A stretch of DNA of 39,768 nt. Source: Erysipelotrichales bacterium (lineage in GTDB: Bacteria > Bacillota_I > Bacilli_A > RFN20 > CAG-826). Of this stretch, positions 1 to 39,768 are shown piece after piece. The notes beneath the pieces were generated by a model. The model was not told the DNA's origin. It searched no databases and saw only the letters and a list, made by a program, of their open reading frames with translations. Position 1 is the first letter of the stretch. Each line of letters starts with the position of its first letter. The DNA lies in contig JAFLVA010000003.1 of assembly GCA_022508525.1 (NCBI GenBank), positions 1-39,768 on the forward strand, in the 5' to 3' direction. Position numbers and translations under genes: made by a program.

Positions 1-63
1 TACTCTAGTAAGCATTATAACTACAATTATCGATATTATTGACAAATAATAATCGGTAGAAAC

Positions 64-146
64 AAAAAAGCCGCTGATGACGAGCAATCTTTAGCGGCTA
101 ACAACAACGTAGGAGTTAGTCACTAGATTGATCTAGGACCTTCCTT
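64..146 (-). ncRNA. Candidate small RNA with own promoter and terminator
   Basis: No reading frame is seen here, but the minus strand carries a complete transcription unit. A -10 TATAAT lies at 153-158 and a -35 TTGCAA at 177-182, with an 18-nt spacer. The predicted start is near 146. The transcript would fold into a short CTAGAT/ATCTAG hairpin (122-135), a CTAAC/GTTAG hairpin, and a terminator with stem AGCCGCT/AGCGGCT (69-75 and 93-99) followed by a T run at 64-69. The RNA would be about 80-85 nt. I do not recognise the family; it does not look like 6S, SRP, tmRNA or a riboswitch I know. Confidence 0.5.
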
Positions 147-152
147 ATTAAT

Positions 153-182
153 ATTATACATTAATTGTTAAGTTTGTTGCAA
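153..182 (-). promoter_or_regulatory. Promoter of the candidate small RNA
   Basis: Minus-strand sigma-A type promoter: -35 TTGCAA (177-182), 18-nt spacer, perfect -10 TATAAT (153-158). It points away from the dCMP deaminase gene towards the terminator hairpin at 64-99. Confidence 0.5.
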
Positions 183-282
183 AGGATTTAAATTATATAG
201 AAAAATCAAAAGGCGCAATTGATTTATTAATGATAAAATCATTAAAAGTATAAAAATAGGTGTTAATTCTTTAAAGATAGTT

Positions 283-288
283 TATAAT
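283..288 (+). promoter_or_regulatory. -10 element upstream of the dCMP deaminase operon
   Basis: Perfect TATAAT 25 nt before the start codon. No good -35 is visible at 16-18 nt, so the assignment rests on the -10 alone. It would drive the run of tightly spaced genes from 313 to 5074. Confidence 0.4.
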
Positions 289-312
289 TTTAAATGAATT
301 CGAGGTGTTATT

Positions 313-783
313 ATGGGAAAAAGACCAGATTATATTACATGGGAAGAATATTTTATGGGCATTGCCCAACTTTCTGCATTAAGAAGTAAGGATCCTTCTA
401 CACAAGTTGGTGCATGTATCGCTAATGCTGATAACAAAGTTGTAAGTATTGGTTACAATGGTATGCCACATGGACTTAATGATGATCATATGCCTTGGGG
501 ACGTGGTGAAGGTTTAGAATCTAAATATTTGTATGTATGTCATGCTGAGTTTAATGCAATTTTAAATAGTAATATCTCTAATTTAAAGGGAACGAAAATT
601 TATGTAACTTTATTTCCTTGTAATGAATGTACAAAAGCAATAATTCAAACAGGAATTAAAGAAGTAATATATTTAAGTGATAAATATGCTGAAACAGTCG
701 AAACTAAAGCAAGTAAAAAAATGCTTGATATGGCTGGTATTAAATATCGTAAATTTGAGGGAAAATTAATAGAGTTTAAATAG
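313..783 (+). CDS. Deoxycytidylate (dCMP) deaminase
   Basis: Zinc-dependent cytidine/dCMP deaminase, 156 residues, the usual length for the ComEB/dCMP deaminase family. It converts dCMP to dUMP, feeding thymidylate synthesis in the cytoplasm. The zinc and catalytic motif CHAE is at residues 76-79 (His77 ligand, Glu79 proton shuttle) and the second ligand pair PCNEC at 102-106 (Cys103, Cys106). The N-terminal [10 protein letters not shown] and [10 protein letters not shown] segments are typical of dCMP deaminases rather than tRNA or free cytidine deaminases. A GAGGTG ribosome site sits 6 nt before the ATG. It is the first gene of a tightly packed run; the next gene begins 1 nt after its stop. 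In comEB-bearing species the family sits with competence genes, but no competence gene is seen here. Confidence 0.9.
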
Positions 784-784
784 T

Positions 785-1003
785 ATGGAAAAGAAAAGAA
801 TATTAAACAAAGGATTTTTCAAGCGTTTTATAATTTGCTTAATAACATATTCTTTGTTAATGGGAGGAATAGTTGCTGCTTTAAGTGATTTACTATTAAG
901 TGCTCATATTGCGATAAAGATTATAGTAGGAATTGTAGTAGTATTACTTTTTGTAGGCTTAATTATTTATATTGAAATATCTCATAGAAGGAAGGAAAAA
1001 TAA
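785..1003 (+). CDS. Small two-span membrane protein
   Basis: A 72-residue protein I cannot assign to a family. A basic N-terminus (KKRILNKGFFKR) is followed by two hydrophobic spans at about residues 13-33 and 42-65, then a basic tail (HRRKEK), so both ends are probably cytoplasmic. It starts 1 nt after the dCMP deaminase stop and ends 1 nt before the likely TTG start of ecfA1, whose ribosome site lies inside its last codons. This points to translational coupling within one operon. It is too small to be an ECF substrate-binding S component, which has about six spans. Ribosome site weak. Confidence 0.65.
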   Translation: MEKKRILNKGFFKRFIICLITYSLLMGGIVAALSDLLLSAHIAIKIIVGIVVVLLFVGLIIYIEISHRRKEK

Positions 1004-1004
1004 A

Positions 1005-1820
1005 TTGAATATTTTGTCAGTTAAAGATTTATCATTTGGTTATGAAAAAGATAAAAAAGTACTAAAAAATATCTCTTTTGATATTGAACAAGGTAAATAT
1101 GTATCTTTAATTGGCCACAATGGTTCTGGTAAATCTACTTTAGCCAAATTAATTGTTGGATTATTAGATCTTCAATCTGGTTCGATTGAAGTTTTTGGCG
1201 AAGTAATGAAAGGCAAAAATATTTATAACTTAAGACAAAAAATTGGCATTGTTTTCCAAAATCCTGATAATCAATTTATTGGAGCGACAGTTCGTGATGA
1301 TATTGCTTTTGGTTTAGAAAATAATTGCGTTCCACATAATCAAATGGACGAAATAATTAATGAGTTTGCAGGTAAGGTAAATATGATGGAGTTCTTAGAT
1401 AAAGAACCGACAAGATTATCTGGTGGTCAAAAACAACGAGTTGCGATTGCGGGTGTTTTGGCTATGAGTCCTAAAATTATTATATTTGATGAAGCTACTG
1501 CAATGCTTGATCCAAAAGGAAAAAAAGAAATACGCGAATATATCTTAAAAATGAAAAAAGAAGATGAATCTTTAACAATAATTTCGATTACTCATGATAT
1601 TGAAGAAGCCTATAATTCTGATGAAGTTATTATCTTAAATGATGGTGAATTATATTTAAAAGGTAATCCAAAAGAAATTTTTAAAAATGAAACAAAATTA
1701 AAGGAAATAGAATTGGATTTGCCTTTTTTGTCAAAATTAAAAGATTCGCTTATTAAGCGTAATATAGATGTTGAAAATGTTAAGACAATGGAAGAGTTGG
1801 TGAATGCTTTATGCCAATAA
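1005..1820 (+). CDS. ecfA1: ECF transporter ATPase EcfA1
   Basis: One of the two ATPases of the energy-coupling factor transporter, which powers uptake of vitamins or metal ions by interchangeable S components. From a TTG start it has 271 residues: Walker A GHNGSGKS 37-44, Q-loop Gln85, signature LSGGQ 138-142, and Walker B ending FDEAT at about 161-165. The FDEAT form and the C-terminal extension are typical of EcfA1. A longer frame from an ATG at 972 exists, but it would overlap the previous gene and lacks a ribosome site. TTG at 1005 has GAAGGAAGG about 9 nt upstream and gives the normal N-terminus MNILSVKDLSFGY. The 3' end overlaps ecfA2 by 10 nt. Confidence 0.93.
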   Translation: MNILSVKDLSFGYEKDKKVLKNISFDIEQGKYVSLIGHNGSGKSTLAKLIVGLLDLQSGSIEVFGEVMKGKNIYNLRQKIGIVFQNPDNQFIGATVRDDIAFGLENNCVPHNQMDEIINEFAGKVNMMEFLDKEPTRLSGGQKQRVAIAGVLAMSPKIIIFDEATAMLDPKGKKEIREYILKMKKEDESLTIISITHDIEEAYNSDEVIILNDGELYLKGNPKEIFKNETKLKEIELDLPFLSKLKDSLIKRNIDVENVKTMEELVNALCQ

Positions 1821-2671
1821 TTTTTGATCATGTTTTTTATACATATTCAAAGAAAACGCCTTTTGAGCAAATTGGTTTAGAAGATGTTTCTCTTTCATTT
1901 GCAAATTATTCTTTTGTAGCGCTTGTAGGACATACTGGATCTGGTAAGTCGACGCTTGTTCAACACATTACAGGTTTAATTATTCCAGATAACGGAACTA
2001 TAAATGTTGATGATTATGTAATTACACCGCATAAAAGAAAAAATAAAAATATAAGAAAAATTCGTGAACAAATAGGTATTGTTTTTCAATTTCCAGAATA
2101 TCAGTTATTTGAAGAAACTGTTTTAAAAGATGTGGCTTTTGGTCCTAAAAACTTTGGTGTAAACGAAAAAGAAGCTATACAAAGGTCAAAAGATGCGTTA
2201 TTAAAAGTAGGGCTCGATGAAAGTTATTTCAATCGTTCACCATTCGATTTAAGTGGTGGAGAAAAACGTCGTGTCGCAATTGCAGGCATTATTGCTATCA
2301 AACCAAAAGTTTTGATTCTTGATGAACCTACTGCTGGCCTTGACCCTCAAGGTAGTAAGAATATGATGCAATTATTTTGCGATTTGAACGCAAGTGGAAC
2401 ACAAATAATTATGGTAACACATGATATGGATTTAGTGCTTGAATATGCTGATCATGTCATTGTTATGAAAGATGGTAAAGTTGCAAAAGAATTATCGCCA
2501 TTAGAATTATTTTCTAGTAATGATTATCAAGATTTGTCGCTGGATTATCCACGTGTTTTTGAAGTTGCAAAAGAATTAATTAAAAAAGGTTTAAACATTA
2601 ATTTACAAAAAATCAAAAATATTGATACCCTAGTGGACGAAATATGTAAAGGTAGGGATGATTATGAATAA
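1811..2671 (+). CDS. ecfA2: ECF transporter ATPase EcfA2
   Basis: Second ATPase of the ECF module, 286 residues; it forms a heterodimer with EcfA1 on the cytoplasmic face of EcfT. Walker A GHTGSGKS 40-47, a Q-loop in GIVFQFPE near residue 93, signature LSGGE 147-151, Walker B LILDEPT 168-174 and the switch His in VTHD are all present. The FQFPEYQLFEETV segment is characteristic of EcfA2. The start overlaps the end of ecfA1 and the stop overlaps the start of ecfT, so the three subunits are translated as a coupled unit. Confidence 0.94.
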   Translation: MPIIFDHVFYTYSKKTPFEQIGLEDVSLSFANYSFVALVGHTGSGKSTLVQHITGLIIPDNGTINVDDYVITPHKRKNKNIRKIREQIGIVFQFPEYQLFEETVLKDVAFGPKNFGVNEKEAIQRSKDALLKVGLDESYFNRSPFDLSGGEKRRVAIAGIIAIKPKVLILDEPTAGLDPQGSKNMMQLFCDLNASGTQIIMVTHDMDLVLEYADHVIVMKDGKVAKELSPLELFSSNDYQDLSLDYPRVFEVAKELIKKGLNINLQKIKNIDTLVDEICKGRDDYE

Positions 2672-3527
2672 TATCTCTATCGGACGTTACATTCCTTATA
2701 ATTCAAAAGTTCATCGTTTAGATCCACGTCTAAAACTTTTTGTTATGGTTTTATTTATGGTAATGATTTTTTTACCATTTGGTGGATCTGGAACAAATTA
2801 TATGGATTTTATAGCGTATGGCATTATTGCTATTGTTATTTTTATCATTATGGCCATTGCTCATGTGAAATTATCTATGCTTTTTAAACAATTGAAATCT
2901 ATATGGTTTTTAGTGATAATTTTATTTGTTTTTAATTTGCTGATGAAAAGTGATGGAAAATCATATACATTATTTAACACCGTTACACTATATTATGAAA
3001 AGGCGCTTTATGATACTGCCTATATATTTATTAGATTACTTTTAATGATATCTTTAACTATGACATTGACTGCTACAACAACACCTTTGGATTTAACTTA
3101 TGCCATAGAATGGTATCTAATTCCTTTTAAGCTTATTAAGTTACCAACACATGAAATAGCTATGACGATATCTATTGCCTTACGTTTTATACCAACTTTG
3201 CTTGATGAGACAGATCGTATTATGAAAGCACAAGCAAGCAGAGGCGTGGATTTCCAAAACGGTAAATTTAAAGAAAAAGTACGAGCAATAATATCTCTTA
3301 TTGTTCCACTTTTGGTTTCCGCATTTCAAAGAAGTGAGGAACTCGCAAATGCAATGGAGGCACGCGGTTATAATCCTGGTGCTAAAAGAACACGTTATCG
3401 CTTATTAAAATGGAAAATGTTGGATACATTTGCTCTTATTTTGTCATTAGCGTTTTTTGGATTAGTTCTTTATATGTCTATATCAAACTTTGACTTAGTA
3501 ATGCAAATTAAGAATATTATGGGGTAA
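2664..3527 (+). CDS. ecfT: ECF transporter transmembrane subunit EcfT
   Basis: Membrane scaffold of the ECF transporter, 287 residues with several hydrophobic spans. It carries the two coupling-helix motifs that bind the ATPases: ASRGVDF near residue 190 and AMEARGY near residue 230 (A-R-G type). The N-terminal segment YIPYNSKVHRLDPRLKL is typical of the CbiQ/EcfT family. ATG at 2664 is preferred over an ATG 6 nt earlier because GGTAGGGA is then correctly spaced. It overlaps the end of ecfA2 by 8 nt. No S component is in the window, so this is the shared (group II) module serving S proteins encoded elsewhere. Confidence 0.93.
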   Translation: MNNISIGRYIPYNSKVHRLDPRLKLFVMVLFMVMIFLPFGGSGTNYMDFIAYGIIAIVIFIIMAIAHVKLSMLFKQLKSIWFLVIILFVFNLLMKSDGKSYTLFNTVTLYYEKALYDTAYIFIRLLLMISLTMTLTATTTPLDLTYAIEWYLIPFKLIKLPTHEIAMTISIALRFIPTLLDETDRIMKAQASRGVDFQNGKFKEKVRAIISLIVPLLVSAFQRSEELANAMEARGYNPGAKRTRYRLLKWKMLDTFALILSLAFFGLVLYMSISNFDLVMQIKNIMG

Positions 3528-3531
3528 AATT

Positions 3532-4272
3532 ATGCGTATTAGATTAGATATTAGTTATGATGGACATAATTTTATGGGTTTTCAAAGACAACCTGATTTA
3601 CGCACAGTGCAGGGAGAAATTGAAAAAGTTTTGACAAAGATATTTAATGTTGAGACAGTTATTACTGCCGCAGGAAGAACTGATGCTGGCGTTCATGCTT
3701 TTAATCAAGTAATAACTTTTGAACCTAGCAAAGAAATAGAATTAAATCGACTTCGTTATTCTTTAAATTGTTTACTTCCTAACGATATTCATGTTAATGA
3801 AATTAGAGAAGTAGATGATGACTTTCATCCTCGTCAAAGTGCTAAAAGTAAAGTTTATCGTTATTTAATTAATATGGGAGAGGCTAATCCTTTCTATGAA
3901 AACTATCGCTATGAGTTGAAAAGGAAGTTAGATATAGAAAAAATGGTTGAAGCATCAAAACTATTTATTGGTACGCATGATTTTAAAAACTTTACAACAA
4001 AAAAAGAGGATTTGAAAAACTTTATTCGTACTGTTCATAATTTAGAAATTAGTCAAAAAGGAAACGAAATAACGATTGAAATAACTGGCGATGGATTTAT
4101 GCGTTATATGGTACGCATGATTGTTGGTACATTAGTAATGATTGGACTAAATAAAGAAACTAAAAGTTTCGTTCAAGATCGTTTAGATAGTGAGAAACAC
4201 GAAGTAGTGATATACAAAGCTCCAAGTAATGGATTATATTTAGTAAAAGTTAACTATAAGGAGGAAGATTAA
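3532..4272 (+). CDS. truA: tRNA pseudouridine(38-40) synthase TruA
   Basis: Isomerises uridines 38-40 in the anticodon stem-loop of many tRNAs. It has 246 residues, the normal length. The catalytic Asp51 lies in the motif AAGRTDAGVHA (47-57), and the N-terminal RIRLDISYDG..F.GFQRQ and C-terminal GDGFMRYMVRMIVG segments are diagnostic. Placement directly after ecfT (4-nt gap) is the classic Firmicutes order. The usual following pair rplM-rpsI is displaced about 7 kb downstream here. Confidence 0.95.
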   Translation: MRIRLDISYDGHNFMGFQRQPDLRTVQGEIEKVLTKIFNVETVITAAGRTDAGVHAFNQVITFEPSKEIELNRLRYSLNCLLPNDIHVNEIREVDDDFHPRQSAKSKVYRYLINMGEANPFYENYRYELKRKLDIEKMVEASKLFIGTHDFKNFTTKKEDLKNFIRTVHNLEISQKGNEITIEITGDGFMRYMVRMIVGTLVMIGLNKETKSFVQDRLDSEKHEVVIYKAPSNGLYLVKVNYKEED

Positions 4273-4273
4273 A

Positions 4274-5074
4274 GTGATACCTTATTGTTTTCATACACAT
4301 ACAAAAAGATGTGGACACGCAATCGGAGAAGATGAGGAATATGTTATCGAGGCAATTGCAGCTGGTGTGCGACGCCTTGGTTTTTCTGATCATGTTATGA
4401 TTCCTGGATTTTCTCAACCAAGAATAAGAGGAGAATTTTCAGAAATTGAAGGTTATTTGAATTCAATAAACTTTCTAAAACAAAAGTATCAAGACAAAAT
4501 TAAACTATACGCAGGTTTTGAAGCAGAATATAGCGATAGTTTTGAATCATATTATCGTTCACTTTTTGAAGAAAATAAAATAGATTATTTAATATTAGGA
4601 CAACACTTTAGTTTTGTTAATGGAAAAATTGAAGATTACTTTGGACATGTCCACGATAAAACATCAATGTATAAATATCGTGATTATGCTGTTAAGGCAA
4701 TGTCAACAGGCTTATTTTCTGTTTTTGCACATCCTGATTTGTTCTTGTCAAATGCTCCGCGATTTGACGCAACTGCGAAGGCTGTGGCGATTGATATTTG
4801 TAAAGCAGCTTTACAATATGATGTGGCACTTGAAATTAATTTGGCGGGCATTAGAAAAGGAATAGTAAAAATAGGAAATGAAAAGCGTTATTTGTATCCG
4901 TATCGTCCGTTTTGGAAAGTGGTAGCAAAATATAAATGTCGAGTTGTAATTGGAGTAGATGCTCATGATCCACGAGATTTTAAATCCAATGAGTATAGTA
5001 TGGCTTTACAAATGATTCGCGAATTAGGTTTAAATCATGATCAACAACTAAAACTAAAAGAGTATAAAAAGTAG
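4274..5074 (+). CDS. PHP-domain phosphatase, histidinol-phosphatase (HisK/HisJ) type
   Basis: Metal-dependent phosphatase of the PHP superfamily, 266 residues. Metal-binding motifs are in the expected order: HTHTKRCGHA at 7-16, SDH near 38-40, GFEAEYSD, GQHFS, AHPDLF and a final GVDAHDP. The RCGHA signature is that of the histidinol-phosphatase subfamily. It starts with GTG 1 nt after truA, with AAGGAGG just upstream inside truA. No other histidine biosynthesis gene is visible, so the substrate could be another small phosphoester; the subfamily is often annotated as histidinol-phosphatase by homology alone. Confidence 0.82.
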   Translation: MIPYCFHTHTKRCGHAIGEDEEYVIEAIAAGVRRLGFSDHVMIPGFSQPRIRGEFSEIEGYLNSINFLKQKYQDKIKLYAGFEAEYSDSFESYYRSLFEENKIDYLILGQHFSFVNGKIEDYFGHVHDKTSMYKYRDYAVKAMSTGLFSVFAHPDLFLSNAPRFDATAKAVAIDICKAALQYDVALEINLAGIRKGIVKIGNEKRYLYPYRPFWKVVAKYKCRVVIGVDAHDPRDFKSNEYSMALQMIRELGLNHDQQLKLKEYKK

Positions 5075-5187
5075 TAAAAATTTCAAGTCAAAATTTATTA
5101 AGTAATAAAAATCAAAGTATTAATTGAAACAAAATCATATGTTTTTAGTAAAATTTATATAAAAAATATGTAATATCACACAAAAAG

Positions 5188-5196
5188 TGTTATAAT
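5188..5196 (+). promoter_or_regulatory. Extended -10 promoter of yebC
   Basis: TGT followed by a perfect TATAAT (5191-5196), an extended -10 that can work with a weak -35; none is obvious. It lies 30 nt before the yebC start, and an AAGGAG ribosome site follows. Confidence 0.55.
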
Positions 5197-5226
5197 TTTA
5201 AAGGTTTAAACAAGGAGAAATTAATT

Positions 5227-5952
5227 ATGGGAAGAGCACATGAAGTACGTGCTGCATCTATGGCAGCTACTGCAGCAAAAAAATCCGCATTATGTATGCG
5301 TGCATCTAAAGAAATTTATATGGCTGCAAAATCTGGAGTTCCTGATCCGGTAGCAAATCTTGCACTTAAGGCTGCGATTGAAAAATATAAAGGTCAAAAC
5401 TTACCAAAGGATGTTATTACTAGAGCTATTGAAAAGGCTAAAGGCGGTTCACAAGAATCTTATATTCAAGGACGCTTTGAAGGCTTTGGTGCTGGTAATG
5501 TAGCAATCATTATTGATACTTTATCCGATAACTCAAATAGAGCATATGTTGAAGTTAAAACAGCAGTAGGCAAAAAAGGTGGACACTTAGGTACACCTGG
5601 CAGTGTCTCTTATAACTTTACAGAAGCTGGTTTATTAATCTTCAAATCAGATAAGAGTGTTGAAGAAATTGAAGAACTTTTAATTATGTCTGATGTTGAC
5701 GTTACAGAAGTTAGTAAAGATGAAGAATACATTGAAGTACACGTTGCTCCTACAGCATTCGGAAATGCTAAATCTGTATTAGCAGATAATGGTATTACTG
5801 AATTTGATAAGGCAGAAATTTCAATGTTACCAAATGATTACGTTAAATTAACTGGTGAAGATTTGCAAAAATTCAAAGATATGTTAGATTTACTTGACGA
5901 TTGCCAAGATGTTCAAGAAGTTTATCATAACTGTGACTTATCAGAAGAATAA
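5227..5952 (+). CDS. YebC/TACO1 family translation factor
   Basis: A 241-residue member of the YebC/PmpR/TACO1 family, of the YeeN-like subtype by its N-terminus MGRAHEVRAASMAATAAKK. Family hallmarks are seen: KIYMAAKSG-like helix (KEIYMAAKSG), GGSQESYIQGRFEGFG, and VGKKGGHLGTPGSVSYNF around residues 117-134. Members were long listed as transcriptional regulators; more recent work on the family supports a ribosome-associated role in relieving stalls, for example at proline runs. Single-gene unit with its own extended -10 promoter and a terminator at 5981-6014. Confidence 0.9.
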   Translation: MGRAHEVRAASMAATAAKKSALCMRASKEIYMAAKSGVPDPVANLALKAAIEKYKGQNLPKDVITRAIEKAKGGSQESYIQGRFEGFGAGNVAIIIDTLSDNSNRAYVEVKTAVGKKGGHLGTPGSVSYNFTEAGLLIFKSDKSVEEIEELLIMSDVDVTEVSKDEEYIEVHVAPTAFGNAKSVLADNGITEFDKAEISMLPNDYVKLTGEDLQKFKDMLDLLDDCQDVQEVYHNCDLSEE

Positions 5953-5980
5953 TACATTAATACTTAATTAACAAAATTTA

Positions 5981-6014
5981 AAAATGGTGTTGAAATATAC
6001 ACCATTTTATTTTT
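5981..6014 (+). terminator. Terminator of yebC
   Basis: Ten-base-pair stem AAAATGGTGT/ACACCATTTT with an 8-nt loop, followed by a T-rich tail, 28 nt after the yebC stop. The remaining bases up to 6145 hold only a small GAGGATTCCTC palindrome (about 6041-6051); I see no gene there. Confidence 0.8.
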
Positions 6015-6145
6015 AATTATTTGTGAATCTTTAACTTTAGAGGATTCCTCGGTGGTTCAAAAAAAAGGTACTAAATCTGTGAAAAAATCTATAAAAAAAT
6101 GGGTAATTAGAAAAAGATCACCATTTTGAAGATAGGTGCAAAAGA

Positions 6146-6176
6146 AAAAAGAAGCAGGATTTACGTTCTCGCTTCT
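6146..6176 (-). terminator. Terminator of the first clostripain-like gene
   Basis: On the minus strand, GAAGC pairs with GCTTC around a 15-nt loop and is followed by a run of T just downstream of the stop at 6193. Confidence 0.65.
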
Positions 6177-6192
6177 TTATTTTTTTGATTAT

Positions 6193-8469
6193 TTAATATC
6201 TATACCATGAACCATATGTTGAGTTAAGTTCGCGCCAATTATCGAAATATGTTTCGGAAGCAAGATATGATGATCTGCTACCATATCCACTAATTGCGCA
6301 GAAGAAGTTTAATCCGCCTGCATCAGCAGAGTTTTTACCATAAACATTATGAATAACAACTTCTTCAAGTGCTGTCTCTACATCTTCAATTCCAATTGAA
6401 GAAAAGTCTTCACTTTCTTTCATAGCTTCAATAAAGTCTTTTATATCAAATACATCGTAAGGATAACCATAACTTGAGTCATAACCGAATTTTTGACATC
6501 CATTAACATAAGATTTGAATTTTGACCATTTGCTAGTGCTTATAATAATTTTAGAAAGATTTAAGGACATATTTTCCCATGCTTCACGGAAAATTGGCAT
6601 TTTACTTAAATCTAATACAGACATTGTTGCGTCGTTATAATTGCTATAACCCCAAGATTTATAATATGCATCGCATTTTTCTACGTATGTATTAGCGATT
6701 TCTTTTAATAAATCTGGTGTTTCAATTTCGGTATTTGCATATAAGTCATCAAGCCAATTATCGTAATCCCATCCTTCACCAGGTTCACTTTCTTGCGATG
6801 CTACCATATATTCAAAATAATCACTACTTAAGTCGGCGACATCAGCAGTTGCCATTAAGCAACAATCATAACCAATCCATTCTAATTTATTAGTGATACC
6901 AGCTTCTTCAAATGCTTTTTCTAAAGCATAGTGTGCTTCGCCACTTGTTAATTGATCGTAATCATATGTTTCATCATAGCAACATCCAACTACTGCACCA
7001 CCGTGTCCCCATAAAATAACACCTGTTTTACTAGCAGGATATTCTGTTAATCCCCATTCCATAAAACTTTGGAAAGTGGAAGATGCGCCCATTGAGGCAT
7101 TTGGAAGTTCATCATCCATAACAAGATTATTGTTTTTGACGTGCCATCTTTGTAATGTTGTGGAACTAATTCCGTATTTGGTGCTCCATTTTTTTGCACC
7201 GCCAGTTTGAATAATAATATTGATGTTATCAGGCATATTATCGACAGAAAGTATTTCTGCTATATTTTCAGTTGCTAATCCTGCATCAGTTTCTAAGTCT
7301 GTGCCACTTAGATAAATCATAATAGTATAATCGTCTAAAAGTTGATTTTTAACTTCAACATTACATGATGCAACTTTTGTTCCATCTTCAGAAGAAGCGG
7401 TAATTGTAGAAGTACCAGAGCTAATTGCTTCAACAATTCCATCAGTAACTGTTGCAACACTTGGATTACTTGAATTCCAAATTATATTTTTATTTGTTGC
7501 ATCATCAGGAAGAATAGACGCTGTTAATTTGTAAGTTTGATTTATAACTAGATCAAGAGAAGTTTTATTTAAAGTTAGACTTGAGATAGGAACATTTTCA
7601 ACAGTAAGTATAATGCTCTTTTGAACGAGAACATCATTTTCGCCTATTACTGTAGCAGTGATTGTTGAAGTTCCTTGCTTAATTGCTGTAACTTTACCAG
7701 TATCAGAAATTGTTGCAACAGAAGTATCACTTGATTCCCATGTAACTACCTTTCTATTTGTATTATAAGGTGTGAATTTAACAGATAATTGAGTTTCATA
7801 ACCAACTAATACTTTAGTATTACCAATTATTTCAATAGAAGTAGCATATATTGGATCACCGATTTTGCCACGGTAAATTTGAGGATAAGTTTGTACTGAA
7901 GTAAATGGTCTAAAGTTTGATTTTATTGAATTGTAATAAAGTGTTCCGAAACTACTATTGGTATTTTTTATTGTTGCATTTCCATCACTTGCGATACTAA
8001 TTTCCCAAGTAGTAGAACCAGAATCCCATGCTAATTCTCTAGCAGAGGTAGCACCTAATAATTCACCATTTTCATTAGCTAGTGTCCAAACACCATCTTC
8101 TTCCCCTAATGTAAATTGAATTGTTCCACTAGATAAAGAAGTGATTTGCTTTTTATCGCTTGCGAAAGTTGAATTTTCTGCAACTAAATATTGAGTATTG
8201 TTTTCAAATCCGATTTCACCAGCAGTAACACTATCTTTACCACTTGCGATAACTATAACATCACCAGCATGTAACTCTGCCTCATCGGTAATTAAATTCC
8301 AAGGCAATTCTTCAGGTATTTCAGGTCCTGAGTTTTGACTATTTGATGCTGAGTTTTCATTCGATGTTGAATCTGAACTTGTATTTGAATTCTTATTTGA
8401 ATTAGAGCAAGATGCACAAGTTAGTAATGTGAGTGCAAAGAACAAGAGTAATTTTTTAGATGTTTTCAT
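6193..8469 (-). CDS. Clostripain-type (C11) cysteine peptidase lipoprotein, two Ig-like repeats
   Basis: Surface lipoprotein of 758 residues. A basic, hydrophobic signal ends in LTCASC, a lipobox with an unusual Cys at -3, followed by an Asn/Ser linker. Next come a beta-rich module (about 55-200, from PWNLITDEAELHAGDVIVI to YPQIYRGK) and two bacterial Ig-like (Big2) domains (about 207-290 and 293-375, each with VTWESSDTSVATI- or IIWNSSNPSVATV-type cores). A C11 peptidase domain begins at LLDDYTIMIYLSGTDLE. The catalytic pair is visible: His489 in ILWGHGGA and Cys537 in IGYDCCLMA. C11 peptidases such as clostripain are usually Ca-activated, secreted and specific for basic residues; activity here is inferred. 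Start ATG has AAGGAGGAAG upstream. Paralogue at 8728-11358. Confidence 0.9.
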   Translation of the reverse strand: MKTSKKLLLFFALTLLTCASCSNSNKNSNTSSDSTSNENSASNSQNSGPEIPEELPWNLITDEAELHAGDVIVIASGKDSVTAGEIGFENNTQYLVAENSTFASDKKQITSLSSGTIQFTLGEEDGVWTLANENGELLGATSARELAWDSGSTTWEISIASDGNATIKNTNSSFGTLYYNSIKSNFRPFTSVQTYPQIYRGKIGDPIYATSIEIIGNTKVLVGYETQLSVKFTPYNTNRKVVTWESSDTSVATISDTGKVTAIKQGTSTITATVIGENDVLVQKSIILTVENVPISSLTLNKTSLDLVINQTYKLTASILPDDATNKNIIWNSSNPSVATVTDGIVEAISSGTSTITASSEDGTKVASCNVEVKNQLLDDYTIMIYLSGTDLETDAGLATENIAEILSVDNMPDNINIIIQTGGAKKWSTKYGISSTTLQRWHVKNNNLVMDDELPNASMGASSTFQSFMEWGLTEYPASKTGVILWGHGGAVVGCCYDETYDYDQLTSGEAHYALEKAFEEAGITNKLEWIGYDCCLMATADVADLSSDYFEYMVASQESEPGEGWDYDNWLDDLYANTEIETPDLLKEIANTYVEKCDAYYKSWGYSNYNDATMSVLDLSKMPIFREAWENMSLNLSKIIISTSKWSKFKSYVNGCQKFGYDSSYGYPYDVFDIKDFIEAMKESEDFSSIGIEDVETALEEVVIHNVYGKNSADAGGLNFFCAISGYGSRSSYLASETYFDNWRELNSTYGSWYRY

Positions 8470-8501
8470 AAACTTCCTCCTTAATTAGCCCACGAAACAT
8501 T

Positions 8502-8531
8502 ATTTTACATAATATTAACATTAAATGTAAA
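8502..8531 (-). promoter_or_regulatory. Promoter of the first clostripain-like gene
   Basis: Minus strand: -35 TTTACA (8526-8531), 18-nt spacer, -10 TAAAAT (8502-8507). The pattern TTTACATTT ... ATTATGTA(A/T)AATAA matches the promoter of the paralogue at 11392-11421, so the promoter seems to have been duplicated with the gene. Confidence 0.55.
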
Positions 8532-8680
8532 TATATTTTAAGAAATATATTGGATTTAATTTTAGCACAAATCATTATATACTAGTTGTTTTTAGGCTAT
8601 GTGTGCCAAAGTTTGGTAAAGAAATAAGCATTTCTTTATATTCTATTTTTCGAGTTAAGAAATGTGATTACTACCACAAT

Positions 8681-8705
8681 AAAAAAGTGGACATTTAAGT
8701 CCACC
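8681..8705 (-). terminator. Terminator of the second clostripain-like gene
   Basis: On the minus strand GGTGGAC pairs with GTCCAC around a short loop and is followed by TTTTTTATT, 23 nt beyond the stop. It separates the two paralogous units. Confidence 0.85.
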
Positions 8706-8727
8706 AAAGTAGTTTTAATTATATTAA

Positions 8728-11358
8728 CTATCTATACCATGTTCCGTATTGAATATTGAGATTACGCCAATTTGTGAAATTTGTATCAGAAGTAGTATAT
8801 GTTGATTTTTGACTATATCCATAGACGGCACAGAAGAAACATAATCCTGATGCGTCGGCTGAGTCTTTGCCATAAGTATTATATATCACTAACTCATTGA
8901 ACACATTTTCTACTTCATTAATTCCTATTTGAGAATAAGTTGAATTTGCTTTAATAGCGTCAATGAAATCCTTCATATCAAATACATCAAAGCTATAACC
9001 ATAGTCTTCATCATATCCGAATTGTTGACATTTTTTTACAAGTGTTTTAAAAGTTGACCAAGAGCTACTATTAGTAATAATATTTGAAAGATTAGTAGCC
9101 ATATTTTCCCAAGCCACACGGAAAGATTGCATTTTACTTAAATCTAAAACTGACATTGTAGCATCATTAAATCCACGATATTGACCACCATAACTATTGT
9201 AACAATCAGCACATTTTGCAACAAATGTGTCAGAGATTTCTTTTAATAATTTTGGTGTTTCAATTTTAGAATTGCTATAAATATCATCAATCCAATTATC
9301 GTAATCCCATCCTTCACCTGGTTCGCTTTCTTGTGATGCTACCATATACTCAAAATAATCACTATTTAAATCGGCAACATCTGCAACTGCCATTAAACAA
9401 GCATCATATCCTACCCAAGATAATTTTTCTGTTCTACCAACATTTTTGAAAGCATTTTTTAGTGCAGTATGTACTTCACTATTTGTCAAAGGATCATCGT
9501 TAAAGTTTTCATCATAACAGCATCCATCCATTGCACCACCATGGTTCCAGAATACGACACCAGTTTGATTTGCGGGATATTCGGTTAAACCCCATTCCAT
9601 GAAACTTTGGAAAGTAGAAGATAAACCCATTGATGCTTTCGTGAGTTGAGCGTCTTTTACTAATTTATTATTTTCAACGTGCCATCTTTGCAAATAATTA
9701 GCACTGATACCATATGTAGATTTCCATTTTTTAGCACCACCAGTTTCAATAATAATATTGACGTTATCAGGCATATTTTTAACAGAAAGTATTTCAGTAA
9801 TATTATCAGTTGCCAAACCTCCATCAGAAGCACTTTCTAAATCAGATCCGCACATATAAATCATAATTGTATAATCATCAAGGACAACATCTTTGACTTC
9901 GACATTACATGTGGCCTTGAAGCTTCCTTCTTCTGTAGTAGCAGTAATAATTGCTGAACCTGCACTAATACCTGTAACAGTACCATCTTTTACTGTCGCA
10001 ACTGAATTATTGCTAGAAGTCCAAGTCACATTTTTATTTGTTGCGTTATTTGGAAGAATATTTGCAGTTAATTTAGAAGTTTTATTAATTGCTAGTTCAA
10101 TTGAAGTGTTACTTAAGCTTATACCCGTAACAGGGACAGATTTGACAGTAATTGTAATACTATCTTCGATAAGATTATTGTTTTCACCCTTGACTGTTGC
10201 ACTTATTGTAGCTGTGCCTTCTTTAAGTGCTGTTACAAGTCCTTTATTAGAAACAGACGCAATTGAAGTGTTACTTGATTGCCAAGTTACGTCTTTCATG
10301 TTTGTATTAGAAGGAGTGTAATTAACATTCAACTGAGCTTCTTCACCTACTGATAAATCATTTTTACCAACAATTTCGATTGATTTAGCATAGATAGGAT
10401 CAGCAATTTTACCACGATAAATTTGTGGATATGCTTGCATTGATGTGTATGTAGTAAAGCGAGGACTTTGTTTATTGTAATATAATGTTCCGTAATTACT
10501 TTGTGTATTACTAATTGTAGCGTTACCATTATTTGCAATAGTGATGTCCCAAGTTGTGTTACCAGAATTCCATGATAAATTTTTAGCAGATGTGGCACCT
10601 AGTAATTCACCATTTTCGTTAGATAATGTCCAATAATTGCTACTTTTTCCGAGAGTCAATAATGTAGCATTTTCATTTAAAGATGTAATAGATTTATTGT
10701 CACTTGAAAAAGTTGAACTATTAGCTTCTAAGTAACGTGCGTTACTACCATTCTTTATTTGTCCTGCTGTATTACCACTATCGGAATTTGCAATAACAAT
10801 GACATCTCCAACTTGTAAATCAGAGGCATCAGTTATCAAGTTCCATGTGCTTGTTTCATTAGATTCTACAGAAATTGTGCATTGAGCAGAGACGTTACTA
10901 CCATCATTTGCAGTTGCTTTAATAATGGCAGTGCCAATAGATTTTGCAAGAACAACACCGTTTTCATCAACACTAGCAACGCTAGAAGAAGATGTTGTCC
11001 ATGTGATACTTTTATCTGTTGCATTTGCTGGTAAAACAGTACATTTAAGTGACAACTTTTCACCGATTTTCATGATTTTATTTGTAATATTTAATTCTAA
11101 AGAATTAACATACACAATACTTGAAGATGGAACAGAACTTGAATCGGGTGATACTGGAGAAGTAGAACCAGAATCTGGTAATACCGAAGGATTAGAATTT
11201 GAAGTACTGTCTTGTGTTTGGCTTACACTAGCGCTATCATCTGGTAAAGGTGCAGAACTACCAGTATTTGAATTTGATCCAGAAATATGTATGGTACATG
11301 CTGTACAAGTTAGCAATGTAAGTATTGAAAATACTAATAATTTTTTTGTTTTTTTCAT
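8728..11358 (-). CDS. Clostripain-type (C11) cysteine peptidase lipoprotein, three Ig-like repeats
   Basis: Paralogue of the neighbouring gene, 876 residues. The ATG at 11358 has AGGAGGGA 8 nt upstream. A longer frame from 11400 is excluded because that codon lies upstream of the predicted transcription start. The signal ends LLTCTAC (lipobox, again Cys at -3), then a Ser/Pro-rich linker (about 30-80). Order of domains: Big2 (about 82-165), the WNLITDASDLQVGDVIVI beta-module (about 172-320), two more Big2 domains, then the C11 peptidase starting at LDDYTIMIYMCGSDLE. Catalytic His606 (WNHGGA) and Cys654 (VGYDACLMA). The extra N-terminal Ig-like domain, sitting before the beta-module, is the main difference from the first copy. 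Likely exposed on the cell surface. Confidence 0.9.
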   Translation of the reverse strand: MKKTKKLLVFSILTLLTCTACTIHISGSNSNTGSSAPLPDDSASVSQTQDSTSNSNPSVLPDSGSTSPVSPDSSSVPSSSIVYVNSLELNITNKIMKIGEKLSLKCTVLPANATDKSITWTTSSSSVASVDENGVVLAKSIGTAIIKATANDGSNVSAQCTISVESNETSTWNLITDASDLQVGDVIVIANSDSGNTAGQIKNGSNARYLEANSSTFSSDNKSITSLNENATLLTLGKSSNYWTLSNENGELLGATSAKNLSWNSGNTTWDITIANNGNATISNTQSNYGTLYYNKQSPRFTTYTSMQAYPQIYRGKIADPIYAKSIEIVGKNDLSVGEEAQLNVNYTPSNTNMKDVTWQSSNTSIASVSNKGLVTALKEGTATISATVKGENNNLIEDSITITVKSVPVTGISLSNTSIELAINKTSKLTANILPNNATNKNVTWTSSNNSVATVKDGTVTGISAGSAIITATTEEGSFKATCNVEVKDVVLDDYTIMIYMCGSDLESASDGGLATDNITEILSVKNMPDNVNIIIETGGAKKWKSTYGISANYLQRWHVENNKLVKDAQLTKASMGLSSTFQSFMEWGLTEYPANQTGVVFWNHGGAMDGCCYDENFNDDPLTNSEVHTALKNAFKNVGRTEKLSWVGYDACLMAVADVADLNSDYFEYMVASQESEPGEGWDYDNWIDDIYSNSKIETPKLLKEISDTFVAKCADCYNSYGGQYRGFNDATMSVLDLSKMQSFRVAWENMATNLSNIITNSSSWSTFKTLVKKCQQFGYDEDYGYSFDVFDMKDFIDAIKANSTYSQIGINEVENVFNELVIYNTYGKDSADASGLCFFCAVYGYSQKSTYTTSDTNFTNWRNLNIQYGTWYR

Positions 11359-11391
11359 AAAAATCCCTCCTAGGCTTTGATGAAAGATTTT

Positions 11392-11421
11392 ATTATACAT
11401 AATAATTCCACCAAATGTAAA
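11392..11421 (-). promoter_or_regulatory. Promoter of the second clostripain-like gene
   Basis: Minus strand: -35 TTTACA (11416-11421), 18-nt spacer, perfect -10 TATAAT (11392-11397). It fixes the gene start at 11358 rather than 11400. Confidence 0.65.
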
Positions 11422-11518
11422 CGATTTTTTAAAAATTAAATTAATTTAATTTTAACATTCTGATATGTCTTATTTTTCGAGTTTAGACTAAATGATACAA
11501 AATAAACTTAAAATGTTC

Positions 11519-11547
11519 TTGACACAATCAAATAATATATATATTAT
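11519..11547 (+). promoter_or_regulatory. Strong promoter of rplM-rpsI
   Basis: Consensus -35 TTGACA (11519-11524), ideal 17-nt spacer, -10 TATTAT (11542-11547). It leaves an untranslated leader of about 60 nt. Confidence 0.8.
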
Positions 11548-11564
11548 TTTAAGTGGCACATTAG

Positions 11565-11598
11565 CCTAATTGTAGTCCCGGTAAGACAAACAATTTGG
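11565..11598 (+). promoter_or_regulatory. rplM leader hairpin, possible L13 autoregulatory element
   Basis: Stem CCTAATTGT (11565-11573) with ACAATTTGG (11590-11598), one T-T mismatch, and a smaller internal GTC/GAC pairing. It ends just before the AAGGAGG ribosome site. Firmicutes rplM operons carry a known L13 leader motif by which ribosomal protein controls its own synthesis; position and shape fit, but I have not matched the motif base by base. Confidence 0.45.
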
Positions 11599-11613
11599 TA
11601 AGGAGGATTAATT

Positions 11614-12054
11614 ATGCAACGTCAAACAACAATTGCAAAACCAAATGAAATTAATCGTAAATGGTTAGTCATCGATGCGACTGACAAACCATTAGGCCGT
11701 CTAGCTTCTCAAGTCGCAATGGTATTAATGGGAAAAAACAAACCTATTTATACTCCAAATGTCGACTGTGGAGACTATGTAATCGTCGTTAATGCTGACA
11801 AAGTTATGTTAACAGGCGATAAAATCCACAACAAAAAGTACTACAATGTTAGTCAATATGCAGGTGGATTAAGAACACGTACTGCTGGTACAATGTTAAA
11901 AGAATATCCTGTAGAAATGGTTGAAAGAGCTGTCTGGGGAATGCTTCCAAAAGGACGTCTTGGAAGACAAATCTACAAGAAATTATTCGTTTACGAAGGA
12001 TCAGAACACAAACACGAAGCACAAAAACCAGAAGTGCTTGAATTCAAACGCTAG
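11614..12054 (+). CDS. rplM: 50S ribosomal protein L13
   Basis: Early-assembly large-subunit protein, 146 residues, full length. Diagnostic segments are KWLVIDATDKPLGRLAS, GKNKPIYTPNVDCGDYVIVVNA and MLPKGRLGRQIYKKL. AAGGAGG precedes the ATG. First gene of the rplM-rpsI operon, 13 nt before rpsI. The bases are less AT-rich at synonymous sites than in neighbours (more GTC, ATC, GAC codons), as expected for a highly expressed gene. Confidence 0.98.
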   Translation: MQRQTTIAKPNEINRKWLVIDATDKPLGRLASQVAMVLMGKNKPIYTPNVDCGDYVIVVNADKVMLTGDKIHNKKYYNVSQYAGGLRTRTAGTMLKEYPVEMVERAVWGMLPKGRLGRQIYKKLFVYEGSEHKHEAQKPEVLEFKR

Positions 12055-12067
12055 GAGGAAATAGATT

Positions 12068-12469
12068 ATGGCAAAAAAGAAAAATGAAGTCCGTTATTAC
12101 GGTACTGGTCGTAGAAAAAGCTCTGTTGCTCGCGTCTATTTAGTTCCTGGTAAAGGTTCAATCACTGTTAATGGTCGCGATGTTAATGAGTACATGCCTT
12201 ATGCAACTTTAGTTATGGACTTAAAACAACCATTAGAAATGACTGCAAGCGCTGACAAATTCGATGTCATCTGTTCAGTTAATGGTGGTGGATTTACAGG
12301 ACAAGCCGGAGCAATTCGTTTGGGTATCGCAAGAGCGTTACTTGAAACTGGAGATGTTCGTGGAGTGTTAAAAGCTGCTGGAATGTTAACTCGTAATGCA
12401 CGTGCTAAAGAACGTAAGAAATATGGTCTTAAAGCCGCACGTCGTGCACCACAATTCTCAAAGAGATAA
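12068..12469 (+). CDS. rpsI: 30S ribosomal protein S9
   Basis: Small-subunit protein, 133 residues, whose C-terminal tail reaches the P-site tRNA. Diagnostic features are [40 protein letters not shown] and the basic tail [16 protein letters not shown] ending in the invariant KR. TAGGAGGAAA ribosome site overlaps the rplM stop. Followed by a strong terminator. Confidence 0.98.
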
Positions 12470-12480
12470 TTTGTGGCAAC

Positions 12481-12516
12481 AAGTCCAATCTGTTATGGAT
12501 TGGGCTTTTTCTTTTA
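12481..12516 (+). terminator. Terminator of rplM-rpsI
   Basis: Stem AGTCCAATC / GATTGGGCT (G-T pair near the base) with a short loop, followed by TTTTTCTTTT, 12 nt past the rpsI stop. Confidence 0.88.
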
Positions 12517-12574
12517 CCTTATAATTTATAAGAATAAATATATAAATTAATACATAAATCTAAATGGTGATAAA

Positions 12575-13246
12575 ATGAAGCATCGTTATGTTTTTATATT
12601 GATTATCATATTAGAAGTAGTTTTAATTGGTGTTAAACATGTTAATAGAAATCAACAGGTATCATTATTTGGTATTAGTTTTGTAATAGATCCAGGTCAC
12701 GGTGGTAAAGACAATGGTTCTTGTTTTAATGAAGTTTTAGAAGATGAAATTAATCTAAATATTGCCACAAAATTGATGAATATTAGTATAAATGAAGGTG
12801 CGATATCTTCTCTTACACGAATTGGAGATTATGACTTATCTAGTGATGACGCTAGTAATCATAAAAGAGAAGATTTAAAAGCAAGAGTGGATTATATAAA
12901 TAATTCTGGTGCACAATTTTTTATTTCTATTCACATGAATTCTTATCCAAGTAACGTTAATGTAAATGGACCAATGGTGTATTATGAAAAAAACAATGAG
13001 GAATCAAAGCAATTTGCTGAAGAAGTGTCAAAAGTATTAAATGAATTTTCTAATAGTGATAAACCAATTCATCATGATGATTTTTATTTGTTTCGTAATA
13101 CAAAAATACCGGGGATTTTAGTTGAGTGTGGTTTTATTTCAAACTCTAAAGATCGCAACAATCTCACGAATGAATTATATCAACAACAATTTGCTAAAAA
13201 ACTATACGAAGGAATAGAAAATTATACGCTTGGAGAAAGATTTTAA
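12575..13246 (+). CDS. cwlD: N-acetylmuramoyl-L-alanine amidase, CwlD-like
   Basis: Zinc amidase of the Amidase_3 family, 223 residues, that cleaves the bond between N-acetylmuramate and the stem peptide. A single N-terminal membrane anchor (residues 5-21) places the enzyme outside the membrane. Zinc and catalytic motifs: VIDPGHGGKD (His at about 42), Glu in the DEINLNIA region, SIHMNSYPS, and the catalytic Glu in LVECGFISN. Size, anchor and location after rplM-rpsI match CwlD, which makes muramic-delta-lactam in spore cortex in Bacillus. No other sporulation gene is visible, so a general wall role is possible. Confidence 0.8.
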   Translation: MKHRYVFILIIILEVVLIGVKHVNRNQQVSLFGISFVIDPGHGGKDNGSCFNEVLEDEINLNIATKLMNISINEGAISSLTRIGDYDLSSDDASNHKREDLKARVDYINNSGAQFFISIHMNSYPSNVNVNGPMVYYEKNNEESKQFAEEVSKVLNEFSNSDKPIHHDDFYLFRNTKIPGILVECGFISNSKDRNNLTNELYQQQFAKKLYEGIENYTLGERF

Positions 13247-13311
13247 AATATATTATTTTAATTTATCAAAAATAATGATATCCTAGTTTTGTTTTAAAGG
13301 ATAGTGAGATT

Positions 13312-14415
13312 ATGAAAGATAAATTTAAAAAGGCATTTGATTTCATACTTAAAACCACGAATGGTATGGCATATGGTCTATTTGCTACTTTAATTATTGG
13401 AACAATTGTCGGATCAATTGGCAGATTGTTTGGATTTGGGAACAGCAGTTTTTGTACATTTATGTCTACTACTTTAAATGAAGGAGCAACAGTTCTTAAA
13501 AATCTAACCGGTGTAGGAATAGGAATTGGTATAGCTTTATCTTTAAAATTTGATACTTTAAAGACAATAGCTTTGGCAATTGTCGGTGAAATTGCAGCAT
13601 ACTTCTCTTTGTCAACAACATTTGTGAATAATGGAGGAATTGCAAACGGATTTCAGATAGGAGATCCTTTAACAATTTATCTAGTCGTAATAGTTGTTGC
13701 ATTATTAATAACTTTAATTTTAAAAAAGAAAACACCAGTAGATATTATATTAATTCCTTTAGTATCTGTTATATTTGGAATGATTTGTGCGTTATTAATT
13801 AGATATCCGACTATTTATATTACTTATGCAATTCAATGGCTTATAAATACCGCGACAGATGCTCAACCATTTATTATGGGAATAGTAATCGCAGTATTAA
13901 TGGGTATGGCTTTAACTGCTCCAATTTCATCAGCAGCAATTGCAGCAATTATATTTACTGCGGATGGTGGTATAGCAAGTGGAAGTGGCCTTGCTATTGC
14001 ATCTGGTGCAGCAATTATTGGTTGTTGTACTCAAATGGTTGGCTTTGCTATTCAATCACGTAAAGATAATAATTTAGGAATGGTAATATCGGTAGGAATT
14101 GGTACTTCCATGTTACAATTTAAAAATATACTGAAAAAGCCTATTATTTGGCTACCTACAATTATTGCAAGTGCAATTTTAGGACCAATTGCCACAACAC
14201 TTTTGCACGTTGAATGCATAGGCGCTGATGCGGGTATGGGAACAGCTGGTTTAGTTGGTATAATTGGTACGATTACTTCAATGGGTGTTGATAAGTGGCA
14301 AACATGGGTGGCTGTTTTTGGTTTAGAATTAATTCTTCCTGCAATATTAGTGTTTGTAATAGATTTATTGTTTAGAAAATTCAAACTAATCAAGGACGGA
14401 GATTTAAAAATATAA
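13312..14415 (+). CDS. PTS EIIC-like membrane permease (PTS_EIIC_2 type)
   Basis: Polytopic membrane protein, 367 residues, about nine or ten hydrophobic spans. It resembles the PTS_EIIC_2 family: FILKTTNGMAYGLFATLIIGTIVGSIG near the start, then GVGIGIGIALSLKFDTLKTIALAIVGEIAAYFS, and MALTAPISSAAIAA and GADAGMGTAGLVG later. Such proteins occur alone, without EIIA or EIIB, as here, and their substrate is unknown. AAAGGATAGTGAG precedes the ATG. It stands between cwlD and a lipoprotein gene with its own promoter. Confidence 0.8.
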   Translation: MKDKFKKAFDFILKTTNGMAYGLFATLIIGTIVGSIGRLFGFGNSSFCTFMSTTLNEGATVLKNLTGVGIGIGIALSLKFDTLKTIALAIVGEIAAYFSLSTTFVNNGGIANGFQIGDPLTIYLVVIVVALLITLILKKKTPVDIILIPLVSVIFGMICALLIRYPTIYITYAIQWLINTATDAQPFIMGIVIAVLMGMALTAPISSAAIAAIIFTADGGIASGSGLAIASGAAIIGCCTQMVGFAIQSRKDNNLGMVISVGIGTSMLQFKNILKKPIIWLPTIIASAILGPIATTLLHVECIGADAGMGTAGLVGIIGTITSMGVDKWQTWVAVFGLELILPAILVFVIDLLFRKFKLIKDGDLKI

Positions 14416-14432
14416 AAAATATTTTTATTTAT

Positions 14433-14461
14433 TTGACAAATAGATATCAATTTTTTATTAT
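14433..14461 (+). promoter_or_regulatory. Promoter of the acidic repeat lipoprotein gene
   Basis: Consensus -35 TTGACA (14433-14438), 17-nt spacer, -10 TATTAT (14456-14461), 34 nt before the ATG. AAAGGAG ribosome site follows. Confidence 0.75.
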
Positions 14462-14494
14462 TTATATTATCAAAATTAAAGGAGAAATTATTTT

Positions 14495-16111
14495 ATGAAA
14501 AAGATTAAAACTACTTTAGTAGCTATGTTAGCCCTTTGTGGTCTATCTGCTTGTGGCGGAAAAGATAATAGTCAACCAAGCGCACAACCAAGTGCACCAA
14601 CTTCTGATAGTACACCAAGTTCAAGTGACACATCTACATCAAATCCTGCTAATGATTGGGATGCTGAAATGAAGTCTAATATGAGACTATATTTTGGTGA
14701 GGTATTGCCTTATTTTGAATTAGGTACAGATGCTGAATATGGTTTTGATGTTGATGATTATGGCGATTATTTTTACGCTTGGGATTATGATACAAAAGAT
14801 TTGACTGACTCTGTTATATCAGCTTTTGAAGACGCTGGCTTTGAGTATGACTATTCTTATGATGATGGTACAGAAGAGTATATAAAAGAGGTTAGTGATG
14901 GCGTATTATATTTAAACGTTGGTTATTATTCATCAGGTGAAGACTTTGGTAATGAAGTTTATGTTTGGTTAGAAGCTGATAGCGGTTATGACACTCCAGT
15001 TGATGGTGATTGGGATGAAGAAACAAAACTTTATATGGAATTAATCTTTGGTGAAATCTTACCATATTTTGAATTAGGTGAAGATTTTGACTATGGTTTT
15101 AACATAGATGATAATATTGGAATGTATTTTTATGCCTGGGACTTTGATACAGTTGATTATTCAAGTGTAGCAGAAGAAGCATTTTTAGCAGCTGGCTTTG
15201 AATACTATGGCGAAGATGAATACGGAACAGTCTATTATACAAAAGCAAATTCTTATGATGAATTATTAATAGTAGAACTCGGCTATTATGTTTATGAAAG
15301 CGGAGACTGTGGAACTGAAGTCTATGTTTATGTGGAAGGTAATGGAGGAGAAGAATATCCAGACTATTCTGACAAAACAGATTGGACAGATGAAGAAAAA
15401 GCAGATATGCTTGCTACTTGGGGATTTGAAATTCCATTTATTCAATTAGGTGAAGATCCATATTATTATTTTGAAGATGGTAATTTAATTGCCTATGACT
15501 ATGATAGAACTGATCGTACTGAAGACATCATTAAAATCTTTGAAGATTTAGGATTTGTCTATGATGGAGACGATGAAGAAGGATATTCATATTACGTAAA
15601 AGAACTCGAAGATGTAATCATTGAAGTTGCTGTCGCTTTCTTCAACGAAGAAGATTATTTCGGTAATGAGGTATACGGCTATCTTCTAACTAATGACACT
15701 GACGCTGATGGAGAATTTTCTTTCACTTCAAAAATACCAACAGAAGAAAGTAAAGATAGAGTCGTATTTGAATCTGGAAATAGTGTTATTGTATTAGAAA
15801 AAGGATCTAATACTTCCACACCTGCAAATAATGGCTTACCAGCATCTTATGGCGAATTAAGAGTATATGGTGGTCACAAATTAACATTTAGTGTTCTTGA
15901 AGGATCAATTGATACAATTACTATTAATTATTCAAGTGTAAGTGGTGAAAAATTCAAATTAGAAGAAAGTGTTGTAACTGGTGGAACAGTATCATATGGT
16001 ACTGGTGAAATTGTAATTACCGCTAATTCCAATACTTCAGAAGTTAGTATGCAAATGGGTGGAACAGCAGGACATATTAAAATTACATCTGTTGTTATTA
16101 CTACAAAATAA
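14495..16111 (+). CDS. Acidic triple-repeat lipoprotein of unknown function
   Basis: A 538-residue lipoprotein: signal MKKIKTTLVAMLALCGLSAC with a clean LSAC lipobox, then a Pro/Ser/Thr linker to about residue 53. Three copies of an approximately 110-residue acidic, tyrosine-rich repeat follow, each starting with a W-D-x-E motif (near residues 54, 172 and 298) and built as FGE-ILPYFELGxD-YGF-FYAWDYDT-AGFEY-Y-ELGYY-GNEVYVY. The last, about 130-residue, beta-rich domain (FTSKIPTEESKDRVVFESGN to the end) resembles small carbohydrate- or surface-binding C-terminal modules, but I do not recognise the repeats. The net charge is strongly negative. Its own promoter and terminator make it a single-gene unit, and it is probably surface exposed. 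Confidence 0.85.
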   Translation: MKKIKTTLVAMLALCGLSACGGKDNSQPSAQPSAPTSDSTPSSSDTSTSNPANDWDAEMKSNMRLYFGEVLPYFELGTDAEYGFDVDDYGDYFYAWDYDTKDLTDSVISAFEDAGFEYDYSYDDGTEEYIKEVSDGVLYLNVGYYSSGEDFGNEVYVWLEADSGYDTPVDGDWDEETKLYMELIFGEILPYFELGEDFDYGFNIDDNIGMYFYAWDFDTVDYSSVAEEAFLAAGFEYYGEDEYGTVYYTKANSYDELLIVELGYYVYESGDCGTEVYVYVEGNGGEEYPDYSDKTDWTDEEKADMLATWGFEIPFIQLGEDPYYYFEDGNLIAYDYDRTDRTEDIIKIFEDLGFVYDGDDEEGYSYYVKELEDVIIEVAVAFFNEEDYFGNEVYGYLLTNDTDADGEFSFTSKIPTEESKDRVVFESGNSVIVLEKGSNTSTPANNGLPASYGELRVYGGHKLTFSVLEGSIDTITINYSSVSGEKFKLEESVVTGGTVSYGTGEIVITANSNTSEVSMQMGGTAGHIKITSVVITTK

Positions 16112-16130
16112 TTAAATTAAAGTTACATAT

Positions 16131-16160
16131 AGCGACTTGAAATTCAGGTCGCTTTTTTTT
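16131..16160 (+). terminator. Terminator of the acidic repeat lipoprotein
   Basis: Stem AGCGAC/GTCGCT (16131-16136, 16148-16153) extended by inner pairs, followed by eight T. Confidence 0.9.
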
Positions 16161-16187
16161 GAAAATTGTAATTTTATTACAAACTTT

Positions 16188-16215
16188 TTGTTGTTTTTAC
16201 TTTTTAATTTATAAT
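16188..16215 (+). promoter_or_regulatory. Promoter of the GH16 gene
   Basis: -35 TTGTTG (16188-16193), 16-nt spacer, perfect -10 TATAAT (16210-16215). An AAAGGGG ribosome site lies before the ATG at 16245. Confidence 0.6.
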
Positions 16216-16244
16216 AAATTAAGTAGTTATAAAGGGGTTCTTTT

Positions 16245-17663
16245 ATGAAACGAGGATATTTGTTAAGCGCAATTGCATTATTTATATTATCTTCTTGTGA
16301 TTTTGGCTTGGGTGATAATAGTATTTCACCTTCGGATTTTCCTTCGTTTGAACTAGAATCATCATTAATTAGCTCCGATTCTTCATCAACCGATCCGAAT
16401 TCATCATCAGAACCTGATTCTACTGAAGTACCATCTACTTCTGAAACTAGTTCAACTTTACCGGATTTACCAAAGGAAGAATTAGGAGAAGAACTGTTAA
16501 AAAATTCTGATTTTAATTCTTTGGATTCGTAGATTATAGATAATGATTATTGTCTTTTAAATATAAATAGCCATCATAATGGCACGATTACCATGGACGT
16601 TAATAATTATGAAGCAGACGAAGTGTGGAAACCACAATTTATTCAAAGAGATATTAGCTTAGTATCTATGCATCAATATCGTATTAGTTTTACAATTCAG
16701 AGTTCTGTTGATCGATTAATTATGGTTAGATTACAAGCTAATGACTATTCTACGATGTTAATTGAAAAAACAATATCTTTATCTTCTAATATGCCTTATA
16801 CGTTTGAAGAAGATATCACTGTTTTAAATACTACGAATTATTTGTTTGGATTTATGTTAGGTAGAATCAACAATCAAGTATTAGAAAGTGTTCATACAAT
16901 TACTATATCTAATCCTAGTATTAAAGAAGTATATAAGAAGGATTCAGAAACACCTGATTCTCCAATTAAAAATCGTTCACTAGCATGGAGTGATGAATTT
17001 AATGGCACTAGTATCGATAATACCAAATGGAGTTATGAAATAGGAATTGGTTCATGGGGATGGGGTAATAATGAACAGCAATATTATACTAATTCTCAAG
17101 ATAATTCTTACGTAAGTGATGGAACATTAAAAATAGTTGCCCGTAAAGAAACAATGCATTCTTCTAATTACACTTCAGCACGTATGATTACTAAAAATAA
17201 ATATAGTTTTAAATATGGTTATGTTGAAGCTCGCATTGCTCTTCCTTCTTCAATGGGAATTTGGCCAGCATTTTGGATGCTTGGTACAAATATTGATCAA
17301 GTAGGTTGGCCAGCTTGCGGGGAAATAGACTTCATGGAAGCAGTAAATAACAATAATACTGTTTATTCTACTATTCATTATAAAAACGCAACAGGACATG
17401 AAGAATACGGACGAAGCTTTAATGTCACAGATAGAACAAGTTTTCATACATATGGATTTGAATGGACAGAAACTAAATTATTGGGATATGTAGATAACAT
17501 TAAAATATTTGAAACTAATAATGATGGATGTAAAGCAAACTCATTTAATAATGAATTCTATATTTTGTTGAATGTCGCTGTTGGAGGACAATGGCCAGGC
17601 TATAATATAGCAGATAATTTCCCTCAAGTTATGACTGTTGACTACGTTAGGGTATATCAATAA
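16245..17663 (+). pseudogene. GH16 beta-glucanase lipoprotein interrupted by in-frame TAG
   Basis: A lipoprotein signal (lipobox LSSC, residues 15-18), a Ser/Thr/Pro linker, a carbohydrate-binding module of CBM4/9 type and a glycoside hydrolase 16 catalytic domain lie in one frame of 473 codons, broken only by TAG at 16530-16532 (codon 96). The break is in the start of the binding module, right after ELLKNSDFNSLDS, where related modules usually have Trp; TGG to TAG is a one-base change. The GH16 domain (from SLAWSDEFNG) is intact, with the ExDxxE motif GEIDFMEA: nucleophile Glu360 and acid/base Glu365. This is typical of laminarinase-type endo-beta-1,3-glucanases. An ATG at 16593 could restart translation but has no ribosome site and would give a protein without a signal. 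Nonsense mutation, sequencing error or readthrough are possible. Confidence 0.82.
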
Positions 17664-17683
17664 TAAAAGATAAAAGAGAATTA

Positions 17684-17710
17684 AGGATTGGTTATTCGCC
17701 AGTCCTTTTT
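17684..17710 (+). terminator. Terminator of the GH16 gene
   Basis: Stem AGGATTGG/CCAGTCCT (17684-17691, 17699-17706; one G-T pair) with a 7-nt loop and T run. Confidence 0.85.
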
Positions 17711-17782
17711 AAATTAACAAAATGCAATTATTATTTGTTTTATTTGAAATTCATAATTTTAAAATAAAATTGAAAAAAATTC

Positions 17783-17811
17783 TTGATATTTTGGCATCAT
17801 TGTATTATATT
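17783..17811 (+). promoter_or_regulatory. Promoter of tRNA-Ile
   Basis: -35 TTGATA (17783-17788), 17-nt spacer, -10 TATATT (17806-17811). The hexamers and spacing are the same as those of the tRNA cluster promoter at 21157-21185. Confidence 0.65.
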
Positions 17812-17831
17812 TATATAGCGTAAGTATAAAT

Positions 17832-17908
<77 letters not shown>

Positions 17909-17921
17909 TTTAGTTGAAAAT

Positions 17922-17947
17922 GCCCGAGGTAATCGGGCTTTTGTTTT
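17922..17947 (+). terminator. Terminator after tRNA-Ile
   Basis: Stem GCCCGA/TCGGGC (17922-17927, 17933-17938) with a 5-nt loop and TTTTGTTTT. The MATE gene starts 13 nt later, so its expression may depend on readthrough or an unseen promoter. Confidence 0.85.
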
Positions 17948-17960
17948 GTAAGGAGAAAAT

Positions 17961-19340
17961 ATGCTTCTTGTTGACACTTTTAAAGATAAGAAATTCTTGA
18001 AATCGTTTTTTTCTATAGCATTTCCGGTAATGATTCAATCATTACTAGCTTTTATAGTGTCTTTTGTTGATACATTTATGATTGGTGCTGTATCAAATGA
18101 TGCAGTATCGGCAGTATATGCGGTTAACCAAGCTGGCTATATATTCTTAATTGCGGGTTTTGGTGTAATTTCTGGAGCAGCAATATTTGTTCAACAATAT
18201 AATGGCGCTAAAGATCATAAACATGTACGCCAATGTTTTAGATATAAGTGGATGGTAATGTTAGGACTTTTGCTAGTCATGACACCTCTTTATTATATTT
18301 TTGGTAAGCATTTGGTGTGGTTTTATTGTAAATCTGACTTAAATAGCGAGGTTATTTTTGGACTTGGAAAGAAATATTTAAATATTATTGTTATTAGTTA
18401 CGTTATTGAGTCTATAGCGACAATTTATTCTAGTACATTAAGAGAGATAGGAGAAACTAAAATACCGCTTATTGCTAATTCTATTTCTTTAGGAATAAAT
18501 GTTTTATTTAATGCACTATTTATCTATGTGTTTGCTAAAAAAGATCCAGTTAAAAGTGTTGAAGGTATTGCCTATGCAACAGTAATTGCACGTGTGATTG
18601 AATTAATAATTTTAATTGCAATATGTAAGATTAAAAAATTTGAATTTGATAAGCGAGTTTTCATGCATTTCCGCATTGAAAAGCCATTATTAAAAAGATT
18701 ATTCATAAAATCTATTCCTTTGTTTTTTAATGAACTATTTTGGTCATCAGGTCAAGTTTTAATGACTTTGGCTTTATCACAAAGAAATGGAGTATTATCG
18801 GCACTTAGTATCGTTTCTACGATGTCTAATATTTTTGCAATTATTTTCCAAGGGCTTGCTATTGGAATTGGAGTAATGGTTGGTAATACTCTAGGAGCAG
18901 GAGAGTTAGAAAAAGCGCAAGATAATAATAAAAAATTATATGTGGTTGGCTTAACAATATCCATTATTGTAGGAATAATTATGGTTGCTTTGTCGCCGGT
19001 TATTCCTTATCTATTTGCTAAAGTAGATGCCGAGCAAAAAGTATTGGCGACTAAATTGATTATAATTTATGGGTCACTACTTTGGGCGTTTTGTGTATGC
19101 ACATGTTTTTATAATACCCTTAAATCTGGTGGAATGGCAATTCATACATTTTTAACGGATTTTATTTCAATGTGGTGCATAACTCTTCCAGTTGCTTGGA
19201 TTTTAGCAACATTAACAAATATAAATATTATTTGGCTATATTTAGCAGTGCAGTCTACAGATATTGCTAAAGCAGTTATTGGTTTTATTTTTGTTCGTCA
19301 AAAGAAATGGGTAAAAAACCTAACTGTAAGTGATTCATAA
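17961..19340 (+). CDS. MATE family efflux transporter
   Basis: Multidrug and toxic-compound extrusion family exporter, 459 residues with about twelve hydrophobic spans in two halves. The N-terminal FFSIAFPVMIQSLLAFIVSFVDTFMIGAVSNDAVSAVYAVNQ segment and the half-repeat near residue 240 (FIKSIPLFFNELFWSSGQVLMTLALSQRNG) are typical. Members use Na or H gradients to expel cationic drugs or metabolites; the substrate cannot be told here. AAGGAGAA lies before the ATG. Its position directly behind a tRNA terminator is unusual but the gene is intact. Confidence 0.9.
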   Translation: MLLVDTFKDKKFLKSFFSIAFPVMIQSLLAFIVSFVDTFMIGAVSNDAVSAVYAVNQAGYIFLIAGFGVISGAAIFVQQYNGAKDHKHVRQCFRYKWMVMLGLLLVMTPLYYIFGKHLVWFYCKSDLNSEVIFGLGKKYLNIIVISYVIESIATIYSSTLREIGETKIPLIANSISLGINVLFNALFIYVFAKKDPVKSVEGIAYATVIARVIELIILIAICKIKKFEFDKRVFMHFRIEKPLLKRLFIKSIPLFFNELFWSSGQVLMTLALSQRNGVLSALSIVSTMSNIFAIIFQGLAIGIGVMVGNTLGAGELEKAQDNNKKLYVVGLTISIIVGIIMVALSPVIPYLFAKVDAEQKVLATKLIIIYGSLLWAFCVCTCFYNTLKSGGMAIHTFLTDFISMWCITLPVAWILATLTNINIIWLYLAVQSTDIAKAVIGFIFVRQKKWVKNLTVSDS

Positions 19341-19351
19341 TAAACCTCATT

Positions 19352-19392
19352 TATTTTTTAACATTTAAAAAATAGTGTTTTTATGTTAAAAT
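19352..19392 (+). promoter_or_regulatory. Promoter region of the 5'-nucleotidase gene with AT inverted repeat
   Basis: Possible extended -10 TGT-TAAAAT (19384-19392) with a weak -35 TTTAAA (19364-19369). The -35 lies in a perfect inverted repeat, arms TATTTTTTAA and TTAAAAAATA (19352-19361, 19365-19374). Without G or C in the arms it is a poor terminator, so it may be an operator or chance AT structure. Confidence 0.35.
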
Positions 19393-19415
19393 TAATTGAA
19401 ATGAGGAATATTTCA

Positions 19416-21068
19416 ATGAAAAAAAGATCAAATTTATTTCTTCTGACGTTATTATCTTTGACGTTGACAGGATGTACAATTAATTTTGTTGTTGGTGATT
19501 CGACAAGTGATAAAACTTCAAATTCTAACAGTGAATCAACAAGTGTAAGTACTCCGACTTCAGATAGTGACGATTCTATATCTATAAATTATGACACTGA
19601 TAGATTTGTTAGATTATACGCTATTAATGATTTTCATGGTGCAGTCAATGAAAATGCTCTTAATAGTGAACCAGGTATTGTAAAACTTGGTGCGTACCTT
19701 AAAGAAAAGAAAAGTGAAGGTAATACTCTTTTAATTAACTCTGGTGATATGTGGCAAGGCTCAATTGAATCTAACTATAATCGTGGTAATCTTCTTACAG
19801 ATTGTATGAATAATATTGAATTTGATTGTTTTACATTGGGTAATCACGAGTTTGACTGGGGACAAAAATATATTCAATTAAATCGTGAAAGAAGTAGCAC
19901 GACTGGATATCAAACTCCATTCTTGGCTTCAAATATCTATGAATTTGATATTGGTACTAAAACTGTTGGGGAATATGCCGACTTGGGTGATAAATATGTT
20001 ATTCGTGATTTAGATAATGGCTTAAGAGTTGGTATTATTGGCGTTATTGGTAAAGATCAAATTACATCAATTACATCGCAATATGTTGATGATATTAATT
20101 TTAATGATCCTACAAGCGTTGTTAAAACTTTATCAGATGAACTAAGAACTGAACATTCAGTAGATGTGGTTATTCTTGATTGTCATACTGATCAAAGTAC
20201 TATTACTGGTACAAATTATAATGACGATGATTTAGTTGATAGAAACCAAATTACTAGTGTTTCAAATGTATCCAAACAAAGATATGTAGACGCAGTATTT
20301 TGTGCTCATTCACATTGGGAAGAAAAAGCAATGATAAACGGTGTTCCATTTATTCAAGGCGGAAGTTATGGGAAATATATTTCCAATGTTGAATTATATG
20401 TTGATACAAATGGTAATGTAACTTGTGAAACTTACAAAAATTTAAAATCGACAACAGTCACTAAGGGATATTATGATGAAGAACTAGCAGAACTTGTAAA
20501 TACTTATAAACAAGTTAGTGATGAAGCAAGTAATGAAGTTCTTGGCACATTTAACGGACAATTTATGTCTAGTGGTTCTCTTCCAAACTTAGTTTGTGAA
20601 GCAATTGCAGAATATGCGACTAAATCAGGATATGATATTTCTTATGCAATGGTAAATAACGCTCGTGCAACTGTCGATAGTGGTACTGTTACTTATGGCG
20701 GATTATACCGTGCCTTACCATTTGATAATGAAATATTTATCATTGATGCGTTAGGATCTACACTTAAAACAGAATTAGAGTATGATTCAAACTTTATGTG
20801 TCGATTAGATAGTGAACGAATTGATGTGAATAAGACATATAGAATTGCTGTAATTGACTATTTAGCAACACATCGAAATTCTAAACGCGATTATAATTAT
20901 TTCCCTGGAATGACTATTGTTGGAAAATTAGAAAAAGATGGATATGATATTTATAATTACCGTGATGTAACAGCGGATTATATTAGAGAAAAGGGATCAT
21001 TTGACTATTGGAACTATCTATCTACAAAGGATAAATTTAATACTAATAAAATTAATAGTGCAATTTAA
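19416..21068 (+). CDS. 5'-nucleotidase / UshA-type metallophosphoesterase lipoprotein
   Basis: Surface lipoprotein of 550 residues. ATG at 19416 with GAGGA 8 nt upstream is preferred to an ATG at 19383. The signal ends in the lipobox LTGC, then a Ser/Thr linker. A calcineurin-like metallophosphoesterase domain follows with its dimetal motifs in order: NDFHGA, NSGDMWQGS, LGNHEFDWG, DCHTD and CAHSHWEE. The C-terminal 5'-nucleotidase substrate domain begins near SSGSLPNLVCEAIAEYA and has NNARATVDSGTVTYG, where the common form is NNGGIR, and LPFDNEIFIIDALG. Likely releases phosphate and nucleosides from extracellular nucleotides. The altered NNAR motif could change substrate choice. Confidence 0.9.
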   Translation: MKKRSNLFLLTLLSLTLTGCTINFVVGDSTSDKTSNSNSESTSVSTPTSDSDDSISINYDTDRFVRLYAINDFHGAVNENALNSEPGIVKLGAYLKEKKSEGNTLLINSGDMWQGSIESNYNRGNLLTDCMNNIEFDCFTLGNHEFDWGQKYIQLNRERSSTTGYQTPFLASNIYEFDIGTKTVGEYADLGDKYVIRDLDNGLRVGIIGVIGKDQITSITSQYVDDINFNDPTSVVKTLSDELRTEHSVDVVILDCHTDQSTITGTNYNDDDLVDRNQITSVSNVSKQRYVDAVFCAHSHWEEKAMINGVPFIQGGSYGKYISNVELYVDTNGNVTCETYKNLKSTTVTKGYYDEELAELVNTYKQVSDEASNEVLGTFNGQFMSSGSLPNLVCEAIAEYATKSGYDISYAMVNNARATVDSGTVTYGGLYRALPFDNEIFIIDALGSTLKTELEYDSNFMCRLDSERIDVNKTYRIAVIDYLATHRNSKRDYNYFPGMTIVGKLEKDGYDIYNYRDVTADYIREKGSFDYWNYLSTKDKFNTNKINSAI

Positions 21069-21094
21069 AATCGAACACTTATTGAACAAATATC

Positions 21095-21129
21095 AAGGTA
21101 TACAATGAAAATTTGTGTACCTTTTTTAT
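21095..21129 (+). terminator. Terminator of the 5'-nucleotidase gene
   Basis: Ten-pair stem AAGGTATACA/TGTGTACCTT (one G-T pair) around a 9-nt loop, followed by T-rich sequence. Confidence 0.85.
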
Positions 21130-21156
21130 TTTGATAAAAACTTTTTCAAAATTGAG

Positions 21157-21185
21157 TTGATATTATTTTATAAATTTGATATATT
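21157..21185 (+). promoter_or_regulatory. Promoter of the tRNA Val-Thr-(Leu) cluster
   Basis: -35 TTGATA (21157-21162), 17-nt spacer, -10 TATATT (21180-21185), giving a start about 20 nt before tRNA-Val. Confidence 0.65.
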
Positions 21186-21210
21186 AAACAAGTGTCAAGG
21201 GAGAAAACAA

Positions 21211-21286
21211 GGACACTTAGCTCAGTTGGGAGAGCGTTTCCTTCACACGGAAGAGGTCGCAGGTTCGAACCCTGTAGCGTCCACCA
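21211..21286 (+). tRNA. tRNA-Val (anticodon CAC)
   Basis: 76-nt cloverleaf with encoded CCA; anticodon loop TTCACAC, stem TTTCC/GGAAG; T arm GCAGG-TTCGAAC-CCTGT. The acceptor GGACACT/AGCGTCC contains an A-C mismatch at pair 5. Decodes GUG; a GTG-reading valine tRNA with CAC is a second isoacceptor beside the usual UAC species. Confidence 0.93.
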
Positions 21287-21293
21287 TTAATAT

Positions 21294-21369
21294 GCCGTCT
21301 TAGCTCAATTGGCAGAGCAACTGATTTGTAATCAGTAGGTTGTTGGTTCGATTCCGATAGACGGCACCA
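21294..21369 (+). tRNA. tRNA-Thr (anticodon UGU)
   Basis: 76-nt cloverleaf: acceptor GCCGTCT/AGACGGC, anticodon stem ACTGA/TCAGT with loop TTTGTAA (anticodon TGT), encoded CCA. Begins 7 nt after tRNA-Val, so both are on one transcript. Confidence 0.96.
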
Positions 21370-21378
21370 TTTATCAAA

Positions 21379-21420
21379 AATGTGTACTTGTTTTTTCTGA
21401 GACAATACACTTTTTTATTT
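21379..21420 (+). terminator. Terminator after tRNA-Thr
   Basis: Stem GTGTA-C-TTGT / ACAA-TACAC with a single bulge, followed by TTTTTTATTTT. It may only partly separate Val-Thr from tRNA-Leu, for which no separate promoter was found. Confidence 0.65.
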
Positions 21421-21423
21421 TGT

Positions 21424-21507
21424 GGGCGCATGGCGGAACTGGCAGACGCGCTAGACTTAGGATCTAGTGGTAATACCGTGCAGGTTCGATTCCTGTTGCG
21501 CCCACCA
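21424..21507 (+). tRNA. tRNA-Leu (anticodon UAG)
   Basis: 84-nt class II tRNA: acceptor GGGCGCA/TGCGCCC, anticodon stem CTAGA/TCTAG with loop CTTAGGA (anticodon TAG), short extra arm TGGTAATACCG-like, T loop TTCGATT, encoded CCA. Decodes CUN leucine codons. Confidence 0.96.
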
Positions 21508-21520
21508 TTTAAATAGATGC

Positions 21521-21556
21521 ATGAGTAAATACAATGAGTATTTGCTCATTTTTTTA
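21521..21556 (+). terminator. Terminator after tRNA-Leu
   Basis: Twelve-pair stem ATGAGTAAATAC/GTATTTGCTCAT (one G-T pair), 5-nt loop, then seven T. The following 225 bases hold no supported gene; a 41-codon frame from 21563 has no ribosome site. Confidence 0.9.
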
Positions 21557-21782
21557 GTAAAAATGGAAAAAAACATACAATTTTTATATTTGTATCTATT
21601 GAATACCAACAAGCATATTAGTGATAATAGAGATTTAGTTTTACTAAAATCCATATTTTTTGACATCGTTTGGCAGAAAACGTAGCACTTAAAGCATGGT
21701 TCTATAAAATATCGATGAATGGCTAATGTATAGACATAAAACGGGAATAAAATTAATTTTAATGGGAAAATAATGCAAAAAG

Positions 21783-21791
21783 TGATATAAT
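21783..21791 (+). promoter_or_regulatory. Extended -10 promoter of the restriction-modification operon
   Basis: TGA followed by TATAAT (21786-21791), an extended -10, 28 nt before the XRE gene. No consensus -35 is present, which fits a promoter meant to be controlled by the adjacent regulator. Confidence 0.55.
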
Positions 21792-21818
21792 TTGATTAAT
21801 AAAAATGAGGACAAATCA

Positions 21819-22022
21819 ATGAAAATAGATTACGCTGATGCAATATTAAAATTAAGATTCAAACTCAATCTTTCACAACAAGAATTAGCAAAACTTTTGA
21901 ATGTTTCGTTTCCATCAATTAGTAGATGGGAAAATGGACATCATGAGCCAACTAAACTTGCTAAAATTAGAATATTAGAACTATTAAAAGAAAATAACAT
22001 TGAAGTGAAAGAGGTGGCGTAA
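21819..22022 (+). CDS. XRE-family helix-turn-helix regulator of the R-M operon
   Basis: A 67-residue protein that is almost entirely a Cro/CI-type HTH: LRFKLNLSQQELAKLLNVSFPSISRWENG, with the SQQELA and SxxSISRWENG helices typical of XRE proteins. It likely binds near its own promoter and sets the level of the restriction-modification genes. ATG at 21819 has ATGAGGA 8 nt upstream; a longer frame from 21792 would begin only nucleotides past the -10 and is rejected. It ends 2 nt before hsdM. Small HTH genes in front of type I systems are common. Confidence 0.88.
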   Translation: MKIDYADAILKLRFKLNLSQQELAKLLNVSFPSISRWENGHHEPTKLAKIRILELLKENNIEVKEVA

Positions 22023-22024
22023 TT

Positions 22025-23605
22025 ATGGAAATAAATACAAAAAAGATACTGGAAAGAGAAGAATTACATAGATCTATTTGGAACATTGCAAATGATTTAC
22101 GTGGGGCAGTTGATGGATGGGATTTTAAACAATACGTCCTTGGAATAATGTTCTATCGTTATATTTCAGAAAATTTAACTGATTATATTAATAAAAGCGA
22201 ACGCGAAGCATCTAATGATTCAACTTTCGATTACGCAAATTTATCAGATGTAGAAGCAGAAAGTGCTAGAGCAGGTCTAGTTCAAGAAAAAGGATTCTTC
22301 ATATTACCATCCGAATTATTCTGCAATGTGAACACACGTGCTGCAAGTGATGAAAATTTAAATGAAACTTTAGAGAGAATATTTAAAAATATCGAAGAAT
22401 CTGCAAAAGGTACTGATTCAGAGATTAACTTTAGTGGTTTATTTGATGATGTTGATGTTAATTCTAACAAGCTTGGTTCTACTGTTGAAAAAAGAAATAA
22501 AAAATTAGTTAAGATATTATCAGAGATTGGACAGATGAAACTTGGAAATTATCAAGATAATGCAATTGATGCATTTGGAGATGCATATGAATTTTTGATG
22601 AGCATGTATGCTTCTAATGCCGGAAAATCAGGTGGAGAATTTTTTACACCTCAAGAAGTATCTGAATTATTGACAAGGTTAGCGGTTGTCGGAAAGAAAA
22701 ATGTTAATAAAGTTTATGATCCTGCATGTGGTTCTGGTTCCTTACTTTTACAAGCAATAAAAGTTCTTGGAAAAGATGCAATTAAACAAGGATTCTTTGG
22801 TCAAGAAAAAAATATTACAACTTATAACTTATGTAGAATTAATATGTTTTTACATGATGTTGACTTTGATAAGTTTAATATTGCTTGTGAAGATACACTT
22901 ATTTCACCCCAACATTGGGATGACGAACCATTTGATGTTATTGTTTCCAATCCACCATACTCAATTAAATGGGAGGGTGATGATAATCCATTATTAATTA
23001 ATGATCCTAGATTTTCACCTGCGGGTGTTTTAGCACCTAAAGGTAAATCTGATTTAGCATTTATTATGCACTCACTTTCTTGGTTATCAACAAGTGGTGT
23101 GGCCTCAATTGTTTGCTTTCCGGGAATCATGTATCGTGGTGGAGCAGAGCAAAAAATACGAAAATATTTAGTCGATAATAACTACATCGATTGCATTATT
23201 CAATTGCCAGATAATTTATTCTATGGTACAAGTATAGCAACTTGTATTATGGTATTAAAGAAATCAAAAGAAGATACAAATATTTTATTTATTGATGCAT
23301 CAAAAGAATTTTTAAAAGTTACTAATAATAACAAGTTAACTCCAGAAAATATTTCCAATGTGGTTGATATCTTTGTTGATAGAAAAGATAAAAATTATGT
23401 TGCAAAATTAGCATCTTATGAAGATGTAAAAGAAAATAATTATAATTTGTCTGTATCGATTTATGTTGAAAAAGAAAACACTAAAGAAAATATAGATATT
23501 AAAGTATTAAACGAAGAAATAAAGAGAATTGTAGCAAGAGAAAATGAATTAAGACTTGCTATTGATGAAATCATTAGAGATATAGAAGGTGATTTAAATG
23601 AGTAA
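22025..23605 (+). CDS. hsdM: Type I restriction-modification DNA methyltransferase subunit HsdM
   Basis: N6-adenine methyltransferase subunit, 526 residues, full length. An N-terminal helical HsdM domain (LHRSIWNIANDLRGAVDGWDFKQYVLG, 14-40) comes before the methylase fold with GGEFFTPQEV, SAM-binding motif DPACGSG (232-238) and catalytic NPPY (309-312). It forms an M2S complex with HsdS for methylation and, with HsdR, restricts unmodified DNA. AAAGAGGTGG ribosome site precedes the ATG. The 3' end overlaps hsdS by 8 nt, so M and S are translationally coupled. Confidence 0.97.
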   Translation: MEINTKKILEREELHRSIWNIANDLRGAVDGWDFKQYVLGIMFYRYISENLTDYINKSEREASNDSTFDYANLSDVEAESARAGLVQEKGFFILPSELFCNVNTRAASDENLNETLERIFKNIEESAKGTDSEINFSGLFDDVDVNSNKLGSTVEKRNKKLVKILSEIGQMKLGNYQDNAIDAFGDAYEFLMSMYASNAGKSGGEFFTPQEVSELLTRLAVVGKKNVNKVYDPACGSGSLLLQAIKVLGKDAIKQGFFGQEKNITTYNLCRINMFLHDVDFDKFNIACEDTLISPQHWDDEPFDVIVSNPPYSIKWEGDDNPLLINDPRFSPAGVLAPKGKSDLAFIMHSLSWLSTSGVASIVCFPGIMYRGGAEQKIRKYLVDNNYIDCIIQLPDNLFYGTSIATCIMVLKKSKEDTNILFIDASKEFLKVTNNNKLTPENISNVVDIFVDRKDKNYVAKLASYEDVKENNYNLSVSIYVEKENTKENIDIKVLNEEIKRIVARENELRLAIDEIIRDIEGDLNE

Positions 23606-24725
23606 ACTTGAAGAATTACTAAAGAAACTATGTCCTAATGGTGTTGAATATCAAGAACTTGGTGATGTTTGTGTATTTAATAGGGGAACACCTTTATTAT
23701 CTAAAGAGGCACAAGAGGGTGATGTTCCAGTAATATCTGGAGGGAAAACACCGGCATTTTATCATAATATTGCCAATAGATATGGAGAAACCATTACTAT
23801 TGCTGCCTCTGGTGCTTATGCGGGATATGTACAATATTTTAATCGTCCTATATGGGCCGCGGATAGTTTTACAGTTGATACTAAATACAATATTGATCTA
23901 AACAAAAAATATATATATTATTTTTTGCAAAGTATGCAGCAGAATATTTATAATACAAAACGCGGCTCCGGAGTTCCTCATGTTTACGGAAGTTCCGTTG
24001 CTCAATTTAAGATTCCTGTTCCTCCATTAGAGGTACAGTGTGAAATTGTTCGAATATTGGACAATTTCACAGAACTAACAGCAAAATTAACAGCAAAATT
24101 AGCAGCAGAACTATCAGCAAGAAAAAAACAGTATGAATTTTATCGAGATAAACTGCTTTCATTTGATAATTTAAAGGACACGAAAACTCTTAAAATTATT
24201 GATATTGCAAAAGTTTATCGCGGAACAAGGGTAGTGAAAAGTCAGCTAATGCTTGATGCAAAATATCCTGTTTATCAAAATTCTTTGGAACCAATGGGAT
24301 ATTATTATAAATCAAATGTTGCAAAGGAAAAAACCTATGTTATAAGTGCTGGTGCTGCAGGAGCAATTGGATATTGTGATATAGATTTTTGGGCTGCTGA
24401 TGACTGTTTGGTAATTGAAAGTGAAAGTGTTAATAACAAATACATATATTATTACTTATTAACAAAATCAAGTGTCATAAATAGTAAAGTTAGAAAAGCA
24501 AGCATCCCAAGATTATCTAGAGAAGTAATAGAAAATATGCAAATTGTTATTCCATCATTAGAAATTCAAAAGAGAATTGTAAATGTTTTAGACAATTTTG
24601 ACAAAATATGTTCGGATTTGAATATTGGATTACCCACTGAAATAGAAGCAAGAAATAAACAATATGAGTATTATCGAGATTTATTGTTAAGCTTCTCTGA
24701 GTTGACGGGGGGGGGTATAAATTAG
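23598..24725 (+). CDS. hsdS: Type I specificity subunit HsdS, ending at a G9 tract
   Basis: DNA-recognition subunit, 375 residues in the frame as sequenced. Two target-recognition domains (TRD1 about 16-150, TRD2 about 195-335) are separated by conserved helices. The first helix holds the tetrapeptide repeats ELTA KLTA KLAA ELSA (159-174) before KKQYEFYRDKLLSF; the second ends KQYEYYRDLLLSF. It therefore looks complete with the usual two half-sites. It then runs through nine G (24707-24715) to the tail TGGGIN and stops. The frame beyond the tract (24716-25348) encodes a third TRD. Adding one G, or losing two, would fuse it. Off-frame and fused forms would be expected to differ in recognition or assembly, as in neisserial NgoAV. 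The exact states here are inference. Confidence 0.93.
   Translation: MSKLEELLKKLCPNGVEYQELGDVCVFNRGTPLLSKEAQEGDVPVISGGKTPAFYHNIANRYGETITIAASGAYAGYVQYFNRPIWAADSFTVDTKYNIDLNKKYIYYFLQSMQQNIYNTKRGSGVPHVYGSSVAQFKIPVPPLEVQCEIVRILDNFTELTAKLTAKLAAELSARKKQYEFYRDKLLSFDNLKDTKTLKIIDIAKVYRGTRVVKSQLMLDAKYPVYQNSLEPMGYYYKSNVAKEKTYVISAGAAGAIGYCDIDFWAADDCLVIESESVNNKYIYYYLLTKSSVINSKVRKASIPRLSREVIENMQIVIPSLEIQKRIVNVLDNFDKICSDLNIGLPTEIEARNKQYEYYRDLLLSFSELTGGGIN
24072..24119 (+). repeat. Four 12-bp repeats encoding TAEL-like spacer repeats in HsdS
   Basis: Units at 24072-24083, 24084-24095, 24096-24107 and 24108-24119, pattern (G/A)AA(C/T)TA(A/G/T)CAGCA, encode ELTA, KLTA, KLAA and ELSA. In the EcoR124 family the number of TAEL repeats in the same helix sets the spacing between the two halves of the recognition site, so copy changes here could alter specificity. 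Confidence 0.85.
24707..24715 (+). repeat. Poly-G tract (G9), likely phase-variation switch in hsdS
   Basis: Nine G in a genome of about 30% G+C, exactly at the joint between the second conserved helix of HsdS and a third recognition domain in another frame. With nine G the reading ends 10 nt after the tract; with ten or seven it continues to 25348. Confidence 0.88.
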
Positions 24726-25348
24726 ATGATATTAGACTTTTACAATTTGTTTATGGGTATGTAAATGTTAGACTTTGTGATATAGCAGTGGATATGTATA
24801 GAGGAAATGGAATTACAAAAGAACAAATATGTGACGTTGGTATTTCTTGTGTAAGATATGGGGAAATTTATACGACTTATAATATATGGTTTGATAATTG
24901 TGTTTCACATACAAATATTAAGTTTATAAACAACCCGAGATATTTTGAAAAAGGAGATATATTGTTTGCTATTACTGGTGAAAGAGTCGAAGATATTGCT
25001 AAATCTGTTGCCTATGTTGGAAATGACAAATGCATAGCTGGAGGCGACATTATAGTTTTAAAACACAATCAAAATCCTAAATATTTAGCATATGCATTAG
25101 ATACAAGCAATGCGAAAAAGCAAAAGCAAGATGGAAAAGTCAAGAGTAAGGTTGTCCATTCAAATATTTCATCTATAAGTAATATTATTATTCCTTTGCC
25201 TCCTTTAGAAGAACAGAACATAATCGCCGAAATCATAGATAAATTAAATAAATACTGTAATGATTTAGAAGAAGGATTGCTTGCTGAAATAGAAGTAAGA
25301 AAGAAACAATACGAATATTATAGAGATAAATTATTAACGTTTAAATAG
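24716..25348 (+). CDS. Out-of-frame third HsdS recognition domain and conserved helix
   Basis: Open from the G tract to a TAG stop, 210 codons: YKLDDIRLLQFVYGYVNVRL leads into a typical TRD (DIAVDMYRGNGITKEQICD, then ISCVRYGEIYTTYN, then GDILFAITGE) and the conserved ending PLPPLEEQNIIAEIIDKL ... KKQYEYYRDKLLTF. It has no ribosome site and no start at its natural beginning; an ATG at 24788 lies inside the domain (second residue of MYRG) and also lacks one. The simplest reading is a silent cassette switched on by slippage in the G tract. An upstream TGA at 24698 closes this frame in the 9-G state. Alternatively it is a permanently disabled remnant. It ends 11 nt before hsdR. Confidence 0.8.
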   Translation, partial: YKLDDIRLLQFVYGYVNVRLCDIAVDMYRGNGITKEQICDVGISCVRYGEIYTTYNIWFDNCVSHTNIKFINNPRYFEKGDILFAITGERVEDIAKSVAYVGNDKCIAGGDIIVLKHNQNPKYLAYALDTSNAKKQKQDGKVKSKVVHSNISSISNIIIPLPPLEEQNIIAEIIDKLNKYCNDLEEGLLAEIEVRKKQYEYYRDKLLTFK

Positions 25349-25359
25349 GAGGTGCTATT

Positions 25360-28300
25360 ATGCCATATTTTAACATAATTACTGAATCTAACGATGCTAC
25401 AGTTGTCGCAGAATATAAACCAGTAAAAGCAAAATCTAGTGTTTATCAAAGTGAAGCTGATTTAGAAAAAGAATTTATTAATTTACTGTGTCAACAATCT
25501 TATCACTATTTACCTATTCATAATGAAGAAGACTTAATAAAGAACTTAAGAATTCAATTAGAAAGTCTTAATGATTTTAAGTTTTCTGATAGTGAATGGA
25601 ATAGATTTTTTAAGCATAATATAGCTAATCAAAATAATGGAATAAAAGAAAAAACTAGAATCATCCAAGAAGATTATGTTCAAAATTTAAAAAGAGATGA
25701 TGGCGCCACTAAAAATATTAGACTTATTGATAAAAAGAATATTCACAACAATAAACTACAAGTTATAAATCAGTATGAAGTGGAAGGCAATCATAATAAT
25801 AGATATGATGTAACAATACTTGTTAATGGATTTCCATTAATACATATTGAACTTAAACGTAGAGGTGTTGCTATTAAAGAAGCATTTAATCAAATTAATA
25901 GATATCAACGTGATTCTTTTTGGGCAGGGTCTGGATTATTTGAATATGTCCAAATATTCGTCATTTCAAATGGTACAAATACTAAATATTATTCTAATTC
26001 AACTAGATATAATCATATTAAAGATAGTGGGTCTAAATCAAAGAAAGAAAAGACAAGTAATTCATTTGAGTTCACATCTTTTTGGGCAGATGCAAATAAT
26101 AAGATAATTCCTGATTTAATTGACTTTACAAAGACATTCTTTTCTAAACATACAATTTTAAATATTTTAACAAAGTATTGTGTGTTCACTGCAGAAGACA
26201 TGTTATTAGTTATGAGACCATATCAAATTGTTGCTACAGAAAGAATTTTAAATAGAATCGAGATTTCAAACAATTATAAAAAATATGGTACAACTGCAGC
26301 AGGTGGTTATATATGGCATACTACAGGAAGTGGTAAAACACTAACATCTTTTAAAACTGCAAGAATGGCTACTGAAATACCATATATTGATAAAGTATTA
26401 TTTGTCGTTGATAGAAAAGATTTGGACTATCAAACAATGCGTGAATACGATAGATTTGAAAGAGGTGCTGCTAACTCAAATAAAAGTACAGCAATTTTAA
26501 AAAAGCAATTTGAAGATAATAATGCAAAAATCATTATTACAACAATTCAAAAACTATCAGTATTTATTGAAAAAAACAAAGGCCATGAAGCTTTTATTAA
26601 ACATATTGTAATAATATTCGATGAATGTCATAGATCACAATTTGGTGATATGCATACTGCAATAGTAAAAAACTTTAAAAACTATCATATCTTTGGATTT
26701 ACTGGTACTCCAATATTTGTAGCTAATTCAGGATCATCTAAACATTATAATTTAAGAACTACTGAACAAGCGTTTGGAGATAAATTACACACCTATACGA
26801 TAGTAGATGCTATTAATGATAAAAACGTTTTGCCATTTAAAGTTGATTATATTAAAACAATCGATTTACCTGATGATATCGAAGATGAAGAAGTTTACGA
26901 TATAGATAGAGAGAATGTTTATAGTGATCCAAATAGAATAAAGCTAATTGTTGAATATATATTAAATAATTTTGACAAAAAAACTTATCGTAACAATAAG
27001 TATTTTAAACATTCTGTTATTAGAAATGTTAATGAAATTGTTTCATCTAAAGATAGACAAAGTATTGAAGAGAAAAAAGATTCAGCACATGTTAATGGAT
27101 TTAACTCAATTTTAGCGGTATCATCTATAGAAATGGCTAAAGTGTATTATAGCGAATTTAAAAAACAAATGAATGAGTCACCTAGTAAGTCCTTAAAAAT
27201 AGGACTTATATACTCTTATGCCACAAATGAAGAAGAGCAAGAAGAATTGCTTGGAGAAGAAAATAGTGATGATACATCTAATTTAGATAAATCATCTCGT
27301 GATTTTTTAGAAGAAGCTATTAAAGATTACAATTCTATGTTTGCAACAAATTATGATATATCAAGTGATAAATTTCAAAATTATTATAAAGATATTTCTT
27401 TAAGAATGAAAAACAAGGAATTAGATCTTTTAATTGTTGTTAATATGTTCCTTACAGGTTTTGATGCAACTACTTTAAATACTTTATGGGTTGATAAAAA
27501 TCTTAAAATGCATGGTTTAATTCAAGCATATTCTAGAACTAATCGTATCTTAAATTCTATTAAAACATTTGGTAATATTGTTTGCTTTAGAAATTTACAA
27601 AAGAAAACTGATGACGCAATTGCTTTATTTGGTGACAAAGATGCAGCAGGAATTGTTCTTTTAAAAGGCTTTAAAGACTACTATGAAGGATACGATGATG
27701 CTGATGGTAAACATCATAAGGGATATAAAGAACTTATGAGTGAACTAGAAGAAAAATATCCTTTGTCTGATGAAACTATAATTGGTGAGAAAAATCAAAG
27801 GCAATTTATTGCTTTGTTTGGAGCAATTCTTCGTATGCGTAATTTATTGTCTTCATTTGATGAATTTGACAGTAATGGATTAATTAATGAAAGAGATTTC
27901 CAAGACTATTGTGGTAGATATCTTGATTTAAAAGAAGAATGGAAGCATAAACAAGAAATACAAGAAGCAGAGAATATTAATGATGATGTAGTTTTTGAAA
28001 TTGAACTTTTAAAACAAATAGAAATAAACATAGATTATATATTAATGCTAGTTCAAAAATATCATGATAGTCATTTACAAGATAAAGAGGTACTGATAAA
28101 CATACAAAAAGCTATTGATTCATCACCTGAATTAAGAAGTAAAAAAGCTCTTATTGAAAACTTTATCAATGGAATTAACGAAATAGATGACGTTGTTTCA
28201 GAATGGCGTAGTTATGTCGCAGAAGAAAAAGAAAAGGAATTAAAATATATTATCGAAAGTGAAAATTTAAAAGAAAAAGAAACCAGGAAATTTATTTCAG

Positions 28301-28458
28301 ATAGTTTTGAATATGGAAGTGTTAAGATAACAGGGACTGACATTGATAAAATTATGCCACCTACTAGAAGATTTGATGGTGGTAATCATGATATTAAAAA
28401 GAAAGCAATCATTACTAAGATTCTTGCATTCTTTGAAAGATTCTTTGGTATAAGTTAA
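25360..28458 (+). CDS. hsdR: Type I restriction endonuclease subunit HsdR
   Basis: Motor and nuclease subunit, 1032 residues, full length. The N-terminal PD-(D/E)xK nuclease shows Asp150 (RYDVTILVNG) and Glu164-x-Lys166 (IELKR). The superfamily 2 helicase has Walker A TTGSGKT (GSGKT 323-327), DECH at 421-424, GFTGTP, and motif VI in QAYSRTNRI near residue 725. The C-terminal region is helical and binds M2S. It translocates DNA past the complex and cuts unmodified DNA far from the recognition site. TAGGAGGTG precedes the ATG, 11 nt after the silent hsdS part. All functional residues are present, so restriction should be active. Confidence 0.97.
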   Translation: MPYFNIITESNDATVVAEYKPVKAKSSVYQSEADLEKEFINLLCQQSYHYLPIHNEEDLIKNLRIQLESLNDFKFSDSEWNRFFKHNIANQNNGIKEKTRIIQEDYVQNLKRDDGATKNIRLIDKKNIHNNKLQVINQYEVEGNHNNRYDVTILVNGFPLIHIELKRRGVAIKEAFNQINRYQRDSFWAGSGLFEYVQIFVISNGTNTKYYSNSTRYNHIKDSGSKSKKEKTSNSFEFTSFWADANNKIIPDLIDFTKTFFSKHTILNILTKYCVFTAEDMLLVMRPYQIVATERILNRIEISNNYKKYGTTAAGGYIWHTTGSGKTLTSFKTARMATEIPYIDKVLFVVDRKDLDYQTMREYDRFERGAANSNKSTAILKKQFEDNNAKIIITTIQKLSVFIEKNKGHEAFIKHIVIIFDECHRSQFGDMHTAIVKNFKNYHIFGFTGTPIFVANSGSSKHYNLRTTEQAFGDKLHTYTIVDAINDKNVLPFKVDYIKTIDLPDDIEDEEVYDIDRENVYSDPNRIKLIVEYILNNFDKKTYRNNKYFKHSVIRNVNEIVSSKDRQSIEEKKDSAHVNGFNSILAVSSIEMAKVYYSEFKKQMNESPSKSLKIGLIYSYATNEEEQEELLGEENSDDTSNLDKSSRDFLEEAIKDYNSMFATNYDISSDKFQNYYKDISLRMKNKELDLLIVVNMFLTGFDATTLNTLWVDKNLKMHGLIQAYSRTNRILNSIKTFGNIVCFRNLQKKTDDAIALFGDKDAAGIVLLKGFKDYYEGYDDADGKHHKGYKELMSELEEKYPLSDETIIGEKNQRQFIALFGAILRMRNLLSSFDEFDSNGLINERDFQDYCGRYLDLKEEWKHKQEIQEAENINDDVVFEIELLKQIEINIDYILMLVQKYHDSHLQDKEVLINIQKAIDSSPELRSKKALIENFINGINEIDDVVSEWRSYVAEEKEKELKYIIESENLKEKETRKFISDSFEYGSVKITGTDIDKIMPPTRRFDGGNHDIKKKAIITKILAFFERFFGIS

Positions 28459-28762
28459 AAAATAAACGATATGCATGGATTCGTTCTTGTATGGTAACTT
28501 GTTCACGATACGTATTTTTGTATTTACTAAGTTCGTATTTTGTATTTAATTAGTATACTTCTATATATTTCGTTGTAATTACAGAGTTCGCTTGTGACAT
28601 AATAGTAGTTCACCTATTTATATAAATAATAAGCAAGTAATAGTTTTTACTAATCATATTACATCTATTTAATCAAAGCTTTGTGTTTTTGCGTATATAT
28701 TTTTTTAAAAGTGTTAAACTACATATGCTTGACAAACAAATTGTGCATATGATTAAATAAAG
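28459..28762 (+). promoter_or_regulatory. Intergenic region with a promoter inside an inverted repeat
   Basis: No gene is seen in these 300 bases. Near the end a consensus -35 TTGACA (28729-28734) sits between inverted arms CATATGC (28722-28728) and GCATATG (28745-28751). A weak -10 (TTAAAT, 28753-28758) follows. The arms would suit a dimeric repressor controlling the cassette at 28772. A loose direct repeat of CGTATTTT(T)GTATTTA is present at about 28510-28550. Confidence 0.45.
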
Positions 28763-28771
28763 GTGAGAAAA

Positions 28772-28975
28772 ATGAAAAAAAAGAAAATGAGAGGGCAAAG
28801 TAGTATGAGTGCTATTGAGTTAATGTTGAAAGACGCTATTGATGTAAATATGTCCGAAGAGGACAAGTCATCAATTAGGGCAATTAATTCGCAGGATGTT
28901 TTGGGGTATAATCATTTCAGTGTTTATACTACTTTAAAGGGTAAAAGAATTGGCAAGCATAAAAGAATCGTTTAA
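28772..28975 (+). CDS. Small basic protein of unknown function
   Basis: A 67-residue protein I do not recognise. The N-terminus is very basic (KKKKMRG), followed by a helix-prone segment SSMSAIELMLKDAIDVNMSEEDKSSIRAI and a basic end (KGKRIGKHKRIV). The ATG at 28772 has AGGTGAG 5-7 nt upstream; a GTG at 28763 would lie inside that ribosome site. The next gene begins inside its last codons in another frame, so the two are probably made together. Its charge would suit nucleic-acid binding, but no known fold is evident. Confidence 0.55.
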   Translation: MKKKKMRGQSSMSAIELMLKDAIDVNMSEEDKSSIRAINSQDVLGYNHFSVYTTLKGKRIGKHKRIV

Positions 28976-29696
28976 TGAAGTAAGTAATTTAATTGTAAAT
29001 CAAAAAGAAAATTTAAAGTCATATAAAAATATTGTGGATGTAATGGTTTCAAAGGGTATAATAGCTCAAAATCATGATAATACAGTTGAACCAATTCGAA
29101 AAAAATGTATTGAAGCAAATCGTATAATTCAAGACGCTTATATTGATTTATCAATGTTTTTTGATGAAATGAATGAGTTGGAATATAAAGAATTTTTAGA
29201 ATTGCAGCAACAAGCTCAAAAATTATCACTGGAATTAGAAGTAATAGAAAAACAGTTTTCAGATTTTTCAAATAAAGCATGGCGCTCTCTATTTCTAAAA
29301 AATCATGAAGAAACTCAAGCAGTTATTAGAGATCATCAAAATAAAATTGAAAAACATGATACTAGCTTTTTAGCGATTGTTTCTTTATTTATTACACTTG
29401 TTTCTATAGTTTTTGCAAATATCATTCAACTTGGAAAAGATTCAAATACTATAATTATAACTAATTTATCTATTTTGTTGGCTATGTCTGTTTTGTTTTT
29501 TATGATAAAAAATGTTCATGGAATATCATTTATGAAGTTTTTTTGTGATCCGATGAATTGGATAATATTATTAATGATTATTGGTTTCGCAGCAGCTATT
29601 ATTTTATTGGCAAAGAAATTCCCAAATGAACTTAATGAATCTAATAATTTAATATCTCCATCATTACCTGCAACATCATTAGATGGCTGTTCATAA
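28950..29696 (+). CDS. Coiled-coil membrane protein of unknown function
   Basis: A 248-residue protein, likely from TTG at 28950 with AAAGGG 8 nt upstream; no ATG is available near the start. Residues 1-140 are charged and helix-rich, probably coiled coil (for example EFLELQQQAQKLSLELEVIEKQFSDF). Three hydrophobic spans follow at about 142-162, 170-188 and 202-222, and a short Ser/Asn-rich tail. It overlaps the small basic gene by 26 nt and ends before a clear terminator, so the pair forms a two-gene unit just downstream of the type I R-M operon. I know of no family match. A membrane partner with a cytoplasmic coiled coil is seen in several phage-defence modules, but that is only context. Confidence 0.65.
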   Translation: MASIKESFNEVSNLIVNQKENLKSYKNIVDVMVSKGIIAQNHDNTVEPIRKKCIEANRIIQDAYIDLSMFFDEMNELEYKEFLELQQQAQKLSLELEVIEKQFSDFSNKAWRSLFLKNHEETQAVIRDHQNKIEKHDTSFLAIVSLFITLVSIVFANIIQLGKDSNTIIITNLSILLAMSVLFFMIKNVHGISFMKFFCDPMNWIILLMIIGFAAAIILLAKKFPNELNESNNLISPSLPATSLDGCS

Positions 29697-29698
29697 TT

Positions 29699-29723
29699 GC
29701 CAATCAAAAGATTGGCTTTTTTT
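29699..29723 (+). terminator. Terminator of the two-gene cassette
   Basis: Perfect stem GCCAATC/GATTGGC with an AAAA loop and seven T, 2 nt after the stop. Confidence 0.92.
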
Positions 29724-29790
29724 ATAGCCTAAAAAAATAAGATTGAATTTATTATTTTAAGCTTTATACTTTAAGTTGGTGGTGGTTGAA

Positions 29791-30687
29791 ATGAAAGATA
29801 AAAGATCAACAATGGCAAAACTTGTTGAGTTTTACCTTAAACATTTTAATTATCACAAGCGATATGATTTTGAAGAAAATCTTAGACAACTTGAAAAGAT
29901 TAAATTAAGTGGTGAAAAGGAATATCATTTACCTAAAAGATTTGCGCGCAATGTTAATTGCTTTACGTACGCAAATGTTAAAACATATGTATTTAATGGT
30001 AAAACCAAAAGTAATACTTTGATTATATATTTGTATGGTGGAGGATTCTTTAATCGTCCAGTTAAATATCAATTTAAAATGATAAAAAGAATAATTAAAA
30101 AGACAAATGCTTGTGTAATTATGCCTTTATATCCATTATTACCTTTCCATACATTTGGAGATTGCTATGATAAATTAGTGGATTTATATGAAATAATTCT
30201 TGAAAATAATGTAGGTAAAAATATTATATTTATGGGCGACTCATCTGGTGCAACACTTACATGTGGACTTTGTGAATATTTTATTGAGCATAATATAAAA
30301 ATGCCTAATAAAATTATTTTACTTTCTCCTGCAGCTGATTTGAGTATGACTAATCCTGATATAGAAGAATATCAAAAGAAAGATCCAATGTCTTGGACTC
30401 CGCTTATAAAAGCATGGGGACTTTATTGGGCTGGTTCTGAAGATAATTTATATAACCATCTTGTAAGTCCATTATATGGAGATGTGAAAGAATTTCCTAC
30501 AACTTATATATATCTTGGAACGAATGATATATTATATCCTGATGCAATGTTATTTATTGATAAATTAAAAGAAAATGATGTAGAAGTGCATGTTAATATT
30601 GGAGAAAACTTAGGTCATGTATGGCCTGCTCACCCTATTCCTGAAGCTAAAAAAGCAATAGAAGAGATATCAAATATTATTATATAG
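29791..30687 (+). CDS. Alpha/beta hydrolase, HSL-type esterase/acetylhydrolase
   Basis: Cytoplasmic esterase-like protein, 298 residues, of the alpha/beta hydrolase 3 (hormone-sensitive lipase) group. The oxyanion motif is YGGGFF near residue 87 (usual HGGG, here Tyr replaces His), nucleophile Ser in GDSSGA near 155, acid Asp in TNDILYPDA and base His in LGHVWPAH. No signal peptide. ATG at 29791 after GGTGGTGG is preferred to a TTG 15 nt earlier. Substrate unknown; the family removes acyl groups from small esters. Confidence 0.85.
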   Translation: MKDKRSTMAKLVEFYLKHFNYHKRYDFEENLRQLEKIKLSGEKEYHLPKRFARNVNCFTYANVKTYVFNGKTKSNTLIIYLYGGGFFNRPVKYQFKMIKRIIKKTNACVIMPLYPLLPFHTFGDCYDKLVDLYEIILENNVGKNIIFMGDSSGATLTCGLCEYFIEHNIKMPNKIILLSPAADLSMTNPDIEEYQKKDPMSWTPLIKAWGLYWAGSEDNLYNHLVSPLYGDVKEFPTTYIYLGTNDILYPDAMLFIDKLKENDVEVHVNIGENLGHVWPAHPIPEAKKAIEEISNIII

Positions 30688-30713
30688 TGAGATAGACTGA
30701 TCTCACTTTTTTT
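30687..30713 (+). terminator. Terminator of the hydrolase gene
   Basis: Stem GTGAGAT/ATCTCAC overlapping the TAG stop, 6-nt loop, seven T. Confidence 0.88.
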
Positions 30714-30714
30714 A

Positions 30715-30744
30715 ATTAAAAACCCACTATATTGAAATAGTGGG
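30715..30744 (-). terminator. Terminator of trkA-trkH
   Basis: On the minus strand CCCACTAT pairs with ATAGTGGG around a 6-nt loop, followed by TTTTTAATT. It faces the hydrolase terminator in a convergent gap. Confidence 0.85.
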
Positions 30745-30750
30745 CTTATA

Positions 30751-32238
30751 TTATCTAGTTTTCCAAGTTTTGTAATTAAATAATGCAAGCATTGGGAATA
30801 ATTCTAATCTACCAGTAATCATTGTGATAGATAAAACAAATTTAGAGAAAGATGAGAAACTAGAGAAGTTTCCAGCAGGGCCAACTATATTACCTAAACC
30901 CGGTCCAATATTACTTATACAACTTAATGATGCTGTAAAATTAGTAACTAAATCTTTTCCATCAAAAGATATTAGCATCGTACTTACAAATAAGATAATC
31001 ATATATAAAACAAAGAAACTTTCAGCACCTTGTACAACATCTTCTTCAATAACTGCTCCACTATCTTTAAGTGGTACAACTTTACGAGGTGAAATCATTT
31101 GTTTTATTTTTCTTATTGCTGATTTACATAAAATATTAATACGGGATAATTTAATTCCACCACCTGTTGATCCAGCACAAGGACCAGTAAGCATTAAGAA
31201 GATAATTACCATAAAGCAAATTGTCGACCAAGTAGTATTAGCGCCTGCAGCATAATCAGTAGTAGAATATCCAGTTGTGGATATAATAGATGCTACTTGG
31301 AAAAATGAATGTCTAAATCGCTCCTCAAATGTTCCATAAATGCCATTTGTAGTTAATGAGATTACAATAATAACGATACTTATTATAACAATTGAAAGAT
31401 ATAAACGTAATTCTTCGTTCTTAAATACACCTTTTATCTTTCCAATTAAAATCATATAAAACAACGAGAAATTAATTCCAAATAGGAGCATAAATGTTGC
31501 AATTACGTATTGCGAGTATGGAGCGTAACTTGCTATACCATCATTAAGAACAGCAAATCCTCCTGTACCAGCTGTACCTAATGTTAAAGTAATACTTGAG
31601 AATAAATCCATTTTTTTATCAGGACCTAAGACCAAAAACAAGAATTCAATAACTGTTAAGGCAACGTATATCAAATATAAAATTCTAGCTGTAACTGAAA
31701 TTTTAGAAGTAAGTTTACCAACTTGAGGACCAGGAGATTCAGCACGTAAAATATGCATGTTTGAGCCTTCTTTATTATCAGGTAGTATTGCCAAAATAAA
31801 GACAATAACACCCATTCCACCAATCCAGTGGGAGAAAGAACGCCAGAATAAAATACTATGTGGCATTATTTCAACATCAGTTAAGATTGTTGCACCAGTT
31901 GTAGTAAAGCCAGAACACATTTCGAAAAATGCATCAAAGAAATTAGGGACATGTCTACTAACGATAAGTGGAATACAACCAACAAGGGACATAAACACCC
32001 AAGATAAGGTAACTATAATAAATGATTCACGCGGTAAAATTGTATGACTCTTGGCTTTTTTAATATTTAATAATAAACCAATTACAAAAGATACAATAGC
32101 TGTTGCACCAAAGGCAAGTATTGTAGTGTTAAATGGTTCTTTGTATATGATTGCAACAATAAGCGGAAAAATCATTAAAATAGCTTCAACTTGAAGTATT
32201 CTTCCGATTGTATTAAAAATATTTCGATAGTTATTCAT
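30751..32238 (-). CDS. trkH: Potassium uptake protein TrkH (channel subunit)
   Basis: K+-translocating membrane subunit of the Trk/Ktr superfamily, 495 residues. Four pore-loop filter segments are visible: GFTTTGAT, LGTAGTGGFAV, STTGYSTTD and NIGPGLGNI, with the conserved TGPCAGSTGGGIK and SHWIGGMGVIVF segments. It is gated by the cytosolic TrkA ring made by the upstream gene, which ends 4 nt before this start. Only one weak GG-containing ribosome site is seen, consistent with coupling to trkA. Confidence 0.94.
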   Translation of the reverse strand: MNNYRNIFNTIGRILQVEAILMIFPLIVAIIYKEPFNTTILAFGATAIVSFVIGLLLNIKKAKSHTILPRESFIIVTLSWVFMSLVGCIPLIVSRHVPNFFDAFFEMCSGFTTTGATILTDVEIMPHSILFWRSFSHWIGGMGVIVFILAILPDNKEGSNMHILRAESPGPQVGKLTSKISVTARILYLIYVALTVIEFLFLVLGPDKKMDLFSSITLTLGTAGTGGFAVLNDGIASYAPYSQYVIATFMLLFGINFSLFYMILIGKIKGVFKNEELRLYLSIVIISIVIIVISLTTNGIYGTFEERFRHSFFQVASIISTTGYSTTDYAAGANTTWSTICFMVIIFLMLTGPCAGSTGGGIKLSRINILCKSAIRKIKQMISPRKVVPLKDSGAVIEEDVVQGAESFFVLYMIILFVSTMLISFDGKDLVTNFTASLSCISNIGPGLGNIVGPAGNFSSFSSFSKFVLSITMITGRLELFPMLALFNYKTWKTR

Positions 32239-32242
32239 ATTT

Positions 32243-33595
32243 TTAACCTACGATTTCTGCTAAATCTTCTAAAAGTGAATCAGTAGTGATGACAATAACA
32301 CTATCATCAATTTGAATAGATGTATTTCCATCAGGAATAATTACTTCGTTTCCACGAATAATTCCCGCAATAATAATATTTGGTTTAAGTTTTAAATTTT
32401 TAAGTGGAACATCAACAATCTTACCTTTTTTCTTGACGTTAAATTCTAATGCTTCAACTTTTTGATCAACGAGTTTATATAATGTTTTAACATTACTACC
32501 ACGCTTATTTGCTTTAGCACGAATATAAGATAATACTTGGTTTGCAATAATTTCTTGAGGTGAAAAGACACTGGCCATGCCAATGGTTTCCATCATACTA
32601 TTTAAGTTAGGATTATTGACTTTTGTAATGATTTTTTTAGCATTACGTTTTTGGGCAAACATAGAAATAATAATGTTTTCTTCATCAACACCAGTTAGAG
32701 CTAGAAATGCGTCGATGTTTTCAATACCTTCAGACTCTAGAATACTTTGATCTGTTCCATCGCCTTCGATAATTTCAACATGAGAAAAACTTTCTGCTAA
32801 CGATCTACAAGTCTCATGGTCATGTTCAATAAGTTTAATATTATATTTGTTTTTAGCCACTAATTGGCAGAAATAATAGGCAATACGACCTCCACCAATC
32901 ATTAAAATGGAACGTAATTTTTCCATTTTACTTGTTTTTTGGAAGAATCTATATAAATCTTGGTGTGAGGCAGCAATATAAATTTTATCATTAGCTTTAA
33001 GCATAAAATTACCGACAGGGATAATAACATCATCACCACGAACAACCGCACACACAAGCATTTTAATTTTAACTTTGTTAGCAAGTTCAATTAAAGTTGT
33101 ATCACTTAAGATGCTATTTGCTTCAACACGTAGTTCTACTAATTCCATTCTGCCATTTGCAAATGTTTCAACATTTAATGCGCCAGGTAGGGCTAAGTTA
33201 CGTGCGATAGCTTTAGCAGCTTCATATTCAGGATTAATAGACATTGATAATCCTAAATCTTCTTTCATAAATTGTAGTTGTTTCAAATATTGAGGATTAC
33301 GAACACGTGCAATGGTGTCATCAGCGCCTAATTTATGTGCAAGAAGACAAGATAAAAGATTTACTTCATCACTAGAAGTAACTGCAATTACTAGATCAGC
33401 ACTTTGAACACCAGCTTCTTTTTGAATTTCTAAGCTAGCACCATTACCAACCATACCCATGACATCATAAGAATCTATCAATTGGTTTACGATTTTTGCA
33501 TTACTATCAATAATTGTAATGTCGTGTCCTTCTTTAGAAGCACTACGAACGATTGATTGACCAATTTTACCTGCTCCAATAACGAATATTTTCAT
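32243..33595 (-). CDS. trkA: Potassium uptake regulator TrkA (two RCK domains)
   Basis: Cytosolic nucleotide-binding gating subunit, 450 residues, with two tandem RCK_N-RCK_C units. The first Rossmann motif is VIGAGKIGQSI (5-15), the second is MIGGGRIAYYFCQ near residue 231, each with its acidic ribose-binding residue downstream (IIDSN; LIEHD). The C-terminal halves have the usual DDVIIPVGNF and NEVIIPDGNTSI beta-motifs. Full-length double-RCK form as in TrkA, rather than the single-RCK KtrA. First gene of the trkA-trkH operon. Confidence 0.95.
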   Translation of the reverse strand: MKIFVIGAGKIGQSIVRSASKEGHDITIIDSNAKIVNQLIDSYDVMGMVGNGASLEIQKEAGVQSADLVIAVTSSDEVNLLSCLLAHKLGADDTIARVRNPQYLKQLQFMKEDLGLSMSINPEYEAAKAIARNLALPGALNVETFANGRMELVELRVEANSILSDTTLIELANKVKIKMLVCAVVRGDDVIIPVGNFMLKANDKIYIAASHQDLYRFFQKTSKMEKLRSILMIGGGRIAYYFCQLVAKNKYNIKLIEHDHETCRSLAESFSHVEIIEGDGTDQSILESEGIENIDAFLALTGVDEENIIISMFAQKRNAKKIITKVNNPNLNSMMETIGMASVFSPQEIIANQVLSYIRAKANKRGSNVKTLYKLVDQKVEALEFNVKKKGKIVDVPLKNLKLKPNIIIAGIIRGNEVIIPDGNTSIQIDDSVIVITTDSLLEDLAEIVG

Positions 33596-33616
33596 AACTG
33601 TTGACCTCGCTATTTA

Positions 33617-33640
33617 AAACTAAATATACATATTTAGTTT
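33617..33640 (-). promoter_or_regulatory. Perfect 11-bp inverted repeat in the trkA leader
   Basis: Arms AAACTAAATAT and ATATTTAGTTT with a 2-bp centre, beginning 6 nt downstream of the predicted trkA -10, so it covers the transcription start. It may be a repressor site or an RNA hairpin before the ribosome site (GCGAGGT). A similar element lies at 35883-35904. Confidence 0.55.
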
Positions 33641-33645
33641 ACCGT

Positions 33646-33673
33646 GTAATATTCTAACAAAAAAGAGCAACAA
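33646..33673 (-). promoter_or_regulatory. Promoter of trkA-trkH
   Basis: Minus strand: -35 TTGTTG (33668-33673), 16-nt spacer, -10 TATTAC (33646-33651). Confidence 0.5.
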
Positions 33674-33775
33674 AAGAAACAATAAATATATGTTATTCTA
33701 GTAGTTATATAAATTCACATTGTTTTTAATATATAATTTATTTAGAATTCAATATGTTTTTTGGAGGTGGCATTT

Positions 33776-34261
33776 ATGGAAATATGGGATGCTTATAATG
33801 AGCGCTTTGAAAAAATCGAAAATAAAGAACTTATTCGTGGAGAAAAAATACCAGATGGTTTATTTCATCTAGTATGCGATATAATTGTAAGACATGTTGA
33901 TGGCACTTATTTATTAATGCAAAGAGATCTTCGAAAACATTATGGTGGAATGTGGGAAGCTACTGCTGGTGGATCAGCATTAAAAAATGAATCACCTTTA
34001 GAGTGTGCAAGAAGAGAACTTTATGAAGAAACAGGTATTATTTCATTAGACTTAATTGAAGTTGGAAAAGTTATTGAACCAAAAAATCATTCTATATATG
34101 TAGAATATTTATGCGTTACTGATTGGAAAAAAGAAAATATTATATTACAAGATGGAGAGACTATGGCTTATAAATGGGTGAGCAAAGAAGAACTCATTAA
34201 TATGCATAAATCGGAACTTGTGACAGAGAGAATGCAAAAATTTATTGAAGAATTAAAATAG
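33776..34261 (+). CDS. NUDIX hydrolase
   Basis: Pyrophosphohydrolase of 161 residues. The NUDIX box is complete: GGSALKNESPLECARRELYEETGI fits G-x5-E-x7-R-E-U-x-E-E-x-G-U, with the metal-binding REx2EE near residues 82-87. The N-terminal MEIWDAYNERFEKI resembles the isopentenyl-diphosphate isomerase-like subgroup, but the substrate is not clear. ATG at 33776 has GGAGGTGG 6 nt upstream; the TTG 15 nt earlier is rejected. TATAAT at 33732-33737 may be its -10. Confidence 0.9.
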   Translation: MEIWDAYNERFEKIENKELIRGEKIPDGLFHLVCDIIVRHVDGTYLLMQRDLRKHYGGMWEATAGGSALKNESPLECARRELYEETGIISLDLIEVGKVIEPKNHSIYVEYLCVTDWKKENIILQDGETMAYKWVSKEELINMHKSELVTERMQKFIEELK

Positions 34262-34274
34262 ATATTTGTATATT

Positions 34275-34302
34275 AAAACAGCAGTTTAAACTGCCGTTTT
34301 AA
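34275..34302 (+). terminator. Bidirectional terminator between NUDIX and phosphodiesterase genes
   Basis: Stem AAAAC-GCAGTT / AACTGC-GTTTT with one A-C mismatch, T-rich on both sides, lying between two convergent stops. Confidence 0.75.
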
Positions 34303-34304
34303 CT

Positions 34305-35426
34305 TTATCTTTTGGAAATTAGAATTAATGGAACTAGCATCTCTTCTGTTAGTGATCCATGATGTCCTTTATGGCGGTGTGCTAATTCTCCAAGTAACAT
34401 AATTTTATTATTTTTAGAAATTGCAATATAATCCGCAAGTAAATATGCTTTATCTAAATTATCTATTGGACCAAATACTTTTTGATTAATTAAATCTTTG
34501 GTTTCAAATAGTTCAAAGTCTTCACTATATTTTTCGTTAAATAGTTTAATAAATTTATCATTACATCCTTCTTTTATTTTAAAAGCTGGAGCACGTGATT
34601 CTAAGAATACTGGCCAACTTAAAAGAGAAAGTAACTTTTCATCTTTATAAAGTTCGATATAATCACTTACATCAACTTGTCCATGATCTGCAGTAATAAT
34701 AAATAATGTATCTTCTACTGAGTCATATAATTCTTTTAATTTTAGATTTAAGTAATTAATTGTGATTTTACTCTCAAGAGATAAAACCCCATATTCATGC
34801 ATCATATGATCTGGTTCAGGACAATATAGATAGACAAATTGTTTTCCTTCTTTTTCACATATTGCTTTAGTCAATGAAAAATAATCATCAATATCAGAGG
34901 CAACATATTTATTTAAATCTTCTCCATCTGTCCAATAGATAGGGACTACTTTACTAATCGTGTAATCCGTATTTGCATATTTATAAAATGGCTCAGTAGG
35001 AATAATATTCGTTTTATAGCTTTGATCTACTGGCTCTTTAGTATGTGAGTTAACACCAGGAAATACATCTACTGCTACTTTAAGTTCATCAAAATATAAA
35101 CTCCAACCAAACCAACCATGTTCCATAGGATATTTATTAGTTAACATTGTCGTAGTTGCGTTCGCAGTAGTAGATGGAAATACTGATGTTAGTACTTCTT
35201 TAATATTTGACTTCATAAATGAATCATCTTTTAGATTAATATTAATAGGATTAATTCCTAGTCCATCAAATATTATAAATACAACATTTTTATAATTCTT
35301 CTTTAATTCTTCTTTTAATATTGGAAGAGTTGCATTGTTATTTGGGCAATTCAAAAATTCTGCAAGTGTTGCAGATATATTTAGTATGCTTTTATTAAAG
35401 TTAGGAAAAATAAACCTACTAGACAT
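34305..35426 (-). CDS. Type I phosphodiesterase / nucleotide pyrophosphatase family protein
   Basis: Alkaline-phosphatase-superfamily hydrolase, 373 residues, without signal peptide. Dimetal and nucleophile motifs: VFIIFDGLG near residue 50 (Asp ligand), SVFPSTTANATTTMLT near 85 (Thr nucleophile), CPEPDHMMHEYG, TADHGQVD and HKGHHGSLTEEMLVPL. These match the phosphodiest family that includes nucleotide pyrophosphatases. Likely acts on a phosphodiester or pyrophosphate compound in the cytoplasm. It starts 5 nt after the CBS-pair gene, so the two are co-transcribed; the CBS protein could sense an adenine nucleotide related to the enzyme's substrate (inference). Confidence 0.88.
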   Translation of the reverse strand: MSSRFIFPNFNKSILNISATLAEFLNCPNNNATLPILKEELKKNYKNVVFIIFDGLGINPININLKDDSFMKSNIKEVLTSVFPSTTANATTTMLTNKYPMEHGWFGWSLYFDELKVAVDVFPGVNSHTKEPVDQSYKTNIIPTEPFYKYANTDYTISKVVPIYWTDGEDLNKYVASDIDDYFSLTKAICEKEGKQFVYLYCPEPDHMMHEYGVLSLESKITINYLNLKLKELYDSVEDTLFIITADHGQVDVSDYIELYKDEKLLSLLSWPVFLESRAPAFKIKEGCNDKFIKLFNEKYSEDFELFETKDLINQKVFGPIDNLDKAYLLADYIAISKNNKIMLLGELAHRHKGHHGSLTEEMLVPLILISKR

Positions 35427-35431
35427 ATTTA

Positions 35432-35857
35432 TTATTCCTCACTTAAATCTATTTCTTTATTGCTATATAAGTATTTAATAATACTTTTTCTTTTTACAAT
35501 ACCAATAAAAATACCTCTATCATCTACAACTGGAACAAAGTTTTGCTCTAATGATAATTTAAAGAGTTTCTTGATATCCATATTAATTTCAAAAGGTTCA
35601 TATGGACGATATTTTTCAATATTTGCAATGCTTTCTTTTTCTGCTACTTCAAGATTAAATTTGCTTTTATTTTTAATATATCTTAAGATATCACCTTCAG
35701 ATATAGTAGATATAAATTTACCGTCTTCATCCACTAAAGGAACAACACTAAATTTATGAGAATCTAGTTTCTCTAAAACTTGTCTAATTGTTGATTTATG
35801 ATCTAAATAAAAAGTTTGAGCCTTTGGAGTTAAAAAACTAAATAAAGTAACAGACAT
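35432..35857 (-). CDS. CBS-domain pair protein
   Basis: A 141-residue protein made of two CBS domains (about 8-65 and 80-135), with VPLVDEDGKFISTISEGDILRYI and VPVVDDRGIFIGIVKRKSIIKYL as the paired signature strands. CBS pairs bind adenosyl ligands such as AMP, ATP, SAM or c-di-AMP and act as sensors. ATG follows AGGGGG. First gene of a two-gene unit with the downstream phosphodiesterase. Confidence 0.88.
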   Translation of the reverse strand: MSVTLFSFLTPKAQTFYLDHKSTIRQVLEKLDSHKFSVVPLVDEDGKFISTISEGDILRYIKNKSKFNLEVAEKESIANIEKYRPYEPFEINMDIKKLFKLSLEQNFVPVVDDRGIFIGIVKRKSIIKYLYSNKEIDLSEE

Positions 35858-35882
35858 GATTATGAACCCCCTAAATTAAATA

Positions 35883-35936
35883 ATTAGATATTTTAATATC
35901 TAATATAATTATATAAAATTTATGTGGTATTATCTA
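35883..35936 (-). promoter_or_regulatory. Promoter of the CBS-phosphodiesterase operon with perfect inverted repeat
   Basis: Minus strand: -35 TAGATA (35931-35936), 17-nt spacer, perfect -10 TATAAT (35908-35913). Directly downstream, over the expected start, is a perfect 10-bp inverted repeat with arms ATTAGATATT and AATATCTAAT (35883-35904). The half-site resembles that in front of trkA (core ATATYTAR). Confidence 0.55.
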
Positions 35937-36091
35937 TATTGATATAATTTAATTATCAAAGCGCACGCAATTTGTGAATTTTTAATTGATAAAATGTCTT
36001 ATCACAAAATTTTTAATAATATCGATTGCCAAATATGTAGTGAAACTTTTCACGTAAGCTTTTCTACGAGGATGTATCTCGTTACTTAGTA
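35937..36091. other. Non-coding stretch without recognised features
   Basis: About 150 AT-rich bases between two divergently organised minus-strand units. There are short local hairpins (GAAACTTTTC near 36043-36052, and TACGAGGATGTATCTCGTTA near 36066-36085) but no frame with a ribosome site. Confidence 0.5.
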
Positions 36092-36124
36092 TAAAAAAAA
36101 GACACGATTTTAATTTCGTGTCTC
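36092..36124 (-). terminator. Terminator at the end of the ImmA-type locus
   Basis: Minus strand: AGACACGA pairs with TCGTGTCT around an 8-nt loop, then eight T. It directly follows the possible 23-residue peptide. Confidence 0.9.
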
Positions 36125-36194
36125 AAAAATATAAAAAGGTTACACTGTCAATATGTCCACCTTTAATGGTTATTTCATATAATTGTTTTAACAC
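36123..36194 (-). CDS. Possible 23-residue peptide
   Basis: GTG start with a perfect AGGAGGTG site 5 nt upstream (36200-36207) and a stop overlapping the terminator stem. The peptide begins MLKQLYEITIKGGHIDS and ends VTFLYF; it is not a membrane span and is unknown to me. The strong ribosome site and terminator suggest that this short unit is expressed. Its stop is TGA, which no larger gene in the window uses. It lies 58 nt beyond the acidic membrane protein, so it may be the last cistron of that operon. Confidence 0.45.
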   Translation of the reverse strand: MLKQLYEITIKGGHIDSVTFLYF

Positions 36195-36251
36195 TTTAAC
36201 ACCTCCTATTTTATTTGCTAAGTATTAAAAAAGCCAATTTTATTGAATGGA

Positions 36252-36767
36252 CTAGTTATTATCGTTTTTATTTTTCCAATATTCGCCAAAATTTTTGAGA
36301 GTATTTGAAATAATTTCTAAAACCTTATTATCTTTTCTATTAAACAAATATTCAAATAATATTTTTAAAAGCCCTAAACTTTCCACTACAAGGGCAACAA
36401 ATGCAGAGATGTAAACACCCATATCTAGTTCAAAAACAAACGCCAATATAGTTATAGCAATTATCAATATATAACTTATGATTATTAAACTAAAAATTAA
36501 TTTAGAATAGCACGCACGTCTTTCTCTTATAAACTTTTCTTCCGCTTCAAAAGAATCTTTCATTTGTTTCATTAAATCAGAGTATGCCTCTGAAGGATTT
36601 TGATATGCTTTAACATCTAAGTCTATTTTTTCTACGTCTGCTTCATCAAAATCAAAATCATCTAAATCCAAATCAAAATCAAAATCATCTAAATCTATCT
36701 CATCTGATGAATCTATGTCAAAATTATCTATAGATTCTGGCGTAAGTGTTTCTTTTTCATCACACAT
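36252..36767 (-). CDS. Aspartate-rich membrane protein
   Basis: A 171-residue protein of unknown family. Residues 15-55 are an acidic run with repeats such as DLDDFDFD. A helical linker follows, then two hydrophobic spans at about 90-112 and 116-140 and a charged tail. ATG at 36767 has TTGGAG 8 nt upstream; a GTG at 36776 would touch that site. It begins 19 nt after the stop of the ImmA/IrrE-type peptidase gene, so the two form one operon. A substrate or anchor for the peptidase is one possibility, not shown by the sequence. Confidence 0.7.
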   Translation of the reverse strand: MCDEKETLTPESIDNFDIDSSDEIDLDDFDFDLDLDDFDFDEADVEKIDLDVKAYQNPSEAYSDLMKQMKDSFEAEEKFIRERRACYSKLIFSLIIISYILIIAITILAFVFELDMGVYISAFVALVVESLGLLKILFEYLFNRKDNKVLEIISNTLKNFGEYWKNKNDNN

Positions 36768-36786
36768 AATACACACTCCAACGCAT

Positions 36787-37362
36787 TTAATCTGCTAAAA
36801 GATCTAATCTTGTTTTGACAGCCACTTTATCTACACCAAAAAACACTGACATTTCATCATCGCTAAACACTTTTTTTAGTTCTTTTATTTTAGTGCTTGG
36901 CATTAATAATTCAAGTGCAAATATATTCGCATACTGTTCTCTTTGTAGATATTTATTTTTATCAGTATCAGAATCAGGAATAGAAAAAAGGCGATAATTA
37001 ATATGCGAACTAACAACTAATTTATCTTTGAAATCTTCAGTTGTATATTCATCAAATAAAATATGACCAAATTCATGCATCAAAGAAAATCTTTGAAATA
37101 CAGGATCTTTATCACTGTTTAAGTAAATTCTCGCAATGTTTCTAGTAACACCTTTTGTACGCACCATCATAGCGCCAAAATCTTCAAGTTCCTTTTTTAA
37201 ATCTTTAAATGAAATTTTATAAACTTTTATATCAATCTTTTTTATAATCTCAATGTAATCTAAGCATGCTTGAGTATTGACCATTTCTTTTCCATCGTAT
37301 CTAATGCCACTCAAAATATTTTTTACTACATTCTTAATTTCATTAATTTTTTTCTGGTCCAT
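36787..37362 (-). CDS. ImmA/IrrE-family metallopeptidase
   Basis: Zinc metallopeptidase of 191 residues with the HExxH motif HEFGH at 96-100 and the following ILFDE. The flanking SLMHEFGHILFDEY and REQYANIFALELLMP segments are typical of the ImmA/IrrE (DUF955) group. Members cleave repressors or anti-repressors, as ImmA of ICEBs1 and IrrE of Deinococcus do, and usually neighbour an XRE regulator. None is intact here. ATG at 37362 has GAGGAG 11 nt upstream; a GTG at 37374 has no space for one. The end FFGVDKVAVKTRLDLL is a short HTH-like helix pair often seen in the family. Confidence 0.88.
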   Translation of the reverse strand: MDQKKINEIKNVVKNILSGIRYDGKEMVNTQACLDYIEIIKKIDIKVYKISFKDLKKELEDFGAMMVRTKGVTRNIARIYLNSDKDPVFQRFSLMHEFGHILFDEYTTEDFKDKLVVSSHINYRLFSIPDSDTDKNKYLQREQYANIFALELLMPSTKIKELKKVFSDDEMSVFFGVDKVAVKTRLDLLAD

Positions 37363-37367
37363 ATTTA

Positions 37368-37439
37368 TTAGCACTCCTCAATCAGCTCCTTTTTAAGTTT
37401 TTTATTACTTATGTAGTTTAGACTCGAAATAGACTTCAT
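37368..37439 (-). CDS. Possible 23-residue leader peptide or gene remnant before ImmA
   Basis: ATG at 37439, 23 codons (begins MKSISSLNYIS, ends KKELIEEC), with the stop 5 nt before the ImmA ATG. The last codons contain the ImmA ribosome sites AAGGAG and GAGGAG, so translation would be coupled. Its own ribosome site is poor. It may be the C-terminal remnant of an upstream XRE gene of the kind normally paired with ImmA. Confidence 0.25.
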   Translation of the reverse strand: MKSISSLNYISNKKLKKELIEEC

Positions 37440-37724
37440 AATCAATTATCATCTTAAAAAAGAGAAAATGATACACCAACTAATAACTACGACAGGCGTA
37501 TCAAATAACAAATTTAGATAGAGTTTATATTTTAGGCTTTTCGAGCCACCCAAGCTTTATGCCCTCTATCCTCAATTACATATTAACCCATTTTGGAAGT
37601 AATTGCAAATAGTAATTTTCCACATAGTTTTCCACAATCAATGATATAAATTACATAAGTAATTTATATTATTAAATATAACTTAATACAATTATATATA
37701 AAACTTTTTTATACATTTAGAACT
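37440..37724. other. Non-coding region with DnaA-box-like repeats and palindromes
   Basis: No supported gene. It holds two direct copies of TTTTCCACA (37616-37624 and 37628-37636, 12 bp apart), a perfect inverted repeat with arms ATAAATTAC/GTAATTTAT (37646-37667), and a foldable element with outer arms GATAGAG/CTCTATC (37517-37523, 37564-37570) enclosing GGCT/AGCC. The ImmA promoter must be here but no clear -35/-10 pair was found. Confidence 0.45.
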
Positions 37725-37756
37725 CAAAAAAGCATCTTATCAAAATGATAAAATGC
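37725..37756 (-). terminator. Terminator of the small membrane peptide gene
   Basis: Eleven-pair stem on the minus strand, GCATTTTATCA/TGATAAGATGC, with a 3-nt loop and a following T run, 16 nt past the peptide stop. Confidence 0.9.
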
Positions 37757-37771
37757 CTCTTTTAGACTAGT

Positions 37772-37939
37772 CTAGCATGCAGATTTCCCAGAAAAATTTA
37801 GTGAATAATTCAAAGTCAAATTAAGTGTTCTAAAATTATAATCATCTCTATTTCTATCTTTAATTGATACCAAAATCGACACAATTATGCTTATTATGGT
37901 GATGAACATAGAGACGACATCAATTAATCTATCATTCAA
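37772..37939 (-). CDS. Small single-span peptide, type I toxin-like
   Basis: 55 codons from TTG at 37939 with GAGG 8 nt upstream. After MNDRLID the peptide has one hydrophobic span (about residues 8-26: VVSMFITIISIIVSILVSI), then a charged segment KDRNRDD and a polar tail. Size, single span close to the N-terminus, basic/acidic tail and a strong terminator directly after are the shape of Fst/TxpA/BsrG-type toxins. Sequence identity with a known family is not claimed. It overlaps a 24-codon frame just upstream. Confidence 0.45.
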   Translation of the reverse strand: MNDRLIDVVSMFITIISIIVSILVSIKDRNRDDYNFRTLNLTLNYSLNFSGKSAC

Positions 37940-38010
37940 TAATTTGTCCTCTTTAAAGATGCTTCAATACCTATAAAATTCAACTTCATTAAATGCTGCA
38001 TAATTACCAT
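37936..38010 (-). CDS. Possible 24-residue peptide upstream of the toxin-like peptide
   Basis: ATG at 38010 with AAGGGGGAAA 7 nt upstream, 24 codons ending in TGA that overlaps the TTG start of the next peptide (37939). The overlap and strong ribosome site suggest a coupled leader frame. The peptide (begins MVIMQHLMKLNFIG) has no recognisable feature. Confidence 0.35.
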   Translation of the reverse strand: MVIMQHLMKLNFIGIEASLKRTNY

Positions 38011-38132
38011 AATATTTCCCCCTTAATAATTTAGTAGAATCATCCTCTAAAACATTTCTAGATCTCTACACTATTATTATATGTACAATATGTAAAAGTA
38101 TTTCGGTATAATTTAAAAAAATTTTTATTCAT

Positions 38133-38167
38133 CAAAAAAGAGGAGTCTCTACTCCTCTAATTTTTTT
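38133..38167 (-). terminator. Bidirectional terminator
   Basis: Perfect stem AGAGGAGT/ACTCCTCT with a CTCT loop (38139-38158), T-rich on both sides. It closes the minus-strand remnant at 38199-38796. Confidence 0.88.
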
Positions 38168-38198
38168 CGTTCTGCATCGAGCTTCGTTTGTTGACTTT

Positions 38199-38426
38199 TT
38201 AATTTCTTTCGATTCTATAAAGTTCAACAAAAGCACCTGATAAGGCTAATGTAAAAAGAAATCCCAATAAATTAAATTTCCCTGTAGAATCATAATCTAA
38301 GCCAACTTTAATAATACCGATTATAAGTACAAGAGCAACAATTAATAATAGACTATTAATTCCCAACTTTTTTAACCATGCAATAATCTTAAAAATACTT
38401 TCTTCACTTTTTTCTTCTATATTAAT
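38199..38426 (-). CDS. Small two-span membrane protein without a normal start
   Basis: An open run of 75 codons. After an acidic stretch (NIEEKSEES) there are two hydrophobic spans (about 24-41 and 53-66), then ELYRIERN. No ATG, GTG or TTG lies at its beginning in frame; TGA closes the frame just upstream. GAGGG at 38427-38431 would serve an ATA or ATT codon. Its beginning overlaps the stop of the decayed gene upstream. It may be a remnant or use a rare start. Confidence 0.35.
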   Translation of the reverse strand: MNIEEKSEESIFKIIAWLKKLGINSLLLIVALVLIIGIIKVGLDYDSTGKFNLLGFLFTLALSGAFVELYRIERN

Positions 38427-38796
38427 CCCTCATTTCAACATTCAAATAAACTTTTGAAAAATTAACTAGTTTATCATACTCAGTAATTATCTTAGATGCA
38501 ATCAATATATCAAAATTCCCATCATCACGCAAGGTAGCTAATGCTACTTGCCAACCATCTCCAACATATAACTTTTCAGTATCCGTTGTATCAACAGATA
38601 TTTATAAACAATTATGTGAAAACAATGTAGAAATAGTACATTTAGGATGATAGCATTTTGTAGGACTTATAAAATCACCTTTCGAAACTTTAAAGTGCGA
38701 GTCTATTGACAAAACATACAATTGCATGTTCTTATTCGATGTAACAAGCAAAAAATCTAAAAGTCCATCATTAAAAATGTATTTTTTACCGACTGT
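38422..38796 (-). pseudogene. Decayed gene with internal TAA and no start
   Basis: 125 codons on the minus strand with one internal TAA at 38602-38604. The two parts read naturally together (KKYIFNDGLLDFLLVTSNKN and KLYVGDGWQVALATLRDDGN) and the second ends NVEMRD. A stop just upstream (GTT TAA) and the lack of a start codon indicate loss of the N-terminus. Family not recognised. The region borders the promoter of the SDR gene, whose insertion or rearrangement may have removed the 5' part. Confidence 0.45.
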
Positions 38797-38830
38797 TTTT
38801 TAAACTTAAAGTTTTTTATGATAATATTAA

Positions 38831-38836
38831 TATAAT
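38831..38836 (+). promoter_or_regulatory. -10 element of the SDR gene
   Basis: Perfect TATAAT only 14 nt before the ATG at 38850, so the leader would be very short but still include GAGG. The -35 is poor. Confidence 0.4.
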
Positions 38837-38849
38837 AGAGGTAATGTTT

Positions 38850-39656
38850 ATGGAAAAGAAGTATGTGTTAGTAACAGGTGCTTATGGTGGATTAGGAAGA
38901 GCGGTTGTAAATAGTTTACTTGATAATGGATTTACTGTATTTGCAACTGATTTAAGAATAGATGATTCAATGAAAAATGAATCACTTATTCCTATTAAAG
39001 TAGATGTCACTAATGATGAAGATATAAATAATGCTTATATTGAAGTATCAAAACATACTGATTGGTTATATGCAATTATTAATTTAGCAGGAATATTCTA
39101 TCTAGATTCAATTGTAGAAGGTGAAGAAAGTAAACTTCGCCGCATTATTGAAACTAACTTTTTTGGCACATATAAAATGAATAAGAAATTTATGCCTTTA
39201 CTTAAAAGTAAGAAAAGTAGAATTATTAATATAACAAGTGAATTAGCGGGTTATTCTCCTCAACCATTTATGGGATATTATACTATTTCAAAAGGAATGT
39301 TAGATATTTATACTGATGTATTAAGAAGAGAATTAAATTATTTATGTATAAAAGTAATTAAAATACATTCTGGCTCATTTAAAACAAAATTATTAGCGAA
39401 CGCAAGTGATGAATATGATAGATTAATAAATAAAACTGAACATTATAAAAATCAATTAACTAAACTAAAATTTATGATGGATAAAGAATTAAAAAAAGAA
39501 AACAATCCTAATAAATTTGCTAAGCAAATTATTAAGATTGTTAATAAGAAAAATCCTAAAATACGCTATAGTATTAATCGTAGTTTTGGTTTGAGATTGT
39601 TATCTGCTTTGCCAGAAAAATGGCAGGATAAGGTGTATTTGATATTTATTAAATAA
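38850..39656 (+). CDS. Short-chain dehydrogenase/reductase (SDR)
   Basis: NAD(P)-dependent oxidoreductase of 268 residues. The cofactor motif is TGAYGGLG (9-16), NLAG near 78-81, and the catalytic Ser130 (NITSEL), Tyr144 and Lys148 (YTISK) are all in place. A basic C-terminal extension (about 190-268) goes beyond the core fold. ATG at 38850 has GAGG 8 nt upstream; the ATG 6 nt earlier is too close. Substrate unknown. Confidence 0.9.
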   Translation: MEKKYVLVTGAYGGLGRAVVNSLLDNGFTVFATDLRIDDSMKNESLIPIKVDVTNDEDINNAYIEVSKHTDWLYAIINLAGIFYLDSIVEGEESKLRRIIETNFFGTYKMNKKFMPLLKSKKSRIINITSELAGYSPQPFMGYYTISKGMLDIYTDVLRRELNYLCIKVIKIHSGSFKTKLLANASDEYDRLINKTEHYKNQLTKLKFMMDKELKKENNPNKFAKQIIKIVNKKNPKIRYSINRSFGLRLLSALPEKWQDKVYLIFIK

Positions 39657-39768
39657 TAAATGTAATTGTATTAAAATGAAATGAAAAATCAAATATAATT
39701 AAATTAATACTAAGTTTTTTAATATTTGTGGCCTGAAAAAATATCTTTAAAATATATTTTTTGAGAAT
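39657..39768. other. AT-rich end of window
   Basis: 112 bases after the SDR stop with no frame, RNA or clear hairpin seen; a downstream gene may begin outside the window. Confidence 0.5.

Follow-up and report, generated by a model that had tools for sequence, protein, structure and literature searches.

ImmA/IrrE peptidases are commonly regarded as repressor-cleaving enzymes. In the ImmA/ImmR system of ICEBs1 and in COG2856-Xre modules, a short stand-alone M78 peptidase forms a patchily distributed two-gene operon with an XRE repressor. The accessible part of PMC2701414 describes COG2856 peptidases with Xre, RelE and PIN partners and contains no membrane partner. For PprI, a relative of these enzymes, the accessible part of PMC10904395 gives single-stranded DNA as the trigger of cleavage and cites the same for CapP. 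The pair described here, located on the minus strand of a 39,768-nt window (the whole stretch of DNA that was analysed, from an Erysipelotrichales bacterium), resembled the ImmA/ImmR and COG2856-Xre modules in its short stand-alone M78 peptidase, two-gene layout and patchy distribution; in contrast, its partner was a two-span membrane protein, and no XRE gene adjoined it. The peptidase gene was followed by the two-span gene, a 23-codon ORF and a terminator (Table 1).

Table 1 Features of the locus, in window coordinates
Feature	Position	Strand	Details and basis
ImmA/IrrE (M78) zinc peptidase	36787..37362	-	191 aa; ATG at 37362; HEFGH = residues 96-100, E142
Ribosome-binding site GAGGAG of the peptidase	37374..37379	-	11 nt upstream of ATG; read from sequence
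Two-span membrane protein	36252..36776	-	N-terminal D-rich stretch, YLFNRKDNK after span 2; hydropathy, charges; homologues behind peptidases
Degenerate 6-bp tandem repeat	36645..36697	.	under part of the D-rich stretch; Tandem Repeats Finder
23-codon ORF	36123..36194	-	GTG start, AGGAGG at 36202-36207 (7 nt before GTG); sequence, motif count
Intrinsic terminator behind the 23-codon ORF	36099..36124	-	-11.9 kcal/mol, z -4.5, 0/200 shuffles as stable

The assignment of the first gene to the ImmA/IrrE type, made in a preliminary description of this DNA, was borne out by a match to Pfam PF06114 Peptidase_M78 (E=2e-17, 63.6 bits against a cut-off of 22) and by the HExxH motif with a downstream Glu, which were present in the window peptidase and in all 12 peptidases of an alignment (A11) where H96, E97, H100 and E142 were invariant. 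The peptidase of G225, with HEIGR, and a remnant in G265 lay outside A11; the M78 domain was found in 12 of the 12 pair peptidases scanned. The AF2 model of the window peptidase was poor (pLDDT 46.0), and a fold search with it ranked IrrE/PprI structures at the top with E values of 0.012 and 0.014, both above 0.001. A PDB sequence search with the peptidase gave no match at E 0.1. An N-terminal motif, IWMC[IKR]E, was common to the family-f16 peptidases at L026, L040, L042 and L043. The proposed 23-codon remnant upstream of the peptidase (stop-to-stop 37371-37445) showed no ribosome site by eye, leaving that claim without support.

The partner was an acidic protein of 174 aa if read from the GTG at 36776 and of 171 aa from an in-frame ATG at 36767, which is probably the actual start because GGAG, as read from the sequence, sits 8 nt before it. 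Hydropathy placed the hydrophobic spans at residues 97-115 and 123-141, separated by a 7-residue loop. Since the 20 residues before span 1 were more positive than the loop (+1 versus -2), both termini were predicted to be cytoplasmic, on the same side as the peptidase. No family scored above a curated cut-off with this protein, its PADLOC and PHROG matches were weak only, and its AF2 model was poor (pLDDT 53.7). The preliminary view of a D-rich two-span protein was right about the two spans and the acidity, but the acidic tail was not shared among partners: the N-terminal net charge was -21 in the window protein versus -7 to +6 in 12 others and +2 in G225. Part of the D-rich stretch was underlain by two overlapping repeat arrays (36645-36687 and 36660-36697; Tandem Repeats Finder scores 52 and 34), and, judged by these charges, the stretch is a peculiarity of the window copy, not a part of the module.

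The pair recurred in other genomes. A class-wide search of 395 genomes with the window peptidase reached three others at E<=1e-6; a two-span gene lay behind the peptidase in G389 and G419 and was absent in G263, which carried a close stand-alone peptidase. A three-row two-span profile run on 392 genomes of the phylum returned 15 places outside the profile's own, ten of which were inspected (L029, L030, L032, L035 and L037 were left out). It added five genes with a peptidase, or what remains of one, in front (G275, G265, G011, G557 and G246); this was so at L023, L024, L025, L026 and L034 and not at L027, L028, L031, L033 and L036. An eight-row profile brought six further pairs (G711, G704, G709, G725, G723 and G291) and also matched L045 and L046 at about 1e-6, within frames of 1219 and 354 aa; a two-span fragment at L050 had no peptidase beside it. 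With a fixed 13-row profile, 54 of the 395 genomes passed E 0.001 and eight reached at least 98 bits; these eight were themselves rows of the profile. After a gap came G225 at 31 bits, which was not a row and whose peptidase scored 97 bits against the peptidase profile; G542, a weaker match, held no pair on inspection. In a separate search, two-span matches in 12 other genomes of the family were weak, at 21 bits or less. In G265 the ORF in front was a 98-aa remnant scoring 19 bits against the C-terminal part of the peptidase profile, and tblastn for the peptidase gave no match there.

In total, 14 pairs including that of the window (families f1, f6, f14, f16 and f19) and one remnant pair (f12) gave 15 places in six families, so that looking for the pair elsewhere, as the preliminary description had suggested, yielded 13 other genomes plus one behind a peptidase remnant and did not refute the proposed pairing. 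The class holding all 15 places was probably Bacilli because of the names of three carriers, Faecalibacillus faecis (G557), Erysipelatoclostridium sp. An173 (G711) and Thomasclavelia saccharogumia DSM 17460 (G704). Hydropathy gave two membrane spans in 14 of 14 partner proteins, and searches with profiles of the two-span protein alone, which carry no information on the peptidase, led to genes situated behind peptidases. The pairing of the peptidase with a two-span gene was solid. Viral contigs held no relatives of either single protein or of the two profiles, genome contigs none of the window peptidase, plasmids none of the two-span proteins of the window and G557, and phages none of the G557 two-span protein; distant ImmA-like matches numbered 23 in phage records (up to 36.5% identity) and one in plasmids. 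The pair was not described in the literature searched and none of four family libraries showed the pairing; this is an M78 peptidase in a pairing that those sources do not show.

Gene spacing pointed to a unit. In ten of the 14 loci it ranged from -14 to +18 bp, with overlaps of 4-14 bp in seven and gaps of 10-18 bp in three; the window spacing becomes +19 if the ATG start is taken, and that of G225 was +1. The other four loci comprised a broken two-span gene (G711), gaps of 138 bp (G389) and 297 bp (G723), and G704, where the peptidase has an in-frame stop and its later part reaches to within a few bases of the two-span gene. Among 168 ORFs of at least 150 aa in the 14 neighbourhoods, taken as longest-ORF picks rather than gene calls, eight had a two-span ORF of 100-200 aa directly downstream, and all eight were these peptidases. 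Peptidase and two-span distances correlated (Mantel test, r=0.77, 11 pairs, 0/20,000 permutations); the f16 clade drove part of this, and without it r was 0.59 on six pairs, as a correlation value alone. An unrelated membrane gene that merely travels with the peptidase by chance would fit the low identity of the partners to the window protein (14-31%) and their lack of a known function, but the repeated linkage, the overlaps, the parallel divergence and the fact that none of the other 160 ORFs had such a neighbour make this neutral co-inheritance the least probable of the readings weighed here. In the two-span tree the window grouped with f19 genomes and not with G011 of its own family; since support was low (0.41) and the peptidase tree placed the window elsewhere, horizontal transfer of the pair was only suggested.

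The absence of an XRE repressor, also part of the preliminary description, held locally. The 14 neighbourhoods, whose DNA was short on one side at several loci (0.7-5 kb), were scanned in six frames (1,634 segments) with a profile of twelve XRE domains from this genome; together with the G225 locus, the 15 loci contained no adjacent or fused XRE/HTH repressor of the kind that characterises ImmA/ImmR and CapP/CapH. Of three matching segments, two belonged to the G557 locus, about 6 kb away from its pair, and the third to the G709 locus at a distance of 831 bp, where the XRE gene is part of a separate cassette on the opposite strand that carries an ImmA-like gene itself. Around 12 of the 14 pairs, and in 3.4 kb of G225, there was no XRE-like segment. 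Elsewhere in this genome the claim did not hold: HTH_3 matched at 23 places, 20 of them above the cut-off, and on this contig the closest lay about 14 kb away from the pair; for this reason an unlinked XRE target has to be considered. The two-span protein might then serve as sensor or anchor in the membrane and switch the peptidase, whose substrate would be an XRE-type repressor encoded elsewhere; studied relatives cleave such repressors according to the accessible parts of PMC2701414 and PMC10904395. The scarcity of XRE-like segments around the pairs speaks against this, a mobile cassette that relies on an unlinked host repressor across several families seems less likely, and we consider this account doubtful. 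The peptidase also matched three other genomes of the family within frames of 351-380 aa, two of which showed an XRE-like N-terminus by eye.

The 23-codon ORF was probably translated, as judged from its motif context. AGGAGG occurred nine times in the window, and in seven cases a start codon followed at 4-10 nt. Six of these starts opened frames of at least 133 aa and the seventh was that of the 23-codon ORF, a pattern that makes its translation likelier than chance. The ribosome site and terminator seen in the preliminary description were good ones, as a three-part module with the 23-residue peptide as signal, inhibitor or effector would have it, but the peptide was present at only one of the 14 pair loci. 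The one other short ORF with a ribosome site within 260 bp behind the pairs, a 41-codon frame 187 bp on in G419, was unrelated. A 32-base pattern of the ORF, with up to three mismatches allowed, occurred in one of four genomes of the genus (its own) and was absent from the three sister genomes, and a peptide search in 220 genomes of the family (219 others) yielded only weak matches beyond its own locus, at six places (E between 0.135 and 0.949). The ORF is a local extra and not a conserved part of the module, and the three-part arrangement is very improbable.

The surroundings of the window pair include, 2.4 kb away, a CBASS of type II with genes for JAB, E1-E2, a cyclase and a SAVED-type effector. 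It extends from 39719 to contig position 43616 (L057:5720-9617), mostly beyond the window end, and the interval contains small ORFs and a dehydrogenase gene on the opposite strand. A helicase-like gene after the CBASS gave a weak DdmD match (E=3.9e-8). The sister genome G005 matched the window up to ~35960 and then diverged, with a Wadjet system there (L055:4421-9883; JetB, JetC, JetD and at least the C-terminal part of JetA) and the pair here; the site beside the CBS-domain gene is possibly an exchange hotspot. The Wadjet site also adjoins a 431-aa protein without a PADLOC match. In the one-contig genome G246, AbiD, AbiH, PDC-M62A/B and RdrB lay within 8 kb of the pair; PDC-M24A/B and a reverse transcriptase were near the G275 pair, and the G709 pair was accompanied by the XRE gene, the ImmA-like gene (capP, PDC-M69B and RmrA models) and a gene matching PDC-S70. 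Other copies lay by eye among housekeeping or mobile-element genes, such as groEL near G704 and uvrB near G265.

The neighbour survey covered 115 of 120 listed proteins at the 14 loci; three were left out as likely wrong-frame ORFs (L070:4114-4779, L072:7204-7731 and L072:8461-9618) and two for length (L074:3117-9461 and L075:1470-9227). Among the 25 of 47 families listed, each CBASS model matched one of the 115 proteins, in line with the window's own CBASS, and the matches listed also included five to mad3 (probably ABC ATPases) and one to PD-T4-2_B. Well-characterised defence systems thus stood in two of the 14 neighbourhoods (window and G246) and candidates in two more (G275 and G709), a count without a control. 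On these uncontrolled counts, a defence role is a good inference for the window copy and no more than a possibility for the family as a whole.

Several other features were seen around the window pair. Rfam gave no match at 35400-39000. On the minus strand, a 55-aa hydrophobic peptide ORF at 37772-37939 (TTG start, GAGG upstream by eye) was followed by a very strong hairpin within 37725-37775 (-18.2 kcal/mol, z -5.1), and the two by eye resembled a small type I toxin gene. At 38202-38601 (minus strand), two stretches that are open for 59 and 76 codons and lack a good ATG start, the second of them hydrophobic, were perhaps a decayed gene between the pair and the CBASS. A two-CBS-domain protein encoded at 35432-35857 (minus strand) resembled c-di-AMP-binding CbpB (62.6 bits; cut-off 125), and a phosphodiesterase-type gene at 34305-35426 adjoined it.

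The pair may be a mobile two-gene conflict cassette in which the peptidase acts on a latent membrane effector, a reading to which we assign a probability of about 0.4. In resting cells the hairpin protein would lie latent in the membrane; upon infection or DNA damage, the triggered peptidase would cleave its cytoplasmic N- or C-terminal part, and the cleaved protein would assemble and then depolarise or damage the membrane. The membrane effector would take the place of the repressor substrate of the classical pair, in a conflict system of anti-phage or abortive type. The two-span protein is a plausible target of the peptidase, and the conserved operon with a membrane hairpin as the only partner points to another substrate class; both the defence role and the direction of action are what we infer from the loci. 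No shared cleavage motif was seen in the partner tails, which differ widely in length and charge, and the two-span proteins had no clear match to any defence family. Of the preliminary idea of a membrane-linked regulatory or defence module, what survived was the recurrence of an XRE-less peptidase with a membrane partner and the location of the window copy among defence genes; the acidic tail, tiny peptide and upstream remnant dropped out of it.

Decayed copies bear on the direction of action. The peptidase was broken by an in-frame stop in G246 and G704, split in G723 and reduced to a remnant in G265, although sequencing errors could account for some of these breaks. An open two-span gene was kept beside the broken peptidase in G704 and G723, and in G246 with a tail altered by eye; G711 was the reverse case. 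From this pattern the membrane protein alone seems tolerated and not lethal. Alternatively, the two-span protein could be a membrane toxin and the peptidase an antitoxin that destroys or sequesters it, with the toxin acting once the peptidase is lost or inhibited. As in toxin-antitoxin modules, the two genes are small, often overlapping, patchy and often decayed, the operon is compact and its presence variable (eight of 395 genomes at >=98 bits), the surroundings in several genomes are mobile or defence-related (partly by eye), and the G265 remnant could still bind. The open two-span genes beside broken peptidases speak against a toxin that needs its antitoxin and favour a latent effector; we hold the toxin-antitoxin account unlikely, and activation of the membrane effector by the peptidase appears more likely than its neutralisation. 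The G225 peptidase (L103:972-1499) is possibly inactive, and since it has HEIGR instead of HExxH and G265 retains only a C-terminal remnant, proteolysis may be dispensable at some loci.

More tentatively still, the latent-effector reading could define a new class of protease-gated membrane immunity, in which an ImmA/IrrE peptidase, rather than freeing genes from a repressor, would cut a two-span effector directly and release its membrane-disrupting activity. If true, one damage-sensing protease family would drive both transcriptional and direct lethal responses. At ~1.1 kb, the pair makes cleavage, toxicity and phage protection directly testable.

Among known defence systems, CapP/CapH of CBASS supplied the best PADLOC match of the window peptidase (capP, E=1.7e-15), and a CBASS lies close by, but the partner there is an HTH protein and none was present here. 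RosmerTA, a proposed defence toxin-antitoxin pair, also contains an M78 domain in RmrA; however, the RmrA models span 357-400 positions, and the 191-aa window peptidase covered only their later part, weakly (E=9e-6) and without the XRE part, so that it differs from the XRE-M78 RmrA that pairs with the toxin RmrT. RmrT was not named among the PADLOC matches of the two-span protein. SLATT proteins are described in the accessible part of PMC7159879 as a two-span, predicted pore-forming effector class of conflict systems, and they share the two spans of the window partner with other 2TM effectors of CBASS and CRISPR. A SLATT model appeared neither in the window protein's own list nor among the 25 of 46 Pfam families listed for 13 members; sub-threshold matches of the two-span proteins went to DUF2207_C (nine of 13 members, best 1.7e-5), DUF4231 (three) and single 2TM/4TM effector models.

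Protease-activated bacterial gasdermins combine a protease with a latent membrane effector. The window pair would work alike and, if the latent-effector reading is confirmed, would be a protease-triggered membrane effector of comparable logic, with a different peptidase class, a helical hairpin in place of the gasdermin and an activation step that is so far a proposal.
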